This document shows positions 1 to 64,000 of a stretch of DNA of 64,000 bases, piece by piece. Position 1 is the first letter of the stretch. Every line of letters begins with the position of its first letter. The stretch comes from an uncultured Bacteroidales bacterium. GTDB lineage: Bacteria; Bacteroidota; Bacteroidia; Bacteroidales; FEN-979. The stretch is from assembly GCA_903945175.1 (NCBI GenBank), contig CAJAUM010000052.1, forward strand, positions 65,113 through 129,112, written 5' to 3'. The notes beneath the pieces were generated by a model. It was given only the letters and a program-made list of their open reading frames with translations. It searched no databases and was not told the DNA's origin. The translations under genes and the position numbers were made by a program.

Positions 1-329
1 GCCAGTGAGTCTCCGTCACCGGTAACCGTCCATACGCTCAGGCGGGGGTTGGCTATTTTTACGCCGGTGGAGATTGCCGCAGCCCGACCATGGATGCCAT
101 GTATGCCATAGGTGTTTACATAATAGGGAAACCGAGAAGAACAGCCGATTCCGGAAACCATGCAAAAATTTTCCTTGCGGTAACCGATCTTCGGAAATAC
201 GCGTTCTACTGCTGCAAGAATGGCATGTCCTCCGCAACCCGGGCACCATTTAACCATCTGGTCGCTTTCAAAATCTGCTTTGCTGAGTTGAACATTGGTA
301 CGTTCAACGGTCATATTTATGAACTCCAT
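1..329 (-). CDS. korB: 2-oxoglutarate:ferredoxin oxidoreductase beta subunit, 3' part missing
   Basis: This is the N-terminal 109 residues of the thiamine-diphosphate subunit of a 2-oxoacid:ferredoxin oxidoreductase; the gene runs off the left edge. The protein has the family's WCPGCGGHAIL segment near residue 28, the GIGCSSR segment, the GIHGIHGRA segment and the start of the TPP/Mg motif (GDGDS) at the cut edge. The ATG at 329 follows GGAGGA and lies directly behind the korA stop, so the two genes are translationally linked; an ATG at 314 is an alternative start. With korA it would oxidise 2-oxoglutarate to succinyl-CoA and reduce ferredoxin, or run in reverse. 2-Oxoglutarate specificity is inferred from the KorA partner type. 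Confidence 0.92.
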   Translation of the reverse strand, partial: MEFINMTVERTNVQLSKADFESDQMVKWCPGCGGHAILAAVERVFPKIGYRKENFCMVSGIGCSSRFPYYVNTYGIHGIHGRAAAISTGVKIANPRLSVWTVTGDGDSL

Positions 330-330
330 C

Positions 331-2181
331 TTATTTCTCCTCCAAAAGTTGGTTAAACTTATCCGTTAACTCATTGATCATGAAAGGCAATCCCTGTACC
401 TTGTTGAACTGGGTGATGTTGGGCATGGGGAACTTCATGCGGAGATAATTCACAAATTGTCCGCTGTTGAGTTCACACACCACAATCTTTTTAAAGCCTT
501 TCAGCACATTTTCCGTATTCTTCGGAAGGGGCATGATGTAATGGAAATGGGCATGGCTGATACGCTTCCCCTCTTTCTGCATCTGGCTTACAGCCGAATG
601 AACAGCGCCATAGGTGCCGCCCCAGCTTACGACCAGCAAGTCTCCTTCTGCCTGACCGTTAATTTCCTGTTCAGGAATAAAATTGGCCACGTTTTCAACT
701 TTCTGTGCACGAAAGTCGGTCATGATCTGGTGGTTCATCGGATCGGTTGAAACGGTGCCTATAATATTTTCTTTTTCAAGTCCGCCAATCCGGTGGCGCA
801 AACCCTCTGTTCCCGGGATGGCCCATTGGCGCACCAGGGTTTCAGGATCGCGTCTGTAAGGTTTGAATTCAGGATCATTTGGCTCGGCAATGGGCGGGTT
901 AATGGCAGGCATATCAGCCATTTTCGGAATACGGAACAGGGCTGAACCAAAGCCCAGATAACCATCGGTGAGAAGTATCGCAGGAGTCATATGCTCCATC
1001 GACAGTTTCGCGGTCATATAGGAATAGTAAAAACAGTTCTCGGAGGTGGATGCAGCCACCACGATCACCGGGCATTCCCCATTGCGGCCAAACAGCGCCT
1101 GGTACAAGTCACTTTGCTCCGATTTGGTTGGCAACCCTGTTGATGGACCGCCACGCTGAACATTCACAATGACCAGGGGCAGTTCGGTGATCACGGCAAG
1201 GCCGATCGCCTCACTTTTCAGTGACAACCCAGGTCCTGATGTGGTTGTACAGGCAAGTGAACCCGCAAAAGATGCGCCAATGGCGGAACAGATTCCCGCG
1301 ATTTCATCTTCAGCCTGAAAAACTTTTGCACCCAACGATTTGTGTTTCGAAAGTTCCATCAGGATTTCAGTTGCAGGGGTAATGGGGTAGGACCCCAGGA
1401 AAAGAGGACGTCCTGATTTTTCAGCAGCTGCAAGTAATCCCCACGCAGTGGCTACATTTCCGGTAATATTCCGATAGCGTCCCTTCTCCATGTTGGCGGG
1501 TAAAACCTGGATAACCGATTCAAGGGCTTCAACGGTATCAGCATAATTGTATCCGGCCTGAAGAACGATTTTGTTGATCTCAATCAGTTCAGGCTTCTTC
1601 TTGAATTTCTGCTCAAAATATTTAAATGAGGGTTTCAGTTCACGGTTGAAAATATAGAAAAGCATGCCCAGTGCAAACATGTTCTTGCTGCGTTCGGCAG
1701 TTTTGGCATCCGTGCCAAGCTCTTTCAGGCTTTCTTTGGTAAGGGTGGTAATGGGGGCCTTGACGAGGTTGAACCGTTCAAGCGAATTGTCTGTCAGGGG
1801 ATCTTGCTTGTATCCGGCCTTCTCAATCGTTTTTGCATCGTATGCATCGGTATCTGTAAGGATGGTGGCTCCTGTTTTTGCCCACTTCAGATTTGATTTT
1901 AGTGATGCGGGATTCATAGCAACCAGTACATCGACCAGGTCGCCGGTAGTAAAAATTTTCGAGCTTCCCATATGTACCTGAAATCCGGATACCCCTGCAA
2001 CGGTATTCTGAGGCGCGCGAATTTCAGCAGGGAAATCTGGGAATGTTGCGAGATCGTTTCCAACGATGGCAGCCACATCCGAAAACATACTGCCCGTGAG
2101 TTGCATGCCGTCGCCGGAGTCCCCGACAAACTTGACCACTACCTCTTCCCGTTCAATAACAGGTCTTTTTTTCTTAGCCAT
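331..2181 (-). CDS. korA: 2-oxoglutarate:ferredoxin oxidoreductase alpha subunit (gamma-alpha fusion)
   Basis: This 616-residue protein carries the gamma domain at its N terminus (GDSGDGMQLTG near residue 19, then FPAEIRAP) fused to the pyrimidine-binding alpha domain (GSYPITPATEI near residue 263, then the TTTSGPGLSL segment). This two-in-one layout is typical of KorA in Bacteroidota. It works with KorB and TPP to split 2-oxoacids and passes electrons to ferredoxin. A ferredoxin gene lies divergently about 200 bp upstream and is a plausible electron acceptor. A TAACTTTG promoter motif lies 23 bp upstream of the start. Confidence 0.93.
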   Translation of the reverse strand: MAKKKRPVIEREEVVVKFVGDSGDGMQLTGSMFSDVAAIVGNDLATFPDFPAEIRAPQNTVAGVSGFQVHMGSSKIFTTGDLVDVLVAMNPASLKSNLKWAKTGATILTDTDAYDAKTIEKAGYKQDPLTDNSLERFNLVKAPITTLTKESLKELGTDAKTAERSKNMFALGMLFYIFNRELKPSFKYFEQKFKKKPELIEINKIVLQAGYNYADTVEALESVIQVLPANMEKGRYRNITGNVATAWGLLAAAEKSGRPLFLGSYPITPATEILMELSKHKSLGAKVFQAEDEIAGICSAIGASFAGSLACTTTSGPGLSLKSEAIGLAVITELPLVIVNVQRGGPSTGLPTKSEQSDLYQALFGRNGECPVIVVAASTSENCFYYSYMTAKLSMEHMTPAILLTDGYLGFGSALFRIPKMADMPAINPPIAEPNDPEFKPYRRDPETLVRQWAIPGTEGLRHRIGGLEKENIIGTVSTDPMNHQIMTDFRAQKVENVANFIPEQEINGQAEGDLLVVSWGGTYGAVHSAVSQMQKEGKRISHAHFHYIMPLPKNTENVLKGFKKIVVCELNSGQFVNYLRMKFPMPNITQFNKVQGLPFMINELTDKFNQLLEEK

Positions 2182-2203
2182 AGCTTCATGTAGATTAGAA
2201 ACG

Positions 2204-2211
2204 CAAAGTTA
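2204..2211 (-). promoter_or_regulatory. -7 promoter motif for korAB
   Basis: On the minus strand this reads TAACTTTG, a match to the Bacteroidota TAnnTTTG element, 23 bp upstream of the korA start. The -33 element is not obvious. Confidence 0.55.
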
Positions 2212-2317
2212 CTGAATTATGTTAAAAGTAAAAGATACGCGCTAAAAAGAACCACAATCAAAAAGTTTGTTAAAAATAAACACAACTAAACCTGCATTTT
2301 GATTTCGGGAAAAGTTT

Positions 2318-2325
2318 TATCTTTG
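2318..2325 (+). promoter_or_regulatory. -7 promoter motif for the ferredoxin gene
   Basis: TATCTTTG matches TAnnTTTG, with a TTTG sixteen bases upstream at 2298-2301 that could serve as the -33 element. It would give a leader of about 45 bases before the ferredoxin start. Confidence 0.55.
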
Positions 2326-2344
2326 CAAAGAAAATTATAAACTC

Positions 2345-2363
2345 GTCCTGCTAATCGCGGGAC
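2345..2363 (+). other. small hairpin in the ferredoxin leader
   Basis: GTCCTGC and GCGGGAC can pair over seven positions (one G-U) around the loop TAATC. It lies between the promoter and the ferredoxin start codon. A role in mRNA stability is possible but not shown. Confidence 0.35.
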
Positions 2364-2379
2364 ACAAACTCAATAAGTC

Positions 2380-2547
2380 ATGGCTTATAAAATTAATGAT
2401 GATTGCACCGCTTGCGGAACATGTATCGATGAGTGCCCGGTAGAAGCTATTTCTGAAGGCGATATCTACAAAATCGATCCTGAAGCCTGCACCGATTGCG
2501 GCGCTTGTGCTGATGTATGCCCTGTTGAAGCAATTCATCCGGAATAA
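2380..2547 (+). CDS. 2[4Fe-4S] ferredoxin, 55 aa
   Basis: This small gene encodes a clostridial-type ferredoxin. Two cluster-binding motifs are visible, CTACGTCIDECPVEAI and CTDCGACADVCPVEAI, each C-x2-C-x2-C-x3-C-P, arranged as a tandem pseudo-repeat. It would be a soluble low-potential electron carrier. It is divergent from korAB and has its own promoter and terminator, so it forms a monocistronic unit. It is a likely redox partner for the two 2-oxoacid oxidoreductases of this window, which is an inference from proximity. Confidence 0.95.
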   Translation: MAYKINDDCTACGTCIDECPVEAISEGDIYKIDPEACTDCGACADVCPVEAIHPE

Positions 2548-2563
2548 TCAGTAAATGATTACT

Positions 2564-2595
2564 AAAAAGCCATCCGACGGGATGGCTTTTTTTTT
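2564..2595 (+). terminator. rho-independent terminator after the ferredoxin gene
   Basis: The stem AAAAAGCCATCC pairs with GGATGGCTTTTT around the loop GACG and runs into a nine-T tract. It is the clearest intrinsic terminator in the window, at the convergent junction with the LpxH-like gene. Confidence 0.9.
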
Positions 2596-2598
2596 GAA

Positions 2599-3354
2599 TT
2601 AAAATGTTTTGAGATCAAGCTGTTCCCCATCAAAAACAGCGTAGGTGAAGTGGGTGAGCCAATCGCCCAATACGAGCTGGCGGGCATTGTCCGTAAGCTG
2701 GGTGTCGAGCGGAAAGTGATAATGGCCATAAATCAGATAGTTCAATTCAGGACGTTGTTTCAGCAGTTCGTTTGAATGAACAGAGATACGTTTCTGGATT
2801 AGCTTGAGCGTAATATCTTCATCTTTTTTTTCTTTTTCCATGGAGACTTTGCGGCTTTTCCGTGACCAGTAAAGGGCCATTTTTATTCCCAGATCGGGAT
2901 GAAGCAGTCGGAATAACCATTGGTTGAATGGGTTTGCAAATACTTTTTTAATGAATTTGTATCCGTGATCACCAGGTCCCAGACCATCTCCATGGGCCAG
3001 GTAAAAATGTTTGCCGCTGAATTCTCTGAACTCAGGATCGCGGTGTAGTTGAATGTTGAGTTCCTGTGACAGGTAATCAAAAGCCCACATGTCATGATTC
3101 CCACGGAACAAATGAACCGGAATTCCGGTATCTGTAATCTCGGCCAGTTTTCCCAACAGTCGCGCATATCCGCGCGGAATGGCTGTTCGATATTCAAACC
3201 AGAAATCGAACAGGTCTCCCATCAGAAATATTTCGGCTGCATCGGTGCGTGCCATCTCCAGCCAGGCCACCAGTTTTTTCTCACGTATCAGACTGCTGTC
3301 ATGATCAGGTATACCAAGGTGAAAATCAGAGGCAAAATAGATCTTTTGATGCAT
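2599..3354 (-). CDS. lpxH: UDP-2,3-diacylglucosamine diphosphatase-like metallophosphoesterase
   Basis: This 251-residue protein is a calcineurin-type phosphoesterase of the LpxH class. The metal-binding motifs appear in order: SDFHLG near residue 8, MGDLFDFW near 45, FRGNHDMW near 83, and later AHGDG and YGHYHFP. LpxH removes UMP from UDP-diacylglucosamine in lipid A synthesis at the inner membrane face. I chose the ATG at 3354 over an upstream TTG because the phosphoesterase fold begins almost at once. Other lpx genes lie 33 kb away. A different phosphodiesterase substrate cannot be excluded. Confidence 0.8.
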   Translation of the reverse strand: MHQKIYFASDFHLGIPDHDSSLIREKKLVAWLEMARTDAAEIFLMGDLFDFWFEYRTAIPRGYARLLGKLAEITDTGIPVHLFRGNHDMWAFDYLSQELNIQLHRDPEFREFSGKHFYLAHGDGLGPGDHGYKFIKKVFANPFNQWLFRLLHPDLGIKMALYWSRKSRKVSMEKEKKDEDITLKLIQKRISVHSNELLKQRPELNYLIYGHYHFPLDTQLTDNARQLVLGDWLTHFTYAVFDGEQLDLKTF

Positions 3355-3407
3355 GGGTGAAATTTGGAGCAATTTAGGAAAAAACTTTCATCAAAGCTGA
3401 AACGAGT

Positions 3408-3878
3408 TTAAGGAAGTAAGCAGGGCCTTTCTCGTGAATCTTGCTTCATTTTACCGACAATGAATTGATCGATCGGGAATGTAAACGCATCTTTTTTTAA
3501 TTCACTGATTTTTACCCAGCGAAAACATTGGGCCCCATCAACAGGCGGGAGGTCATTTATCTTTTCCGTGGTTCTAAACAGATAGGGTTTTTTCGCCCTC
3601 ACCAGGTAATAAATATTGAATAGCTGCATTTGAGAGGGGAGAAGCGTGGTTGGCTGGAAAAAATCGGTGGTGTAATAATGTGAAATAACCTCAATTCCGA
3701 TGTTCAGTTCCTCCATGAATTCACGTTTCAAGCATTCAATGGTCCCTTCCCCGAAGTGCAATCCGCCCCCGGGAAACTTGGTCATGTAAATTCCTAACCT
3801 GAATTCGTCCGTAACCAGCACCCTTCCTTCATCAATAAGGAGGCCATAAACACGGATATTGAAATGGTTGATTTCCAT
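3408..3878 (-). CDS. Nudix hydrolase
   Basis: The 156-residue protein has a complete Nudix box starting at the GGGLHFGEG segment (residues 37-45) and continuing to REFMEELNI, matching G-x5-E-x7-R-E-U-x-E-E-x-G/N-U. Nudix enzymes hydrolyse nucleoside diphosphates linked to another group; the substrate is not predictable here. The start is six bases from the stop of the upstream MnmD-like gene, so the two are probably co-transcribed. Confidence 0.85.
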   Translation of the reverse strand: MEINHFNIRVYGLLIDEGRVLVTDEFRLGIYMTKFPGGGLHFGEGTIECLKREFMEELNIGIEVISHYYTTDFFQPTTLLPSQMQLFNIYYLVRAKKPYLFRTTEKINDLPPVDGAQCFRWVKISELKKDAFTFPIDQFIVGKMKQDSRERPCLLP

Positions 3879-3884
3879 GAACGT

Positions 3885-4586
3885 CTATTTGGTGGCCCGC
3901 AGGATATGCCGTTTCCCTGGCGGACCAGGGAGCTTTTCGACTGCAAATCCTGCAGATTTCAGCGCCCTTACCACATCTCCTTTAACCGAATAGGTGACCA
4001 AAGCACCATCTTTGGCCATCCTATTGTAAATCTGTCTGAAAATTTCAGGGGTCCAGAGTTCAGGTTGGGCATCGGGTCCGAACGCATCGAAATAGACCAA
4101 TTGAAAAGGATGGTCAGGCACGAAACATGGTCCTGCACGTTTATTCAATGCGGACGCTACTGTGTCATGAATTTTAACCAGGCGGAAATGGGAAGATATC
4201 TGATCCGGATGATCCCATTCAGCCTGGTGTATCTTCATGAAAGGCGCAGTAGCATTAAATGCATCCAATTTTTGTGGGTAATTAAGCATTGACCAGGTTT
4301 CCCGGGCGACCGGGAATGGTTCGATGGTAGTATAGGATACCCGGACCCTGGCTTTTTCAGCCTCAATCAGTGTCAGAAGGGCGTTAAGACCGGTGCCGAA
4401 CCCGATTTCGAGGATATGGATGGCTGACTGACGATGGGATGCAAATGCCCGCTTAAGCCCGGCTTCAATGAACACATGTTGCGATTCCTGAATTGCTCCG
4501 AAGGTGGAATGGTAATGTTGTTTCACCCCGGGGTGAAACAGGGTGTGGGAACCATCAGCAGACAAGTAAAGTTGAAGATCAGACAC
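3885..4586 (-). CDS. mnmD: MnmD-type tRNA wobble-uridine methyltransferase
   Basis: This protein of about 233 residues is a SAM-dependent methyltransferase of the DUF752/MnmD family, which makes 5-methylaminomethyl-2-thiouridine at tRNA position 34. The SAM-binding motif ILEIGFGTGLNAL and the YFDAFGPDAQPELWTPE segment typical of the family are present, followed by a C-terminal segment that ends PPGKRHIL. In enterobacteria this domain is fused to an FAD oxidase (MnmC); here it stands alone. The start is uncertain: a GTG at 4586 shares its G with the stop codon of the upstream E1 gene, and a TTG lies at 4592. Confidence 0.85.
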   Translation of the reverse strand: MSDLQLYLSADGSHTLFHPGVKQHYHSTFGAIQESQHVFIEAGLKRAFASHRQSAIHILEIGFGTGLNALLTLIEAEKARVRVSYTTIEPFPVARETWSMLNYPQKLDAFNATAPFMKIHQAEWDHPDQISSHFRLVKIHDTVASALNKRAGPCFVPDHPFQLVYFDAFGPDAQPELWTPEIFRQIYNRMAKDGALVTYSVKGDVVRALKSAGFAVEKLPGPPGKRHILRATK

Positions 4587-6988
4587 TACCAAATCCTTGG
4601 GTACTTATTCGGATTGTACTCATGCATCATCTCATAGATCATTTCAAACACATCTTCAGCATTTGGGTTTGAAAAATAGTCGCCGTCGTTGGTATAGGCC
4701 GGGCGATGATCGTTGGCTGTAAGTGTACGCGGTTCTGCATCAAGATATCTGTAACCACCCTGCTCCTCAATTACCTTTTGCATCATGAATGCGGTTGCAC
4801 CTCCACCGCCATCCTCATCGAAAAAGAGAATTTTATTGGTCTTTTTCAGCGATTTCAGAATTTCATGGTTGATGTCGAACGGAAGCAGGGTCTGCACATC
4901 GATTAACTCGACAGAGATGCCAAATTCGGTTATCTGGGGAAGCGCCTCCTGGGCAATCTTCACGCATGAACCGTATGTGACAATGGTGATATCGGAGCCT
5001 TCGTGCAATATTTCGGGAACGCCAAGCGGAATGCGGTAATTGCCGATGTTGGCCGGCATCTGTTCCTTCAGCCGGTAGCCGTTTAACGGTTCGATGACCA
5101 GACCGGTATCGTCGGAGGCCATCATGGTGTTGTAAAAACCGGCGGCCTGGGTCATGTTGCGCGGCACCATCACATATATTCCACGGATGGAGTTTATTAC
5201 CATGCTGAGGGGAGAGCCCGAATGCCAGATGCCCACGAGCCTGTGGCCGCGTGTACTGATGATCAGCGGAGCTTTCTGACCGCCAACCGTGCGGTATTGT
5301 GTGGTTGCAAGGTCATCGCTCATCACCTGTAATCCATACAACAGGTAATCAAAATACTGAATCTCGGCAATGGGCCGCAAGCCCCGTAAAGCCATGCCCA
5401 GTCCCTGCCCAATGATGGTGGCCTCACGAATACCAGTATCTGAAATCCTTGTTTCGCCGTACTTGGCCTGCATTCCCTCGAGTGTCTGGTTTACCCCGCC
5501 GATTTTTCCGACATCTTCGCCAAAAATCAGTGATAAAGGGTTGTTTTTAAAAAGGATATCGTAATTGGCGTTGAGTATTTCACGACCTGTAACTGACAAT
5601 GAGTTTTCATTGAAAAGAGGAGGAATGCCTTGTACCTTGAGGGCGCTGTGTTCAGATTCGCTGTACAAATGTGAACTGTAACGCGCTACGTTGAGCATGC
5701 GCTGTTCAGCCATCCAAATATCAAGATCGGTTTTCATCGGGGTTTTCATGCTGCATGATGTACAAACATCACGCATGATCTTTTTGGCAGATGAAATAAT
5801 GTCCTTCCTGTTTGGTTCAGCAATGGCCTCAAGGTCAGCAACGATTTTGTCGATGCGGGCCTGTTTTTTGCATGGACAGTGGGTCGACTTAACCACCTTG
5901 ATGAGGTGGTCGCGTTCAGCCTTGAAAGGCGCGAGGAATGCCTTCCATCCCCGGTCACGGGCGCTTTTTGCTGCCTTAACTGCTTCGTTTTCTATGGTGT
6001 CCAACTCTGAGGCCGTGGCGATTTTTTCATCAAGAATCCATTTTCTCATCCTTGGAATACAGTCATGATCTTTCTCCCAGGCGAGTCGTTCGGCAGATTT
6101 GTACCGTTCATGCGAACCTGAGGTGGAATGGCCCTGTGGCTGGGTAAGTTCGGTAACATGAAATACGACGGGAACCTGTTCTTTTCTGCAAACAGCAATA
6201 CCCTCTTCATACATTTCATATAAAGCAGGATAATCCCAGCCATTGGCGGAATAGAGACGTATACCCGGGCTCTTCTCATCTGCTACAAAACCCTTGAGGA
6301 GTTCAGAGATGTTTTCCTTGGTTGTCTGGTACCTCTTTGGAACGGAAATACCATAACCATCATCCCAGATTGATAGTGCGAGTGGCACCTGCAACACTCC
6401 CGCCGCATTGATTGTTTCAAAAAAGTGGCCTTCCGAAGTGGATGCATCGCCGATCATACCGAATGCGACTTCGTTCCCCTTGATGGTGAATTTTTTAGCC
6501 GCATCCCACATCTCAGGACTGTTCCGAAACACCTTGGATGCCAGGGCCAGGCCGAGCAAACGTGGCATTTGGCCTGCGGTTGGTGAAATATCGCCTGAAG
6601 AGTTCTTTTGTTTTGTCAGGTCTTTCCATTCGCCCTTGTCATCGAGGCTTCGCGTGGCAAAATGGGAATTCATCAAACGCCCTCCGTTATCCGGATTTCG
6701 GGTCAGGTCAGTGTCGCCATACAACTGGCCGAAAAAGATATCGAGGTTTGACAAGCCGGCCGCCATCATAAATGTCTGATCGCGGTAATAACCCGAACGC
6801 CAGTCACCATCCTGAAAAAATTTGGCTTTAATAATCTGCGGGATTTCCTTGCCATCACCGAATAGGCCGAAATTGGCCCTTCCACCCAGAACTTCACGCC
6901 GGCCCAGTAAACTCACCTGCCGACTCTCATTTGCCAATGTATAATCCTTTAAAACCTCCTCTTTGCTGAATTTCCGTTTCCTTGCCAT
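4586..6988 (-). CDS. 2-oxoacid dehydrogenase E1, alpha-beta fusion
   Basis: This protein of about 800 residues joins an E1 alpha domain (TPP region GDASTSEGHFFE near residue 180) to an E1 beta domain (IFGEDVGKIGGVNQTLEG near 485, then the transketolase C-terminal fold). Such fusions are common in Bacteroidota and act on branched-chain 2-oxoacids or pyruvate together with E2 and E3, neither of which is nearby. The second half of the TPP motif reads WDDGYGIS where an NN pair is usual. The linker carries CPC at 371-373 and CTSC at 409-412. The ATG at 6988 was preferred because the upstream in-frame ATG lies beside a tandem repeat. Confidence 0.88.
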   Translation of the reverse strand: MARKRKFSKEEVLKDYTLANESRQVSLLGRREVLGGRANFGLFGDGKEIPQIIKAKFFQDGDWRSGYYRDQTFMMAAGLSNLDIFFGQLYGDTDLTRNPDNGGRLMNSHFATRSLDDKGEWKDLTKQKNSSGDISPTAGQMPRLLGLALASKVFRNSPEMWDAAKKFTIKGNEVAFGMIGDASTSEGHFFETINAAGVLQVPLALSIWDDGYGISVPKRYQTTKENISELLKGFVADEKSPGIRLYSANGWDYPALYEMYEEGIAVCRKEQVPVVFHVTELTQPQGHSTSGSHERYKSAERLAWEKDHDCIPRMRKWILDEKIATASELDTIENEAVKAAKSARDRGWKAFLAPFKAERDHLIKVVKSTHCPCKKQARIDKIVADLEAIAEPNRKDIISSAKKIMRDVCTSCSMKTPMKTDLDIWMAEQRMLNVARYSSHLYSESEHSALKVQGIPPLFNENSLSVTGREILNANYDILFKNNPLSLIFGEDVGKIGGVNQTLEGMQAKYGETRISDTGIREATIIGQGLGMALRGLRPIAEIQYFDYLLYGLQVMSDDLATTQYRTVGGQKAPLIISTRGHRLVGIWHSGSPLSMVINSIRGIYVMVPRNMTQAAGFYNTMMASDDTGLVIEPLNGYRLKEQMPANIGNYRIPLGVPEILHEGSDITIVTYGSCVKIAQEALPQITEFGISVELIDVQTLLPFDINHEILKSLKKTNKILFFDEDGGGGATAFMMQKVIEEQGGYRYLDAEPRTLTANDHRPAYTNDGDYFSNPNAEDVFEMIYEMMHEYNPNKYPRIW

Positions 6989-7018
6989 ATTTATTTTTCT
7001 AAGAATGCGAAATAATTT

Positions 7019-7060
7019 GTCATTTGTCATGCGTCACGTCTCACGTGTCACGCATCAAGC
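7019..7060. repeat. heptamer tandem repeat, GTCACGC type
   Basis: Six consecutive 7-base units are seen: GTCATTT, GTCATGC, GTCACGT, CTCACGT, GTCACGC, ATCAAGC. They end directly at the rubrerythrin stop codon (7061-7063). On the rubrerythrin coding strand most units contain TGA. Confidence 0.85.
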
Positions 7061-7639
7061 CTAATAGTTTTCTTGCAGCACTTCAAAATATCCCATCGGA
7101 TGATCGCAGGCCGGGCATTTTTGCAGTGCTTTTAAGCCATAATGGATATATCCGCATTTACGGCAGATCCAATAGCTCTTTTCCTCTTTTTCAAAAACCC
7201 TGTTTTTTTCCAGGTTATTCAAAAGTTTGCGGAATCGCTTTTCATGATGTTCTTCAACGGTGGCAATCAGCCTGAAGGCAATGGCCACTCTCTGAAATCC
7301 CTCTTCCAGGGCAATTTTTCCGAACTGTGGATAGAGCTCTTTCCATTCTTCATGTTCTCCATCGGCGGAAGCTTTCAGATTTTCAGCTGTGGTTCCAATT
7401 AATCCGGCGGGGTAAGTTGCCGTAATCTCGACCGGGCCCCCTTCAAGGAAACGAAAAAAGGTCTTTGCATGACTTTCTTCATTCAGTGCAGTCTCAGCGA
7501 AGAAGAAGGCGATCTGTTCAAAACCCTCTTTTTTTGCCTGCTTAGAATAGTAGGTGTAACGGTTTTTTGCCTGGGATTCACCGGCAAAGGCTTTCAACAG
7601 ATTTTTTTCAGTTGCAGTTCCAATAAGGCTCTTTTCCAT
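7061..7639 (-). CDS. rbr: rubrerythrin
   Basis: This 192-residue protein has an N-terminal ferritin-like diiron domain (AGESQAKNRYTYY near residue 19, ALNEESHAKTF near 51, and a later ATVEEHHEKRF) and a C-terminal rubredoxin-like domain with CRKCGYIH and CPACDHP. Rubrerythrin reduces hydrogen peroxide in the cytoplasm of anaerobes, usually with rubredoxin as electron donor, and a rubredoxin gene lies immediately upstream. A TAATTTTG promoter motif precedes it. Confidence 0.96.
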   Translation of the reverse strand: MEKSLIGTATEKNLLKAFAGESQAKNRYTYYSKQAKKEGFEQIAFFFAETALNEESHAKTFFRFLEGGPVEITATYPAGLIGTTAENLKASADGEHEEWKELYPQFGKIALEEGFQRVAIAFRLIATVEEHHEKRFRKLLNNLEKNRVFEKEEKSYWICRKCGYIHYGLKALQKCPACDHPMGYFEVLQENY

Positions 7640-7664
7640 ATCAGGTTGGTTTTAATCATGGCAT

Positions 7665-7672
7665 CAAAATTA
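7665..7672 (-). promoter_or_regulatory. -7 promoter motif for rubrerythrin
   Basis: Minus-strand TAATTTTG, 26 bp upstream of the start codon. The surrounding 100-bp gap holds nothing else I recognise. Confidence 0.5.
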
Positions 7673-7739
7673 CACCATATTTCTGAATACAAAGCACCTG
7701 ATTCCGGGAGCCTCGCACATCGTCCATCCTGATTCTCAA

Positions 7740-7910
7740 CTACCGAAATTTCACATAATCCTCTTTCCCGACTCCGCAAATCGGACAAACCCAATCGTTG
7801 GGGATATTTTCGAAAGCGGTTCCGGGGGCGATACCTGAATCGGGATCACCATTTACGGGATCATAGATGTGTCCGCAAATAGCACATTTATATTTCTGCT
7901 GATTTGACAT
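7740..7910 (-). CDS. rubredoxin, 56 aa
   Basis: This short gene encodes a classic rubredoxin. The two knuckles [12 protein letters not shown] and [12 protein letters not shown] supply the four cysteines for a mononuclear iron, with the usual aromatic residues and [12 protein letters not shown] between them. It carries single electrons in the cytoplasm. Its position next to rubrerythrin suggests a peroxide-reduction pair. A TAATTTTG motif lies 18 bp upstream. Confidence 0.96.
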
Positions 7911-7927
7911 AGATAAAGGTTAAAAAG

Positions 7928-7935
7928 CAAAATTA
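7928..7935 (-). promoter_or_regulatory. -7 promoter motif for rubredoxin
   Basis: Minus-strand TAATTTTG just upstream of the rubredoxin start, consistent with a very short leader. Confidence 0.45.
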
Positions 7936-7945
7936 TGAAATGATA

Positions 7946-8491
7946 TTACTTGTTTTCGATCCAGGAGATTATTTTTTCGTCGAAAGGTTTATCCCCGGGA
8001 GCGGCAAAATCGACCACCTGTCCCTGTTCATTGATCATGAACTTTTGGAAATTCCATTTAACAGGAGCATCAACTACCCCGTTCTGAGCTTTTGATGTAA
8101 GCCAGCCATAGAGCGGATCAATATCCTTTCCTTTAACAGAAATCTTGGCCATCATGGGAAACGTAACACTGTATTTGAGTGTGCAGAATTCTTTGATTTC
8201 CTTATTGGTTCCGGGTTCCTGACCCATGAAATTGTTAGCCGGGAAGCCGATGATGACAAAATTGTTTGAACTATATTTCTTATAAAGCTCTTCCAGCTGT
8301 GCATACTGTGGCGTATGGCCGCATTTAGAGGCTACGTTGACCACCAGCACCTTTTTTCCTTTGAGCGTTGAAAGATCAAACGGCTGGCCATCAATATCGG
8401 CAACCTTAAAATCGTAGATTGATTTATTCTCCTGGGCGTTGATTTGTGACGTCATAATTATAATCGTTAAAAAAATAAATAATGTTCTCAT
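7946..8491 (-). CDS. glutathione peroxidase family protein, exported
   Basis: This 181-residue protein begins with a hydrophobic signal peptide ending near residue 19 (INAQ). The peroxidase site is the cysteine in VASKCGHTPQYAQLEEL, and the tryptophan segment KWNFQKFMI is retained. The usual second cysteine of thioredoxin-dependent members (FPCNQF) is replaced by alanine in FPANNF. Members reduce peroxides with thioredoxin or other thiols; the signal suggests action in the periplasm. It is divergent from a Bcp-type peroxiredoxin 34 bp away. Confidence 0.88.
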   Translation of the reverse strand: MRTLFIFLTIIIMTSQINAQENKSIYDFKVADIDGQPFDLSTLKGKKVLVVNVASKCGHTPQYAQLEELYKKYSSNNFVIIGFPANNFMGQEPGTNKEIKEFCTLKYSVTFPMMAKISVKGKDIDPLYGWLTSKAQNGVVDAPVKWNFQKFMINEQGQVVDFAAPGDKPFDEKIISWIENK

Positions 8492-8525
8492 TTTAGCTTA
8501 TCTTTAAAGTTTTATTGAATGAATC

Positions 8526-9107
8526 ATGGAACAAAGGTACAAAATTTTGGTTTTATTTATACTTGTTCTAAATTATTTAATGGTTTCATGTAGCAGTGAA
8601 ACTTCACAATACTCCGGCCAGCAGGCTGGTTCCAACACCAACAACATGGCATCAAAAATTGAAATCGGAAGCAAAGCGCCTGAATTTTCGCTGCCAGATC
8701 AGCGCGGAAGGCGGATTAACCTGACCGATTACCTGGGCAAGACAAACCTGGTGGTCTATTTTTATCCAAAGGATGAATCCTTCGGATGCACCAAGGAGGC
8801 ATGCAGCTTTCGCGACAATTATGAGGTTTTCAAAGAGGCCGGAGCAGAGGTTATAGGAATAAGTTCCGACGACATTGCCTCGCATCAGGCTTTTGCAGCC
8901 AACCATAAATTACCCTTTATTCTGCTGTCGGACAAGGACAGAACCGTGGCTGAAAAATATGGTGTTGGAAAATCGCTGGGCGTTCTGCCTGGCCGTGTTA
9001 CCTTCGTCATCGACAAGCAGGGGATTGTCCGGATGATGTTTTCCTCTCAACTGAATTTTGAAAAGCATATCACCGAAGCGATCGAAACACTCAAGAAACT
9101 TTCGTGA
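8526..9107 (+). CDS. Bcp-type peroxiredoxin, predicted lipoprotein
   Basis: The 193-residue protein is a thioredoxin-fold peroxiredoxin of the PrxQ/Bcp group. The peroxidatic and resolving cysteines lie in GCTKEACSFRD with the family's C-x4-C spacing. The N terminus has a lipobox, LMVSC, with the cysteine at residue 22, so the protein is probably anchored in the envelope, which is unusual for Bcp but seen in Bacteroidota. With the divergent glutathione peroxidase it forms a peroxide-defence pair. Confidence 0.9.
   Translation: MEQRYKILVLFILVLNYLMVSCSSETSQYSGQQAGSNTNNMASKIEIGSKAPEFSLPDQRGRRINLTDYLGKTNLVVYFYPKDESFGCTKEACSFRDNYEVFKEAGAEVIGISSDDIASHQAFAANHKLPFILLSDKDRTVAEKYGVGKSLGVLPGRVTFVIDKQGIVRMMFSSQLNFEKHITEAIETLKKLS
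8532..8539 (-). promoter_or_regulatory. -7 promoter motif for the glutathione peroxidase gene
   Basis: Minus-strand TACCTTTG, a strong TAnnTTTG match, lies inside the first codons of the divergent peroxiredoxin gene. Transcription of the two genes would therefore overlap at their 5' ends. Confidence 0.55.
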
Positions 9108-9115
9108 CAATAAAC

Positions 9116-9136
9116 GTTACGTGTGACGCGTGACGA
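9116..9136. repeat. heptamer tandem repeat, GTGACGC type
   Basis: Units GTTACGT, GTGACGC and GTGACGA follow the peroxiredoxin stop codon by eight bases, in the convergent junction with the LETM1-like gene. No hairpin terminator is seen here. Confidence 0.7.
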
Positions 9137-9208
9137 GGGATAAAGCTGAAGAATCCTGCCGGAGGGATCGACCAACTTGAGCGTTTTCATTCTAAACATA
9201 ATCCGGGT

Positions 9209-9658
9209 CTAAAATATGAAGTTTTTGTCTTTCTTCAAATCATCCTCAATCCCTTTCGGTGTAAGGAGATCCTTTTTATCCTTGGGATAAAATGAATCCG
9301 GCAGCAGGTGAATATTCATGCTCATCAAAAGATGGTCCATGATGATGAGAAGCAATGTGCCGATAAAAGGCAATGGGATCAGCATTACAGGCACCATGAT
9401 TCCGGAACTCCTTAAAATATCAACAATGTGTTTTTTAAATTGCTTCTTTTCTGCCTTGGTGATTTTTTCCTTTTTGATGTATTTTGTAAGAATGGTAAAG
9501 GTCTCTTTCGTTTCAAGGGCTTCGGTTTTTATACCGGTTGAATACCGGCTTGCTTCACCAAGAAACAACCGGGCATAGCCTGCCACGGCCTCTTTTACCC
9601 TGGGTAATGTAAACAGGGTTAAGAAATAGGTTATGATTTTTTTACGGAGTGCATCCAC
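9209..9658 (-). CDS. LETM1-like membrane protein
   Basis: The 149-residue protein resembles the core of the LETM1 domain: a charged helix (KKEKITKAEKKQFKKHIVDI, residues 61-80) followed by a hydrophobic segment rich in prolines and then HLLPDSFYP, echoing the LLPSTF ending of LETM1 proteins. Mitochondrial LETM1 is involved in cation homeostasis; the role of bacterial relatives is not established. The start is GTG. It lies 26 bp downstream of the oxidoreductase gamma subunit and may be in that operon. The assignment rests on motif resemblance only. Confidence 0.55.
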   Translation of the reverse strand: MDALRKKIITYFLTLFTLPRVKEAVAGYARLFLGEASRYSTGIKTEALETKETFTILTKYIKKEKITKAEKKQFKKHIVDILRSSGIMVPVMLIPLPFIGTLLLIIMDHLLMSMNIHLLPDSFYPKDKKDLLTPKGIEDDLKKDKNFIF

Positions 9659-9684
9659 GGTGATGCAAGATAAAAAATCTCTTT

Positions 9685-10239
9685 TTAATTCACCAGATGG
9701 ATGGCCGTAAGCAATTCTTTCCCGATCGCAATTGCTTTTTCATTTTCAGGGATAAGGGCATGGTGGCGTGCAGGAAGCGATTTTTCGAGTCCTTTGTGAA
9801 TGTATTCAGGGGCCACGAGGGGTTTGAGTTTGAGGAAACCTCCCAGCACGATCATGTTAAAGATTTTTGACAAACCGCGTTTCCCGGCCTCATCGGCTGC
9901 CTCGATTGAATAGATGTTGATGTCTTTCCGTTCGGGTAGGCGGGTAAGTCCGTTTGGGTCGAAAATAAGCAATCCGCCGGGTTTCACGGTCTTTTCAAAT
10001 TTATCCATCGACTGCTGGTTCAGGATGATAGCCGTATCAAAGGAATTTAAGATGGGGGAACTGATGCGTTCATCGCTGATGATCACCGTTACATTGGCTG
10101 TTCCGCCGCGCATTTCGGGCCCATAGGAAGGCATCCAGCTCACCTCTTTATTTTGCATAACACCCGAATAGGCAAGAATTTTACCCATGGAAAGGACACC
10201 TTGTCCTCCAAATCCTGCGATGATAATTTCTTCAGTCAT
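9685..10239 (-). CDS. 2-oxoacid:ferredoxin oxidoreductase gamma subunit
   Basis: The 184-residue protein has the gamma-subunit hallmarks AGFGGQGVLSMGKIL near residue 8, SYGPEMRGG near 38 and ILNQQSMDKF near 71. It is the last gene of a four-gene set (delta ferredoxin, alpha, beta, gamma) for a second 2-oxoacid:ferredoxin oxidoreductase. The set resembles 2-oxoisovalerate (Vor) or 2-oxoglutarate (KorABCD) enzymes, and substrate choice is uncertain. It is separated from the beta gene by 77 bp filled with tandem repeats. Confidence 0.9.
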   Translation of the reverse strand: MTEEIIIAGFGGQGVLSMGKILAYSGVMQNKEVSWMPSYGPEMRGGTANVTVIISDERISSPILNSFDTAIILNQQSMDKFEKTVKPGGLLIFDPNGLTRLPERKDINIYSIEAADEAGKRGLSKIFNMIVLGGFLKLKPLVAPEYIHKGLEKSLPARHHALIPENEKAIAIGKELLTAIHLVN

Positions 10240-10280
10240 TTCGATTTTCGATTTACGATGTACGACTTACGATTTGCGGT
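10239..10280. repeat. heptamer repeat, TTWCGAT type, inside the oxidoreductase operon
   Basis: Units TTTCGAT, TTTCGAT, TTACGAT, GTACGAC, TTACGAT and TTGCGGT run without a break. A second low-complexity stretch with CGCAGCCTTGCTGCCTCGC follows up to the beta-subunit stop codon. The repeats fill the whole space between the gamma and beta genes. Confidence 0.7.
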
Positions 10281-10316
10281 TTGGCTACTTTTATATTTCG
10301 CAGCCTTGCTGCCTCG

Positions 10317-11114
10317 CTATTTCGCTGCTTCAATTAATTTCCCATCCACCTTGATGTCGCCCAGTTGGTAGAATGGAAACATGTTTTCCTCCATCCATTT
10401 ATTGGACTGAACCGGGGTCATTTTCCAGCCGGAATTGCAGTTGGATACGATCTCGATAAAACACAATCCCTTGTTTTCCTTTTGGAGTTCAAAGGCTTTG
10501 CGTATGGCTTTCTTAGTTTTGCGCACATGGTTGGGTGTATGCACAGCCTGGCGGGTCACATAATATACGCCAGGCAATTGGGCTATCAGTTCTGTAATTT
10601 TAAGCGGATGGCCCATGGTGGGCACATCGCGTCCGTAAGGGGAGGTAGAGGAACGCATCCCTGGAAGCGTGGTTGGGGCCATCTGGCCCCCTGTCATCCC
10701 GTAAATCCCATTGTTTATAAAAATGATGGTGATATTTTCGCCACGGTTGCAGGCGTGGATGGTTTCCGCCGTGCCAATGGCTGCGAGGTCACCATCACCC
10801 TGGTAGGTGAAGACAAAGTGGTTTGGCCACATGCGTTTGATGGCAGTTGCCAGTGCAGGGGCACGTCCGTGGGCTGCTCCCAGCATATCGATGTTGAGAA
10901 AATCATAAGCAAGCACAGAACAGCCAACCGGGGAAACCCCGATGGTTTTTTCCTGAATGTCCATCTCCTCAATTACCTCCATGAGCATGCGATGGGCGGT
11001 ACCGTGGCCGCATCCCGGGCAGTAGCTCAGGGGCCGGTCGACCATCAGGTCGGTCTTTTTATAGACGATATTTTCAGGCTTACGTATTTCGGTTTTTACG
11101 AATTGTTCTTCCAT
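10317..11114 (-). CDS. 2-oxoacid:ferredoxin oxidoreductase beta subunit
   Basis: This 265-residue subunit binds thiamine diphosphate: YCPGCGHGTAHR near residue 32, GVSPVGCSVLAYDF near 59, GAAHGRAPALATAIKR near 79 and the TPP motif QGDGDLAAIG near 104 with IFINNGIYGMTGGQ. It converts a 2-oxoacid and CoA to the acyl-CoA while reducing ferredoxin, in complex with the neighbouring alpha, gamma and delta subunits. The start lies only two bases from the alpha stop codon, so the genes are tightly coupled. Confidence 0.93.
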   Translation of the reverse strand: MEEQFVKTEIRKPENIVYKKTDLMVDRPLSYCPGCGHGTAHRMLMEVIEEMDIQEKTIGVSPVGCSVLAYDFLNIDMLGAAHGRAPALATAIKRMWPNHFVFTYQGDGDLAAIGTAETIHACNRGENITIIFINNGIYGMTGGQMAPTTLPGMRSSTSPYGRDVPTMGHPLKITELIAQLPGVYYVTRQAVHTPNHVRKTKKAIRKAFELQKENKGLCFIEIVSNCNSGWKMTPVQSNKWMEENMFPFYQLGDIKVDGKLIEAAK

Positions 11115-11116
11115 AA

Positions 11117-12199
11117 CTAACCTCCGATAATTTTTTGTTCAAGCGCTTTTACTACTTCATCAGGGGAGGGGATGATCCCGCCGAAACGGCCGAAATGTTC
11201 GATCTTCACTTTACAGCCAACAGAAAGTTTGACATCTTCGATCATTTGTCCGGCATTCATTTCCACTACCAGGATTCCTTTTACGCGGTTACCTACATTT
11301 GACACCTCCATTGCCGGGAAGGGGAAGAGGGTGATGGGACGGAAAAGACCCACCCTGATGCCCTTTGCCCGTGCCAGATCGGTTGCTTTCTGGCAGATGC
11401 GCGCAGAGAGACCGAAGGCGACAAAAAGATACTCAGCATCTTCACACTGGATCTCTTCATAAAGCACCTCATTTCGCTCTATTTGCCTGTATTTTTCCTG
11501 AAGTTTCAGGTTTACCCGCTCCTGTCCTGCAGGATCGAGGTCAAGTGAAGTGATGATATTGTGGTTGCGTGTTTTTGGTCTGCCGTTTGAAGCCCATGGG
11601 CATTGTTTTATCACCTCTTCGTCAGTGCGCCGTGGGATCTGATCGAAAAGAACCACTTTTTCCATCATCTGCCCGATGGCACCATCAGACAGAATCATCA
11701 CAGGAGTGCGGTATTCAAAGGCTTTGTCAAATCCAAGTTTTACGTGATCACACATCTCCTGAACAGAAGCAGGGGCCAGGACAATCATTTTGTAGTCGCC
11801 ATGTCCGCCGCCTTTTACGGCCTGAAAATAGTCGGCCTGAGAGGGTTGAATGGTTCCCAGCCCCGGACCGCCACGCACAATGTTGACGATTAATGCCGGA
11901 AGTTCGGCGCCGGCAAGGTAGCTTATTCCTTCCTGCATAAGGCTGATTCCGGGACTCGACGAAGAGGTCAAGACCATTTTTCCTGTCCCGGCACCTCCAT
12001 AGAGCATATTTATTGAAGCCGTTTCGCTTTCTGCCTGAAGAACAACCATACCCGTTCTTTCAAATGGCTTTTCAGCCATCAGGTATTCCATCACTTCTGA
12101 TTGTGGTGTGATCGGGTACCCGAAATATCCGTCGCAGCCTGCGCGAATGGCGGCCTCGGCTATGGCTTCGTTGCCCTTCATTAATCTAAGTTCACCCAT
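11117..12199 (-). CDS. 2-oxoacid:ferredoxin oxidoreductase alpha subunit
   Basis: The 360-residue protein has the alpha-subunit segments GYFGYPITPQSEVMEYL near residue 24, QAESETASINMLYGGA near 55, SSSSPGISLMQEGISY near 78 and NIVRGGPGLGTIQPSQADY near 105. Unlike korA it lacks the gamma domain, which is encoded separately here. Automated schemes often name this type VorB, for 3-methyl-2-oxobutanoate. Aryl-pyruvate use (Ior-like) cannot be read from sequence alone. Confidence 0.92.
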   Translation of the reverse strand: MGELRLMKGNEAIAEAAIRAGCDGYFGYPITPQSEVMEYLMAEKPFERTGMVVLQAESETASINMLYGGAGTGKMVLTSSSSPGISLMQEGISYLAGAELPALIVNIVRGGPGLGTIQPSQADYFQAVKGGGHGDYKMIVLAPASVQEMCDHVKLGFDKAFEYRTPVMILSDGAIGQMMEKVVLFDQIPRRTDEEVIKQCPWASNGRPKTRNHNIITSLDLDPAGQERVNLKLQEKYRQIERNEVLYEEIQCEDAEYLFVAFGLSARICQKATDLARAKGIRVGLFRPITLFPFPAMEVSNVGNRVKGILVVEMNAGQMIEDVKLSVGCKVKIEHFGRFGGIIPSPDEVVKALEQKIIGG

Positions 12200-12218
12200 G
12201 GATTATCTATTTAAATTT

Positions 12219-12449
12219 TTAGTCAATCGCTACTTTTGCACGGTACACTGTGATCACCCCATCGGGGCAAACCAGGGCACAATTGGTGCAGCCGGTACAT
12301 TCGTTATTCACCTTCATCGCAAAATGGTAACCTTTGCTGTTCACTTCCTTCGACATTGCGATCACCGTCAAGGGACAAGCGGCAATGCATACTTCACAGC
12401 CTTTGCAGCGCTCGGTGTTGATCACGATATCACCTTTGATTTTAGCCAT
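12219..12449 (-). CDS. 2-oxoacid:ferredoxin oxidoreductase delta subunit (ferredoxin-like)
   Basis: This 76-residue protein has two [4Fe-4S] motifs, CKGCEVCIAACPLTVIAM and CTGCTNCALVCPDGVITV, flanked by INTERCKG and KVNNECTG. It is the integral ferredoxin subunit of the downstream oxidoreductase and heads its operon. A near-perfect palindrome lies 17 bp upstream. The 128-bp upstream gap shows no clear TAnnTTTG motif. Confidence 0.93.
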   Translation of the reverse strand: MAKIKGDIVINTERCKGCEVCIAACPLTVIAMSKEVNSKGYHFAMKVNNECTGCTNCALVCPDGVITVYRAKVAID

Positions 12450-12465
12450 ATGATAGAGGTTATGT

Positions 12466-12481
12466 TGTTAACATATTAACA
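12466..12481. promoter_or_regulatory. operator-like palindrome upstream of the oxidoreductase operon
   Basis: TGTTAACATATTAACA is a perfect 6-base inverted repeat (TGTTAA/TTAACA) with a 4-base spacer, 17 bp from the start codon of the delta subunit. The location suits a repressor or a Crp/Fnr-family site, but the regulator is unknown. Confidence 0.35.
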
Positions 12482-12577
12482 TGTGCGAAAATAACGAAAA
12501 TAGTTTAAACCGAAACCGATCCTGGTAAAGGAATTTCGTTCAAGTTTACTAATTTAGAATTGGTTTAATTTGAGAAG

Positions 12578-13354
12578 TTACCTTTGTGCAACTTTTACGG
12601 GCAGCCGGCGGAAATAATCTTCATTGAGCCGGGGATCAATTTTCTTATAAAAGGAAATAAGTAATTGGGCTTTTCTGCGGATCCGGACATTGTTATCAAC
12701 GACTTCCCAGAATTCCTGGCCTCCTGTGAAAAGGTTTTGTGCAAAAACATTGATATCCTCCTCGACGGAGGCCTGTGAATATTTCGTCAGCAATCCCTTG
12801 TCGTAATATTCCGGATCTAGTTCCATGGATGCTTCACCATTCATGATGGCATCAACTCCTCCATTGCCATAAATGAAGGCGGGGTAGTTGGCTGCTTCCC
12901 AAATATCCGTGTTAAGAAATTTCGCATAACTCCTTTTCAGGATGCTTGAAAATTCATGATGGAAAACCTTTTCGATGTATTCATCTGTAAAACTGGGATT
13001 CGTTTCATCATCACATATGAATATTGTATTTCGGATGTTGGTTCCGCCGAAGGCAACCCCATAAAATTTCATCCGTTTAAGCCCGTACACCCGGTCAAGA
13101 TTTTCGCGGAGTACCTTATCGGGATATTTGGCAAATGTCCGGTTAAGGATGGAGATAAAACGCTGACGTTCATTACGGGCAAGCGGTTCTACCTCTGCAT
13201 TGATTTTAGCGTTGTACCAATGCTTCGGAAACATCTGTTCCTGCAAGGTAAAATAGATCTCAGTACTGGTGCGTTCATCCAGATAGTAATCCCTGGGATA
13301 GGAACTGCCCAGCAAAATAATTACAACAACCAATAACGGCCAAAATTTCCTCAT
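12578..13354 (-). CDS. uncharacterised exported protein, degenerate metalloprotease-like
   Basis: The 258-residue protein starts with a hydrophobic segment (residues 5-19) that is a signal peptide or anchor. The body contains VFHHEFSSIL near residue 151, in a place where Bacteroidota zinc-metallopeptidase-like proteins carry HEFxH, but the second histidine of an HExxH site is absent. I do not recognise a specific function; the resemblance to a gluzincin fold is weak. ATG 13354 was chosen over a GTG at 13393 because the signal segment then sits at the N terminus. The 186-bp upstream gap shows only an 11-base direct repeat (ACAATGATTTT). Confidence 0.6.
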   Translation of the reverse strand: MRKFWPLLVVVIILLGSSYPRDYYLDERTSTEIYFTLQEQMFPKHWYNAKINAEVEPLARNERQRFISILNRTFAKYPDKVLRENLDRVYGLKRMKFYGVAFGGTNIRNTIFICDDETNPSFTDEYIEKVFHHEFSSILKRSYAKFLNTDIWEAANYPAFIYGNGGVDAIMNGEASMELDPEYYDKGLLTKYSQASVEEDINVFAQNLFTGGQEFWEVVDNNVRIRRKAQLLISFYKKIDPRLNEDYFRRLPVKVAQR

Positions 13355-13540
13355 TGAAGCGATACTCTTTTTTACCGCAACAAAGATTGGCACAATGATT
13401 TTACAACTCAGTCATCTTCCTGAATTTTTGCTAACGCAAAAATGTTAACAGAAAACAGTGTTAATGCTAAGACAATGAAGATGTTACAATGATTTTGTGA
13501 GGCGGGTGTTGATTTCGGATGAAATATCGTTCCGGTGTTG

Positions 13541-14869
13541 TTAATAACTCTGAACCTGCGGGTGCTGATCCCTGAATGTTCTCAAACGAGCTTCCAGAAT
13601 TGGCAATTGTTCCCGTTTTACGAGCGATACGCAGGCCCGGATACCTTCGGTACGGTCGCTGCCGGTAATGGTCAGGGCAATGGCGCTGATGCCATAGTAG
13701 ATCAACTCTTCCAGCAATTCTTCACCGGAAAAGCCCGGATAGGCGAAGGTGAAATAAAACCCGTTTGCAATGGGTTCATCTTCGTCTTTATCGTAAACGA
13801 TTAGGAAGCCGTTGTCGATAAACATTTTTTTCATGAGCATGGCCTTTTCCCCATACTCCTTGACCACTGCGACAAAATCGTACGTGCCATCGTTTACGGC
13901 TTTTAACATGGCTGCAAGGCCATATTGGCTTGAGTGGGCGGTTCCGGCACTCAATGCATACACTGTCCCGTATATCAGGGCACGGCCGACGATGTTGGTC
14001 GAATAACACCATAACAGGTTTTCCGACTGCGTGTTAAAAAGCTTATTTGATACGATCATCAGTCCAATGCGCTGACCGGCGTAACTGAATATCTTTGAAC
14101 TTGAGATCAGCAGAACATAATTGTCAGTGTACTTTGCAACAGTTGGCTGGTATGGAGGTTGTCCGGGTTTGGAATAATCTTTCCGGAAATCCATGGCAAA
14201 ATAGGCCAGGTCTTCAATAATGATCACATTGTATGTGTTGGCCAGTTCTCCGATTATACTCAGCTCCTTATGGGTAAAGCAAATCCATGAAGGATTGTTC
14301 GGATTTGAATAGAGGATTGAATGAACATTCCCTTTTGAAAGATAGGATTCCAGTTTTTCACGCAATTTTTCCCCGCGGTAATTGTAAACGTCAAATGTTT
14401 CAAAATTTAAACCAAGCACCCTGTGCTGCTGGTGGTGTACAGGGAACCCTGGATCGATGAACAGGGTCGTATCTTTGTCCTTATCGATTTTCGAGAAGGT
14501 CAGGAACGCGGCAAATCCGCCCTGCATACTGCCTACTGTTGGTACACAGTTGGCCTCATCCACATCGACATCGAGGAAGAGTTTGACAAACCGTGAAGCC
14601 TCCTTCTTAAGTACCGGTATGCCTTCGATATCAGGATAGATCGAAGCGACCCCACGCTGAAGCGCTTCAATTTCAGCCTGTACGCCGATTGGATTGGGGG
14701 CAAGACCCGGAACTCCCATCTCCATCCTTATAAACTTTTCGCCGGTCTCGCCTTCAATGCCATTGATTAACCGCTTTATTTCACGGATAGATGCTTTACC
14801 GATGCTCCGGATTTTACTGTTCTGAAAATGTTGTTGAACAACTTCATAATTGATGGGGGTATCTTTCAT
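13541..14869 (-). CDS. PLP-dependent aminotransferase, class I/II
   Basis: The 442-residue protein is a fold-type I aminotransferase. Visible family features are EMGVPGLAPNP near residue 50, YSNPNNPSWICF near 187, EDLAYFAMDFR near 220 and the PLP-binding lysine in LLISSSKIFSYAGQRIG near 259. It transfers amino groups between amino acids and 2-oxoacids. It lies 96 bp downstream of hpdA on the same strand, which makes an aromatic amino acid such as tyrosine an attractive but unproven substrate. ATG 14869 was preferred over an upstream in-frame start at 14914. Confidence 0.85.
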   Translation of the reverse strand: MKDTPINYEVVQQHFQNSKIRSIGKASIREIKRLINGIEGETGEKFIRMEMGVPGLAPNPIGVQAEIEALQRGVASIYPDIEGIPVLKKEASRFVKLFLDVDVDEANCVPTVGSMQGGFAAFLTFSKIDKDKDTTLFIDPGFPVHHQQHRVLGLNFETFDVYNYRGEKLREKLESYLSKGNVHSILYSNPNNPSWICFTHKELSIIGELANTYNVIIIEDLAYFAMDFRKDYSKPGQPPYQPTVAKYTDNYVLLISSSKIFSYAGQRIGLMIVSNKLFNTQSENLLWCYSTNIVGRALIYGTVYALSAGTAHSSQYGLAAMLKAVNDGTYDFVAVVKEYGEKAMLMKKMFIDNGFLIVYDKDEDEPIANGFYFTFAYPGFSGEELLEELIYYGISAIALTITGSDRTEGIRACVSLVKREQLPILEARLRTFRDQHPQVQSY

Positions 14870-14965
14870 AGCGGAGATGTGAAGGGGCATTGGTGAATAA
14901 AATAACAGGCACAAAATTGATTATTTATTTTCAATTTTCCAATGTTTTTATTGAATTAAGATACG

Positions 14966-15937
14966 TTAAAATGGGGTTTCGCTGCCGGTATAACATGTAA
15001 TCCCGAATGATGCGAACTGGTCTGCGATTTCCTGAAGTTCATCTTTTGCCGGAATGTTATAATCTGACGCCTGATATTTTTTTCCAAGGAGGTTGTATTT
15101 TTCCCGGCCCAGATGGTGGAGGGGAAGGAGATTGACCTCGTTCCGGCCTGTTGACAAAATAAACCGGGCCATTTCACTGATATTCCCTTTATCGTCATTG
15201 AACCCGGGAATTACAGGTAACCTGAAAATCAACCTTCCCTGGAATTCCTTGGCAATCCGGCGGGCATTCTCCAAAATAAGGGAGATGGGGGAGTGTGTAG
15301 AATGGTGAGATTGTGAAATAGTGAGATTGTGAAAAGAGGATTCATTGAATGTTTTCAAATCAAAAAAGATCCAGTCGATATAGGGTAAAGCTTTTTCATA
15401 ATTCTTCCAGGGGACATTCCCGCATGTTTCAATGGCCGTATGGATGTAGGCTTCGAAACAACGTTTCAGCAGGTTATAGGCGAATTCAGGTTGGGTGAAG
15501 GGTTCCCCTCCTGTGAGGGTGATGCCACCACCTGGGCCCCAGTATTGACGGTCGCGATTGATTGTTGCATAGAGATCCTCGATGGAAATTTCAAATCCTG
15601 CAATGTTCAGCGCCCCCGAACAACATGCCTTTGCGCAGTCGTAGGTGGTGCATTTTGCACAAGTTCCCCGATCGAATGTCAATGTGTTATTTTGCTCGTT
15701 TCTCGAAATGGAAATGGCCCCATGCGGGCAGCTTTTCATGCAAAGCCCGTCGAAGGTGCATTTTGAATTACGGTAAAGCGGTTCGGGGAAAAATGAGATT
15801 CCTTCAGGGTTGGAACACCAGGCACATGCAAGGGAACATCCTTTGAAAAAGATCAGTGTGCGACAACCTGGGCCGTCGTGTACCGAAAAGCCCTGGATGT
15901 CGAACAAATGACCTTTGGCTAATTTTGTTTGTACCAT
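14966..15937 (-). CDS. hpdA: glycyl-radical enzyme activase for 4-hydroxyphenylacetate decarboxylase
   Basis: The 323-residue protein is a radical SAM activase. The C-x3-C-x2-C motif lies in GCSLACAWC (Cys34, 38, 41), and a two-cluster ferredoxin insert follows with CTFDGLCMKSCPHGAI and CAKCTTYDCAKAC. Such activases use SAM and a reduced cluster to install the glycyl radical on the partner, here HpdB. The start overlaps the hpdC stop by 19 bp, which argues for coupled expression. Residues near 200-212 are encoded by an 8-base tandem repeat (15305-15336) that looks like a foreign in-frame insert between IFFDLKTFNES and LILENARRI. Confidence 0.9.
   Translation of the reverse strand: MVQTKLAKGHLFDIQGFSVHDGPGCRTLIFFKGCSLACAWCSNPEGISFFPEPLYRNSKCTFDGLCMKSCPHGAISISRNEQNNTLTFDRGTCAKCTTYDCAKACCSGALNIAGFEISIEDLYATINRDRQYWGPGGGITLTGGEPFTQPEFAYNLLKRCFEAYIHTAIETCGNVPWKNYEKALPYIDWIFFDLKTFNESSFHNLTISQSHHSTHSPISLILENARRIAKEFQGRLIFRLPVIPGFNDDKGNISEMARFILSTGRNEVNLLPLHHLGREKYNLLGKKYQASDYNIPAKDELQEIADQFASFGITCYTGSETPF
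15305..15336. repeat. octamer tandem repeat inside hpdA
   Basis: GTGAGATT, GTGAAATA, GTGAGATT, GTGAAAAG on the plus strand. It lies within the hpdA coding region in a surface-loop position and keeps the frame open. The same kind of short repeat is otherwise intergenic in this window. Confidence 0.75.
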
Positions 15938-16176
15938 TTGAAATCGGCACATTTGCTTGCAATCATATCTGGATAGGCCAAAGTGATTCCCATGCATTTT
16001 CCCAGGTAATCTTTTTCGACAGAATAGTTGGCGCAGAATCTGCATTTTGCAATTTTTTCCATCTTGTCGCACAAAGGACCATCGGGGCCGACGTGTTCTT
16101 TACTCAGTTTGCATATCCCCCTGAAAACATCAACCGGGAGGTAAAACTTACAGTCTTTACATGAATACTCTTCCAT
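15919..16176 (-). CDS. hpdC: 4-hydroxyphenylacetate decarboxylase small subunit
   Basis: This 85-residue protein matches HpdC, the small iron-sulfur subunit peculiar to aryl-acetate decarboxylases of the glycyl-radical class. Eight cysteines are placed as two sets of four: 6, 9, 22, 36 and 45, 48, 61, 76, enough for two [4Fe-4S] clusters. In the structurally known clostridial subunit the first ligand of cluster one is a histidine; here that position is cysteine (CKDC). The subunit is thought to support assembly and activity control of HpdB. Gene order hpdB-hpdC-hpdA is the same as in Clostridium. Confidence 0.88.
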   Translation of the reverse strand: MEEYSCKDCKFYLPVDVFRGICKLSKEHVGPDGPLCDKMEKIAKCRFCANYSVEKDYLGKCMGITLAYPDMIASKCADFKWYKQN

Positions 16177-16203
16177 ATTTATACTATATCTCGATTTCGA
16201 TTA

Positions 16204-16224
16204 CGCTGTTACCCTGTTACCTTT
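16204..16224. repeat. octamer repeat behind the hpdB stop codon
   Basis: On the hpdB coding strand the stop TAA is followed by AAAGG, TAACAGGG and TAACAGCG. Each unit begins with a stop codon. It fills most of the hpdB-hpdC gap. Confidence 0.7.
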
Positions 16225-18894
16225 TTACAACTCTTCATACTCCGTTCTTGCAATCACCTCATCCTGAATTTGTTTACCAAGTTCTACCCAATATTGTGTA
16301 AAACCGGCGACCCGGACGAGCAAACTTCTGAATTTATCAGGATCAGCCTGGGCCTGTTTGAGCATGCGGGAGTCAACAATGTTGAACTGAACATGAAAGC
16401 CACCCTTACGGAGATAGGCACGGATCAGCTCCAGGAATTTTCGTGATCCTTCGCGGCCTTTAACAACGGAAGGATGAATTTTCATGTTGAGCTGAGAATT
16501 TTGAGATTTTGCATGGTTCCAGCAGGTGGCTGAATTGAACAGGGCATAGGGCCCGTTTTTATCAGTACCAGGGTAAGCCGATACGGAACCGTCAGAGAAG
16601 GTTGTGCCGCTCAGTCGTCCGTCGGGACTGGCCAGCGTAACTGCTCCCATCGGACCGTGGGTGGATACGGAGATCTGGCATGCATACATGGGTTGATCGT
16701 AGAGCGAACGGTAATTGTGCGTCATATCACAAAACCAATCTTCCCAGTCTTTCATTATTTCGTCAACGAACTGATTGTCATTCCCGAATTTTGGTGCATC
16801 GAGGCTCTGGCGGTGAATTTTTTGCCAGTCACGATAATCTTCTGTGGGAACCTGATCGATTAAAGAGTAGGAGCCAGTTTCCTGTGCCGTTTTATAGCCG
16901 AAATTTGCCAGGAGCGCCTTCCGGTATTCATCCAGTGAATAGTTGTTTTCGGTAAACACATTCTGTTTAAGCGAACTCAGCGAATTCACCAGGTTGGCGG
17001 TACCACAGCTTTCAATGTTGAAGGTTGTATTATACCGGCAGCCCATTTGACCAATATCTTTGCCTTTTGCAAGGCAATCGGGCTTCAGCATTGAATTTAC
17101 TAGCGACGGCGAAATTTTCCGCCAGGCATCATGCTGAATGTTGTTTGTCAAGGTAAGTACATGGCAGGCCCTGCTGAAATAGACCTTAAAAGCCTGCCAT
17201 ATTTCGTCGTAGCTATTCAGTTTATATCCGTGTGAAGGAAAAACACGCTGGCCTGTGCGCATATCCATGCCATCGAACAGGGCCACTTCAAGCAATTTAG
17301 GAAGGTTGAGGAAGTGGACTCCCACACTGGTAGCCGGAGCAGAACCACCTGGTATCCAGTGAATTTCATTGTCAAGCTCCAGTGGCATCCAGCTTCCTGG
17401 CGATGTTTCGAGGCATCCCCCGATGGCCCAGGCCCGCGCCTCTTCCAGGGCCATGCCTTCATGGGCATAGTTTCCGATCAAAAATTCGAGGGCAACCTGG
17501 TTGTTCACCCACGCCGGGTAACCGGTCCCTATCTTCGTGCATTCAACCCCTTTGAGCAGGAATTCTTCCGGGAGTTTTTCATCATACAAAACCGAAAGCG
17601 TAGGTTGGGGGGTATCGCATGTTATTCCTGCTTCAAGGATCAGCATCTCCAGTTCGTTGGTGGCAGAGGTGCCATCTTTCAGCAATCCTCCGAGGCAAAG
17701 GTTGTTAAACGTGTTGCCTGACAGAACGCCACCCACCACCCCCATCGAGGCAAAGCAATCTATTTCAGTAAATTTAATGCGCATGCATTCGAGCAGTTCA
17801 AGACTCTTTTCGCGGTCGATGGAACCATTTTTCATGTCGCGCTGCCAGTATGGATAGAGCACTTGTCCAACGCGTCCGGGCGACAGCCCTGAAATGGCAT
17901 CTTCGTTCAATACGGCCACATGGAAAAGCCAAAGCACCTGAAGGGCTTCATGAAATGAACGCGGAGGTTTGGAGGAGATCCATTCAAGACGTTCGGCCAT
18001 CTCAAGGTATTCGGTTTTTTGTTTTTCTTGTTTTTCAATGGATGCGAGGAAGATCGCCTCCTCTGCATAATTTTTTACCCATTGTTTGATGCCTTCGAGC
18101 ATCAGGATGACAGCCTTGTAAAAATAGAGACGGTCCATTTCGGGATAGCCTGCCACATCGGCAATTCCCTCTTCACAATTCCGGATAATCCCATCAATAC
18201 CGAACTGCAGCGGGTAGTAATAATTCATTACTTCACGCCCCTGCGGAAGGGTATAGCCGGAGTCGAACATGCAGATCACCGAGCGCATCAGCGCCTCTTT
18301 TTCTTTGTATCCTGGAACCAGTTGTTCGTATTTATGGCCTACATCATCCACCGATTTGTCCTTCCATTTTCTGGCGACTTCAAGCATGATGGGTACCTCC
18401 TCAACGCGGAGACCAAATTTTCCTGCAATGGAGATTACCCTACCGGAACTTTTCGTGACGTTTCCGCCCCCTTTGCCCATGGTAGTAAAGGTATCGGCTG
18501 TAAGTTTCCCTGATTCCTGAGCCTCCATGTATAGTTTATCCTCCGCAGCCATAAAAAAGGCTTCAGAGAGCCAGGGCATTGGATAGGATCCGCGAAGGAA
18601 CGATGCTTTACCCATGGCAAGCAGTTCCCCGGGATAGATGGTTGGCGTAAGGTGTTCAAAACCGGATTTTAACGCCTCAGCGCGCCGGATTATGGGGATT
18701 TCACCTTCAAGTTCTTCCCACCTGCGGGTGTACCAATAGGGAAACTCCATGGAAACCGACGATTTTGTTTCAAAATAAAGTTCCCTGGCTTCATTTGCGC
18801 GAGGGGTGGGTTGCCGCTTGCCTTCGCGGGGAGAAACCTCTTTTCCCGGCTCGCAGCCATAATAATTGATATGGGATTGGGGATCGGTATTCAT
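16225..18894 (-). CDS. hpdB: 4-hydroxyphenylacetate decarboxylase catalytic subunit (glycyl-radical enzyme)
   Basis: The 889-residue protein is a glycyl-radical enzyme. The thiyl cysteine is Cys494 in GGCLETSPG and the radical glycine is Gly864 in VRVAGFTQYW. As I recall the clostridial HpdB numbering, its active-site residues Ser344, Cys503, Glu505, His536, Glu637 and Gly873 correspond with a constant offset of nine to Ser335, Cys494, Glu496, His527, Glu628 and Gly864 here, all conserved. The reaction is oxygen-sensitive decarboxylation of 4-hydroxyphenylacetate to p-cresol in the cytoplasm. Phenylacetate or indoleacetate decarboxylase is the main alternative, but Glu628 favours a 4-hydroxyl substrate. 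hpdC and hpdA follow; a TAACTTTG promoter motif lies 34 bp upstream. Confidence 0.87.
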   Translation of the reverse strand: MNTDPQSHINYYGCEPGKEVSPREGKRQPTPRANEARELYFETKSSVSMEFPYWYTRRWEELEGEIPIIRRAEALKSGFEHLTPTIYPGELLAMGKASFLRGSYPMPWLSEAFFMAAEDKLYMEAQESGKLTADTFTTMGKGGGNVTKSSGRVISIAGKFGLRVEEVPIMLEVARKWKDKSVDDVGHKYEQLVPGYKEKEALMRSVICMFDSGYTLPQGREVMNYYYPLQFGIDGIIRNCEEGIADVAGYPEMDRLYFYKAVILMLEGIKQWVKNYAEEAIFLASIEKQEKQKTEYLEMAERLEWISSKPPRSFHEALQVLWLFHVAVLNEDAISGLSPGRVGQVLYPYWQRDMKNGSIDREKSLELLECMRIKFTEIDCFASMGVVGGVLSGNTFNNLCLGGLLKDGTSATNELEMLILEAGITCDTPQPTLSVLYDEKLPEEFLLKGVECTKIGTGYPAWVNNQVALEFLIGNYAHEGMALEEARAWAIGGCLETSPGSWMPLELDNEIHWIPGGSAPATSVGVHFLNLPKLLEVALFDGMDMRTGQRVFPSHGYKLNSYDEIWQAFKVYFSRACHVLTLTNNIQHDAWRKISPSLVNSMLKPDCLAKGKDIGQMGCRYNTTFNIESCGTANLVNSLSSLKQNVFTENNYSLDEYRKALLANFGYKTAQETGSYSLIDQVPTEDYRDWQKIHRQSLDAPKFGNDNQFVDEIMKDWEDWFCDMTHNYRSLYDQPMYACQISVSTHGPMGAVTLASPDGRLSGTTFSDGSVSAYPGTDKNGPYALFNSATCWNHAKSQNSQLNMKIHPSVVKGREGSRKFLELIRAYLRKGGFHVQFNIVDSRMLKQAQADPDKFRSLLVRVAGFTQYWVELGKQIQDEVIARTEYEEL

Positions 18895-18928
18895 GGAACA
18901 ATTATTTCAGGATAAGGATAGATGCTCA

Positions 18929-18936
18929 CAAAGTTA
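18929..18936 (-). promoter_or_regulatory. -7 promoter motif for hpdBCA
   Basis: Minus-strand TAACTTTG, 34 bp upstream of the hpdB start, in the 83-bp gap behind the Mpv17-like gene. It suggests that hpdBCA can be transcribed independently. Confidence 0.5.
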
Positions 18937-18977
18937 ACGATTCTTTTTCTAAAATACCTAAGTTAAATAAATCAACA

Positions 18978-19691
18978 TCAGAGCCGTTTCATTTGCATCA
19001 TACTGGCCAGAGAAAGCAGGATGCCCAGGATAACGCTGTAAACTGCGGCTACCAGGATTCTGTATCCTTCAGGGAGCATGAAATTCAGAGTTTGGGCAGG
19101 TATCCAAAAAATCGGGATGGTCTTTTTAACGACAAAGTTCCAGAAGGTGAGCCAATCACCATCCTGGATATATTTACTTACCTGAACGGGGGTAAAAAAT
19201 CCCTTCAAGGTTCCGGAAGTATTCATGATGTGCATATCGGTTATTTTATGAAATGCCATGAAAACCGGTGCAAACAAAAGGTTCAGTGTGGTGCCGACTG
19301 CAAAGGCAGCCAGGAGTTTTATCCAGGTGAAGCCTGGTTGACGCAGAACATCGGCAGGATTTGCAGTAGGGAAAGAGACTCCAAGTGTTTTAAGCATGAT
19401 GGGGGCCCCCTCTCCGAAAATCACAAAAGCGACTTTAATGGTTACACCCAGAAAACCCCACACGAGGGCCCGCGGAAGAATCCCAAATCCCTTTTTGGTA
19501 TATACACCGGTACGCAGCCTCAATCCCAAACTTTCGCCAAAGGTTGCCAGAATGGCGAATTTGATGAAACTCAGCAGGTAGGCGTGGGATGCATTCAGTT
19601 GTTCGTAACCTTTAAATACAGGGGGAAATATAAAAAAAGGGAGCAAAACCAGAATGATCACTCCCAACACAATGATATCAGATCTCTTCAT
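18978..19691 (-). CDS. Mpv17/PMP22-like integral membrane protein
   Basis: The 237-residue protein has about four to five hydrophobic segments. Its C-terminal region (KKTIPIFWIPAQTLNFMLPE, followed by YRILVAAVYSVILGILLS) resembles the Mpv17/PMP22 signature of a W-P-x-x-N-F motif and a final membrane helix. Eukaryotic members form membrane channels; the function in bacteria is unknown. It stands 83 bp upstream of hpdB on the same strand and 30 bp downstream of yqgE. A role in moving an aromatic product is only a speculation from position. Confidence 0.5.
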   Translation of the reverse strand: MKRSDIIVLGVIILVLLPFFIFPPVFKGYEQLNASHAYLLSFIKFAILATFGESLGLRLRTGVYTKKGFGILPRALVWGFLGVTIKVAFVIFGEGAPIMLKTLGVSFPTANPADVLRQPGFTWIKLLAAFAVGTTLNLLFAPVFMAFHKITDMHIMNTSGTLKGFFTPVQVSKYIQDGDWLTFWNFVVKKTIPIFWIPAQTLNFMLPEGYRILVAAVYSVILGILLSLASMMQMKRL

Positions 19692-19721
19692 AAAAACAGG
19701 GGAGTAATTTGTGGAAGGTTA

Positions 19722-20282
19722 TCAGTTAAATGTAGGATCAGCGGGAAAGTTTGCCCAAATGGCGTAATCCTGTCCCATGTTTTTCAAGTAGTTGCTCCAG
19801 AGTGTTTCGGGATGGGCATTGATCACCTCACTGACGGTGGTTTGCGAAAGGACCCATGATTTTTCCTTCAGTTCGCGGTCAAGTTGGTTAGGAGACCATC
19901 CGGAATAACCAATGAAAAACCGGATTTCATCGGGCGTAATCTCCTTGCTTCTTAACATGGTTTTAATCACACCCAGGTCGCCACCCCAATAGAGGCCCTG
20001 CATGATGGGGACGCTGTTTTCTACCTCCTGACGTGTATGAATGAAAAAAATAGAGTCGGTTTTCACCGGGCCGCCAAGATATACGGGAAGATTGTATGCG
20101 GAAAAACCTTTGACAATATCTTTGAGTCTCGCTTCGATGGGTTTATTAATGATCACGCCAAATGTGCCTTCTTCGTTATGCTCGGCAAGCAGCACCACCG
20201 ACTGCCTGAAATAGAAATCGCGCAGTGACGGCTCAGAGATGAGGATGCTTCCCTGTTTTGGTTTTATGCGTTGTTTTTCCAT
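19722..20282 (-). CDS. YqgE/AlgH family protein
   Basis: This 186-residue protein matches the UPF0301/YqgE family: KPKQGSILISEPSLRDFYF near residue 8, EEGTFGVIINKP near 37, LGGPV near 70 and FFIGYSGWSPNQLDREL near 122. The family is widespread, and in Pseudomonas AlgH is linked to quorum-sensing traits, but its biochemical role is unclear. It diverges from murL with 61 bp between them. Confidence 0.88.
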   Translation of the reverse strand: MEKQRIKPKQGSILISEPSLRDFYFRQSVVLLAEHNEEGTFGVIINKPIEARLKDIVKGFSAYNLPVYLGGPVKTDSIFFIHTRQEVENSVPIMQGLYWGGDLGVIKTMLRSKEITPDEIRFFIGYSGWSPNQLDRELKEKSWVLSQTTVSEVINAHPETLWSNYLKNMGQDYAIWANFPADPTFN

Positions 20283-20301
20283 GGTGTTTATCCAATTTTA
20301 C

Positions 20302-20309
20302 TACTTTTG
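20302..20309 (+). promoter_or_regulatory. -7 promoter motif for murL-murD2
   Basis: TACTTTTG matches TAnnTTTG, 34 bp upstream of murL. Confidence 0.5.
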
Positions 20310-20325
20310 TGATGGGCACGTTCGA

Positions 20326-20333
20326 CAAATATA
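20326..20333 (-). promoter_or_regulatory. -7 promoter motif for yqgE
   Basis: Minus-strand TATATTTG, 43 bp upstream of the yqgE start. It partly faces the murL promoter, so the two divergent promoters overlap. Confidence 0.5.
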
Positions 20334-20343
20334 ATACCAATTC

Positions 20344-21744
20344 ATGGCAAGGTCAAGCAGGCAATCAACTTTTCTTGAATTACGCGAAAAATATCCGTTT
20401 TTTGTCTTTGAAAAACAGGAATATAGTTTGACAAAACAGGGTCTCCAAATCCGTTTTACCTTTAATCTAGCTGATCAATACCATTTTTACCCGTCGATAT
20501 TCATGCCACGGAACTCAGGTTTTCTACCCGATCATAAAATCATTGACCATCTCGATAATATCATTTTCAACCTGGGCATGATCGAATTGATCAGCTATTG
20601 GAAAGCTGCATGTTCTCCACGGCTTGTTATCAAGCCATTTGCCCTCAGCCGGGAACAGGTGGCATGGTGGAAAAACCTCTATTTTCTTGGACTTGGCGAA
20701 TTTTTTTATCTGAATTCGATCGATGTTTCGGTAGAAAATTTTATGCATATGGAGGTTGCTTCAACGACAGCATTGAGGTCAGAAAAATTCATCCTGGATG
20801 AGGCTGTGATCATCCCGGTTGGTGGGGGCAAAGATTCAGCCGTTACACTTGAGTTATTGGGTAACAGGCCCGGAAGCATCCCATTGATCATGAATCCAAG
20901 GGGAGCAAGTCTCGCAACCATCGCAGCCAAAGGATTTTCTCAAAATCAGTTTTTTGAAATCCAACGAACGATCGACCCAACCTTGCTGAGGTTGAATGAA
21001 CAGGGTTTTCTCAACGGTCATACCCCTTTTTCTGCACTTCTGGCATTTATAACGGCTCTTTCAGCCATTGTGACAGGTCACCGGCATGTTGCCCTGTCGA
21101 ATGAATCGAGCGCCAATGAAGCAACCATCGAAGGAACCGAGATCAACCATCAATATTCAAAATCATTTAAATTTGAATCGGATTTTCGGGATTATGTGAG
21201 CAGGTGGATCAGTGAAGATATCAATTATTTTAGTTTCCTCCGACCGCTGAATGAATTGCAAATCGCATTTTTGTTTTCCCGTCTTTCGCAGTATCACAAG
21301 GTGTTCAAAAGCTGCAATGCAGGAAGCAAGACTGATTCGTGGTGCGGCCATTGCCCAAAATGCCTGTTCACCTGCATCATTTTATCTCCGTTTATTGAAG
21401 AGGAGCAGTTGACGGGAATCTTTGGAAAAGATCTTTTTGCCGATGTATCACTGAAACCGATCTTTGACCAACTCACCGGCATGGCCGAAGAAAAACCGTT
21501 CGATTGTGTAGGCACAGTCAATGAGGTGAATGTGGCTCTTTGCGAAACCATCAGGCATCGCGAAGCGGCGGAATTGCCATTTTTGTTGAAATATTACCTG
21601 AATTCATCCGCATTCATGCAGTATAGTCAGGTTGATTTCACCAGTGAACTTTTTCAGTTTTCATCAGAACATCATTTGTCGCCGGAGTTCTCCGTGATCA
21701 TTGGGGAGTTGTTTGACAGAGGAAATAGCGAATTCAATGGTTGA
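20344..21744 (+). CDS. murL: UDP-MurNAc-L-Ala-L-Glu epimerase
   Basis: The 466-residue protein matches MurL. It has a PP-loop-like nucleotide site, PVGGGKDSAVTLE (glycines near residue 160), the segment GLGEFFYLNSIDV near 116, SNESSANEATIEGTEINHQY near 258 and a cysteine-rich CGHCPKCLFTC. In Xanthomonas, MurL uses ATP to convert the terminal L-glutamate of UDP-MurNAc-L-Ala-L-Glu to D-glutamate, bypassing free D-glutamate. The next gene, overlapping by eight bases, is a MurD-family ligase, as expected for the MurD2 partner. The pairing makes this assignment strong. Confidence 0.88.
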   Translation: MARSSRQSTFLELREKYPFFVFEKQEYSLTKQGLQIRFTFNLADQYHFYPSIFMPRNSGFLPDHKIIDHLDNIIFNLGMIELISYWKAACSPRLVIKPFALSREQVAWWKNLYFLGLGEFFYLNSIDVSVENFMHMEVASTTALRSEKFILDEAVIIPVGGGKDSAVTLELLGNRPGSIPLIMNPRGASLATIAAKGFSQNQFFEIQRTIDPTLLRLNEQGFLNGHTPFSALLAFITALSAIVTGHRHVALSNESSANEATIEGTEINHQYSKSFKFESDFRDYVSRWISEDINYFSFLRPLNELQIAFLFSRLSQYHKVFKSCNAGSKTDSWCGHCPKCLFTCIILSPFIEEEQLTGIFGKDLFADVSLKPIFDQLTGMAEEKPFDCVGTVNEVNVALCETIRHREAAELPFLLKYYLNSSAFMQYSQVDFTSELFQFSSEHHLSPEFSVIIGELFDRGNSEFNG

Positions 21745-23116
21745 TCTTATCAGAAACAGGTTCACCGGATCATCCATCGTACTTCTGGGATTCGGCAGGG
21801 AGGGACAGGCGAGTTATGCGTTGCTGAGAAAAGCATTCCCTGACAAACAGCTGTTCATAGCCGATGCCAATGAGAACATAAATGAAAATCCGCTGATTAA
21901 AGAGGATCCCCACCTGCGTTTAATTACCGGTCAGGAATACCTTTCAGAATTGAATGGCTTCGATGTGATTTTCAGGTCGCCAGGGATTCCCATCTGGAAT
22001 TTGAACATTCCCCGGGAAAAAATTACTTCTCAAACAGATTTATTCTTGCAGTGTTATGCGAAACAGGTTATCGGCATTACTGGAACAAAGGGTAAAAGCA
22101 CAACTTCGAGCCTGATTCATCATATCCTTCAGACTTCCGGCTTTGATACGCTCCTGGCCGGCAACATCGGCAACCCTGTGTTTCATTTCATCGACCTGAT
22201 CACTCCGGATACCAAAATCGTTTTTGAACTCTCGTCCCATCAGCTCGAATACATTCAGACTGCACCGCATATATCGGTTTTGCTGAATCTTTTCCAGGAG
22301 CATCTCGATGCCTATTCCAGTTATGAAGATTATCAATCGGCCAAGGTGAACATCACGAAATATCAGCATGCTGATGATTTCATCATTTTTAATTGTGATG
22401 ATGCCCTCGTTGACCGGCAAGTTAAGCCATACGAGCGTGTTCGTAACAGTTTTCCTTTTTCAACGGAGCGATGTGTGAACCAGGGGGGCTTTATCCGGGA
22501 TGGCTGGATTTGCTTTTCAAATGGAAAGGATGTTATCCCTGTATGGAAAATTCATCAGGACAGGTTCCTTCGCGGCGAACATAATCTGAAGAATATCCTG
22601 GCTGCAGTGAATGTGGCGATGATATGCCATATTGCTCCTGAAATGATCGAAGAGGGCATTGCTACCTTTAAAGGTCTTGAACACCGGATGGAATATGTTG
22701 GAACCTTCAGGAAAATCCATTTTTACAATGATTCCATTGCAACGATTCCTGAAGCATGCATCGCGGCAGTAAAGGCGATTCCTGGTGTGGACACGCTCAT
22801 TGCAGGCGGGTTTGACCGTGGTATCGACTATGCCGGATTGGCTGTTTTTTTATTTGGTTCAGATGTGCGGAACCTGATTTTACTCGGGGCTGCCGGAAAA
22901 CGCATTGGCGAACACCTTGCGCTGATGGGAAGCAGCGGAAAGAAGATTTTTTACATTAACAGGTTTGACGATTTCGCCTCCATTGCCTTCCGTGAAACCC
23001 GGGAGGGTGGCGTTTGCCTGTTATCACCGGCTGCAGCAAGTTATGATGAATTTAAAAACTTCGAAGAGCGGGGAAAACGGTTCAGGGATTGCGTAAAGAA
23101 TGATGTAGCAAAATAA
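21737..23116 (+). CDS. murD2: MurD-family ligase, probable UDP-MurNAc-L-Ala:L-Glu ligase
   Basis: The 459-residue protein has the Mur ligase ATP site GITGTKGKSTTSSLIHH near residue 112, ELSSHQLEYIQ near 164, HRMEYVGTF near 317 and IAGGFDRGIDY near 355. Standard MurD adds D-glutamate; MurD2 adds L-glutamate, which MurL then epimerises. I call it MurD2 because it overlaps murL (ATG inside the murL 3' end) and because the two enzymes act in sequence. Whether a canonical murD also exists elsewhere in the genome cannot be seen. Confidence 0.82.
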   Translation: MVDLIRNRFTGSSIVLLGFGREGQASYALLRKAFPDKQLFIADANENINENPLIKEDPHLRLITGQEYLSELNGFDVIFRSPGIPIWNLNIPREKITSQTDLFLQCYAKQVIGITGTKGKSTTSSLIHHILQTSGFDTLLAGNIGNPVFHFIDLITPDTKIVFELSSHQLEYIQTAPHISVLLNLFQEHLDAYSSYEDYQSAKVNITKYQHADDFIIFNCDDALVDRQVKPYERVRNSFPFSTERCVNQGGFIRDGWICFSNGKDVIPVWKIHQDRFLRGEHNLKNILAAVNVAMICHIAPEMIEEGIATFKGLEHRMEYVGTFRKIHFYNDSIATIPEACIAAVKAIPGVDTLIAGGFDRGIDYAGLAVFLFGSDVRNLILLGAAGKRIGEHLALMGSSGKKIFYINRFDDFASIAFRETREGGVCLLSPAAASYDEFKNFEERGKRFRDCVKNDVAK

Positions 23117-23131
23117 CGAAATCGCGAAACG

Positions 23132-24082
23132 ATGAAGAGAAGATTTTTTGGCTTTATAGGTTGTTTGATTGTTATATCGGGACAGGTAGTGGCCCAGCAA
23201 GTTGACTATAATTCATTGGTTAACAGGTATATTCAAACGTATAAGGACATTGCGATAAAGGAGATGATGGTTTACCGGGTGCCGGCAAGCATCACACTCG
23301 CCCAGGGGATACTCGAATCGAATGTGGGCCGAAGCAAACTCGCAACGCAGGCCAACAATCACTTTGGGATCAAATGCCACAAAGAATGGTTTGGCAAGAC
23401 CTTTTACCAGGATGATGACATGCCCAATGAATGTTTCAGGAAGTATGACAATGCGATTGAGTCGTTTCGCGACCATTCTTATTTTCTTACGCAGCGGGAC
23501 CGTTACAAAGGGCTGTTCGAACTCGATGTAAATGATTACAAGGGATGGGCCAATGGCGTGCAGTCAGCAGGGTATGCCACAGATCCCCGCTATGCTGAAA
23601 AACTGATTCAAACAATCGAAAATTTTTCTTTGTTCAGGTTTGACAATGCCAATTTTGCGACAGCCTTTGGCGACAGTCTGATGGATTTGGATAATCCTGC
23701 AAAACTGGCGTGGCTTTGCAGATTCATTGTGATACAAAAGGGTCCGAACAATCGGAATATTTTTGAAAATAACCGGTTACAAATGACCATTGCCCGCAAG
23801 GATGATAACGTATATATCCTGGCCCGCGATTTTGACATTTCGGTAACCCATTTATTATCGTACAATGATCTTCATTATGCCACTGCGCTAAGGCCCGGGC
23901 AGATTGTGTATCTAGAAAGCAAGCGCCGCAAGGGTGCTGCCGCAAAACATTTGGTAGAGCGGGGTGAGACACTTTACACCATTTCGCAGCTATATGGGAT
24001 CAAACTTAAAATGCTCTATAAGCGGAACGACCTTCAGGAAGGAGTTGAACCTGCTGCCGGCATGGTGCTGGAATTAAGGTAG
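23132..24082 (+). CDS. exported N-acetylglucosaminidase with LysM domain
   Basis: The 316-residue protein has a signal peptide (cleavage near VVAQ at residue 22), a GH73-type glucosaminidase domain with SITLAQGILESNVGRSKLA (catalytic glutamate in QGILES) and NNHFGIKCHKEW, and a C-terminal LysM-like region with HLVERGETLYTISQLYGI. Such proteins cleave peptidoglycan glycan strands during growth or separation. It lies 15 bp behind murD2, giving a three-gene cell-wall unit. Its 3' end overlaps the convergent neighbour by nine bases. Confidence 0.88.
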   Translation: MKRRFFGFIGCLIVISGQVVAQQVDYNSLVNRYIQTYKDIAIKEMMVYRVPASITLAQGILESNVGRSKLATQANNHFGIKCHKEWFGKTFYQDDDMPNECFRKYDNAIESFRDHSYFLTQRDRYKGLFELDVNDYKGWANGVQSAGYATDPRYAEKLIQTIENFSLFRFDNANFATAFGDSLMDLDNPAKLAWLCRFIVIQKGPNNRNIFENNRLQMTIARKDDNVYILARDFDISVTHLLSYNDLHYATALRPGQIVYLESKRRKGAAAKHLVERGETLYTISQLYGIKLKMLYKRNDLQEGVEPAAGMVLELR

Positions 24083-26806
24083 GCGATAGTTTTTAAGAAA
24101 TTTTCCAGCCCCAACTACCAAGTTTATTTGTTCTGAATTTTCAAGAGATCCGACGTCAAATGGAGTATTCCCCCGGATGCCCGACTCAAGTTCCCTGTTT
24201 CCCTGGTTGTCGAATAAAAACAGTTCATTGGTTTCAGGAACTACAAACCCAATGAGTGCTTTATTGTTACGGCCATGCAACAGGAATGGCGGATTGCTGA
24301 TATCCCGGCGGAAGGCATAGGAGTAAATCAGTTTGTAGTTCCGGTCATAATAAAAGATCTTATTCCGGTCGGTAAAAATAAATTCAGGCTGGATATTGCC
24401 GATGATATCTTCATAAAAGAAATGGTGTGCCGGTGAGAACAGGTTGAGTGTCACCTCACTCGTCCGGCCATTTCCCTGGATATATATTACTTTACCTGAA
24501 GGATCGGTCGTAAGCAGCAATCCTTTTTTATTGTTTTTGGTTGAATAGAACCCTGAGGCAGGCGCGTGCAGGAAATTGGCTCCCGGTGTGATAATTTGAT
24601 TGCCGCCTGCGTCAACAATCATGGTTGTGCCTGTGATACCGGAGATCACAATGAAATTTTTCATTCCTGACTTATGGATGGCCACCGGTTTGAGAATCTC
24701 TTCATTCAGCCTGGGGCGCTTCCAGTTGATGTCTGATTTGCCATCAAGGGTAAAACTATAAATCCTGTTGTCCTGAAATGCCACGAGAATGCTGTAGTTA
24801 TGATTCTTTTTCCAGTCAGTAACCGTAAGCCCGTTTGTGGCATTTAGAGGGAAACGCATAGGGAATTTATCCGCAAACTGTCCGTTCGCGCGCAGCAGAT
24901 AGAGATGGGTGTCGGTATTAAAAAGCAGAAACAATGAATCGCTTCCTTTCATACGTATGGGATGGATCTCGCTCATCAGTTTCCCCATGATATGCAGTTT
25001 CCAGGCAATATTCCCATCGGAGGTTACCATATACAGGTTATTTGCAATATCAAAAGCAACCACAGCATGATCTCCGGAGGCAGAGGTCGGGATGATCTTC
25101 GGTTGTCCGATGATTGTGGTGTCCAGCTTTGCCTGCCATTGCATCGGGCCCTCCTTGTCAATATTGGGGTTGTAACGCAGAAAAATGCTGGAATAAAACA
25201 TGTTCCCCTGGCTGCTGTATTGAAATGCAACAGATTCGAATTTTCTCAAACTGTCTGTCACAGGGTTTATCTGATCTGAGAGATCCTTGTTTAACATTTC
25301 TTTCAGGGAATGTATCGCATCGCGTGTATTGAAATAACAGAAAACATTGAATTTTTCGGAGAGGGTGGCTTCGAAATCGACATAGGTTTTGTCTTTGTTG
25401 AGGGTCTCATTATTTGAAACGGCCTTGATAACCATTTCCAGATCACTGGGTTGCCTTGCAAAAATCACATATCCCTTAAGAAAGGTAAAGCAATTCACAT
25501 TGACCTTGCCAAAAAGTTCACCAAACAGGGCCGGTAAAAAGGCCGGAAGCGCGATCTTGTAAATTTTATGCCCTTTAAGCAGCACTGAATCGGTTTTGAT
25601 CCCGATGGTATCTGCCAGGGCAAAAAGTGAGGATGCCGTACGCAGTGTATCAAGCGATTTGAAAGCCAGGAATGATACTTCGGCATTTAATTTCGGATCT
25701 TTCACGACAAACATGCATGCTTCATTGCCGATCCACGGGAGAAAATATTCGCCTACATTCAGCTGGTATTGGTCGATGAGGGATAAGACCGTATTTTGTT
25801 CGCCGGTAAAATTGTCTTCACGCTGGGTTCGGTTTTGAAATCGCTGGCAGAAGCGGGATGGATCGCTCCATCCGTAGGCTGTAAAATAGAGCGCGTTTGA
25901 GGGAATAATAGAAGCGATCTCTTTTTTCTGTGGTTTCTGGTCGGCAAAAAGAGCCAAAAATTGTTGGCTGCTGTCGGAAGCCACAGTAATGCCATTGAAC
26001 AGCAGTTCATCTTTCTTAATAATGAGGTCAAATCCGCTCCAGTCGGCAAAGTTCGAAAATTTCAACAAGTCAGGGAGGATTTCATCACGGGTTATTTTTG
26101 AGAGCACGAGTGAGAAAAAGCGGTAGTTTACATAAATATTGGCATCTACTTTCTTCCCTGTTGTGGCTTCCACTTTTCTGAATCCTGAGGAGGTGGCCAG
26201 CGGGGTATTCAGGGAGAGCCTGTCAACGGCTCGTTTTACCAGGTCGGCATGAAAACTTCCGATAAAAACCCCTTTGAGTACTGCAAAATAAAAGGCATCG
26301 CGGCTGCCTTTGGCCTGAATCCGGTGCAGGTTGGTGGTGAAATAGGGTGTTTCAGAAAGAACAGCTTTCCCTGCACCTATTTCGTTGATGAAATCAAGAA
26401 TGTACGATTCGGGATCGGAGCCTCCGACCTTGGCGAGGTAGAGTGCCCCGAAATTGGTCCGGCCACTGAGTGTGATGGATACCAATACGTTATATTGCTG
26501 GAAAATTTTGCTGATCTTTTCATTTTTCAGGCTGGCCGAATCAACGTAATTAAGTTCATTCCGAACAGAGTTGATTCCCGGGAAGCGTGACAGTGCTTTC
26601 CAGAGTAAATTAGATCGGTTGAGCTCTTCAAGCAGGTTGCCTGCTTTATTGAGCTGGATAATCAGGGCTGTATTGCCCGGGATGGCATTGAAGGGTGATT
26701 CGGCAGGACGCTGAAATTTCCAGTAAAGCGAATAGCCAAGCCAGGAAAATCCTGTCAAGGCTAACAAAACTGCGAGGGTGATCAGAATGATTCGAAATTT
26801 TCTCAT
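24074..26806 (-). CDS. large membrane-anchored protein with DUF3352-like N half and beta-propeller-like C half
   Basis: The 910-residue protein begins with one membrane segment (residues 5-24), so most of it is periplasmic. The N-terminal 500 residues contain alternating segments like IPGNTALIIQLNKAGN and SIIPSNALYFTAYGWSD, as in DUF3352-type proteins. The C-terminal 330 residues hold repeated blades such as NLYMVTSDGNIAWKL and RIYSFTLDGKSDINWKRP, typical of PQQ-like propellers. The function is unknown. A TACCTTTG promoter motif precedes it. Confidence 0.7.
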   Translation of the reverse strand: MRKFRIILITLAVLLALTGFSWLGYSLYWKFQRPAESPFNAIPGNTALIIQLNKAGNLLEELNRSNLLWKALSRFPGINSVRNELNYVDSASLKNEKISKIFQQYNVLVSITLSGRTNFGALYLAKVGGSDPESYILDFINEIGAGKAVLSETPYFTTNLHRIQAKGSRDAFYFAVLKGVFIGSFHADLVKRAVDRLSLNTPLATSSGFRKVEATTGKKVDANIYVNYRFFSLVLSKITRDEILPDLLKFSNFADWSGFDLIIKKDELLFNGITVASDSSQQFLALFADQKPQKKEIASIIPSNALYFTAYGWSDPSRFCQRFQNRTQREDNFTGEQNTVLSLIDQYQLNVGEYFLPWIGNEACMFVVKDPKLNAEVSFLAFKSLDTLRTASSLFALADTIGIKTDSVLLKGHKIYKIALPAFLPALFGELFGKVNVNCFTFLKGYVIFARQPSDLEMVIKAVSNNETLNKDKTYVDFEATLSEKFNVFCYFNTRDAIHSLKEMLNKDLSDQINPVTDSLRKFESVAFQYSSQGNMFYSSIFLRYNPNIDKEGPMQWQAKLDTTIIGQPKIIPTSASGDHAVVAFDIANNLYMVTSDGNIAWKLHIMGKLMSEIHPIRMKGSDSLFLLFNTDTHLYLLRANGQFADKFPMRFPLNATNGLTVTDWKKNHNYSILVAFQDNRIYSFTLDGKSDINWKRPRLNEEILKPVAIHKSGMKNFIVISGITGTTMIVDAGGNQIITPGANFLHAPASGFYSTKNNKKGLLLTTDPSGKVIYIQGNGRTSEVTLNLFSPAHHFFYEDIIGNIQPEFIFTDRNKIFYYDRNYKLIYSYAFRRDISNPPFLLHGRNNKALIGFVVPETNELFLFDNQGNRELESGIRGNTPFDVGSLENSEQINLVVGAGKFLKNYRLP

Positions 26807-26834
26807 GAATGGTTTTCCTTGGAAAAAACCGGCG

Positions 26835-26842
26835 CAAAGGTA
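26835..26842 (-). promoter_or_regulatory. -7 promoter motif for the DUF3352-like gene
   Basis: Minus-strand TACCTTTG, 28 bp upstream of the start codon. Confidence 0.55.
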
Positions 26843-26850
26843 GATAAAAA

Positions 26851-27447
26851 TCAGAGCTGTTCCGCCATTCTGAAACTTTTACGGTGATGTAAGGTTATGC
26901 CGATCCGGGCGATGGTATCACGATGGTGTTTTGATGGATAACCCTTGTTGTTTTTCCATCCATATTCAGGGTACGCCTCATGAATCCCAACCATATATTC
27001 ATCCCGGTAAGTTTTGGCCAGCACGGATGCAGCAGCAATGGAGAGGTATTTTTCATCTCCTTTTACGATACATTGGTGAGGAGTGTTTGGATAAGGCTTG
27101 AAGCGGTTGCCATCGATCAGGAGCAGCTGGGGCAGCTGACTGAGTTTTTGTATCGCACGGTGCATGGCAAGAATGGAGGCATTCAGGATGTTTATTTCGT
27201 CGATGGTTGTGGCATCAACAGAGGCTACTGCCCATGCAATGGCTTTGCGTTCTATCATGGGGCGGAGGGTATTCCGCTGTTTTTCGGAAAGTTGCTTTGA
27301 ATCGGTGAGGATATCATCGGTGAAACCGCGTGGAAGAATAACGGCCGCTGCAAAAACCGGTCCTGCCAAACATCCGCGTCCTGCCTCGTCACAACCTGCT
27401 TCCATGAGCAATTTCGAATAATGGCTTAATAGCCGCGCATGGTTCAT
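26851..27447 (-). CDS. rnhB: ribonuclease HII
   Basis: The 198-residue protein shows the RNase HII motifs: [16 protein letters not shown] near residue 17 with the catalytic Asp-Glu pair, [12 protein letters not shown] near 44, LIDGNRF near 110 and [21 protein letters not shown] starting near 129. It removes ribonucleotides from DNA and RNA primers. It begins four bases after the stop of the DUF6427 gene, so the two are likely co-transcribed. Confidence 0.95.
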
Positions 27448-27451
27448 GGAA

Positions 27452-28447
27452 TTAAGGATATACCAGGTTATGGATAAACAGGTTGTTGAGCAAAATTCCT
27501 AAGAAATAGATCAACAGGATGATTTCCGCAACCCGTGTTTTTTTTAGATTGGTGAGCATCCCTGTGATAACCATGGTGACAGCCGGCATCGCCAGGGCCG
27601 GGTGAAAAATGGCAAAAGATCTGGTATAGGTGAAGGAGATGATCGTAAATACAATTGTCCAAAGAAGTATGTTGGTTTTAGCCCGGAGTTCAACTGTTTT
27701 TTCCGGCCCACTTGAAAAATAGAAGATCCCCCAAACAGCAAGAATTAGCGTGTATCCCGAAAGAATCCAAAAGTCAGGGTGGAATGGATTCGGAAAAATA
27801 AGAATCTGACGGAAAAATGCTGGATATTCATACATCCTCAGTAAAAATTGATCCTGCCAGAAGTACCATACAGCCAGATAAATGAATGGGGTTGACAATC
27901 CAACCACTGCAGCTATCCATGATCTCCAGTTCAATGCACGAAATAACAGAAAACTGATAACTACAAAAAAGAACCAAAACAGAAAAGGGAGGTAAAACAG
28001 GCTGGCCAGGGAGGTGAATAGTCCGGTAGCAAATATACGGTCAAGGTGTTCAGGTTTGTTGTAGGAGATAAGCAGGTGATATAAAATTAACATCATGAAC
28101 ACCATCGATATGTTGATCGGATTAAGGGTAAGCTGTTCTGGCAGAAAACTCATAAGAACCAGGAACACCAGGGCAGATAGAGAAGAATTTTTCAAAACCA
28201 GTTCATGCTTGCTAAGAATGCGTGTAAGCCAGTATGTTTCGGCTAAAACAATGATGAAGCCTGAGATGGAAGCCAGGACAGGCTTATCAGATAAAAGAAA
28301 ATATAACAATGAATAAAGTGGTATCGGCCCTTCCGGTGCGGGCATTCCGGGCGGGTTTATAAAGGCATTGAGCCAAAGGCAAGTTCCGATGATGCCAATT
28401 ACCAGATACTGGCTGAAGAAGCTCGATTTGAAAAATTTTATAAACAC
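27452..28447 (-). CDS. DUF6427 family multi-spanning membrane protein
   Basis: This 331-residue protein is almost entirely hydrophobic, with about ten predicted membrane segments, and opens with [19 protein letters not shown], the usual start of Bacteroidota DUF6427 proteins. The function is unknown. The start codon is GTG. Upstream lies a 72-base octamer tandem repeat that separates it from purD. Confidence 0.75.
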
Positions 28448-28474
28448 GTTGGCAGGTAAAGGGTTTGATTATTT

Positions 28475-28546
28475 GGTAACAAGGTAAAAAGGTGACAAGG
28501 TGACAAGGTAACAAGGTGACAAGGTGACAAGGTAACAAGGTAACAA
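28475..28546. repeat. octamer tandem repeat GGTRACAA, nine units
   Basis: Nine contiguous 8-base units alternate between GGTAACAA and GGTGACAA (one reads GGTAAAAA). Each plus-strand unit except that one contains TAA or TGA; the minus strand, on which the neighbouring genes lie, stays open. It fills most of the gap between purD and the DUF6427 gene. Confidence 0.9.
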
Positions 28547-28564
28547 GGAAAAGGGTTACAGGTT

Positions 28565-29842
28565 TTATAGATCGAAACCGATGTCTTTCCTGTAATGTTT
28601 TCCCTTAAAATCGATTTTTGCTGCATTTTCATATGATTTAGCCAGGGCTTCATGCATGGTTTTCCCAAATGAAGTCACAGCCATTACCCTGCCTCCATTG
28701 GCTACAGTCTCTCCGGTAACAGGGTTCAACTTGGTCCCTGCGTGGAATACAAGACTGCCAACAACCTGTTCCTGGCCTGTGATGACCATTCCTTTTTCAT
28801 ATGCGTTGGGATATCCTTCGGCGACCAGCATCACTGTTGCAGTTGTCAAAGGGCTGACAGAGATGATTTCTGTTTCCAGGGATTGATTGGCCACAGCGTT
28901 GAATAATCTGACCAGGTCATTCTGAATCCGGGGAATTACTGACTCGGTCTCAGGATCTCCCATCCGGCAGTTATATTCAATGACAAATGGATGATCGTTG
29001 ACCTTGATCAGTCCAAAAAAGATAAATCCTTTGTAATCAATGCCTTCGGCACGAAGTCCATGCATGGTTGGCTTGATGACCTGCTGTTCGACTTTGTCCA
29101 TAAAAAGTGTATCGGCAAAGGGAACGGGAGAAACAGATCCCATCCCACCGGTATTGGGGCCGGTATCGCCCTCTCCGATCTTTTTATAATCTTTGGCTTC
29201 AGGAAGAAGCAGGTAGTTTTTTCCATCGGTCAGTATGAATACAGAAAGTTCGATCCCTGCCAGGAACTCCTCGATCACTACCTTTTGCGAGGCTGGCCCA
29301 AACCGCTCTTCCTCGAGCATTCCGGTGAATTCACGTGTTGCCTCTTCAAGGGTTTTGCATATGAGTACCCCTTTGCCGGCAGCGAGTCCATCAGCTTTCA
29401 GAACATACGGCGGGCTGAGTGATTTCAGAAAATGATGACCCTCATGGATGTTGGTGCGATCAAAGGTTTGGTATCTGGCAGTTGGAATTCCATGCCGATG
29501 CATGAATTGTTTTGCGAAATCCTTGCTCCCTTCAAGCATGGCAGCCTGTTTTACAGGGCCAATGACGGGAACGTGCTGAATGTCGGGATCGGCTTTGAAA
29601 AAATCATGAATTCCATTTACAAGAGGGTCTTCAGGCCCCACAATGACCATATTGATCTTTAGGTTCAGTACCGTGGCTTTTACTGCTGGAAAATCGTTGA
29701 CCGAAACCGGAATATTTTTTCCAAACAGAGCAGTCCCGGCATTTCCGGGGGCAATGTATAAGTTTGTCAGGAGAGGGCTTTGAGAAAGTTTCCAAGCCAG
29801 TGCATGCTCCCGGCCGCCTGATCCAAGCAACAGAATATTCAT
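28565..29842 (-). CDS. purD: phosphoribosylamine-glycine ligase
   Basis: The 425-residue protein is PurD of purine synthesis. Visible motifs are LGSGGREHALAWKL near residue 6, VGPEDPLVNGI near 66, VLKADGLAAGKGVL near 134, GDTGPNTGGMGSVSP near 216 and the ATP-grasp ending YNCRMGDPETE near 283. It makes glycinamide ribonucleotide from phosphoribosylamine, glycine and ATP. I used ATG 29842, since the TTG two codons upstream adds nothing. Confidence 0.96.
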   Translation of the reverse strand: MNILLLGSGGREHALAWKLSQSPLLTNLYIAPGNAGTALFGKNIPVSVNDFPAVKATVLNLKINMVIVGPEDPLVNGIHDFFKADPDIQHVPVIGPVKQAAMLEGSKDFAKQFMHRHGIPTARYQTFDRTNIHEGHHFLKSLSPPYVLKADGLAAGKGVLICKTLEEATREFTGMLEEERFGPASQKVVIEEFLAGIELSVFILTDGKNYLLLPEAKDYKKIGEGDTGPNTGGMGSVSPVPFADTLFMDKVEQQVIKPTMHGLRAEGIDYKGFIFFGLIKVNDHPFVIEYNCRMGDPETESVIPRIQNDLVRLFNAVANQSLETEIISVSPLTTATVMLVAEGYPNAYEKGMVITGQEQVVGSLVFHAGTKLNPVTGETVANGGRVMAVTSFGKTMHEALAKSYENAAKIDFKGKHYRKDIGFDL

Positions 29843-29848
29843 AAACAA

Positions 29849-30976
29849 TCAGGATTTAACTGCTTTTTCAATCGATTCCCATAAACGGTCGGCAGTTTGC
29901 TGCCAGGAGAACATATCTTTACGGCGGCGGCCGCGGACGATCAGCTCTTCGCGGATACTTTCGTACTGGTAGGCCTTGTACAGGGCCTCGGCAATGGATT
30001 CCGGATCAAAGGGGTCAACCAGCATGGCTGCATCGCCAGCCACTTCGGGCATGGAGGTCACATTGGAGGTGATAACCGGCACGTCACTCCGGAAGGCTTC
30101 AACAATGGGAATTCCAAATCCTTCAAAATAGGAGACATAGGTGAGGGCCAAAGCAGAACCCAGCACCCGGGCAAGTTCCTCGACATTTAATCGTCCGGTA
30201 AAAATTACATCATCGGAAAAGATCATGCGGGTAAAGGCAAAATCGATGTCGCGGGTCCACCATTTTTTTGCTCCGACAATTACCAGTTTGACTTCTGAAG
30301 GATTGGATTTCTTGAAGAGATCAAAGGCGCGGAACAGATTGACCAGGTTTTTACGCGGATGAAGTGATCCGATGAATATGAAATAAGGAAGGCCTTCCGT
30401 ATACTCATTGCGGACCTGTTCCTTTTCCTTTGTGGTAAGGGTGTGGTAGGCATCGTGTGCACCGTCGAACACAACATCCACTTTGTCGGGCGAAACATGG
30501 TATTGTTTTACAATGTCCTCCTTTGAAAACTCAGAAACAGTTGCAATCCGTACAGCTTTTGCTGCATATTTGGGAAAATACTGGCGGTAATAGCGACGGG
30601 TCCAGAAGGGGATATCCTGAGGATAGTGTTCGAAATTAAGGTCATGGAACACAGTCATCGATTTTACCGGTGTTTTCAGAGATAAAAACCCATCAGGCGA
30701 AAGAAAAAGATCAGGCTGGATCTGTTTAAGCAGCTTTGGGATCGCCATTTCGAACCAGGTGTAATAAAGTACCGGATGTCGGGCATGCGGGTATTGGATG
30801 ATGGGGGTTATATTATCGGAAAACAAAAATTCAGGATCATATTCCCTGTCGAATATGAAATAGAAGTGATGCTCAGGATGTTGCGTAGTAATTCGTTTCA
30901 GCGATTCGTATGTAAACCAACCGATTCCTTCAAGCCTGTTCTGGATGAGCAGGCGGGTGTTAACAGCAATGTTCAT
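29849..30976 (-). CDS. glycosyltransferase, family 4 type
   Basis: The 375-residue protein has the GT-B fold pattern of family 4: an N-terminal half with LEGIGWFTYESLKR near residue 15 and a C-terminal donor-binding half with FIGSLHPRKNLVNLFRAF and SYFEGFGIPIVEAF followed by EVAGDAAMLVDP. These retaining enzymes build surface polysaccharides. It diverges from a flippase gene, opening the polysaccharide block. ATG 30976 was chosen because the conserved fold starts there. Confidence 0.88.
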   Translation of the reverse strand: MNIAVNTRLLIQNRLEGIGWFTYESLKRITTQHPEHHFYFIFDREYDPEFLFSDNITPIIQYPHARHPVLYYTWFEMAIPKLLKQIQPDLFLSPDGFLSLKTPVKSMTVFHDLNFEHYPQDIPFWTRRYYRQYFPKYAAKAVRIATVSEFSKEDIVKQYHVSPDKVDVVFDGAHDAYHTLTTKEKEQVRNEYTEGLPYFIFIGSLHPRKNLVNLFRAFDLFKKSNPSEVKLVIVGAKKWWTRDIDFAFTRMIFSDDVIFTGRLNVEELARVLGSALALTYVSYFEGFGIPIVEAFRSDVPVITSNVTSMPEVAGDAAMLVDPFDPESIAEALYKAYQYESIREELIVRGRRRKDMFSWQQTADRLWESIEKAVKS

Positions 30977-30985
30977 TAATTTATT

Positions 30986-30993
30986 TAACTTTG
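30986..30993 (+). promoter_or_regulatory. -7 promoter motif for the flippase gene
   Basis: TAACTTTG, about 70 bp upstream of the flippase start in the divergent intergenic region. Confidence 0.45.
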
Positions 30994-31064
30994 TAGCAAA
31001 TATCTGAATATTTTTTGAGTTATAATAAAAAGTTCCCAATCCCGGAAACTTTTATTCTTTTTTC

Positions 31065-32540
31065 ATGCGGCGAAAGTTTCTCACAAACCTGGGCTTGCTC
31101 CTCTTTCTTAACCTACTGATAAAGCCGGTTTGGATTTTTGGAATTGACCTGAATGTACAGCGTATTGTTGGGGTTGGTGATTACGGTTTTTATTTTGTGA
31201 TCCTGAATTTTTCGTTCCTGTTCAATATCATCCTTGACCTGGGCATCACCAATTTTAACAATCGTAATATTGCCCAGCACAATCATCTTCTGAACAAGCA
31301 TTTTTCAGGGATACTGGTCGTGAAACTACTGCTTGGCCTGGCTTATGTCTTGATTGCCTTTATCATGGCCCTGATCCTGCGCTACAGTGCCGATCAGTTC
31401 AGGTTGCTGGGATGGCTTGCCCTCAACCAATTTCTTCTCTCCTTCATTCTTTACCTCCGGTCGAATATTTCCGGATTTATGATGTTCAAGACAGACAGTT
31501 TTCTATCAGTACTTGACCGGCTCCTGATGATCCTTTTTTGTGGCATGCTGCTTTGGGGACATGTTATTTCGACTCCATTCAGGATCGAATGGTTTGTCTA
31601 TTCTCAAACAGCCGCCTATTCGATCACGGCGCTGCTTGCCTTTTTTATTGTGGTGAAGAAGTCTCGTTTTCGCAAATTGAACTGGAATTTTCCTTTTTTT
31701 CTCATGATCATGAAGCAGAGTTTGCCCTTTGCCCTGCTGGTACTCCTGATGACCTTTTACAATCGCCTTGATCCCGTGATGCTTGAAAGTCTTCTTCCCG
31801 ATAAAATGGGCAATGAGCAGGCCGGCATTTATGCCTCAGGATTCCGACTTCTTGATGCAGCCAATATGATCGCCTATCTTTTTTCGGTGTTACTGATCCC
31901 GATATTCTCGAAGATGATCAAGAAAAAGCAGCCCATAGAGCACATGCTGAAACTTTCATTTACCATCGTGATCACACTGGCCATAATCGTTGCATTTGGA
32001 TCCTTCTTCTATAGTTATGAATTGATAAACTTACTCTATGATTCCCATATTGAAGCTTCGACGCAGGTATTTCAGATCCTGATTCTGGGTTTTATTGCAG
32101 TTTCTACCACATACATCTTCGGCACATTGCTTACTGCCAACGGCAACTTAAAGCAGTTGAATTACATTGCACTGATTGGGTTGTTGATCAACTTTGGACT
32201 GAATTATCTGCTCATTCCGCACATGTTGGCCCCGGGTTCTGCAATTTCAAGCCTTGTAACACAGTTTACCATGGCTTTTCTGCAAGTCGTTATGGTTCAG
32301 CGAATTTTCAGGTTTAAAGTAAACTACCATTACCTGCTAACCCTCTTTCTGTTCCTAATTGGGGTGATTTGTTTCAATATGTTGTCAAAGATGTATATCA
32401 TCCACTGGTCATTTTTACCGGCCCAGAAAGCGTGGCTTGGCAACTTTGCACTTATGCTGATTGCCTCTGTTTTCCTGGCTGCCTTTTTGCGGCTATGGAG
32501 CTTGCGGTCATTGATGAATATCCTGCGCGAAGGCCGTTGA
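31065..32540 (+). CDS. polysaccharide flippase (Wzx/MATE-like)
   Basis: The 491-residue protein has about 14 hydrophobic segments and the N-terminal pattern of oligosaccharide flippases (FGIDLNVQRIVGVGDYGFYF near residue 25, followed by a LGITNFNNRNIA segment). It would move lipid-linked sugar units across the inner membrane. It is followed by two chain-length proteins and an O-antigen ligase/polymerase, which is the usual company of a Wzx. Confidence 0.87.
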   Translation: MRRKFLTNLGLLLFLNLLIKPVWIFGIDLNVQRIVGVGDYGFYFVILNFSFLFNIILDLGITNFNNRNIAQHNHLLNKHFSGILVVKLLLGLAYVLIAFIMALILRYSADQFRLLGWLALNQFLLSFILYLRSNISGFMMFKTDSFLSVLDRLLMILFCGMLLWGHVISTPFRIEWFVYSQTAAYSITALLAFFIVVKKSRFRKLNWNFPFFLMIMKQSLPFALLVLLMTFYNRLDPVMLESLLPDKMGNEQAGIYASGFRLLDAANMIAYLFSVLLIPIFSKMIKKKQPIEHMLKLSFTIVITLAIIVAFGSFFYSYELINLLYDSHIEASTQVFQILILGFIAVSTTYIFGTLLTANGNLKQLNYIALIGLLINFGLNYLLIPHMLAPGSAISSLVTQFTMAFLQVVMVQRIFRFKVNYHYLLTLFLFLIGVICFNMLSKMYIIHWSFLPAQKAWLGNFALMLIASVFLAAFLRLWSLRSLMNILREGR

Positions 32541-32590
32541 ATATTTAGGGTTCCCCTGTAACTTCCTGTCGGAGTTTCCGTATAATTGCC

Positions 32591-32598
32591 TAACTTTG
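32591..32598 (+). promoter_or_regulatory. -7 promoter motif for the chain-length genes
   Basis: TAACTTTG, 24 bp upstream of the ATG at 32622. Confidence 0.5.
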
Positions 32599-32621
32599 GC
32601 AACAATAATGATATTTCTCCT

Positions 32622-33665
32622 ATGACCAATGAAATTAAAAAAGCAGAAGATTTCGACTCCTCAAATCTCGTAATCTTCCTCTACAGATGGCGCAAACCCT
32701 TGTTTATTGTGTTGTTGGTGGCGCTTGTGGGTTCTTGGTTTTTTTCATCCCCATGGTTCATAACACCCAAATACAAATCAACAGTCATTATGTTCCCGGC
32801 AGGCAGCAGTTCCATATCCAAGTCTTTGTTAAATGAACAATCGGTTAAAGGGCAGGATATAACCGCTTTCGGAGAGGATGGTCAGGCTGAACAGCTTCTT
32901 CAGATACTGAATTCAAATAAGATACGTGACCGCATCATGCGCAAATTTAATCTGATGCAACATTATGAGATTGACAGCACCTCAAATTCTAAGTACTCCT
33001 TCCTCTTTAAAGAGTATGATAACAACATTACGTTCAGGAGAACTGAGTTCATGGCTGTGGAGATATCCGTATACGATAAAGATCCTCAGTTTGCCGCTGA
33101 TATTGCGAATACCATTGCTTCGTTGCTTGATTCTGTGAAAAACGATATGATGCGACAACGTTCAGTTAAGGGATATGAGGTGGTGGCAGCTGAATATAAT
33201 TCGATGAAATCGGAGAAGGACCAGATTGTAGATTCACTGATTAAGTTGGGAAGCCTTGGTGTAAATGATGTAGAATACCAGTCGCAGGTACTCAACCAGC
33301 AAAATGCCATTGCCATCATGAACGGGAACAGAACAGCGCAGGCAGCCCTTCAGAAGAAACTTGATATCCTTGGAAAATATGGCGGGATCTATATGGCATT
33401 GAAAAATGCGCTTGAATTTAAAACAGAGCAGCTCATCCTGTTGGAAACCAAATACAAACAGGCAAAGGTCGATGCAGAGGAGAATCTCCCTCAAAAATTT
33501 GTCGTAAGTGATGCATTTAAAGCAGAACGAAAATCATATCCCATCCGGTGGCTTATTATTTCAGTTTCAATGGTTTCTGCGCTTTTTATGTCGATCATCA
33601 TCATCATGATTATTGAAAAAATCTCTGCGTATAATTCACATAAAAAATTTCAACTCGGACAATAA
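32622..33665 (+). CDS. Wzz-like chain-length determinant, first copy
   Basis: The 347-residue protein has two membrane segments, near residues 28-45 and 312-330, around a long periplasmic helical region, as in polysaccharide co-polymerases. Landmarks are WFITPKYKSTVIMFPAG and a proline-containing segment SYPIRWLIISVSMV before the last helix. It lacks any kinase domain. A related gene follows directly, so the system has a tandem pair. I took ATG 32622 over an upstream TTG. Confidence 0.82.
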   Translation: MTNEIKKAEDFDSSNLVIFLYRWRKPLFIVLLVALVGSWFFSSPWFITPKYKSTVIMFPAGSSSISKSLLNEQSVKGQDITAFGEDGQAEQLLQILNSNKIRDRIMRKFNLMQHYEIDSTSNSKYSFLFKEYDNNITFRRTEFMAVEISVYDKDPQFAADIANTIASLLDSVKNDMMRQRSVKGYEVVAAEYNSMKSEKDQIVDSLIKLGSLGVNDVEYQSQVLNQQNAIAIMNGNRTAQAALQKKLDILGKYGGIYMALKNALEFKTEQLILLETKYKQAKVDAEENLPQKFVVSDAFKAERKSYPIRWLIISVSMVSALFMSIIIIMIIEKISAYNSHKKFQLGQ

Positions 33666-33679
33666 TAAAAATCCAAGGT

Positions 33680-34645
33680 ATGGACAATTTTTTCAACAGT
33701 AAAAATATTATTGAAATAGTACTTAAATGGAGGTTGCAGCTTGCTGTGGTTGTCGTGGCAGCGATATTGCTGTCCGTATTGTTTTCAAGCCCGATATTTA
33801 TCACGCCCTTGTACAAATCGACCTGTCTGCTATATCCTTCCAATATTTCCCCCTATTCCGATGAAAGTGAGACAGAGCAGAGCCTTCAGATTTTCCAGTC
33901 GAGAGACATACGCGATTCATTGGTTAAAAAGTTTAACCTTGCAAAACACTGGGGAATCGATTCCAGCTACACCCATTTCGAGAGCACCTTGGTTTGGGAA
34001 TACAGCCAACGGGTTCATGTCAACAAGACCCCTTTTGAGGCCGTTGAAATTGAAATATGGGATCAGGATCCCATCATGGCAAGGGATCTGATCAATGCCA
34101 TGATTGAAGCCTACAACAAGAAGATCAGGGCCATGCATAAAGAAAAGTTTGGGGAGGTGGTTTTCAACTATAATTACATCATGGGTGTGAAGAGGGGTTT
34201 TTTGGATTCACTGAAAACACGGGCGGAGGAGTTGGGAATCAAGTACGGAATCTTACAGTATGAGGCGCAAACACGAGAGGTTCTGCGTGCCTATTTGAGT
34301 ACCGGGGGTGGCTCTGTGCGCTCGGCTGAGGCGAAGGCGATGAAGAAAAACCTGGAGGAAAAGGGTGGTGAGATGCTCCTGCTTTCAGAAATGATGCGTT
34401 CCGAAGCGGGCGCATTCAGTGCCATGAAGATGGATGCCGACCGGGCCCTGCTTGATTACAACCGTGATTACACCTATGTGAATGTACTAAGCAAACCTTT
34501 TGTGGCTGATAGAAAGGCCTATCCCATCCGGTGGATCATTGTGGTATTTAGCACGTTGGCTGCTTTTTTCATGGCCATACTGATCATTGGTGCAATAGAA
34601 CGAAGCAAATTCCGCAGCTTCTCAACTGAGAGGAATGAAGGATAA
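33680..34645 (+). CDS. Wzz-like chain-length determinant, second copy
   Basis: The 321-residue protein repeats the architecture of its upstream neighbour: membrane segment near residues 18-40, PIFITPLYKSTCLLYPS, a helical periplasmic part and AYPIRWIIVVFSTLAAFF near the end. The shared segments suggest a tandem duplication followed by divergence. Its 3' end overlaps the ligase/polymerase gene by 11 bases. Confidence 0.82.
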   Translation: MDNFFNSKNIIEIVLKWRLQLAVVVVAAILLSVLFSSPIFITPLYKSTCLLYPSNISPYSDESETEQSLQIFQSRDIRDSLVKKFNLAKHWGIDSSYTHFESTLVWEYSQRVHVNKTPFEAVEIEIWDQDPIMARDLINAMIEAYNKKIRAMHKEKFGEVVFNYNYIMGVKRGFLDSLKTRAEELGIKYGILQYEAQTREVLRAYLSTGGGSVRSAEAKAMKKNLEEKGGEMLLLSEMMRSEAGAFSAMKMDADRALLDYNRDYTYVNVLSKPFVADRKAYPIRWIIVVFSTLAAFFMAILIIGAIERSKFRSFSTERNEG

Positions 34646-36104
34646 ACTGGCAGCGATACGGAGTTACCTAACTGGCGGCAATCAAAGGATTACCATCCTT
34701 TATTTCCTGAGTGCGATATTCATCGGACTGAACTGTTATTTCGTTTCCCGCGAGGTTTATTGGTTGTTCTTCATGCCTTTGTTTCTGGGGGTTATCTACC
34801 TCTATTTTTATTCGTTGGATAGAATTCTGCTCCTGATCACGTTATTGACTCCGGTGGCCATTAATATTACCCAGTTTGATTTTAACGTAGGCGTGTCGCT
34901 CCCTTCTGAGCCAATGATGCTTGGGGTCTTATTGTTATTCATCATCAAGATTATTTATGCAAATGATTTTGACAAAAGGATATGGACGCACCCATTGACG
35001 ATTGTAATCGGATTGCAGCTGGTGTGGATGCTCATTACCAGTATTACCAGTGATATTCCGCTGGTTTCGTTCAAACATTTGCTTGCCCGCTTATGGTTTG
35101 TGATTCCATTTTACATTCTGGGGATCCAACTTTTCAGGAAACGTTCCAATATCAACCTTTTTGTCTGGTTTTATGCCATTTCCCTTATCGGAGTAATTTT
35201 TTACACCACATACAACCACTCGCTGTGGGGATTTGATGAAAAGGCAGGCCACTGGGTGATGGAACCATTTTATAACGATCACACAGCCTATGGAGCGATT
35301 CTCGCCCTTTATATCCCGCTTTTTTGTGGGTTTACATTCAGCAATGTATATTCAAAGACGATCCGTTTCTTCTCAGTACTTGTGTTGGTGATCCTGTTTA
35401 CGGCGCTGGTTCTTTCGTTTTGCCGGGCAGCCTGGCTCAGCCTTGCGTTTGCCTTCGGGATTCTGTTCATCATCCTCCTCCGGATCAAATTCAAATGGAT
35501 TTTATTTGTTTCCGTCATTTTTGGGATCACCTTTTATCTGTTTTCTTTTCAAATACTCGATCGGCTTGAAAAGAACCGGCAAGGGCCTTCAGCCAATTTT
35601 GTGGAGCATATTCGATCCATCTCCAATATTTCTACCGATAATTCGAATCTTGAGCGGATCAATCGCTGGCAATCGGCATTACGTATGTTTGCAGAGAGGC
35701 CTGTATTCGGGTTTGGGCCAGGAACATACCAGTTTGAGTATGCTCCATTTCAGCGGTCTGAAGAAAAGACGCTGATAAGTACCAATGCGGGAGATAAGGG
35801 AAATGCCCACAGTGAATATATTGGTCCGTTGGCTGAACAGGGATTCCCGGGAATGATCATTGTGTTTGTCTTGATATGGTCTTTTATTCATACCGCCATG
35901 CGTGTTTACCGACGTTCGGATGAGCCGGAGGTAAAGATGCTTACTTTATCGCTCATGCTGGCGCTTATGACCTATTTTTTCCACGGAATCATGAATAATT
36001 TCCTTGATACGGATAAAGCCTCGGTTCCAGTCTGGGGATTTATGGCAGCTATTGTTGCCCTCGATTTGTACACAAGGGGGAGGGAAGTGACCAATGACCA
36101 ATGA
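34635..36104 (+). CDS. O-antigen ligase/polymerase family membrane protein
   Basis: The 489-residue protein has about 12 membrane segments and a Wzy_C-type periplasmic loop with RPVFGFGPGTYQFEYAPF and AHSEYIGPLAEQGFPG. This family polymerises O units or ligates glycans to lipid. It completes the flippase/chain-length/ligase block. The last residues (VTNDQ) and the stop codon are encoded by the CCAATGA tandem repeat, which suggests that the repeat replaced the original 3' end. Confidence 0.86.
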   Translation: MKDKLAAIRSYLTGGNQRITILYFLSAIFIGLNCYFVSREVYWLFFMPLFLGVIYLYFYSLDRILLLITLLTPVAINITQFDFNVGVSLPSEPMMLGVLLLFIIKIIYANDFDKRIWTHPLTIVIGLQLVWMLITSITSDIPLVSFKHLLARLWFVIPFYILGIQLFRKRSNINLFVWFYAISLIGVIFYTTYNHSLWGFDEKAGHWVMEPFYNDHTAYGAILALYIPLFCGFTFSNVYSKTIRFFSVLVLVILFTALVLSFCRAAWLSLAFAFGILFIILLRIKFKWILFVSVIFGITFYLFSFQILDRLEKNRQGPSANFVEHIRSISNISTDNSNLERINRWQSALRMFAERPVFGFGPGTYQFEYAPFQRSEEKTLISTNAGDKGNAHSEYIGPLAEQGFPGMIIVFVLIWSFIHTAMRVYRRSDEPEVKMLTLSLMLALMTYFFHGIMNNFLDTDKASVPVWGFMAAIVALDLYTRGREVTNDQ

Positions 36105-36132
36105 CCAATGACCAATGACCAATGACCAATGA
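36091..36132. repeat. heptamer tandem repeat CCAATGA, six units
   Basis: Six exact copies of CCAATGA run from the last codons of the ligase/polymerase gene into the convergent junction. The gene's TGA stop is in the array. Confidence 0.95.
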
Positions 36133-36146
36133 CTTGTTAGGTGGTC

Positions 36147-36163
36147 ATCCTGTTATCCTGTTA
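36147..36163. repeat. octamer repeat at the lpxD-like gene stop codon
   Basis: On the minus strand the sequence reads TAACAGGA, TAACAGGA, then TGACC. The first TAA is the stop codon of the lpxD-like gene. Confidence 0.7.
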
Positions 36164-37084
36164 CTTTTTCCGATTTTCTGCCAGTTGCCTCAGGATAGCC
36201 AATTCCCGCCACTTTTTCCGGGGATCATCAGCGGGTATACCCCAATAGGTTTTACCACCTTCGAGCGATTTATCGACTCCTGACAAGGCGAGGACTACGG
36301 CTTTTTTGCCAATAACAAGATCTTTATTTACCGAAACACGCGCCCATAGGATAACATCGTCTTCGATGCGCGTAACACCTGCAATTGCACAGTGTGCCCC
36401 AATCAGGCAATTTCGTCCAACATAGGTGTCGTGTCCGATCTGGATATGGTTGTCGAGTTTACTTCCTTCTGAAATAATTGTGTCGCCCGAAACGCCTTTA
36501 TCAATGGTAGTAGCGGCTCCGATTTCCACCCTGTCTTCAATGACAACACGACCGCATGATTCCAATTTTTTCCAACCTTCAGGACGACGCTGAAAATAAA
36601 ATGCATCCGCTCCGAGAACAGCACCGGAATGAATAATAACATCATCTCCAATCACAGTGTGATCATAAATGGTCGCATTGGCATGAATAATACAGTTTTT
36701 GCCGATCTTTACATGGTGCCCAACAAAAGCACCTGGTTGGATGGTGGTTCCTTCCCCAATATATGCGGTGGCGCTGACAGATGACGAAGCCTTTTCGAAT
36801 GGCCTGAAGCGCATGGCCAATGAAACATAGTCGTCGAAAGGATTCTCGCTGATAAGCAGCGCTTTCCCTGCCGGACACTCCACCTCCTTGTTGATGATAA
36901 TCGTTGTTGCGTTCGAGTTGAGCGCCTTTGTATAGTACTTGGGATGATCGACAAAAGTCAGATCTCCGGCTTCCACCATGTGGATTTCGTTCATCCCGGT
37001 TACCAGGAATCCAGGATCGCCTATCGGTTTCGCATTCAGTGAAGCCGCAAGTTCGGCAAGGGTTATTGGCTTGGGAAATTTCAT
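36161..37084 (-). CDS. LpxD-like hexapeptide acyltransferase, paralogue
   Basis: The 307-residue protein has the LpxD layout: an N-terminal domain ([14 protein letters not shown]) and a left-handed beta-helix of hexapeptide repeats. The first conserved histidine region is kept ([16 protein letters not shown]), but the place of the second, VGHI in the other copy of this window, reads VNKD. Its substrate may therefore differ from UDP-3-O-acyl-glucosamine. Its start overlaps the efp stop by four bases. The other lpxD copy lies 4.4 kb away with lpxC and lpxA. Confidence 0.82.
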
Positions 37085-37647
37085 ACTTTCACCCGCTCCG
37101 AATAATCCCCTGTGCGGGTATCGACTTTGATCGTCTCGCCTTCTCCAATAAAGAGAGGAACCTTAACAATGGCACCGGTTTCAACGGTACAATCCTTGAG
37201 CGTATTGGTAGCCGTGTTGCCACGCATACCTGGTTCAGTATAGGTGATTTTCAGGACTACGAATGGGGGAAGTTCGCAGGTAAGTGCTGTTTCAGTATCA
37301 ACGTGAAAAAGAATTTCAACCTCCTGGCCCTCCTTTAAAAACTGCGGGGCATTTATAAGGCTATCCGGTACATAGATTTGTTCGAAGGTTTCTGTATGCA
37401 TGAAATGGTAATCCGTATTTTCCTTGAAAAGGTACTGGTATTTTCTGCGCTCAACACGTGCAATTTCAAGTTTGGCGCCTGAATCAAAGGTGTTGGAAAT
37501 CACGCGGCCGTGCTTAAGACTTTTTAATTTTGTCCGAATGAAAGCTGGTCCTTTACCGGGTTTCACATGCTGAAATTCCACAATGCTGTAAAGGTCGTTG
37601 TTAAATTCGATGACCAGCCCATTTCTGATATCTGCTGTTGTAGCCAT
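37081..37647 (-). CDS. efp: translation elongation factor P
   Basis: The 188-residue protein is [23 protein letters not shown] near residue 24 holds the exposed loop lysine (PGKG), and the C-terminal OB domain includes [23 protein letters not shown] rescues ribosomes stalled at proline runs. ATG 37647 gives the normal family length. A TAATTTTG motif lies 33 bp upstream. Confidence 0.96.
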
Positions 37648-37680
37648 ATATAAATATTGATGTATGATTTTAAGGGGCTG

Positions 37681-37688
37681 CAAAATTA
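37681..37688 (-). promoter_or_regulatory. -7 promoter motif for efp
   Basis: Minus-strand TAATTTTG upstream of efp and facing the FkbM promoter. Confidence 0.5.
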
Positions 37689-37712
37689 GTTAAAAATCTT
37701 GATTAAATATGT

Positions 37713-37720
37713 TAATTTTG
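37713..37720 (+). promoter_or_regulatory. -7 promoter motif for the FkbM gene
   Basis: TAATTTTG, 34 bp upstream of the ATG at 37755. Confidence 0.5.
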
Positions 37721-37754
37721 CGGCTGTTTTGAAAAACGTGGTCTGCTCCGGTTG

Positions 37755-38477
37755 ATGAAAAATCTACTAAAACGAATTCTTGGCGTGCTGCATATATCTG
37801 TAACCCGCAATCAGAGATACGATGCATACACTCTGAAAATTATACAACGAACACTGAAACCGGATTCGAATTGTATAGATATTGGTTGTCATAAGGGGGA
37901 GATCCTCGACCTGATGATCAAAGGAGCGCCAATGGGAAGAAAATTTGGTTTTGAACCCATCCCTATGCTTTATCACTTTTTGTCTTCAAAATATCAGGGA
38001 GATCCAACCGTGACAATCAGTGCTGTTGCGCTCTACGATAAATCAGGAACGACCACCTTCCAGCATGTGCTGAACGCCCCGGCATACAGCGGAATCAAAA
38101 AGCGAAAGTACGATGGTAAGCACGTTGAAATCGAACAGATTTCGGTGGCGACAGACCTTCTTGATCATATCATTCCCCCGGATGTTTTTATCAACCTGAT
38201 GAAAATTGACGTTGAGGGGGCTGAATTCCAGGTGATGAAAGGCGGGGCTGCTACCCTCAAACGATGCAGACCAGTGATCATTTTTGAATTCGGTATGGGC
38301 GCTGCTGATTTTTACAATTCAAAACCAAATGAATTGTTTACCTTTTTAACAAGGGAGTGCGGCATGAAAATTTCTACCCTGAAGGCTTTCCTTGAACATT
38401 CGCCTGAATTATCTGAAGCACAGTTCAGCCACATGTTCGAACAAGGAAGCGAATATTATTTTGTGGGACACCCTTAA
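37755..38477 (+). CDS. FkbM family methyltransferase
   Basis: The 240-residue protein is a SAM-dependent methyltransferase of the FkbM type: SNCIDIGCHKGEILDLMIKG near residue 37 (SAM site), FEPIPMLYHFL near 73 and MKIDVEGAEFQVMKGG near 154. Members O-methylate sugars or other small molecules; the substrate is unknown. Position between lipid A and polysaccharide genes suggests an envelope glycan. It is convergent with the ABC ATPase, with repeats between them. Confidence 0.85.
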   Translation: MKNLLKRILGVLHISVTRNQRYDAYTLKIIQRTLKPDSNCIDIGCHKGEILDLMIKGAPMGRKFGFEPIPMLYHFLSSKYQGDPTVTISAVALYDKSGTTTFQHVLNAPAYSGIKKRKYDGKHVEIEQISVATDLLDHIIPPDVFINLMKIDVEGAEFQVMKGGAATLKRCRPVIIFEFGMGAADFYNSKPNELFTFLTRECGMKISTLKAFLEHSPELSEAQFSHMFEQGSEYYFVGHP

Positions 38478-38480
38478 TGC

Positions 38481-38497
38481 GTGACGCGTAACAGATA
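38481..38497. repeat. short heptamer repeat behind the FkbM gene
   Basis: GTGACGC and GTAACAG follow the TAA stop within three bases. They match the GTGACGC family seen after other genes. Confidence 0.55.
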
Positions 38498-38504
38498 AAA
38501 GTCA

Positions 38505-38560
38505 CCCTGTTACCCTGTTACCCTGTCACCCTGTCACCCTGTTACCCTGTTACCCTGTCA
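38505..38560. repeat. octamer tandem repeat CCCTGTYA, seven units
   Basis: Seven contiguous units of CCCTGTTA or CCCTGTCA. On the minus strand these read TAACAGGG or TGACAGGG, and the first TGA is the stop codon of the ABC ATPase gene. Confidence 0.95.
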
Positions 38561-39181
38561 CCTTTTATAATCCTCTATCTGCAAAGATTTTGTGGCAAAC
38601 GCAGATTCTGTATGATGCAGATTGGAGCAAATGATCATGGTACGTTTCCCGGCAAATTTCCTGATCAGTTCAAGGTACCAGCTGATTCCTGCATTATCAA
38701 GGTTCATGGTGGGTTCATCAAGCAGAATCAGCGGCACATCACTCAGGATGGCCAATACAAGTTTTACACGTTGCTTCATCCCCGATGAGAACTGGCGGAT
38801 CTGTTTATGTTTCATCGCTGGAAATTCCAGCAACTCGATGACCGAGGCCAAATCGTAGCCCGGCAAATAGTGTTTAAACGAAAAATGAAATTCCAGCATC
38901 TCCTTCAGGGTGAAATCCTCAATCAATTCCATGTATGGTGCAACCAGCGTTAGATGCTTAAATAGGTCATCACTGGCTATCTGATTGCCATTGCAGCGGT
39001 AGGTTACTGTGCCGGAAGTAGGGTGAAGGTTGCCGGCGATGACTTGTAACAGGGTTGATTTGCCGGATCCATTGCGCCCTAGAATCGAAGATGCCGTACG
39101 TTCCTCAAACGAAAAAGAAAGATCCCGGAAGATCCATTCCGTATTGAACTTCTTCCCGATATTTTCAAGATGAATATTCAT
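38558..39181 (-). CDS. ABC transporter ATP-binding protein
   Basis: The 207-residue protein is a complete ABC ATPase domain: Walker A GRNGSGKST near residue 35, signature RQFSSGMKQRVKLVLAIL near 128 and Walker B PLILLDEPTMNLDN near 151. No permease gene lies beside it, so its transporter partner is not known. It follows lpxA by 48 bp on the same strand and may be co-transcribed with the lipid A genes. Its stop codon belongs to a tandem repeat. Confidence 0.9.
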   Translation of the reverse strand: MNIHLENIGKKFNTEWIFRDLSFSFEERTASSILGRNGSGKSTLLQVIAGNLHPTSGTVTYRCNGNQIASDDLFKHLTLVAPYMELIEDFTLKEMLEFHFSFKHYLPGYDLASVIELLEFPAMKHKQIRQFSSGMKQRVKLVLAILSDVPLILLDEPTMNLDNAGISWYLELIRKFAGKRTMIICSNLHHTESAFATKSLQIEDYKR

Positions 39182-39229
39182 AGTAACCGGTTTTCGGCAT
39201 TGCAGTTCAAACCAATCCTGCTTTGGGTT

Positions 39230-40021
39230 TTATTTATCCCTGAGTTTGGAATAACCTTTCATGATTCCGCGGCTTGAATTGGCAATAAACGAGAGGATTT
39301 CATCACGTTCGGGTGTAGCCTCCACCCGGGCCTCTATGATTTCAACCGCCTGGGAAACATTATAGCCCTTGATAAAAATGATCCGGTAGATCTCCTGGAT
39401 TTTACTGATCACCTCAGGAGAAAATCCCCTTCTGCGCAAACCGATTGAATTAACGCCAACATAGGAGAGCGGCTCTCTGGCTGCTTTTGTATAGGGGGGG
39501 ACATCCTTCCCCACACCTGTTCCCCCGGCAATAATGGAATGTGTTCCAATGTGACAAAACTGGTGCACAGGAACCATCCCTCCGATGATTGCCCAGTCAT
39601 CAACAATCACATGGCCGGCGAGCATGGCTGCATTCGCCATGATAACGTTGTTGCCAACCACACAGTCATGCGCCACATGCACATAGGCCATCAATAACGT
39701 GTTATCCCCGATCACTGTTTCATAACTGGCCTTGGTTCCACGGTTGATTGTGGCAAACTCGCGGATGACGACATTGTTGCCAATCTTCACGATGGTATCT
39801 TCACCGGCAAATTTCAGGTCCTGGGGAATGGCAGAGATGACTGCTCCCGGAAAAATTTTACAGTTTTTACCAATTCGTGCCCCCTCCATGATGGTTGCAT
39901 TGGAACCGATCCAGGTACCCTCTTCAATAATGACATTCTTGTCGATGGAAACAAAGGGTTCGATGACCACGTTGGCAGCCACTTTAGCCTGTGGATTTAC
40001 ATATGCTAATGGTTGATTCAT
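39230..40021 (-). CDS. lpxA: UDP-N-acetylglucosamine acyltransferase
   Basis: The 263-residue protein has the LpxA pattern: hexapeptide repeats from residue 6, MAYVHVAHDCVVGNNVIMAN near 111 with the catalytic histidine, GGMVPVHQFCHIGTHSIIAG near 148 and the C-terminal helical bundle. It adds the first acyl chain to UDP-GlcNAc in lipid A synthesis. It follows the lpxC-fabZ fusion by ten bases. Confidence 0.96.
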   Translation of the reverse strand: MNQPLAYVNPQAKVAANVVIEPFVSIDKNVIIEEGTWIGSNATIMEGARIGKNCKIFPGAVISAIPQDLKFAGEDTIVKIGNNVVIREFATINRGTKASYETVIGDNTLLMAYVHVAHDCVVGNNVIMANAAMLAGHVIVDDWAIIGGMVPVHQFCHIGTHSIIAGGTGVGKDVPPYTKAAREPLSYVGVNSIGLRRRGFSPEVISKIQEIYRIIFIKGYNVSQAVEIIEARVEATPERDEILSFIANSSRGIMKGYSKLRDK

Positions 40022-40031
40022 AGTGTTTTGC

Positions 40032-41423
40032 TTATTTTCGCTGAATTTGTGCCATCATTTCGGCTTCCATGACAATTTTGTTTCCAACATAGGCCACCCC
40101 TTTCATACAGATCAAACCACGACGCATCGGAGCTGTGAGCTGGTTAAAGAAAACAACCGTATCGCCGGGCACGACTTTATGCCTGAATTTAACACTGTCG
40201 ATCTTAACAAAGAGGGTGTTGTAATTCTGGGGATCCTCAACCATGTTAAGGGCAAGAATTCCGCCTGTTTGTGCCATGGCCTCAATCTGAATGACCCCTG
40301 GCAATACCGGCTCATCAGGGAAATGACCTACGAAAAAGGCTTCGTTGATCGTAACATTTTTTACGCCAACCACATAATCCTTTCCCATTTCCAGGATTTT
40401 ATCAATGAAAAGAAATGGCGGTCGATGCGGGAGGATGTTCTTGATTTGATTGATGTTATAAAGGGGTGTTTGCGTCAGGTCGAACTTTGGACCCTCTTCA
40501 TGCCGGAGCTCTTTTTTTAACTGCTTCTTGATCAGCTTGGCAAACTGGACATTGGAATAGTGCCCCGGACGTGTAGCAATGATATGTCCTTTGATAGGCA
40601 TGCCGACCAGTGCGAGGTCGCCAATGATATCGAGCAGTTTGTGGCGTGCCGGTTCGTTGGGGTATTGCAATTCAAGGTTGTTCAGAATGCCCTCTTTCAA
40701 TACCTCTACCTTGGGTTTGTTGAACAAATGGGCCAGATGGTCCAGCTCCTGGCGTGACATGTCCCGATCAACGAACACGATGGCATTGCTCAGATCGCCA
40801 CCTTTGATCAGGTTATTGTTTACCAGGTATTCGAGTTCATGCAGAAAAACGAAGGTGCGGCAGGTGGCAAAATCATCTTTAAACTGGCTGATCTGGTTCA
40901 GGGTGGCATTTTGTGACTGGAGTACCTTGGATTCATAATCAATCATCACCGAAACCCTGAAATCATTCGAGGGAATGGCAATCATTTCAACCTTTTTCTC
41001 GGCATTAATATAGGTGATATTTGAAGTGATTTCATAATATTGGCGAAGCGCTTTTTGTTCAACGATCCCAACAGACAATAGCGCCTCTACGTAATACCTT
41101 GAACTGCCATCCAGAATCGGCGTCTCCGACTGGTTTAATTCAATGAGGGCGTTGTCGATTTCCAGTCCTGCAAGCGCGGCCAAGACATGCTCGATGGTGT
41201 CGATGCGCACTCCATCCTGCTCAATACTGGTTCCCCTCGAAGTATCAACTACATGTTCAACATCAGCATCCACCAGGGTTCCTGTGTTGAGATCTATCCT
41301 GCGGAATTTGTATCCGTAGTTTTCAGGCGCTGGTTTGAACGTGATCACGACTTCATTGCCGGTATGCAGACCGACTCCGGAAATACTTACGGGAGACTTT
41401 AATGTTCTCTGTTTTTCACTCAT
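40032..41423 (-). CDS. lpxC-fabZ: bifunctional LpxC deacetylase / FabZ dehydratase
   Basis: The 463-residue protein joins LpxC ([14 protein letters not shown] near residue 11, [12 protein letters not shown] near 73 with zinc-binding histidine, [12 protein letters not shown] near 258) to FabZ ([13 protein letters not shown] near 334, [20 protein letters not shown] near 368). LpxC removes the acetyl group from UDP-3-O-acyl-GlcNAc; FabZ dehydrates hydroxyacyl-ACP. The fusion is characteristic of Bacteroidota. It overlaps lpxD by eight bases. Confidence 0.97.
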
Positions 41424-42450
41424 GCGATTTCTTCAATTGTTTTTCTATGGAGTAGACCTTCCTTACGATTTCATCAAGGTTACGCCAATGTATAAAATTA
41501 CGTCTTGCTTTGCTTATATCAATGGCCGGTGCGCCAAGCATCATGGCTCCATCCTTTGTTATGCTTGCTTCGATACCGGATCCGGCCCCGATTTTAACAT
41601 TGTCGGCAATGGTAATATGGCCTACAATGCCAACCTGCCCGCCTATCATACAATTCTTGCCGATTTTCGTTGACCCACTGATCCCTGTCTGTGCAGCAAT
41701 AACTGTATTTTCACCAATTTCAGCATTGTGCCCCACCTGGATGAGATTGTCAAGTTTTACCCCTCTGCGAATGATGGTTGAACCCAGGGTGGCCCGGTCG
41801 ATGGTTGTATTGGATCCGATTTCAACCTGGTCTTCAAGGATCACATTTCCCAATTGAGGTATTTTCTGATAATTGTTATCGGCAACAGGGGCAAAGCCGA
41901 ATCCATCAGAACCGATAACTACGCCTGAATGGAGGGTGCAATGATTCCCGATTATACAGTCCCTGTAAATCCTCACGCCAGGATATACCAGCGCATGATC
42001 GCCGATAATCACATCGTCGCCAATGAAAACCTGCGGATGAATCACTGAATTTTTTCCGATAACTACATTTTTTCCGATTACGGAAAAGTCCCCCACCGAT
42101 ACATGTTCGCCCATTTTGGCGGTGGTGGCGATGGATGCCTGTTTTGAGATGCCTGATTGGCTGGATTTAGACTGGTCGAACATCTCAAGAAGTGTTGCAA
42201 AGGCAGAGTAAGCATCTGCTACACGAATGAGGGTCCGGGTGACGGGTTGTGTTGCGATAAAATCGGAATTGACCACGATCACAGCGGCCGCGGTCGTATA
42301 AATAAATGAGGTATATTTTGGATTGGCCAGAAATGACAGGGTCCCAGGCTTGCCCTCATCAATCTTTGAGAGATTGAATACCTTAATTTTGGGATCTCCT
42401 TCGACAGTCCCTTTAAGAAATTCGGCAATTTGGGCGGCAGTAAATTCCAT
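41416..42450 (-). CDS. lpxD: UDP-3-O-acylglucosamine N-acyltransferase
   Basis: The 344-residue protein is the canonical LpxD. It has the N-terminal uridine-binding domain ([18 protein letters not shown]), the beta-helix, and both conserved histidine regions, [16 protein letters not shown] near residue 232 and [14 protein letters not shown] near 268. It adds the second acyl chain in lipid A synthesis. It heads the lpxD-lpxC/fabZ-lpxA gene string. Confidence 0.95.
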
Positions 42451-42529
42451 TCAGTTGTTTTCGTGAATTTTTGTGGTTCAAAAATGCGCCGCAAGTTACC
42501 AAAAATTTCTTTAGGTAGCCCGTTAATTT

Positions 42530-43765
42530 TCACCGGATCTCCTTAGGATAGCAAAGCAGGTACTTGCTCACCGTGGTTGGCATCACTGCATTGTTGAGCT
42601 CTTCGGAAGCTTCAGAAATATCGGTCAGCTCGTTTTTTTTACCTTTGATCATGATCCGGTCATGCCGTGGATTGTAAGCTTTATTTTCGACCCTGTCACT
42701 GGTGAAATAGTAATCAATTTCATCCGGTGCCAGGTGAAGCTGATTGATTGTTTTTTGCCTGATCTGATCCACATAGACCGGATCAAAGGGTTTGGTCTGC
42801 ATTTCCACCCGGAAGAGCTGACGGTTTACCAGGTTTGTGCACAAGTTTGACAAAATTGGATCAGGATGGGTCGCCCATACCTTTACAGATGCAAATACAT
42901 CAAAATCATCAAGCTTCGCAAAGTTATCCAACCATTTCCTTTCTGTTTCAAAATCCTTTTGCGTAGGATTATACTTCAGGAATGATTCAAATGCCGGAGT
43001 TGCAAAGAGCGAAGTCCCATTTTCTGCTAAGTATTTGGCTCTTTTTAACAGGTTAACCAATAACTGGTCAGCTGCAATAACGGTTTTATGCAAGTATACC
43101 TGCCAATACATCAGGCGGCGTGAGATCAGGAATTTTTCAATGGAGTAAATCCCCTTCCCTTCAACCACCAGTTCATCATCATATACCGTGAGCATCTTGA
43201 TAATACGGTCGTAACTGATCACCCCTTCTGCGACTCCGGTAAAAAAGCTGTCGCGTGCAAGGTAATCTAACCTGTCCATATCAAGCTGGCTCGATACCAA
43301 CTGATGAAGAAATTTCTTTGGATACTGATCTGTAAATATGGCATAAGCCATATCAAGCACTCCGCCCAGCTGACGGTTAAGTTCAGCCATGAACAGTTTT
43401 GAAAGTTCTTCGTGCGTAAGATCCCGCACAATGGTTCGCTCCAGTGTATGCGAAAATGGCCCGTGGCCGATGTCGTGCAAGAGTATAGCCAGATTCAGCC
43501 CCCGTGCTTCCGCTGCAGTAATTTCAATGTCTTTAAGGCGTAAAACCCCGATGGCCAGCCCCATCAGGTGCATGGCACCCAGGGCATGCTGAAAGCGGGT
43601 GTGCTGGGCCGATGGATAGGTGTAGTGTGTGAGTCCGAGTTGCTTGATCCTGCGCATTCGCTGAAAGAATGGATGCTCAATTACATCAAATACGGCTGCA
43701 TCGGGGATTGTAATAAACCCATACACCGGATCGTTGATATTCTTCTGCTTATTGGTAGTGAACAA
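42530..43765 (-). CDS. HD-domain phosphohydrolase (dGTPase-like)
   Basis: The 411-residue protein has an HD metal site: RFQHALGAMHL near residue 58, AILLHDIGHGPFSHTLE near 92 and SSQLDMDRLDYLARDS near 155. It resembles SAMHD1/YdhJ-type dNTP triphosphohydrolases and is often found next to lpxD in Bacteroidota. The substrate is unproven. It diverges from porX. Confidence 0.87.
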   Translation of the reverse strand: MFTTNKQKNINDPVYGFITIPDAAVFDVIEHPFFQRMRRIKQLGLTHYTYPSAQHTRFQHALGAMHLMGLAIGVLRLKDIEITAAEARGLNLAILLHDIGHGPFSHTLERTIVRDLTHEELSKLFMAELNRQLGGVLDMAYAIFTDQYPKKFLHQLVSSQLDMDRLDYLARDSFFTGVAEGVISYDRIIKMLTVYDDELVVEGKGIYSIEKFLISRRLMYWQVYLHKTVIAADQLLVNLLKRAKYLAENGTSLFATPAFESFLKYNPTQKDFETERKWLDNFAKLDDFDVFASVKVWATHPDPILSNLCTNLVNRQLFRVEMQTKPFDPVYVDQIRQKTINQLHLAPDEIDYYFTSDRVENKAYNPRHDRIMIKGKKNELTDISEASEELNNAVMPTTVSKYLLCYPKEIR

Positions 43766-43773
43766 AATCGCGT

Positions 43774-43781
43774 AAATTTGT
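43774..43781 (+). promoter_or_regulatory. -7 promoter motif for porX
   Basis: TAAATTTG, 74 bp upstream of porX. Confidence 0.4.
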
Positions 43782-43820
43782 TAAATAAATATAAAACAGC
43801 GCTGCCCGGCACAATAAAAG

Positions 43821-43828
43821 CAAACTTA
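43821..43828 (-). promoter_or_regulatory. -7 promoter motif for the HD hydrolase gene
   Basis: Minus-strand TAAGTTTG; a second identical match lies at 43844-43851. Either may drive the HD hydrolase gene. Confidence 0.4.
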
Positions 43829-43855
43829 CGACATTTATTAAATCAAACTTAAACT

Positions 43856-45412
43856 ATGGATAAGATATCAATTTTGTGGGTAGATGATGAAATCGATTTG
43901 TTGAAACCCCACATTATTTTTTTAAAAGAGAAGGGATACGATGTTTCCTCAGCGAATAACGGGCACGATGCAATTGACCTTATAAAGTCCAAACCATTCG
44001 ATATCATTTTTCTGGATGAGCAAATGCCGGGGCTGTCGGGTATTGAAACCCTGTTGCGAATTAAAGAAATTCAAGCCTCCCTGCCTGTGGTCATGATCAC
44101 CAAAAGTGAAGAGGAGAGCATCATGGAAGATGCCATTGGTTCAAATATAGCAGATTACCTGATCAAACCGGTAAACCCCAACCAGATCTTGCTTTGCCTG
44201 AAGAAAAATCTGGAAAACAGAAAACTGGTAAGTGAAAAAACCACCCACCAGTATCAGCAGGAGTTCAGGAATATCGGCATGGAAATATCCAACCGCCTGA
44301 ATTTCAATGAATGGGTGGAGGTTTATAAAAAAATCACCTATTGGGAACTCAAACTGAGCCAATCCATTGATGACGGAATGAACCAGGTGCTCAAGATGCA
44401 GAAGGATGAGGCGAACCAGGTGTTCTGCAAATTTATCGAACGAAATTACCTGGATTGGGTAAATGGAAAGGGTCAGGAGCGGCCGGTTCAGTCGCACAAC
44501 CTGATCAAGGAGAAGGTTTTTCCCCTGATGAATGACAACAAACCGACCTTTGTCATCCTCATCGATAACCTTAGGTTTGATCAATGGAAGGTACTTCAGC
44601 CCATCCTGGAGGATTATTTCAGGGTGGAGAAGGAGGATGTTTATTACAGCATCCTGCCAACGGTGACGCAATTTGCAAGAAATTCCCTGTTTGCAGGACT
44701 CCTTCCGACAGAGATCGAAAAAAAATACCCTAAATATTGGGTCAATGAAGACGAGGAGGGTCCGAAGAATAATTTCGAAAGTGAATTATTGGGGGAATTA
44801 CTCAAGCGGTATGGAAGGGATGTGAAGTATTCCTATTATAAAGTGCTGAATCAGACTTACGGCAAAAAGCTGGTTGAACTCATGCCCAATCTGATGATCA
44901 ACAAACTCAACTTTATCGTTTATAATTTTGTGGATATGCTCTCGCACGCCCGCACCGAAATGGAGATCATCCGCGAGTTGGCCGATGATGAGAAGGCCTA
45001 TCGTTCGCTTACAATAAGCTGGTTTCTCCATTCGCCCCTGTTTGAAATCCTGAAATACCTCGCCGAAAAAGATGTGAATGTAGCCATCACAACAGATCAT
45101 GGGTCGATTCGTGTTGACAATCCCGTGAAGGTCTTGGGCGATAGAAACACCAATACCAACCTGCGGTACAAAACCGGCAGGGCCTTGAAATATGAGCGCA
45201 ACGAAGTATTTGAAGTGCGTAACCCAGCCGATATCTTCCTGCCGAAAACAAGCGTCAGTTCGTCATTTGCCTTTTGCCGCAGCAACGATTTCTTCGCCTA
45301 TCCCAACAACTATAACTACTATGTGAATTACTACAAAAACACATTTCAGCATGGCGGGATTTCAATGGAGGAGGTGTTGATCCCCTTCGTGGCGTTGAAA
45401 CCGAAGGGATAA
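43856..45412 (+). CDS. porX: PorX-type response regulator with PglZ domain
   Basis: The 518-residue protein has an N-terminal receiver domain (WVDDEIDLLKPH near residue 8, phospho-acceptor Asp54 in FLDEQMPGLSG, Lys in YLIKPVNPNQ) followed by helices and a PglZ phosphatase-like domain (ILIDNLRFDQWKV near 227, ITTDHGSIRVDNP near 412). PorX is the regulator that, with PorY and SigP, controls type IX secretion in Bacteroidota; its PglZ domain is reported to cleave nucleotide second messengers. The gene ends 21 bases before an 11-unit CCAATGA array. Confidence 0.92.
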   Translation: MDKISILWVDDEIDLLKPHIIFLKEKGYDVSSANNGHDAIDLIKSKPFDIIFLDEQMPGLSGIETLLRIKEIQASLPVVMITKSEEESIMEDAIGSNIADYLIKPVNPNQILLCLKKNLENRKLVSEKTTHQYQQEFRNIGMEISNRLNFNEWVEVYKKITYWELKLSQSIDDGMNQVLKMQKDEANQVFCKFIERNYLDWVNGKGQERPVQSHNLIKEKVFPLMNDNKPTFVILIDNLRFDQWKVLQPILEDYFRVEKEDVYYSILPTVTQFARNSLFAGLLPTEIEKKYPKYWVNEDEEGPKNNFESELLGELLKRYGRDVKYSYYKVLNQTYGKKLVELMPNLMINKLNFIVYNFVDMLSHARTEMEIIRELADDEKAYRSLTISWFLHSPLFEILKYLAEKDVNVAITTDHGSIRVDNPVKVLGDRNTNTNLRYKTGRALKYERNEVFEVRNPADIFLPKTSVSSSFAFCRSNDFFAYPNNYNYYVNYYKNTFQHGGISMEEVLIPFVALKPKG

Positions 45413-45433
45413 GAGGTAATGAATGACGAATGA

Positions 45434-45510
45434 CCAATGACCAATGACCAATGACCAATGACCAATGACCAATGACCAATGACCAATGACCAATGACCAA
45501 TGACCAATGA
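45434..45510. repeat. heptamer tandem repeat CCAATGA, eleven units
   Basis: Eleven exact copies of CCAATGA lie between porX and tsaE, preceded by one near-copy (CGAATGA). The perfect identity suggests recent expansion by slippage. Confidence 0.97.
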
Positions 45511-45541
45511 TTTTCGGAGGGATAACAAAAAATCAGAATTG

Positions 45542-45955
45542 ATGAAGATCATTGTCAGATCAGAGGCGGAACTTTTACCGGCGGCAAAGGAGCTCCTTGC
45601 GCAATATCCTGATTCCAGGGTGTTTGCCTTTTACGGCAACATGGGTGCCGGAAAAACAACTTTTATTAAAGTCATTTGTCATGCATTGGGCGTTACGGAT
45701 ATTGTTCAAAGCCCCACCTTTTCCATCATCAATGAATATAAAACCAGCACAGGGGAATCGATTTTTCATTTCGATTTTTACAGGATCAAAAAACTGGAGG
45801 AGGTTTTCGACATCGGGTACGAGGATTACATCTATTCCGGGGACTATTGTTTCGTTGAGTGGCCCGAACTGATTGAATCCCTGCTCCCTGACGATGCCAT
45901 CCGCATCCGCATCAGCGGGGATTCAGAACGGACGATTGAATCACTCACCCCCTGA
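45542..45955 (+). CDS. tsaE: tRNA t6A biosynthesis ATPase
   Basis: The 137-residue protein is TsaE: Walker A FYGNMGAGKTTFIK near residue 33, SPTFSIINEY near 60, HFDFYRI near 75 and FVEWPELI near 100. With TsaB, TsaC and TsaD it forms the threonylcarbamoyl adenosine at tRNA position 37. ATG 45542 sets a normal length; a longer frame would start inside the repeat. It overlaps its convergent neighbour by 15 bases. Confidence 0.95.
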   Translation: MKIIVRSEAELLPAAKELLAQYPDSRVFAFYGNMGAGKTTFIKVICHALGVTDIVQSPTFSIINEYKTSTGESIFHFDFYRIKKLEEVFDIGYEDYIYSGDYCFVEWPELIESLLPDDAIRIRISGDSERTIESLTP

Positions 45956-47614
45956 ATGCATTTTTTTCCGTACTTTTTTTGTGAAATAGAGGGATGCTCC
46001 AATAGAAATAACCGCAAGAAACAGGAAGGCCAGAACACGGTATCCTGTTTCGAGATTTGAAAAATCCACGAAAAAAAGATAAAAGCCTGTAAACATGACT
46101 GTTGCGATAGCCATCCATCGGTATTTTATATTTTTCAGAATCAGGCTCATCACGAAATACAATACCGCCGCACACGTCCATGAAAGGGTTACATATTGCT
46201 TTGGAACCACATGATAGAGTGCAAATAACATCGTAAAGAACAAGGTTATCAGATAGGTATTCCTGATCACATCGGTTTTCAGGGTCAGCCGCTCTTTTTT
46301 CCAGTTGATTATGCGGGCACTTATAAATGCCGTAATAACAAAGGCAAAATTAACTTTATCAACAGGCGGATAAAATGCCATATAGAACATGATGATTACG
46401 ATAAACAGCAAGGTATTCATTACAACGATGATCTTGGAACGGAACCAAAGCGCCCATGAAACTACCAGGAGGCTTTGGAGGGCGAGGAGCCACAGCGCAT
46501 CAGGAAGTTTCGAATAGCCGTATACTGCGACGCTCAGTGCCATGAAACTGTAAATGGCGTAAAATGACGGGTCGAATATCCGGGTTGTCCTGTACTTCAG
46601 AAAAATTGAATAAAAAAGACACAATCCTGAGATCATGGAAAATATCCAGACGTAATTATCAGCGTAGAAGGAGGCCACCACAAATAGTATCACAGCAGAA
46701 AAACTCATGCCATTGAGCAGGATGGTGGCAGGGAAAATACCATCAGGAACCTTGTTATCTTGCCTGATCATTGGAACGATCGAGAAGATAGTTCCATAAA
46801 TCAACAGGCTTAAAAGGTTAAAGGGATGGGTGCCGAATGCGCCCATGGGATTTCCCATCACCGGGTTGTTCAACAGCCAAATGGTTTGTGCAATATAGAC
46901 TAAAATCAGTGAAGCCACCAACACCCTCCACCAGTTGAAACGTATAAAAAGGAACAATGTAAAACCGGCTGACAGCATGATCAATGGCAGGGTTATCCAG
47001 GTTGTATCTGCGAAGATTGCCGTGGCCAGTGACAATATCAATGTGATGCCGGCAAGTAATTCAGAGTTTTTCCGCATGGCGACATAACACTGGATGCATA
47101 TTATTGCAAACAACAGGAACAATACAACGCCCTTTACAGGGATTACGGGTTGGTCGACAAAGAAAAACAGGCGCAGTGTAATATAATAGACCAGCAGATG
47201 TGCGCTGAGATTCAACATAAACGACAGATGGGTGAATGATTTGCGGAGATACCAGGCCAGGAAAAAGACTCCCCCGACAGCTATGTATCCGACGAGGCTG
47301 GCCAGTGGGCCATTCAGGTAATTTCTGGCGAAGTTCGTCAGAAATGCGATGCCAAAGAGCAAAACCAGGCTGCCAAACCAGGCGAGGCCGTATTCAAATA
47401 TATTTGATTCGATTAATCCCTTGTCAACAACCAGTTCCTGGTTAGCCGGGTCATCGAATTGTTCAGGTTGGAATCGGGCCGACTGAGCCGATTCCATTTT
47501 CTGAACTTCAATGTCAAGTTGTACTTCTATCCTGCCAATCCTCACTTCAAGTGCATTGATTTTTTCAAGCAATTCATTGATGCCGGTCGATTGATCATGA
47601 TGTTCATGCAACAT
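45941..47614 (-). CDS. DUF2339-like multi-spanning membrane protein
   Basis: The 557-residue protein has a short N-terminal coiled coil (residues 12-40, LLEKINALEVRIGRIEVQLD) and then about 16 to 18 hydrophobic segments, including WFGSLVLLFGIAFLTNFA, which resembles DUF2339 proteins. The function is unknown. It starts 12 bases behind the cytochrome c gene and ends the Fe-S/NrfD/cytochrome operon. Confidence 0.75.
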   Translation of the reverse strand: MLHEHHDQSTGINELLEKINALEVRIGRIEVQLDIEVQKMESAQSARFQPEQFDDPANQELVVDKGLIESNIFEYGLAWFGSLVLLFGIAFLTNFARNYLNGPLASLVGYIAVGGVFFLAWYLRKSFTHLSFMLNLSAHLLVYYITLRLFFFVDQPVIPVKGVVLFLLFAIICIQCYVAMRKNSELLAGITLILSLATAIFADTTWITLPLIMLSAGFTLFLFIRFNWWRVLVASLILVYIAQTIWLLNNPVMGNPMGAFGTHPFNLLSLLIYGTIFSIVPMIRQDNKVPDGIFPATILLNGMSFSAVILFVVASFYADNYVWIFSMISGLCLFYSIFLKYRTTRIFDPSFYAIYSFMALSVAVYGYSKLPDALWLLALQSLLVVSWALWFRSKIIVVMNTLLFIVIIMFYMAFYPPVDKVNFAFVITAFISARIINWKKERLTLKTDVIRNTYLITLFFTMLFALYHVVPKQYVTLSWTCAAVLYFVMSLILKNIKYRWMAIATVMFTGFYLFFVDFSNLETGYRVLAFLFLAVISIGASLYFTKKVRKKMHSGGE

Positions 47615-47625
47615 ATGGTATCTCC

Positions 47626-48045
47626 TTATTTTACTGCCAGCGTTCTGAGATAATTTACAATAGCCCAGCGTCCGTTATCTTCTGGTACGTTTTTCTTGAA
47701 TGCGGGCATTTTTCCTTTTCCTTCTGATATCTGAAAGAAAATTTCCCCGTCTGTCAGGGCCTGGAATTTTTTTGTAGAAAAATCGCTGCAGGAAACATCG
47801 AGTGTTGCAGCCTTAGCTCCATCACCCAGGCCTTTTGCACCATGGCACGACTTGCAATGTTTTCCGTACAGATCTTTACCATCTGCGACACTTTCCTTAC
47901 TAACTGCCACCGGATTTTTTGTGGTTTTGAATTTTGCCGGGATATTCCAAACCCCAGCTGTTTGTGCCTGTGACATGCTGCTGAAAGAATAAATCAGGAA
48001 CATCCCCAGGGAAACTGCAATTAATTTGATTCGAACTGTTTTCAT
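47626..48045 (-). CDS. monohaem c-type cytochrome, exported
   Basis: The 139-residue protein has a signal peptide (residues 1-27, ending near SQAQ) and a class I cytochrome c domain with one haem site CKSCHG and a distal methionine in GKMPAF. It is a periplasmic electron carrier. Its position 30 bases behind the NrfD-like gene suggests that it accepts or donates electrons for that complex. Confidence 0.92.
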   Translation of the reverse strand: MKTVRIKLIAVSLGMFLIYSFSSMSQAQTAGVWNIPAKFKTTKNPVAVSKESVADGKDLYGKHCKSCHGAKGLGDGAKAATLDVSCSDFSTKKFQALTDGEIFFQISEGKGKMPAFKKNVPEDNGRWAIVNYLRTLAVK

Positions 48046-48075
48046 AAAACCTCAATTTTTAAATGTTTATAATAA

Positions 48076-50295
48076 TTATGATTTGCCTAAATGCCTTATC
48101 CTGAAAACTGTAAAAATAACATACATGTAATGAAACCAGACCAATGAAAGCAATACAATGAGGGTATATACCATCCAGAGCGGTGCATTGGTATCTCCCA
48201 ATCCGCGTTTAATGATCTTTGTCACAGGCAATGGTTTTCCCCAGTTTATGGTGCCGTTTACCTCCACATTCCCATACGTTTCATTTTCTTCGACCTTGGC
48301 AACCAGGGTAACATAACCCAGGCGATTACCGGGGACGGTAGTAGGGAACTCCAGGCTGGCCGAACCGTTGGCCAATGTTGCCTGTCCTACCTTTAACAGA
48401 CTGAAGGTCCTGGGGACATAAAACAGAACATCCAGGTTTTCCACCGGAACCCATTGGTTATCTTTTCCCAGTTCAAATGCTCTTAAATTCACCATTTTTT
48501 CCTCTTCCTTTTGAAAGAATGACATTTCCATGCGCAATGGTTTCATGGTCGTTGCCGCCGAGGCTTTCTCCCAGTTACCCTTCCCGGCAAAGAATGCTTC
48601 AAATGAAAATAGTCCGTTATCTCCTCCTGTTGCGATGATATCATCGGGAATAGGTAACGTGATTTTACCCTTTTCATTGGTGAGCACAGTGCCCAGAGAT
48701 TTTTCGGAACCGCCCTGCGTGAATTTGAAATCAATCTCCATTCCCTCCAGGGGTGTAAACCGTCCTTCAACTTTGGCACGCAGCGTGGCTGTGAGGTTAT
48801 GGATTGAGTCGACATGGAAATAATCCAGTTTAAGCAATGGCTGTATTTTGTTTTCGTCCTGCGCCAATACCCCCGGTGCCGAAAAAATCATCAACAGGAT
48901 GATCATCCCGGTTATAACCCTGTCACTCTTCTTGTTCTGCCTGATCACCTTTTTCATCTGTTTTTCAAAAACGATCTTTCTAAGTCTTGAATAGTCTTTT
49001 TCTTCCCCGCTTCTCACCACAGGAATGATCGGTATAAATTTCGAAAAGAGATAGAACAATAAAATAAAGAGGGCAATGCCGGCGAAGGTCAGGGCCCATT
49101 CAATCCAGGTAGCTGAATAATGCGCATATTCGGGCCTTAGGTCATGGATAGGCAGGAGGGGCGTTTCAAGGGTGGGTATGATAATAAGGTAACGTTTCAC
49201 CCACAGAGCCAATACTGCGATGGTGGCAGCAGCCGCGATTGAATTGACATTGCGGAACTTCGGGACGGTCACAATAATAATGGGGACCAATACCCCGACG
49301 AAGACGGCAAAAACAAACAGGGGCCAGTATTCAGTCGGGTCAAACAGACGGTACAAAACCTCCATATCCCATTTGATTGATCCATACCAGCTGGTAAGAT
49401 ATTCGCTGAAGGTAAAATAACCGTACAATGCCCCCAGCACAATCATAATGATACCAAGATAATTGAAGTGAATTTTGGTAATTTGTGCCTCCAGGTGGTA
49501 TATTTTCCTGAAAATCCACATCACCATGATCAATACACCCGTTCCGGAATAAACGGCAGCAATAACGAAATAGGGAGCAAAAATGGTACTGTGCCATCCC
49601 GGCCGAAGCGTCATGCCGAAGATCCATGCGAGCACGGAGTGAACTAAAATAGCCAGGGGGATGATCACGATCGACAGAAGGTCGGTAGATACATTCAGCA
49701 ACTCTTTTTGTTTGGTGGTATCCTTATATCGAACCGAAAGAAACCGGTAAATGGGATTTCTCCATCTGGCATTTTTTACCGGGTTGTCCCTAAGGATAGC
49801 CAGGTCGCGGATCATGGCAAGATAGAGAAAGATGATGCTGCCCGACAGATACGTTGTGATGGCGATGACATCCCAGATGATCGGTGACTGGATCCTCCCG
49901 AACAGGATCAGATTTGGTAAACGGTCAAGTCGCCCGATACAAAGCAAGATATATGCGGGACCGATCATGGTGGAGATCACGGTAATCATCTCGGCCATGC
50001 GGATGATGGGTGTTCGCCATGGAACCCTCAGAAGGTGAAGGATGCCGGATATGAGCGCCCCGGCATAGCTTATGCCGATGAAAAAGATAAAATTGACAAT
50101 GTATAATCCCCATACTACATTGTCGCGCATGCCAGTCACTGCATGTCCGTCCACGATCTGGATGTATAAAGCATACACCCCAACACCGATCACCAGTAAT
50201 AGAAAGACAATGAGGGCAACCCCCATTTTATTCATTTTCTCCAGCTGAGGCTTAAATGCGTACAGATTTTGTTGTGTTTTTTCGTCCTCGTACAT
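48076..50295 (-). CDS. NrfD/PsrC-like quinone-binding membrane subunit fused to a periplasmic domain
   Basis: Residues 1-425 form an NrfD-type membrane protein with about nine or ten helices (WGLYIVNFIFFIGISYAGAL near 62, then GPAYILLCIGRLDRLPNL near 112). After a charged loop, residues 460-479 look exactly like a signal peptide (MIILLMIFSAPGVLAQ), followed by a 220-residue beta-rich periplasmic part and a final membrane helix near 705-732. The NrfD part would exchange electrons with menaquinone. The C-terminal part is not known to me in NrfD proteins and looks like a formerly separate exported gene. It lies eight bases behind the Fe-S gene. Confidence 0.87.
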   Translation of the reverse strand: MYEDEKTQQNLYAFKPQLEKMNKMGVALIVFLLLVIGVGVYALYIQIVDGHAVTGMRDNVVWGLYIVNFIFFIGISYAGALISGILHLLRVPWRTPIIRMAEMITVISTMIGPAYILLCIGRLDRLPNLILFGRIQSPIIWDVIAITTYLSGSIIFLYLAMIRDLAILRDNPVKNARWRNPIYRFLSVRYKDTTKQKELLNVSTDLLSIVIIPLAILVHSVLAWIFGMTLRPGWHSTIFAPYFVIAAVYSGTGVLIMVMWIFRKIYHLEAQITKIHFNYLGIIMIVLGALYGYFTFSEYLTSWYGSIKWDMEVLYRLFDPTEYWPLFVFAVFVGVLVPIIIVTVPKFRNVNSIAAAATIAVLALWVKRYLIIIPTLETPLLPIHDLRPEYAHYSATWIEWALTFAGIALFILLFYLFSKFIPIIPVVRSGEEKDYSRLRKIVFEKQMKKVIRQNKKSDRVITGMIILLMIFSAPGVLAQDENKIQPLLKLDYFHVDSIHNLTATLRAKVEGRFTPLEGMEIDFKFTQGGSEKSLGTVLTNEKGKITLPIPDDIIATGGDNGLFSFEAFFAGKGNWEKASAATTMKPLRMEMSFFQKEEEKMVNLRAFELGKDNQWVPVENLDVLFYVPRTFSLLKVGQATLANGSASLEFPTTVPGNRLGYVTLVAKVEENETYGNVEVNGTINWGKPLPVTKIIKRGLGDTNAPLWMVYTLIVLLSLVWFHYMYVIFTVFRIRHLGKS

Positions 50296-50303
50296 AATTT
50301 CTT

Positions 50304-51251
50304 TTATTCAGTGATGTTAGCTTCAGTTTTATAAAGAGCAATTTCCTCCTCGGTCAATCCTTCAAAGCCCTCCTTGTAATCGAAGGCACGGTCAACGGCC
50401 GGTAAATAGTACACGCTGGGTTCAGTTCCCAACTCCTCCATGAACCGGTATGCCGCCCGCGAATTAATCAACTCACTGAACCTGACGGTATCGGTTCCAT
50501 TGGTTACTGCATCCTCGTTTTTATCACCATAATAGAACACGCCGTTGGGGCAGGATTTTACACAGTTTGGCAACTCTCCTTTTCTGACCATGTCGGGGCA
50601 GAAATCGCATTTACTCACCGTTCCCATTTTAGGTGGCGAGCTGGTTTCGGGCGAATAGGCAGCCTGGTTTGGATTCTGGTCCACCTTCGGTTCCTCCCAG
50701 TTGAATACACGGGATGAATAGGGACATGCAGCCATGCAGAATTTGCAGCCGATACACCGGTCATTGTCAATCAGGACGATTCCATCGGTACGTTTGAAGG
50801 TGGCGCCCACGGGACAAACCTTAACGCAAGGCGGGTTGTTGCAATGAAGGCAGGGCTTTGGAAACCAGTAGGGAGTCATGTCTTCAGAATCGCGCATCAG
50901 GTAAAACTTGATCCACTCCATGTGTGGTGGAAGGTGATGCATCTTCTGGCATCCTTCCAGGCATTTTCTTGCATTCCGGCATTTTGCAAGATCGATCACC
51001 ATCACCATTTTTTTATCTGGCAACCCTTCGCGGGCTTCGAGATTTCCAGCCGGTTGACAGCATATATGTCCCTTGTCAACCTCCACAAGTTTTCCTTCAG
51101 GGGTGAGTAATTTTATCTTTTCACCGGTCTCTTTGTTTTCGCTGGCGGTGAAGGCTGATAAGACATTGCCGCCGCTGGCAATGAGGGCTGTGGCACCGGT
51201 TGCAATTCCCAGTTTCAGGAAATTTCTGCGGTTCGATGAACGACTTTTCAT
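50304..51251 (-). CDS. exported iron-sulfur subunit (HmcB/PsrB-like), Tat signal
   Basis: The 315-residue protein starts with a twin-arginine-type signal (SNRRNFLKLGIATGATALI, residues 6-24). Four cysteine groups follow: CRNARKCLEGC, CLHCNNPPCVKVCP, CIGCKFCMAACP and CDFCPDM...CVKSCP, as in four-cluster electron-transfer subunits. The first group is C-x5-C-x3-C and lacks one cysteine of the usual pattern. It would sit on the periplasmic side and link the NrfD-like subunit to the cytochrome. No molybdopterin subunit is encoded nearby. Confidence 0.9.
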   Translation of the reverse strand: MKSRSSNRRNFLKLGIATGATALIASGGNVLSAFTASENKETGEKIKLLTPEGKLVEVDKGHICCQPAGNLEAREGLPDKKMVMVIDLAKCRNARKCLEGCQKMHHLPPHMEWIKFYLMRDSEDMTPYWFPKPCLHCNNPPCVKVCPVGATFKRTDGIVLIDNDRCIGCKFCMAACPYSSRVFNWEEPKVDQNPNQAAYSPETSSPPKMGTVSKCDFCPDMVRKGELPNCVKSCPNGVFYYGDKNEDAVTNGTDTVRFSELINSRAAYRFMEELGTEPSVYYLPAVDRAFDYKEGFEGLTEEEIALYKTEANITE

Positions 51252-51280
51252 AAGGGGAGGGGTTCGTAGTTTTTGATCGC

Positions 51281-51288
51281 CAAAGCTA
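51281..51288 (-). promoter_or_regulatory. -7 promoter motif for the Fe-S/NrfD operon
   Basis: Minus-strand TAGCTTTG, 29 bp upstream of the ATG at 51251. Confidence 0.5.
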
Positions 51289-51300
51289 CCCTTATATATA

Positions 51301-51313
51301 TTCAATATTTGAA
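51301..51313. promoter_or_regulatory. inverted repeat in the Fe-S operon promoter
   Basis: TTCAATATTTGAA holds the inverted repeat TTCAA/TTGAA with a 3-base spacer. It lies about 13 bp upstream of the -7 motif, between the Fe-S operon and the divergent FNR-like gene. It might be the binding site of that regulator, but it is not the classical TTGAT-N4-ATCAA box. Confidence 0.3.
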
Positions 51314-51447
51314 ATATGAGATGGTTGTTTTGCTGATTTGAAAAGGAAATAAATTGCCTTTGAAGTAGAATTAAAATGGAAAAAAACATGATATATGTCA
51401 ATTTTCAATTACTTTTATGCACTGATTTTGTCTGATTCAACCTTGTT

Positions 51448-52149
51448 ATGTCTGAATATTTTGATAAGTCTCAAAAAAATTGTGTTGGATGCCAATGCAT
51501 GTCAAATTTGTTTAGTTTTTTGGATCCCGAAGAGTTGAAGTTTGTTGATGCAAATAAAATACACGTCAATTTTAAAGCCGGGGAGATGATCAAGAAACAG
51601 GGCACATTCATGTCGCATGTACTCTCAATAAATAGCGGGCTAGCCAAGTTGTACCTTGAAGGAATCGAAGGCCGCTCAGCCATTCTGCGCATTGTGAAAC
51701 CCACCAGTTTCATCGGTGGTCCGGGGATTTACCATGACCAGCGGCATCATTTTTCAATAACGGCTTTGCTTGATTCGTCGGTGTGTTTTATTGATCTTCA
51801 GGTGTTTAAAAAAGTGCTCAGCGGCAATCAACGGTTTGCGGAGGAGTTCCTTAAGGATTTCAGCCGGGATGTGCTGCATGTTTACAATCGCCTCATTTAT
51901 CTTACGCAAAAGCAAATGCCGGGGAGAATGGCCGATGCGCTGCTTTATCTGCATGAGGAAATTTTTCAGCAACCAAAATTCCCCATGGTCCTATCGCGTT
52001 TTGAACTGGCGGAACTCTCCGCGATGTCGCGTGAAAGTGCTGTAAAGGTGTTGCGTGATTTTCAGAAAGAGGGATTTCTAAGGATATCGGATCACGAAAT
52101 GGAAATTCTCGATCTGGAAGCGCTGCAAAATATCAGCCGTATCGGCTAA
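51448..52149 (+). CDS. Crp/Fnr family regulator with FNR-like cysteines
   Basis: The 233-residue protein has an N-terminal cysteine cluster (Cys12, 15, 17 in NCVGCQC), a cyclic-nucleotide-binding-like fold, a fourth cysteine at 113 in SSVCFIDL, aligned with Cys122 of E. coli FNR, and a C-terminal helix-turn-helix (RFELAELSAMSRESAVKVLR). This suggests an oxygen- or NO-responsive [4Fe-4S] sensor, although the spacing C-x2-C-x-C is shorter than in FNR. It diverges from the Fe-S/NrfD operon, which is its most likely target. Confidence 0.85.
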   Translation: MSEYFDKSQKNCVGCQCMSNLFSFLDPEELKFVDANKIHVNFKAGEMIKKQGTFMSHVLSINSGLAKLYLEGIEGRSAILRIVKPTSFIGGPGIYHDQRHHFSITALLDSSVCFIDLQVFKKVLSGNQRFAEEFLKDFSRDVLHVYNRLIYLTQKQMPGRMADALLYLHEEIFQQPKFPMVLSRFELAELSAMSRESAVKVLRDFQKEGFLRISDHEMEILDLEALQNISRIG

Positions 52150-52157
52150 GTTTTTTT

Positions 52158-52197
52158 GTCACGCGTCACGCGTCACGTTTTTTTGTCACGCGTCACC
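52158..52197. repeat. nested repeat: T7 plus GTCACGC heptamers
   Basis: Runs of seven to eight T alternate with GTCACGC units: two and a half units, T run, one and a half units, T run. It fills the gap between the FNR-like gene and the alanine dehydrogenase-like gene. Here the TGA-containing strand is opposite to the FNR-like gene. Confidence 0.8.
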
Positions 52198-52230
52198 TTT
52201 TTTTGTATTTTCGTTTAAATTTTCTGAGCC

Positions 52231-53454
52231 ATGCAAGAACCACGTCCGGATTATATCCGTATGTCGCCGGTTGAGCGGTTGATGCCCCAGGAAGAGATGC
52301 TGGAAGTAGCCCGTCAGAAAAGCAGTCTCTTGATTGGTGTTCCCAAAGAAATTTCAACTCAGGAGAATCGGGTGTCGCTGGTTCCCGATGGAGTCGCGCT
52401 TCTTTGCCGCAATGGTCACCAGGTAATGGTGGAGGCGGGAGCCGGTATTACGGCGCATTTCAGCGACCATGAATACAGTGAGGCCGGAGCACAAATCGCA
52501 TATTCACCACAGGAGGTTTATAAAGCTGATATCATCCTGAAAGTCGGACCTGTGACCCGCGAAGAGATGGAGTGGCTTCATCCGAAACAAACGCTGATCT
52601 CCGCCATCCAGGCTGCAATGCAATGTGAAGAGTATTTCAGGGCGCTGCTTTCGAAGAAGATAACAGCATTGGCATTTGAAACCATCCGTGACAGAACCAA
52701 GCAGCTGGCAGTGATCCGGGCAATGAGTGAGATAGCCGGGAGTACCTCCATTTTTATTGCAGCTGAATATCTGGCCAGTCCTGATTTTGGCCGCGGGAAA
52801 ATGTTTGGTGGATTTACAGGCATAACCCCCTCCGAAGTGGTCATTATTGGAGCCGGCACGGTGGGCGAATTTGCAGCGCGTTCCGCGATAGGGTTGGGGG
52901 CACTGGTTAAAGTGTTTGATAATTCGGTTTATCGGTTGCGCCGCCTCCAGGGGAACCTGGGGATGCGTGTTTTCACATCGATATTGCACCCAAAAGTATT
53001 GCTTGAAGCGCTAAAAACCGCCGATGTGCTTATCGGCGCCATTCATGCGCACGAAGGAAAAACACCCTGCATCATCAGCGAAGAGATGATCAAGCAGATG
53101 AAAGATGGCAGCGTGGCCATCGATGTGAGCATCGACCAGGGTGGTTGTTTCGAAACATCGAGGCCGACATCCCATAAATCACCTGTTTACAAAGTACATG
53201 GGGTTACGCATTATGCCGTACCCAACATTCCATCCAAGGTGCCCCACACAGCAAGCCAGGCATTAAACAACATCATCGTGCCGATTATCCTCGACATCGG
53301 TTCTGAAGGGGGCATCGAAAATTTGCTCAAGCGTGATTTTGGCGTCCGGCAGGGCGTTTACATCTATAATGGAATCCTGACGAACCAGTTCATCAGCAAA
53401 TCATATAATCTGCCATTCCAGGACATCAGCCTTCTGATGGCTGCTTTTCACTGA
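52231..53454 (+). CDS. alanine dehydrogenase/PntA family protein
   Basis: The 407-residue protein has a 33-residue N-terminal extension, then GVPKEISTQENRVSLVPDGV, a Rossmann NAD site (VVIIGAGTVGEFAARSAIGL near residue 204) and SIDQGGCFETSRPTSH near 305, all typical of Ald. However, the catalytic lysine of the KVKEP motif is replaced (LKVGPV) and the catalytic histidine of LHLAA aligns with glutamine (AIQAAM). The fold is clear, but oxidation of alanine is doubtful. It starts an operon-like run with aroB and aroA. Confidence 0.8.
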   Translation: MQEPRPDYIRMSPVERLMPQEEMLEVARQKSSLLIGVPKEISTQENRVSLVPDGVALLCRNGHQVMVEAGAGITAHFSDHEYSEAGAQIAYSPQEVYKADIILKVGPVTREEMEWLHPKQTLISAIQAAMQCEEYFRALLSKKITALAFETIRDRTKQLAVIRAMSEIAGSTSIFIAAEYLASPDFGRGKMFGGFTGITPSEVVIIGAGTVGEFAARSAIGLGALVKVFDNSVYRLRRLQGNLGMRVFTSILHPKVLLEALKTADVLIGAIHAHEGKTPCIISEEMIKQMKDGSVAIDVSIDQGGCFETSRPTSHKSPVYKVHGVTHYAVPNIPSKVPHTASQALNNIIVPIILDIGSEGGIENLLKRDFGVRQGVYIYNGILTNQFISKSYNLPFQDISLLMAAFH

Positions 53455-53471
53455 TCCATTTGGACCCCAGC

Positions 53472-54644
53472 ATGATGAAATTATCTAACAGGATCATTAC
53501 CATCGACCGCACCCCGCTATTCTTTGGAAATGATGCCTTGTCATCCATCGACCGTTTCCTGCGCTTAACGCATCATGACATGCATGGCATAACAGAATCG
53601 GGCCTCGACGATCATTCTGCCAACTGCGGTAAGGAGATTTTTATCCTGGTTGATCCAAATACCCGTAAGTATTGTCTCCCTTTATTACAGGAGAAATCGG
53701 GGATCCTTGCTAAAGCTGCTGTTGTTGAAATTGAAGGGGGAGAGAACTCAAAATCTCTTGCTACAGCCGAAAAAATATGGAACAGGCTGTTGGAAGCCGG
53801 GGCAGGCCGAAACAGTTTATTGGTAAACCTGGGAGGTGGAGTTGTAAGCGACCTGGGTGGTTTTGTGGCAGCAGGATACAAGCGGGGAATTGATTATATT
53901 AACGTCCCTACTTCACTTATGGGGCAGGCCGACGCCGCCATCGGAGGGAAGACGGCCGTCAATCTTGGTCACATTAAAAACCAGGTTGGATTTTTTCATG
54001 CAGCAAAGGCTGTTTTTATTTTCCCCGGATTCCTGAAAACCTTACCCAGGGAACATCTTCGTTCAGGGCTGGCTGAAATAATCAAAAGTGTTCTTATCAG
54101 CGATGGGGCGCTCTGGCGCCGGCTTTTGAAGCATCCTGTTGAGGAACTCCTTCGTCAGCCGGCTGACAGCAGGCTATGGCTGAATCTGATTTCCGGCACA
54201 GTGAAATTTAAGAACAGGGTGGTAATGAATGATTATCGGGAAAGGAAACTCCGAAAGGTGTTGAATTTTGGTCATACGGTAGGCCATGCCCTGGAGGGTT
54301 TTTCCATAATGCGATCAGGTAATCCTGTGCTCCATGGCGATGCCGTGGCAGCCGGGATGGTATGTGCAGCCTACCTCTCATACAAAAAGGCCGGTCTTGC
54401 CCTTGCCGACCTGGAAACGATAACAACCTATCTGGCCGATGGGTTTCCTGCTTTTCCGGTTGATGTGTTGCACAAACAGGCCATCATGCAACTGATGATG
54501 CATGATAAAAAAAGGCACGATGGCCATCTTCAATTTACCTTGATTACCAAACCAGGTTCTCCGGTCATTAACATCTCTTGTGAAGAGGATGAAATCATGG
54601 AAGCCCTCACCAGCCTGACAGGGTGGGGGACCCTGTCAGGGTAG
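53472..54644 (+). CDS. aroB: 3-dehydroquinate synthase
   Basis: The 390-residue protein is AroB: EGGENSKSLATAEKIWNRLL near residue 88, NLGGGVVSDLGGFVAAGYKR near 118, TSLMGQADAAIGGKTAVNLG near 151 and NFGHTVGHALEG near 265 with a zinc-binding histidine. It makes 3-dehydroquinate for aromatic amino acid synthesis. It starts 17 bases behind the upstream gene. Its last residues (LTGWGTLSG) are encoded by an 11-base inverted repeat. Confidence 0.95.
   Translation: MMKLSNRIITIDRTPLFFGNDALSSIDRFLRLTHHDMHGITESGLDDHSANCGKEIFILVDPNTRKYCLPLLQEKSGILAKAAVVEIEGGENSKSLATAEKIWNRLLEAGAGRNSLLVNLGGGVVSDLGGFVAAGYKRGIDYINVPTSLMGQADAAIGGKTAVNLGHIKNQVGFFHAAKAVFIFPGFLKTLPREHLRSGLAEIIKSVLISDGALWRRLLKHPVEELLRQPADSRLWLNLISGTVKFKNRVVMNDYRERKLRKVLNFGHTVGHALEGFSIMRSGNPVLHGDAVAAGMVCAAYLSYKKAGLALADLETITTYLADGFPAFPVDVLHKQAIMQLMMHDKKRHDGHLQFTLITKPGSPVINISCEEDEIMEALTSLTGWGTLSG
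54614..54640. repeat. inverted repeat at the aroB 3' end
   Basis: CCTGACAGGGT and ACCCTGTCAGG form a perfect 11-base stem with the loop GGGGG, inside the last codons of aroB. The arms contain TGACAGGG, the unit of the octamer family found elsewhere in the window. No T tract follows, so it is not a standard terminator. Confidence 0.85.
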
Positions 54645-54667
54645 TATGTCGCTCTAACTTACGATCA

Positions 54668-55927
54668 ATGAAATCAATCGTCATCAGCAAACCGGATAAA
54701 ATTTTGAAAGGGGTTATTGCACTGCCCGCTTCAAAAAGCATCAGCAACAGGCTGTTGATGATCAGGGCATTGAGTGGAAAGGATTTTAAAATCAATAACC
54801 TGTCTGAAGCCGATGATACCTGTTTGCTGCAAAAACTGATTGAGCTAATTTCAGATGGGCCGGGACGGAAAAATGTGTTGGAGCTTGATACTGCCAATGC
54901 CGGAACCGTTATGCGTTTTCTTACTGCATGGTTAGCAATACGACCGGGGAAGTGGGTTCTCACCGGCTCCGAGCGAATGAAGCAGCGCCCCATCGGGGAT
55001 CTGGCTGAAGCGTTGAAGCACCTGGGTGCCTCCATTGAATATCTTGCAAAACCAAGCTATCCTCCATTGCTGATCAAGGGCACAGAATTGCCTGGACAAG
55101 AGGTGACCATCGATGCCGGGGTGAGCAGTCAGTTTATAACTGCGTTGTTGCTCATTGCACCCTGTCTTTCGCAGGGACTCATCCTCCATTTAAAGGGAGA
55201 AAAGGTCTCAACTCCCTATGTGAATATGACCATTCAAATGATGCAGGCTTTCGGGGCCAGGGTAAAGGCAGGGATGACAAGGATTCATGTGAAGCCGGGT
55301 TCCTTTGTTCCGATGGATTTCACAGTGGAATCTGATTGGTCAGCTGCTGCCTTCTGGTATGAAGCAGCCGTATTTGCCGATGAAGTTGATCTTGAACTGG
55401 AAGGTTTGAAATTCGAGAGCATCCAGGGAGACGCCATTTTGCCGGTTATCTATCAAAATTTTGGAGTCAGGACTGAATTTACCGCAAACGGGGTGAGGCT
55501 GACCAAAGTCCAGAAAAAAATTGATGGGTTCTATTATGACTTCACCGATTATCCTGACATTGCTCAATCTGTGATTGTTACTTGCGCAGGACTTGGCATC
55601 AGGGGCCGTTTCGAAGGTTTAAAGAGCTTACAGATTAAGGAAACCGACCGTTTGCGTGCCCTGAAAAACGAGATTGAAAAGCTGGGGGTTCATGTAACAA
55701 CCTATGGGAAAAGCGACGAAGCCGCAGCATTGGAAATCAGTGCTTATAAACCTGTATCCCGCCCGGGGCTTGCATTTGAGACTTACGGAGATCACCGGAT
55801 GGCCATGTCACTTGCTCCACTCGTGCTGAAAAGGGGTCCTTTGAAAATTCTCAATCCCGATGTGGTCGTAAAATCATACCCTCATTTCTGGGAACATCTG
55901 AAAATGGCAGGATTCGAAATTAAATAA
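54668..55927 (+). CDS. aroA: 3-phosphoshikimate 1-carboxyvinyltransferase
   Basis: The 419-residue protein is an EPSP synthase: LPASKSISNRLLMIRAL near residue 18, NAGTVMRFLTAWLA near 77, the SSQFITALLL segment near 155 and YGDHRMAMSLAPLVL near 373 with IKETDRLRALKNEIEKLG before it. It catalyses the sixth shikimate step. ATG 54668 was taken as the start; upstream in-frame starts lie inside aroB. Confidence 0.95.
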   Translation: MKSIVISKPDKILKGVIALPASKSISNRLLMIRALSGKDFKINNLSEADDTCLLQKLIELISDGPGRKNVLELDTANAGTVMRFLTAWLAIRPGKWVLTGSERMKQRPIGDLAEALKHLGASIEYLAKPSYPPLLIKGTELPGQEVTIDAGVSSQFITALLLIAPCLSQGLILHLKGEKVSTPYVNMTIQMMQAFGARVKAGMTRIHVKPGSFVPMDFTVESDWSAAAFWYEAAVFADEVDLELEGLKFESIQGDAILPVIYQNFGVRTEFTANGVRLTKVQKKIDGFYYDFTDYPDIAQSVIVTCAGLGIRGRFEGLKSLQIKETDRLRALKNEIEKLGVHVTTYGKSDEAAALEISAYKPVSRPGLAFETYGDHRMAMSLAPLVLKRGPLKILNPDVVVKSYPHFWEHLKMAGFEIK

Positions 55928-55984
55928 ACATTCAAATATTTCTGTCAGATAGAAAAATCAGGATGTCGGCAAACCAAAATATGC

Positions 55985-55992
55985 TAATTTTG
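55985..55992 (+). promoter_or_regulatory. -7 promoter motif for the LutA-like gene
   Basis: TAATTTTG, 33 bp upstream of the GTG start at 56025. Confidence 0.5.
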
Positions 55993-56024
55993 CTTGTCTA
56001 ACTTTTTATTTATAACTTTTATTT

Positions 56025-56744
56025 GTGTTAGTAGATATTTTCATACCCTGTTTTGTTGACCAGGTATACCCGGATACGGGATTAAACATGGTGAAAATTC
56101 TGGAAAAACTGGATGTCAGTGTCAATTACAATGGCAATCAGACCTGTTGCGGCCAGATGGCTTTTAACAGTGGCGCCTGGGACGAGGCAAAACTAATGGG
56201 AGAGAAATTCCTGAAAGATTTTCCGAACGATCGGCCCATTGTGGGTCCGTCAGCCTCCTGCATCGGATTTGTGCGCAACTATTATGGCCTGCTTTTTCAT
56301 AATACGGCGTTTCATCTCGAGTATAAACAATTGAAGAAAAATTTTTTCGAATTTACCGATTTCATGGTCAATGAGTTGAAAGTGGAAGACGTCGGCGCTT
56401 CATTTCCTCATGTAGTGACATACCACGACTCATGTGCTGCTTTGCGTGAATATCAACTTAAGGACGAGCCCCGGCGGTTGCTGGCCAAAGTAAAAGGCCT
56501 TGAACTGCGGGAAATGAAAGAGAATGAAGTCTGCTGCGGATTTGGTGGTACCTTTTCAGCAAAATTTGAACCCATATCGTCTGCCATGGCCGAGCAAAAG
56601 GTTAACCGGGCGCTTGAAACGGGCGCTGAATACATCGTTTCAACAGACTCTTCCTGTCTGATGAACCAGCAGGCTTATATAGATAAGCACAACCTCCCTA
56701 TACAAACCATCCATATCATTGATCTTCTTGCCTCAGGATGGTAA
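56025..56744 (+). CDS. LutA/YkgE-like cysteine-rich (Fe-S) oxidoreductase subunit
   Basis: The 239-residue protein has two CCG domains: PCFVDQVYPDTG, NQTCCGQMAFNSG and SASCIGF in the first half; YHDSCAALREY, NEVCCGFGGTFS and DSSCLMN in the second. Such domains bind iron-sulfur clusters in lactate-oxidation (LutABC), glycolate oxidase and heterodisulfide reductase proteins. lutB and lutC are not adjacent. The start is GTG, placed so that the conserved N terminus (VDIFIPCF) is included. Confidence 0.85.
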   Translation: MLVDIFIPCFVDQVYPDTGLNMVKILEKLDVSVNYNGNQTCCGQMAFNSGAWDEAKLMGEKFLKDFPNDRPIVGPSASCIGFVRNYYGLLFHNTAFHLEYKQLKKNFFEFTDFMVNELKVEDVGASFPHVVTYHDSCAALREYQLKDEPRRLLAKVKGLELREMKENEVCCGFGGTFSAKFEPISSAMAEQKVNRALETGAEYIVSTDSSCLMNQQAYIDKHNLPIQTIHIIDLLASGW

Positions 56745-56780
56745 ATAAGGTACTTTTATGGGTACAGTGATCCCAATACG

Positions 56781-58934
56781 ATGATCAACGATAAATATAC
56801 TAAACTCATTGCTGTTGAGCTTAATCTGGGCGAGGGGTTTGTTCAGAACACCATCAATCTTCTGGAGGGAGGCGCCACCATCCCCTTTATCGCACGTTAC
56901 CGCAAGGAGATGACAGGTTCAATGGATGAGGTGGCTATTGCCCAGGTCAGGGACCGTTTATCGCAACTCAAGGATCTGGATTCACGCCGTATCGCCATCA
57001 TTAAATCACTCACCGAACAGGAGAAACTAACGCCTGAACTTGAATCTGCCGTTGCCAATGCGGTCAGCATGGCTGAGCTGGAGGATATATACCTGCCTTA
57101 CAAACCCAAACGAAAAACACGCGCAAGCATCGCCAGGGAAAAAGGGTTGGGGCCCCTCGCTGATTTGATCTTTTCGCAGCGGCATGATGATGTTGAAAAC
57201 AGGGCGGAAAAGTTCATTGATCCTGAAAAAGGGGTAAATACGGCCGTTGAGGCCATTCAGGGTGCCTGCGATATCATTGCAGAAACCATCAATGAGGATG
57301 CTTATGCCCGCAAACGGATCCGCCACCTGTTTGAAAAAGAGTCTCAGATATCATCCAGGGTGGTGAAGGGAAAAGACCAGGATGGAATCAATTTTGAAAT
57401 GTATTTTGATTATCACGAGCACCTGCACCGTGCGCCCTCACACCGCGTGCTGGCCATGTTCCGTGGCGAAAATGAAGGATTTCTTCGGATATCTGTTGAG
57501 GTAAACGATGAACAGGCCCATGAAATCCTTGAAAGAATGTTTGTAAAGGGGAATAATGCTGCTTCTAAGCTGGTGAAAGAGGCGATTAAAGACAGTTCCA
57601 AACGGTTGCTTTTTCCTTCTATCGAAACGGAAATGCGCCAGTGGGCCAAACTAAAAGCCGACAGGGAGGCCATCAGGGTGTTTGCTGAAAATATGCGCCA
57701 GTTGCTTTTGGCTCCGCCACTCGGACAAAAAAATGTGCTTGCCATCGATCCTGGGTTCCGCACCGGCTGCAAGATTGTGTGCCTGGATAAGCAAGGTAAA
57801 CTGTTACACAATGAAACCATCTATCCCCATCCTCCTCAGAATGAGGTGAAGGAGGCCATACATAAGATTAAAAGCCTCGTAAATGCGTATAAAATCGAAG
57901 CCATTGCCATCGGCAACGGTACCGCAGGCCGCGAAACGGAACGTCTGATCAGGGCCATCGGCTTTGACCGCGAAGTGATTGCCCTGGCTGTCAACGAAAG
58001 TGGCGCTTCGGTTTACTCTGCTTCGGCGGTGGCGCGCAAGGAGTTTCCGGATTATGACATCACGGTGCGTGGATCTGTTTCCATAGGCCGCCGCCTGATG
58101 GACCCGCTGGCGGAGTTGGTGAAAATTGAGCCAAAATCAATCGGCGTGGGTCAATATCAGCATGATGTGGACCAATCAGCCTTGATGCAGAGCCTGGAAG
58201 ATACAGTCGTAAGTTGCGTCAATAGGGTGGGTGTCGAGGTCAATACAGCCAGCGAAGAGTTGCTGACCTACGTTTCAGGATTGGGGCCCAATCTTGCGAA
58301 GAACATCATCAGCTATCGCAATGAACAGGGACCATTCAAATCCAGATCTGAATTCAGGAAGGTACCCCGCTTTGGTGAAAAGGCCTTCGAGCAGTCAGCC
58401 GGGTTCCTTCGCATCCGTGATGCAAAAAATCCGCTTGACCGGAGTTCAGTTCACCCCGAAAGCTACGCGGTTGTTGATCAGATGGCCAAAAAGATGAAAT
58501 GTACGATCGATGATCTGATGTCGAAGTCTGAACTTCGTTTACAGATAAGGCTGGATGAGTTTGTTTCTGAAAAGGCCGGTATGCCTACACTCCAGGATAT
58601 CATGCTGGAGTTGGCCAAACCTGGCCGAGATCCGCGTCAGCAATTCGAAATGTTTGAGTTTGATAAACATATTCATGCGATTGGTGATTTGAGAAAAGGG
58701 ATGAAATTATCAGGAATAGTTACAAACATTACAAACTTTGGCATCTTTGTCGACCTGGGGGTTCACCAGGATGGGCTGGTACATATCAGCCAGCTTGCAG
58801 ATCGGTTTGTGAAAGATCCGAATGAGGTGGTAAAACTGAATCAAAAAGTGAAGGTCGAAGTATTGGAGGTGGATATGGAACGCAAACGAATCCAGCTGAC
58901 CATGAAGGGACAGGATACTAAGACGGAGGTTTAG
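56781..58934 (+). CDS. tex: Tex family RNA-binding transcription accessory protein
   Basis: The 717-residue protein shows the Tex architecture: N-terminal helices with GGATIPFIARYRKEMTG near residue 28, a YqgF-like nuclease fold (LAIDPGFRTGCKIVCLD near 320), helix-hairpin-helix motifs (YVSGLGPNLAKNIISYRNEQ near 495) and a C-terminal S1 RNA-binding domain (GIVTNITNFGIFVDLGVHQD near 650). Tex affects transcription and RNA turnover in several bacteria. Confidence 0.95.
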   Translation: MINDKYTKLIAVELNLGEGFVQNTINLLEGGATIPFIARYRKEMTGSMDEVAIAQVRDRLSQLKDLDSRRIAIIKSLTEQEKLTPELESAVANAVSMAELEDIYLPYKPKRKTRASIAREKGLGPLADLIFSQRHDDVENRAEKFIDPEKGVNTAVEAIQGACDIIAETINEDAYARKRIRHLFEKESQISSRVVKGKDQDGINFEMYFDYHEHLHRAPSHRVLAMFRGENEGFLRISVEVNDEQAHEILERMFVKGNNAASKLVKEAIKDSSKRLLFPSIETEMRQWAKLKADREAIRVFAENMRQLLLAPPLGQKNVLAIDPGFRTGCKIVCLDKQGKLLHNETIYPHPPQNEVKEAIHKIKSLVNAYKIEAIAIGNGTAGRETERLIRAIGFDREVIALAVNESGASVYSASAVARKEFPDYDITVRGSVSIGRRLMDPLAELVKIEPKSIGVGQYQHDVDQSALMQSLEDTVVSCVNRVGVEVNTASEELLTYVSGLGPNLAKNIISYRNEQGPFKSRSEFRKVPRFGEKAFEQSAGFLRIRDAKNPLDRSSVHPESYAVVDQMAKKMKCTIDDLMSKSELRLQIRLDEFVSEKAGMPTLQDIMLELAKPGRDPRQQFEMFEFDKHIHAIGDLRKGMKLSGIVTNITNFGIFVDLGVHQDGLVHISQLADRFVKDPNEVVKLNQKVKVEVLEVDMERKRIQLTMKGQDTKTEV

Positions 58935-58948
58935 ACGTTTATTAAAGA

Positions 58949-58962
58949 ATTTACGATTTACG
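58949..58962. repeat. heptamer repeat ATTTACG, two units
   Basis: Two exact ATTTACG copies and a degenerate third lie between tex and the barrel gene. The unit is related to the TTACGAT array at 10239. Confidence 0.5.
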
Positions 58963-58973
58963 ATTATTGTCCA

Positions 58974-59651
58974 ATGATTAAACGAGTTGCTTCTGTTTTA
59001 TTTCTGTTGATCATGATCCTGTTTTGCGCATCAGCGGTGAAGGCTCAGCGAATTCTGGGTGCGGTAAGCATTGGCATGAACCTGACCCAGGTTGATGGGG
59101 ATGAGTTTTTCGGGTTTAATAAATTCGGGCTGAATGTGGGCCCGATGGTCATTGTTCCTTTCGGCAAAAATCAAAACTGGTCGGTCAGTATGGAGCTATT
59201 ATACAGTCAGAAAGGAAGTATCCATAATGGATCGACTGATTCAACCACCTTCCGGCTGCAGCAGGATTATGCCGAGATACCTGTTCTGATCCATTTTACC
59301 GACAAGAAGCTGATTTCAGGGGGCGTCGGATTTTCGTATGGACAGTTGGTCAACTACAAGGAGACGAAAAACAATGTCTTTGATTCACTTTTTCAATATC
59401 AAACGGGACTTGCCAACAATGATATATCTGTGATTGCAGATTTGCAGATCCGCCTTTGGAGTAAACTTTGGGCCAATGTGCGGTATCAGTATTCAGTCAG
59501 AAGCAACCGGACGGTAATGGTGGTCGATCCGAATGTTTATCCAAGGAGTCCGGTTTATCGGGATCAATATAACAATGTGATCACTGTAAGGCTGACCTGG
59601 GTATTTAACCAGCCGAAGATCGTCAAAATTCCAAAGCAACAGGCGGAATAA
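58974..59651 (+). CDS. outer-membrane beta-barrel protein, PorT-like
   Basis: The 225-residue protein has a signal peptide (residues 1-23, ending VKAQ) and alternating strands with terminal motif VITVRLTWVF, as in the PorT/outer-membrane-protein-beta-barrel group of Bacteroidota. PorT itself takes part in type IX secretion, but many paralogues exist and I would not assign that role. Confidence 0.75.
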   Translation: MIKRVASVLFLLIMILFCASAVKAQRILGAVSIGMNLTQVDGDEFFGFNKFGLNVGPMVIVPFGKNQNWSVSMELLYSQKGSIHNGSTDSTTFRLQQDYAEIPVLIHFTDKKLISGGVGFSYGQLVNYKETKNNVFDSLFQYQTGLANNDISVIADLQIRLWSKLWANVRYQYSVRSNRTVMVVDPNVYPRSPVYRDQYNNVITVRLTWVFNQPKIVKIPKQQAE

Positions 59652-59654
59652 AGC

Positions 59655-59682
59655 GTATCACGTGACGCGTGACGCGTGACGG
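59655..59682. repeat. heptamer tandem repeat GTGACGC, four units
   Basis: GTATCAC, GTGACGC, GTGACGC and GTGACGG follow the barrel gene stop by three bases, at its convergent junction with the NlpC/P60 gene. Confidence 0.85.
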
Positions 59683-59698
59683 GAAAATTGGTCATTCT

Positions 59699-60538
59699 TT
59701 AAACTATTCTCCGTATCAGCCTCAGTTTGTGGGTGTATTTCTGTACCGCTTCATTGTAGATACCTTCATGGTCGAGAACATCGATGCGCACTTTTCCTGA
59801 GCAATGGATGATGTGTGACCGATCGATGAGCAGCCCCACGTGGGTGATTTTTCCCTCCGCATCATCAAAAAAAGCAAGATCGCCGGGCTCGGCCTCGCCC
59901 AAAAGACTGATCACTTCACCTTGCGATGCCTGCTGAGATGCATCACGGAGAAGTTTGATTTTTTTCATTTTATAAACCATCTGGACAAAGCCGGAGCAAT
60001 CGATCCCAAAGGGGGTGCGGCCTCCCCACACGTATGGTGCATTGAGATACAGCAAGGCATCATTCACGAGATGCCTCCTGGTTTTCGATGCCTCCTCCCT
60101 GCCCTGAACCTCCTTAGCCAGGGATTGATCAGATGCTAATTGATCACATGCCGATTGATCAGATACTGATCCATCTATATGAAATTCGTCCTGACCAATA
60201 CAGAACCTTCCTCCCTTGCAACCCGGTAACGAGCTGCCCAAAACAATTGGAATCATGGTCCCGTTCGATTCATGCGTAAGGATTTGCACCAGATCACGGG
60301 TGACCAAAGTTTCAGAACCGGCCAACCGAAGAAACTCCTGCTCTGTGATGAATTGATTCTGAAGCGTATGAATCCAACCCTCATAATTGTCATAGAGGAG
60401 CTGAACCCTGAGCCAGTTGTTCTCCTTTGCAACAACCCGGTACAGTTCGCCGAATAGAACCTGCGTGACCATCTCCGCAGTATGCAACGGTTCCAGCCTC
60501 ACGGGGATCACACTGTGAAGAGAAATGCCAAATTCCAT
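59699..60538 (-). CDS. NlpC/P60 family peptidoglycan hydrolase with SH3 domains
   Basis: The 279-residue protein has N-terminal SH3-like regions (residues 1-115, NWLRVQLLYDNYEGWI) and a C40 peptidase domain with catalytic cysteine in PFGIDCSGFVQMVYK, histidine in THVGLLIDRS and a second HCSGK segment. It would cleave peptide stems. No clear signal peptide is present, as in many Bacteroidota relatives. A linker near residues 124-140 is encoded by a 15-base triple repeat. It follows the feo genes by one base. Confidence 0.87.
   Translation of the reverse strand: MEFGISLHSVIPVRLEPLHTAEMVTQVLFGELYRVVAKENNWLRVQLLYDNYEGWIHTLQNQFITEQEFLRLAGSETLVTRDLVQILTHESNGTMIPIVLGSSLPGCKGGRFCIGQDEFHIDGSVSDQSACDQLASDQSLAKEVQGREEASKTRRHLVNDALLYLNAPYVWGGRTPFGIDCSGFVQMVYKMKKIKLLRDASQQASQGEVISLLGEAEPGDLAFFDDAEGKITHVGLLIDRSHIIHCSGKVRIDVLDHEGIYNEAVQKYTHKLRLIRRIV
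60125..60169. repeat. 15-base tandem repeat in the NlpC/P60 gene
   Basis: Three units: TTGATCAGATGCTAA, TTGATCACATGCCGA, TTGATCAGATACTGA. They keep the frame and encode a DQ-rich linker (SDQSACDQLASDQSL). Confidence 0.85.
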
Positions 60539-60539
60539 T

Positions 60540-60704
60540 TTATTTCAGATTAGTTGGAGGTAAAGGTAGGGAAAAAGGTGACTTGCAACCGCTGCATCCG
60601 TTGCATTTAGAAGCAGGGGCTTTAAAAAACCGGAAGATCCTTATGGCTGTTAAGGAAGAGGCTGCAAACACAATTATACCAACAATCAGGTTTTGAATGA
60701 TCAT
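60540..60704 (-). CDS. FeoB-associated Cys-rich membrane protein, 54 aa
   Basis: This small protein has one membrane helix (residues 2-22, QNLIVGIIVFAASSLTAI) followed by a cysteine motif (KCNGCSGCK). That is the pattern of the FeoB-associated Cys-rich family. It starts one base after the feoB stop and ends one base before the NlpC/P60 start, so the three genes form a tight unit. Its role in ferrous iron uptake is presumed from constant association. Confidence 0.87.
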   Translation of the reverse strand: MIIQNLIVGIIVFAASSLTAIRIFRFFKAPASKCNGCSGCKSPFSLPLPPTNLK

Positions 60705-60705
60705 C

Positions 60706-63111
60706 TCAGGATAGGATTAGTGTGCCAATCTGAAAAACAGCGAAGGATACGATCCAGGCGAGCACGGTGGTGTAGGTAATGAGAAAAAGAGCCCATTTCC
60801 AGCTGCCAGATTCCCGGTTCACAGTAGCAACTACCGCCACGCAAGGCATATAGATGAGGATAAAAAGCAGGTAAGATATCCCAACGAGGGGTGTAAAGAG
60901 TTTTTCCCCTGCTGATGGTCCGTCCTGGCGGGTGGCTTGCTGCAACCGCACGCCCAAGGTCTCCCTTGCTGTTGTTTCATGATAATGGCCGGATCCGAAC
61001 AAAACGCCCATGGTGCTTACCACCACCTCTTTTGCCGCTGCACCCGTGATCAGGCTGACGCCCATGCGCCAGTCAAATCCGAGCGGGGCAATCGCTGGCT
61101 CAATGGCTTTCCCGATTTTGGCAATGTAAGATTGTTTCAGTCTTTCGCCGGAACTGGCTGAACTGCCCGCCGGGAAATATTCAAGCGCCCAGATCAGGAT
61201 CACGGCGATCAAAATCACGCCACCCATTTTGCGGAGGTATTGTTGCCCTTTTTCCCACATATGCCGCATGATCACCCGAAAAGTTGGAAGGCGGTAGGGA
61301 GGGAGTTCCATTACAAAAGGCGCCTCTTTGCTTTTAAAAAGTGTTCGTTTGAACACGAGTGAAATCAATACAGCGAGGATAACCCCGGTCATGTAAAGCC
61401 CGAAAATCACACTTCCCGCATGATCGGGGAATACCGCACCCGCAATCAGGATGTACACCGGCAGTCGTGCGCTGCATGACATGAAGGGATTTATAAGCAT
61501 GGTCAGCAAACGGTCATTCCGGTCTTTCAGGGTGCGTGTTACCATAATAGCCGGTACATTGCAACCGAAGCCCATGATAAGCGGGATAAATGACTGACCG
61601 TGGAGCCCCATTTTATGCATCAGCTTATCCATGATGAACGCTGCCCTTGCCATGTATCCGCTATCTTCCATCAGGGAAATAAAGAAGAACAGGATCAGGA
61701 TGTTCGGGAGAAAAACGATGATGCTGCCCACTCCGTTGATGATCCCATCAACCAGCAGATCTCTGACTGGTCCGGTTGGAAGGAGCATGCTTGTCCGGCT
61801 GCCAATCCACGCCACACACAAGTCAATCCAATGCTTCGGATATGCTCCGACAGTGAAGGTAGACTGAAACATAACCCAGAGAAAAAGGATAAAGGCCGGG
61901 AATCCAAACCATTTATCGGTTAGCACATGGTCGATACGTTCACTAACGGTCTTGATTTTATAATCACGGGGGGATGATGTCAGTGTCTCCCTGAGTGCCC
62001 CGGCGATAAACCCATATTTTGCATCGGTAATCAATGTCGCTGAATCCTCCTTGAAATTGGTCTCAAGCCGCAGGACCTCCTGATCCGCAATTTTCGTGAT
62101 GGGTTTAAATTGCAGTGAGGATTGCAGTGAGGAAAGAACCTCACCATCCTTTTCCAATAATTTAATTCCGTAAAACCTTGATGAGATCCGGTCGGTCAGT
62201 GATTTGTCCAACCAGATTGCATCCTGAATCTTCAGGATTGACCGCTCAAGTTCCTGCCCGTAGTTGATATGCACATGCCGCATGACGGGGTCACGGTCTT
62301 CGAATACATCAATAATCCGGTTGAATAATTCGGGAATACCCGTCCCTTTTAAGCTGACGGTCGGAATCACCGGGATGCCCAATAGCTTTCCAAGCGACAG
62401 GTAATCAAGTTGATTTCCCTGCTTTCCGAATTCATCGAACATATTCAGTGCAATCACCACCCTGATATCCATGTCGATCAGCTGGGTTGTAAGAAAAAGA
62501 TTGCGCTCCAGGTTAGAGGCATCTATCACGTTTACAACAACATCCGGAATGTTTTCGGTGATATGCCGGCGCACAAAGAGTTCCTCGGGGGAGTAGGCAG
62601 TAAGGGAATAGGTTCCCGGAAGGTCGGTGATGTTGAATATATACCCATCCTGTTTGAATCTCCCCTCTTTTGAATCTACAGTCACACCGCTGAAATTCCC
62701 GACCCGTTCATGTGATCCGGAGGCAAAGTTGAAGAGCGTTGTTTTACCACAATTCGGGTTGCCAACCAGGGCAATATCGATCACTTTGCCTCTATCTCCG
62801 GTCCCATTTCGAAGTGAAGTTTCCTCGATGGTTCTGTGATATTCACCGGAATCAGCCACGGCATGCATCGCACTGATTTGTTCTGAAGTGGATTGTATCC
62901 CGATCAGCACGGCCTCGCTTTGCCTGAGCGATACATGATATCCCATGATCCTGTATTCAATTGGATCTTGCAGGGGCGCTGCTTTTACCACAGTGACCTC
63001 TTTCCCTTTCACAAAACCCATCTCGGTAATTCGTTTACGGAAAGCGCCGCGACCTCTCACTTTGGAGATGCGCCCTGAATCACCTTGATGTAAATCGAGA
63101 AGGGTTGCCAA
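60706..63111 (-). CDS. feoB: ferrous iron transporter, FeoA-FeoB fusion
   Basis: The 801-residue protein has a FeoA SH3-like domain (residues 1-75, RKRITEMGFVKGKEVTVVKA), a GTPase domain with G1 GNPNCGKTTLFN near 116, G3 DLPGTYSLTAYSPEE near 163 and G4 ALNMFDEF near 221, and a C-terminal membrane part with FIPLIMGFGCNVPAIMVTRT. It imports Fe(II) across the inner membrane. The fusion is common in Bacteroidota. A TACCTTTG promoter motif precedes it. Confidence 0.97.
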   Translation of the reverse strand: MATLLDLHQGDSGRISKVRGRGAFRKRITEMGFVKGKEVTVVKAAPLQDPIEYRIMGYHVSLRQSEAVLIGIQSTSEQISAMHAVADSGEYHRTIEETSLRNGTGDRGKVIDIALVGNPNCGKTTLFNFASGSHERVGNFSGVTVDSKEGRFKQDGYIFNITDLPGTYSLTAYSPEELFVRRHITENIPDVVVNVIDASNLERNLFLTTQLIDMDIRVVIALNMFDEFGKQGNQLDYLSLGKLLGIPVIPTVSLKGTGIPELFNRIIDVFEDRDPVMRHVHINYGQELERSILKIQDAIWLDKSLTDRISSRFYGIKLLEKDGEVLSSLQSSLQFKPITKIADQEVLRLETNFKEDSATLITDAKYGFIAGALRETLTSSPRDYKIKTVSERIDHVLTDKWFGFPAFILFLWVMFQSTFTVGAYPKHWIDLCVAWIGSRTSMLLPTGPVRDLLVDGIINGVGSIIVFLPNILILFFFISLMEDSGYMARAAFIMDKLMHKMGLHGQSFIPLIMGFGCNVPAIMVTRTLKDRNDRLLTMLINPFMSCSARLPVYILIAGAVFPDHAGSVIFGLYMTGVILAVLISLVFKRTLFKSKEAPFVMELPPYRLPTFRVIMRHMWEKGQQYLRKMGGVILIAVILIWALEYFPAGSSASSGERLKQSYIAKIGKAIEPAIAPLGFDWRMGVSLITGAAAKEVVVSTMGVLFGSGHYHETTARETLGVRLQQATRQDGPSAGEKLFTPLVGISYLLFILIYMPCVAVVATVNRESGSWKWALFLITYTTVLAWIVSFAVFQIGTLILS

Positions 63112-63132
63112 TTAATTTAGATTAAATTAAGG

Positions 63133-63140
63133 CAAAGGTA
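63133..63140 (-). promoter_or_regulatory. -7 promoter motif for the feo operon
   Basis: Minus-strand TACCTTTG, 22 bp upstream of feoB. No Fur-box-like palindrome is evident. Confidence 0.55.
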
Positions 63141-63178
63141 CGAAATCTTCGGAACAGGAGGTAGTTGGAGGACGATTT

Positions 63179-63634
63179 TTAAGGTTGAATGGAAATTCTT
63201 CCTTTTCGTACCTGGACATTTATTTTAACCATCGAATTTACGGGGGTCTCGTTTTGCAGGGCCGGTGACCAAACAATGAGCGTATTCAATAATTTTAAAA
63301 CCCTGGTCGCCAAACCCATGGTTCCTTCATAGGTTTCAAGCACGGAAGCTACAAACCGTCCCTGGCAATCGACATAGAAGTTGAAATGATAGTAGGCCGT
63401 TGACTCTTTGTCTCCAGCCTGACGCACAATGGCTGCATTCATCGTTGAATCAAGCACATGTATATCATTCCTGATACGCGCGTCCTGGGTAGGCAGCGTG
63501 GCAATGGCAAATGAATCGCAAGGCGTGGTAAAAAAAATATTCTGTATGGTTTGTCCCGAACCAATTACAGGGAAGAGTAAACAGACAGTGAGAATAACCA
63601 ATAATCTGCTTAACAGTGTTGAGGATTGTTTCAT
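63179..63634 (-). CDS. small exported protein with TonB C-terminal-like fold
   Basis: The 151-residue protein has a signal peptide (residues 1-27, ending GSGQ). The C-terminal half reads like a TonB C-terminal domain: a strand with VDCQGRFVASVLE, a helix with RVLKLLNTLIVWSPA and QNETPVNSMVKINVQVRKG. It lacks the membrane anchor and proline-rich linker of TonB. The function is unknown. Confidence 0.6.
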   Translation of the reverse strand: MKQSSTLLSRLLVILTVCLLFPVIGSGQTIQNIFFTTPCDSFAIATLPTQDARIRNDIHVLDSTMNAAIVRQAGDKESTAYYHFNFYVDCQGRFVASVLETYEGTMGLATRVLKLLNTLIVWSPALQNETPVNSMVKINVQVRKGRISIQP

Positions 63635-63674
63635 ATCGATTTCTGATCTAAAATGTGTTTTTTAATTTTGAAAT

Positions 63675-64000
63675 TCAACTACAAATATAATCTTTTGATT
63701 CTGGTCCAAGGTTGAAAATCACATCCAAAACGCTTAATCCCGGGATGAAGCCATGGCTGGATTCAAAAACCTGGATATAACGGGGATGTTGCCCGGACTG
63801 TTCCGTTCTTTTTTGAACCAGGATCCCTCTCAGGTCCCTTATCCCTGAAGGTGATTTAACATATTCAACACTTGTACGGATGATCCTGTTAAGTTTCATG
63901 ATCCTGAGAAGAAGATGGAGCAACTCCAGGTTGAAATCTATCAGAAAATTGAATCTCCGCTCATAATAAGGGGCAAAAAGGTCCTGGTAAAAGAGAAAAA
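63675..64000 (-). CDS. WbqC-like family protein, 5' part missing
   Basis: The reading frame is open from the window edge to the stop at 63675, giving the C-terminal 108 residues. Segments QDLFAPYYERRFNFLIDFNL and YIQVFESSHGFIPGLSVLDV and the ending FNLGPESKDYI are characteristic of the WbqC-like family, often found near polysaccharide genes in Bacteroidota. The biochemical role is not established. Confidence 0.8.
   Translation of the reverse strand, partial: FLFYQDLFAPYYERRFNFLIDFNLELLHLLLRIMKLNRIIRTSVEYVKSPSGIRDLRGILVQKRTEQSGQHPRYIQVFESSHGFIPGLSVLDVIFNLGPESKDYICS
63682..63689 (-). promoter_or_regulatory. -7 promoter motif for the TonB-C-like gene
   Basis: Minus-strand TATATTTG, inside the last codons of the WbqC-like gene and 47 bp upstream of the next start. 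Confidence 0.4.

Follow-up and report, generated by a model that had tools for sequence, protein, structure and literature searches.

A predicted 4-hydroxyphenylacetate decarboxylase gene set with putative cluster-ligand variants in a family of uncultured Bacteroidota

Here, we analysed the hpd locus of an uncultured member of the Bacteroidota within a stretch of 64,000 nucleotides (hereafter the window). Three genes on the minus strand, in the order hpdB–hpdC–hpdA, encode the subunits and the activase of a predicted 4-hydroxyphenylacetate decarboxylase (HPAD), and all three open reading frames lie as the preliminary description of this DNA had placed them. They are flanked by an aminotransferase gene and the genes of a VOR-type oxidoreductase on one side and by two landmark genes on the other (Table 1).

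Table 1. Genes of the hpd locus and its surroundings in the window
Feature	Coordinates	Strand	Description	Basis
hpdB	16225..18894	minus	HPAD catalytic glycyl-radical subunit, 889 aa	NF033715, 2Y8N_A, active-site residues
hpdC	15919..16176	minus	HPAD Fe-S small subunit, 85 aa	NF033716, column table, fold model
hpdA	14966..15937	minus	radical-SAM activase, ~323 aa from ATG 15937 (predicted start)	NF033717, 59 aligned HpdA
aminotransferase	13541..14914	minus	class I/II, adjoining hpdA	PF00155
2-oxoacid:ferredoxin oxidoreductase	9685..12449	minus	VOR type, four subunits, delta-alpha-beta-gamma	NF005507
membrane protein	18978..19691	minus	237 aa, upstream landmark	
YqgE/AlgH protein	19722..20282	minus	upstream landmark	

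In profile searches, HpdB scores 1440.7 bits against the equivalog model NF033715 (cut-off 1150), and it matches the solved C. scatologenes enzyme (PDB 2y8n_A) with 1019 bits and 52% identity. Its active-site set SCEHEG, comprising Ser335, the thiyl residue Cys494, Glu496, His527, Glu628 and the radical site Gly864, is identical in alignment to that of 2Y8N, and the constant offset of nine noted earlier for these six residues (335/494/496/527/628/864 against the clostridial 344/503/505/536/637/873) is right. In a quick tree of HPAD and IAD (indoleacetate decarboxylase) sequences, HpdB falls inside a 70-row HPAD clade that is split, with an SH-aLRT of 100, from an IAD side made up of one row on a long branch. 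Placement with indoleacetate decarboxylase had been named beforehand as grounds for abandoning the HPAD assignment, and the tree puts HpdB outside it. Within HPAD, the clade of the window's HpdB consists mostly of environmental Bacteroidota.

Related enzymes with indoleacetate or phenylacetate as substrates exist (PMC6181972 and PMC13285125), and the IAD model NF033718 also matches HpdB, at 746.9 bits, which is far under its cut-off of 1100. Nevertheless, it is very unlikely that this glycyl-radical enzyme is an arylacetate decarboxylase acting mainly on something else, be it indoleacetate, phenylacetate or a broad range of substrates, given that the score and clade of HpdB, the small subunit and the substrate-OH Glu and His all agree with HPAD. 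Indeed, Glu628, the counterpart of the clostridial substrate-OH residue E637, is kept in HpdB, whereas the IAD row has Leu, and Leu616 occupies this position in OsIAD according to PMC6181972; the IAD gene neighbourhoods shown there contain no small subunit. All three hpd genes are under purifying selection, with a dN/dS of 0.03–0.04 for HpdB against the four of six relatives with unsaturated dS, although such values are rough because dS is near saturation in the hpdBCA comparisons. With the model score, the 2Y8N match, the active-site residues and the clade all bearing out the HPAD identity first proposed for this locus, we are confident that hpdBCA is a genuine HPAD system, which, judging from its sequence, very probably decarboxylates 4-hydroxyphenylacetate to p-cresol. 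HPAD is a known enzyme family; what is new here is the putative ligand variant and the host lineage.

In the mechanism that we propose, HpdA would generate the glycyl radical of HpdB at Gly864, from where it would move to Cys494. Together with Glu496, Cys494 would oxidize 4-hydroxyphenylacetate, a product of tyrosine breakdown, with Glu628 and His527 holding and deprotonating the phenol group of the substrate, and the release of CO2 would yield p-cresol. HpdC would be seated on HpdB as a HiPIP-like two-cluster subunit.

HpdC scores 61.0 bits against NF033716 in the profile search (cut-off 50) and matches 2y8n_B both in sequence (E=3.2e-5) and in fold, the best of five AF2 models (pLDDT 86.1) giving a TM of 0.72 (E 1.5e-7). 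Eight of its positions are ligand-like (Cys6, 9, 22, 36, 45, 48, 61 and 76), and we take them to be divided as in the clostridial structure into the clusters 6/9/22/36 and 45/48/61/76; metal-ligand roles here rest on the alignment, the 2y8n_B fold match and the structural literature. Cys6 of the window aligns with clostridial His3, presumably a [4Fe-4S] ligand in the 2Y8N small subunit, so that Cys stands where the clostridial form has the presumed His ligand of its N-terminal cluster. The earlier label 'eight-cysteine' is therefore correct as a count but does not describe the clostridial pattern, which has His first and one Cys fewer. Among the loci listed, seven Cys are invariant (63/63), and the eighth position, first in order, is His in 44 of the 63 and Cys in 19 (the window and 18 others), with nothing else found. 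In the window lineage, four Cys, with Cys6 as a predicted iron ligand, probably hold the N-terminal [4Fe-4S] cluster, in place of His and three Cys. At least three changes between His and Cys can be placed on the tree, and because one Cys-type locus (L046) sits among His-type rows, Cys-type HpdC is treated as a variant within the HPAD family and not as a definition of it.

The activase shows a second deviation. HpdA, called a radical SAM activase in the preliminary description, contains the CX3CX2C motif, and its best model is NF033717, yet its 311.4 bits lie under the cut-off of 420 and exceed the score of the indoleacetate-decarboxylase activase model by only 13 bits, so that the assignment rests on gene order and the neighbouring HPAD genes. 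HpdA of two relatives (G307 and G309) likewise scores under the NF033717 cut-off. The 368 aa first given, counted from a GTG at 16072, overstate the length, since the first 45 residues overlie hpdC out of frame. The open frame stops just upstream of the matching Met in six of eight loci compared, the exceptions being the window and L032, and the likely start is the ATG at 15937, giving a predicted protein of 323 aa. Its ferredoxin-like domain has seven of eight Cys and Asp in the remaining position, the first auxiliary motif reading CxxDxxCxxxC, with the second Cys of CxxCxxCxxxC replaced. Among the 59 aligned HpdA of the loci listed, this position is Cys in 38, Asp in 20 (one of which, L062, is an alignment ambiguity with a Cys retained nearby) and Glu in one, and the state changed twice on the tree.

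The first auxiliary cluster of HpdA in the window lineage is read as probably held by three Cys and Asp in place of four Cys, the Asp being a putative iron ligand. Considering that this motif is left with only three Cys, the Asp might instead be a non-ligand, the first auxiliary cluster being lost or converted to [3Fe-4S] and electrons passing via the second cluster. We regard this reading as possible but unlikely: the remaining three Cys of the motif do not vary across the 59 HpdA of the loci listed, the CxxDxxCxxxC spacing matches that of ferredoxins with an Asp iron ligand, and CxxCxxCxxxC is kept by the seven other glycyl-radical activases that have the domain (nine compared, two without it).

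The Cys-for-His and Asp-for-Cys changes, both overlooked in the first reading of HpdC and HpdA, tend to occur together. Across 64 loci, found with two peptide patterns among the matches listed so that proportions are no census, the HpdC/HpdA states were Cys/Asp in 18, His/Cys in 39, Cys/Cys in two, His/Asp in one and His/Glu in one, with three unread. In the window clade, Cys in HpdC and Asp in HpdA co-occur in 18 of the 18 loci with both read; the pairing is broken by L046 and L062 (Cys in both) and by L052 (His in HpdC, Asp in HpdA). As the co-occurrence lies mostly in one clade, it reflects few events, namely three HpdC and two HpdA changes. No HpdA alignment column separating the two HpdC states was found.

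Whether these substitutions matter is finely balanced. Both could be neutral, with clusters of purely structural function that tolerate either His or Cys, and either Cys or Asp, and we hold this to be about as probable as its opposite. The function of HpdC beyond soluble expression is called unknown in PMC12358834, His-type and Cys-type HPADs occur within one family (L020 and L021 against the other 23 of the 25 read), and the states are not always paired, as the three exceptions above illustrate. Against neutrality, only His or Cys is found at the HpdC position in the 63 loci listed, despite the two base changes that each exchange (His/Cys in HpdC, Cys/Asp in HpdA) requires at the codon level. 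In addition, a scan of all HpdB columns picked out residue 131, a weak covariation in which Leu or Val occurs in 19/19 Cys-type and 0/43 His-type rows, three of the latter having Ile; as a control, such a column appeared for 8 of 989 other row pairs substituted for the two independent Cys cases. A bolder proposal is that HpdC and HpdA were retuned jointly in one environmental Bacteroidota clade, the potentials of two [4Fe-4S] clusters changing so that radical installation and removal stayed matched. We consider it speculative and rather improbable. A role of HpdC in glycyl radical reduction that others have proposed is called unconfirmed in PMC12358834. Joint retuning, if true, might for example suit life with fluctuating oxygen or sulfide, and would make HpdC a redox partner, more than a solubility aid. 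Any redox effect would, like the activity itself, be a prediction from the gene sequences. Because the HpdC state changed at least three times, in one clade together with the activase, the natural His/Cys and Asp/Cys variants form a set for testing redox work by the HpdC and HpdA clusters.

Of the 43 genomes in the window's family, 32 contain hpdB at E <= 1e-150 (28 above the cut-off), including 14 of the 19 in its genus, and in a 33rd (G319) the gene is truncated by a contig end. HPAD is a family-level trait, with hpdB in at least 33 of the 43 genomes; its attribution to this one organism was correct as to presence but too narrow. This extends the p-cresol gene set beyond clostridia, to an uncultured Bacteroidota family. 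YqgE lies upstream of hpd in 15 separately assembled loci, and five hpd-less relatives carry the same chromosomal block minus hpdBCA. One Bacteroidota family has retained the genes, for the most part at a single position in the chromosome; some members lack them. Most of the related records are metagenome bins, where hpdBCA could be a contaminant or a recent import into a binned genome, but the 15 loci with YqgE upstream, the breadth of hpdB in the family and the position of the window within a 150-kb contig make this extremely unlikely. Contamination of the bin as the source of hpdBCA was rejected because the site is shared among relatives.

Lac Pavin appears in the titles of six of the 79 loci listed, and some of the other names look like lakes. 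Among the open-licence papers listed, no description of HPAD in lake Bacteroidota or of a Cys-for-His HpdC was found. Three other Bacteroidia records (L087, L095 and L101) hold clostridial-type HPAD, and Tannerella, mentioned earlier as the known Bacteroidota case, is confirmed by PMC6181972, which gives A0A1D3UC78 as the T. forsythia enzyme.

In C. scatologenes, HPAD is supplied with substrate through the VOR-type enzyme HpdDEFG (PMC13285125). The VOR-type alpha subunit of the window scores 530.9 bits against NF005507 (cut-off 399), and its alpha, beta and gamma subunits are 45, 51 and 38% identical to their counterparts upstream of the C. carboxidivorans HPAD genes. This oxidoreductase is a possible source of 4-hydroxyphenylacetyl-CoA, and the aminotransferase/VOR neighbourhood may supply the HPAD substrate. 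A dedicated functional tie to hpd was considered and rejected: VOR-type alpha, beta and gamma occur, as does the block, in 5/5 hpd-less relatives examined, and the aminotransferase is a lineage core gene found in 40 of 41 genomes (the window's own included), with or without hpd. The neighbourhood is therefore independent of hpd. Searching the window's own genome for an arylpyruvate oxidoreductase returned one IOR-alpha-like gene (533.8 bits, under the cut-off of 650.9); ADP-forming acyl-CoA ligases gave two matches and acyl kinases four, all of them candidates only.

The closest known systems are the HpdBCA of C. scatologenes and C. carboxidivorans (2Y8N, 2YAJ), which share with the window the gene order, the large- and small-subunit families, the six active-site residues and the ferredoxin-like insert of HpdA. 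They differ in sequence (52% identity for HpdB), in having His instead of Cys at the first HpdC position and Cys instead of Asp in the HpdA auxiliary motif; the window's contig, unlike the clostridial HPAD system, contains no acyl kinase (PF00871, HpdK family). HpdDEFG of C. scatologenes (PMC13285125), also VOR-type, four-subunit and near HPAD, is homologous to the window's oxidoreductase but distant from it (38–51% for three subunits, measured against the C. carboxidivorans counterpart), and in this lineage the oxidoreductase is present with or without hpd. Indoleacetate decarboxylase (NF033718; L106, Clostridium sp. OS1-26), sister to HPAD and likewise a glycyl-radical decarboxylase, shares 38% identity with the window's HpdB, has Leu in place of Glu628, forms a separate branch and, in PMC6181972, lacks the small subunit that accompanies hpdB here. 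The T. forsythia HPAD named in that source is, like the system reported here, from a member of the Bacteroidota.

The three open reading frames that the preliminary description took for a complete p-cresol-type 4-hydroxyphenylacetate decarboxylase (HPAD) set, arranged hpdB-hpdC-hpdA along the minus strand, were borne out at their positions, as were the six active-site residues it had listed with a constant offset of nine. HpdA had been drawn too long: the ATG start in the table agrees with its relatives, and the frame is closed just upstream in six of the eight loci compared, the window being among the eight and outside the six. HpdB scores 1440.7 bits on the HPAD equivalog model (cut-off 1150) and 746.9 on the indoleacetate decarboxylase (IAD) model (cut-off 1100), and HpdC scores 61 on its own model (cut-off 50); the best model for HpdA is the HPAD activase, at 311.4 bits, yet under the cut-off of 420. 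For HpdB and HpdC alike, the nearest solved structure by sequence is 2Y8N, the Clostridium scatologenes enzyme. The claim of a p-cresol-type HPAD set is supported. Against six relatives, dN/dS was 0.03-0.04 for hpdB, 0.06-0.14 for hpdC (three pairs) and 0.08-0.10 for hpdA, with dS saturated throughout for two relatives, likewise for a further HpdC pair, and otherwise high (1.1-2.7); these values suggest purifying selection on each of the three genes.

Coordinates of the hpd genes and of other features in the window and its genome
Feature	Position	Strand	Remark
hpdB-hpdC-hpdA	14966-18894	-	HPAD genes
hpdA start	15937	-	ATG
VOR-type oxidoreductase	9685-12449	-	four subunits
2-oxoacid:ferredoxin oxidoreductase alpha-like protein	331-2181		616 aa; resembles a fused alpha subunit (by eye); distinct from the four-subunit enzyme
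L002, different glycyl-radical enzyme	G000:C89:18989-20764		813 aa; 28% identical to HpdB; window's genome, contig C89

A quick tree held 76 large subunits, 71 of them in the HPAD and IAD part, with a single IAD row and without phenylacetate decarboxylase rows; here the window falls within a 70-row HPAD clade that separates from this IAD row at a support of 100. HPAD divides into a 29-row set, mainly Firmicutes plus three Bacteroidia, and a 41-row set in which most records bear the title Bacteroidales, Bacteroidetes or Bacteroidia and a small number are titled Elusimicrobia, archaea, Ignavibacteria or Alphaproteobacteria. A further tree, bootstrapped and built from 54 hand-picked rows, gives the window's clade 23 rows (support 99/98), and the deepest HPAD forks are weakly fixed. 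The three Bacteroidia of the smaller set are L087, L095 (a horse-faeces record) and L101 (Candidatus Limimorpha); their HPAD is clostridial-type and of the His form described below, apparently a separate acquisition in Bacteroidota. Archaea-titled contigs (L053, Methanomicrobiales; L072, Thermoplasmata; L098, Euryarchaeota) bear an HPAD-like hpdB of 66-68% identity; all are short and may be mis-binned. In Clostridium sp. OS1-26 (L103), a second glycyl-radical enzyme and activase lie upstream of the HPAD genes.

Within the window's family, hpdB was matched at E <= 1e-150 in 32 of 43 genomes and six of eight genera (14 of 19 genomes in the window's own genus), and 28 of the 32 exceed the HPAD cut-off. 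One of the 11 genomes scored as lacking it, G319, holds hpdC, hpdA and the final 138 hpdB residues at a contig end, which raises the count to at least 33 of 43 genomes and seven of eight genera; other absences may be gaps as well. Among 296 evenly drawn Bacteroidota genomes, the window's own included, four further ones matched at E <= 1e-80. All four are 31-33% identical, which by sequence makes them other glycyl-radical enzymes, and HPAD is therefore rare across this sample and common in the family.

YqgE is encoded upstream of hpdB at 15 loci, and a ~237-aa membrane protein often separates the two. At ten loci from the window's clade the same aminotransferase follows hpdA, then mostly the VOR-type oxidoreductase. 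The landmarks persist, with hpdBCA missing between them, in five relatives that gave no hpdB match (G296, G298, G306, G308, G318), three of which have a different gene (715-737 aa) at the site; in G300, the aminotransferase contig is just 6.7 kb and lacks hpd. Within the reach of the fetched flanks, L037-L052 have hpdBCA at another site. In genome G309 (L029), one contig carries hpdB by itself with unrelated genes after it, and another carries hpdC and hpdA together with the aminotransferase; this split reflects either a rearrangement or a mis-assembly. Two ORFs of ~925 and ~458 aa occur near hpdB in both L029 and L031.

Seven cysteines are invariant in all 63 aligned HpdC; at the eighth position, 44 sequences have His and the other 19 have Cys (44 and 20 of 64 with the fragment L091 added). 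The window carries Cys6. An iron ligand would be expected to show so strict a choice, and in 2Y8N the corresponding His3 presumably binds a cluster. Parsimony on the HpdB tree places three changes, in the window's clade, L046 and L062. The first two sit among His-type rows, which makes the direction His to Cys likely, a step of two base changes (CAT versus TGT/TGC); L062 branches deep, and its change may have run either way. The best of five AF2 models of the window HpdC (pLDDT 86.1, pTM 0.67; others 64-80) matches 2y8n_B first (TM 0.72, E 1.5e-7), then weakly HiPIP (E 0.34) and the MASS beta chain (E 0.39).

A second position varies in HpdA. The radical-SAM CX3CX2C and seven of eight auxiliary cysteines are present in all 59 aligned sequences, and at the second Cys of CxxCxxCxxxC, 38 sequences have Cys, 20 have Asp (one, L062, ambiguous, with a Cys kept nearby) and one has Glu. 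In glycyl-radical activases, the eight-Cys motif carries two auxiliary clusters, according to a passage of PMC6181972. All seven other activases with this domain that we compared retain the Cys.

The two positions vary together. Among 64 listed loci with HpdC, the HpdC/HpdA states are Cys/Asp in 18, His/Cys in 39, Cys/Cys in two, His/Asp and His/Glu in one each, and unread in three. Of 31 family loci, whose contigs are partly shared with that set, 25 were readable: 23 Cys/Asp, two His/Cys (L020, L021) and none mixed; the further family genomes G303, G309 and G319 are all Cys/Asp. The pairing is strong, though from few events. Genus g142 has both forms, His/Cys in L021 (G315) and Cys/Asp in L168 and L174 (G355, G356), so whole operons may have been swapped. 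A scan of every HpdB column picked out residue 131: all 19 Cys-type rows, both independent Cys cases included, have Leu or Val there, against none of 43 His-type rows; eight of 989 substitute pairs replacing those two cases yielded any such column, and the residue is a weak further lead.

By analogy, the window enzyme should share HPAD chemistry, outlined in part of PMC6181972: a radical on Gly864 would give a thiyl on Cys494, Glu496 and Glu628 would serve the proton-coupled oxidation of 4-hydroxyphenylacetate, and loss of CO2 would leave p-cresol. Either uptake or synthesis from tyrosine could supply the substrate. HpdDEFG is an HPP:ferredoxin oxidoreductase according to a passage of PMC13285125, and a homologue lies 2.5 kb downstream of the hpd genes in the window; we can only infer its functional link to hpd, because the homologue occurs without hpd too. 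The ligand set adds a further point: where Cys replaces His at one cluster and Asp replaces Cys at another, the potentials of these two peripheral clusters may be shifted, and such a shift may or may not matter. A passage of PMC12358834 calls the function of HpdC unknown, and the title of a 2004 paper in its reference list describes HpdC as essential for activity. The window holds an enzyme of a known kind whose probable metal ligands have changed in a clade-specific way, and HPAD is more widespread than the preliminary description, which knew of one Bacteroidota case, was aware of.
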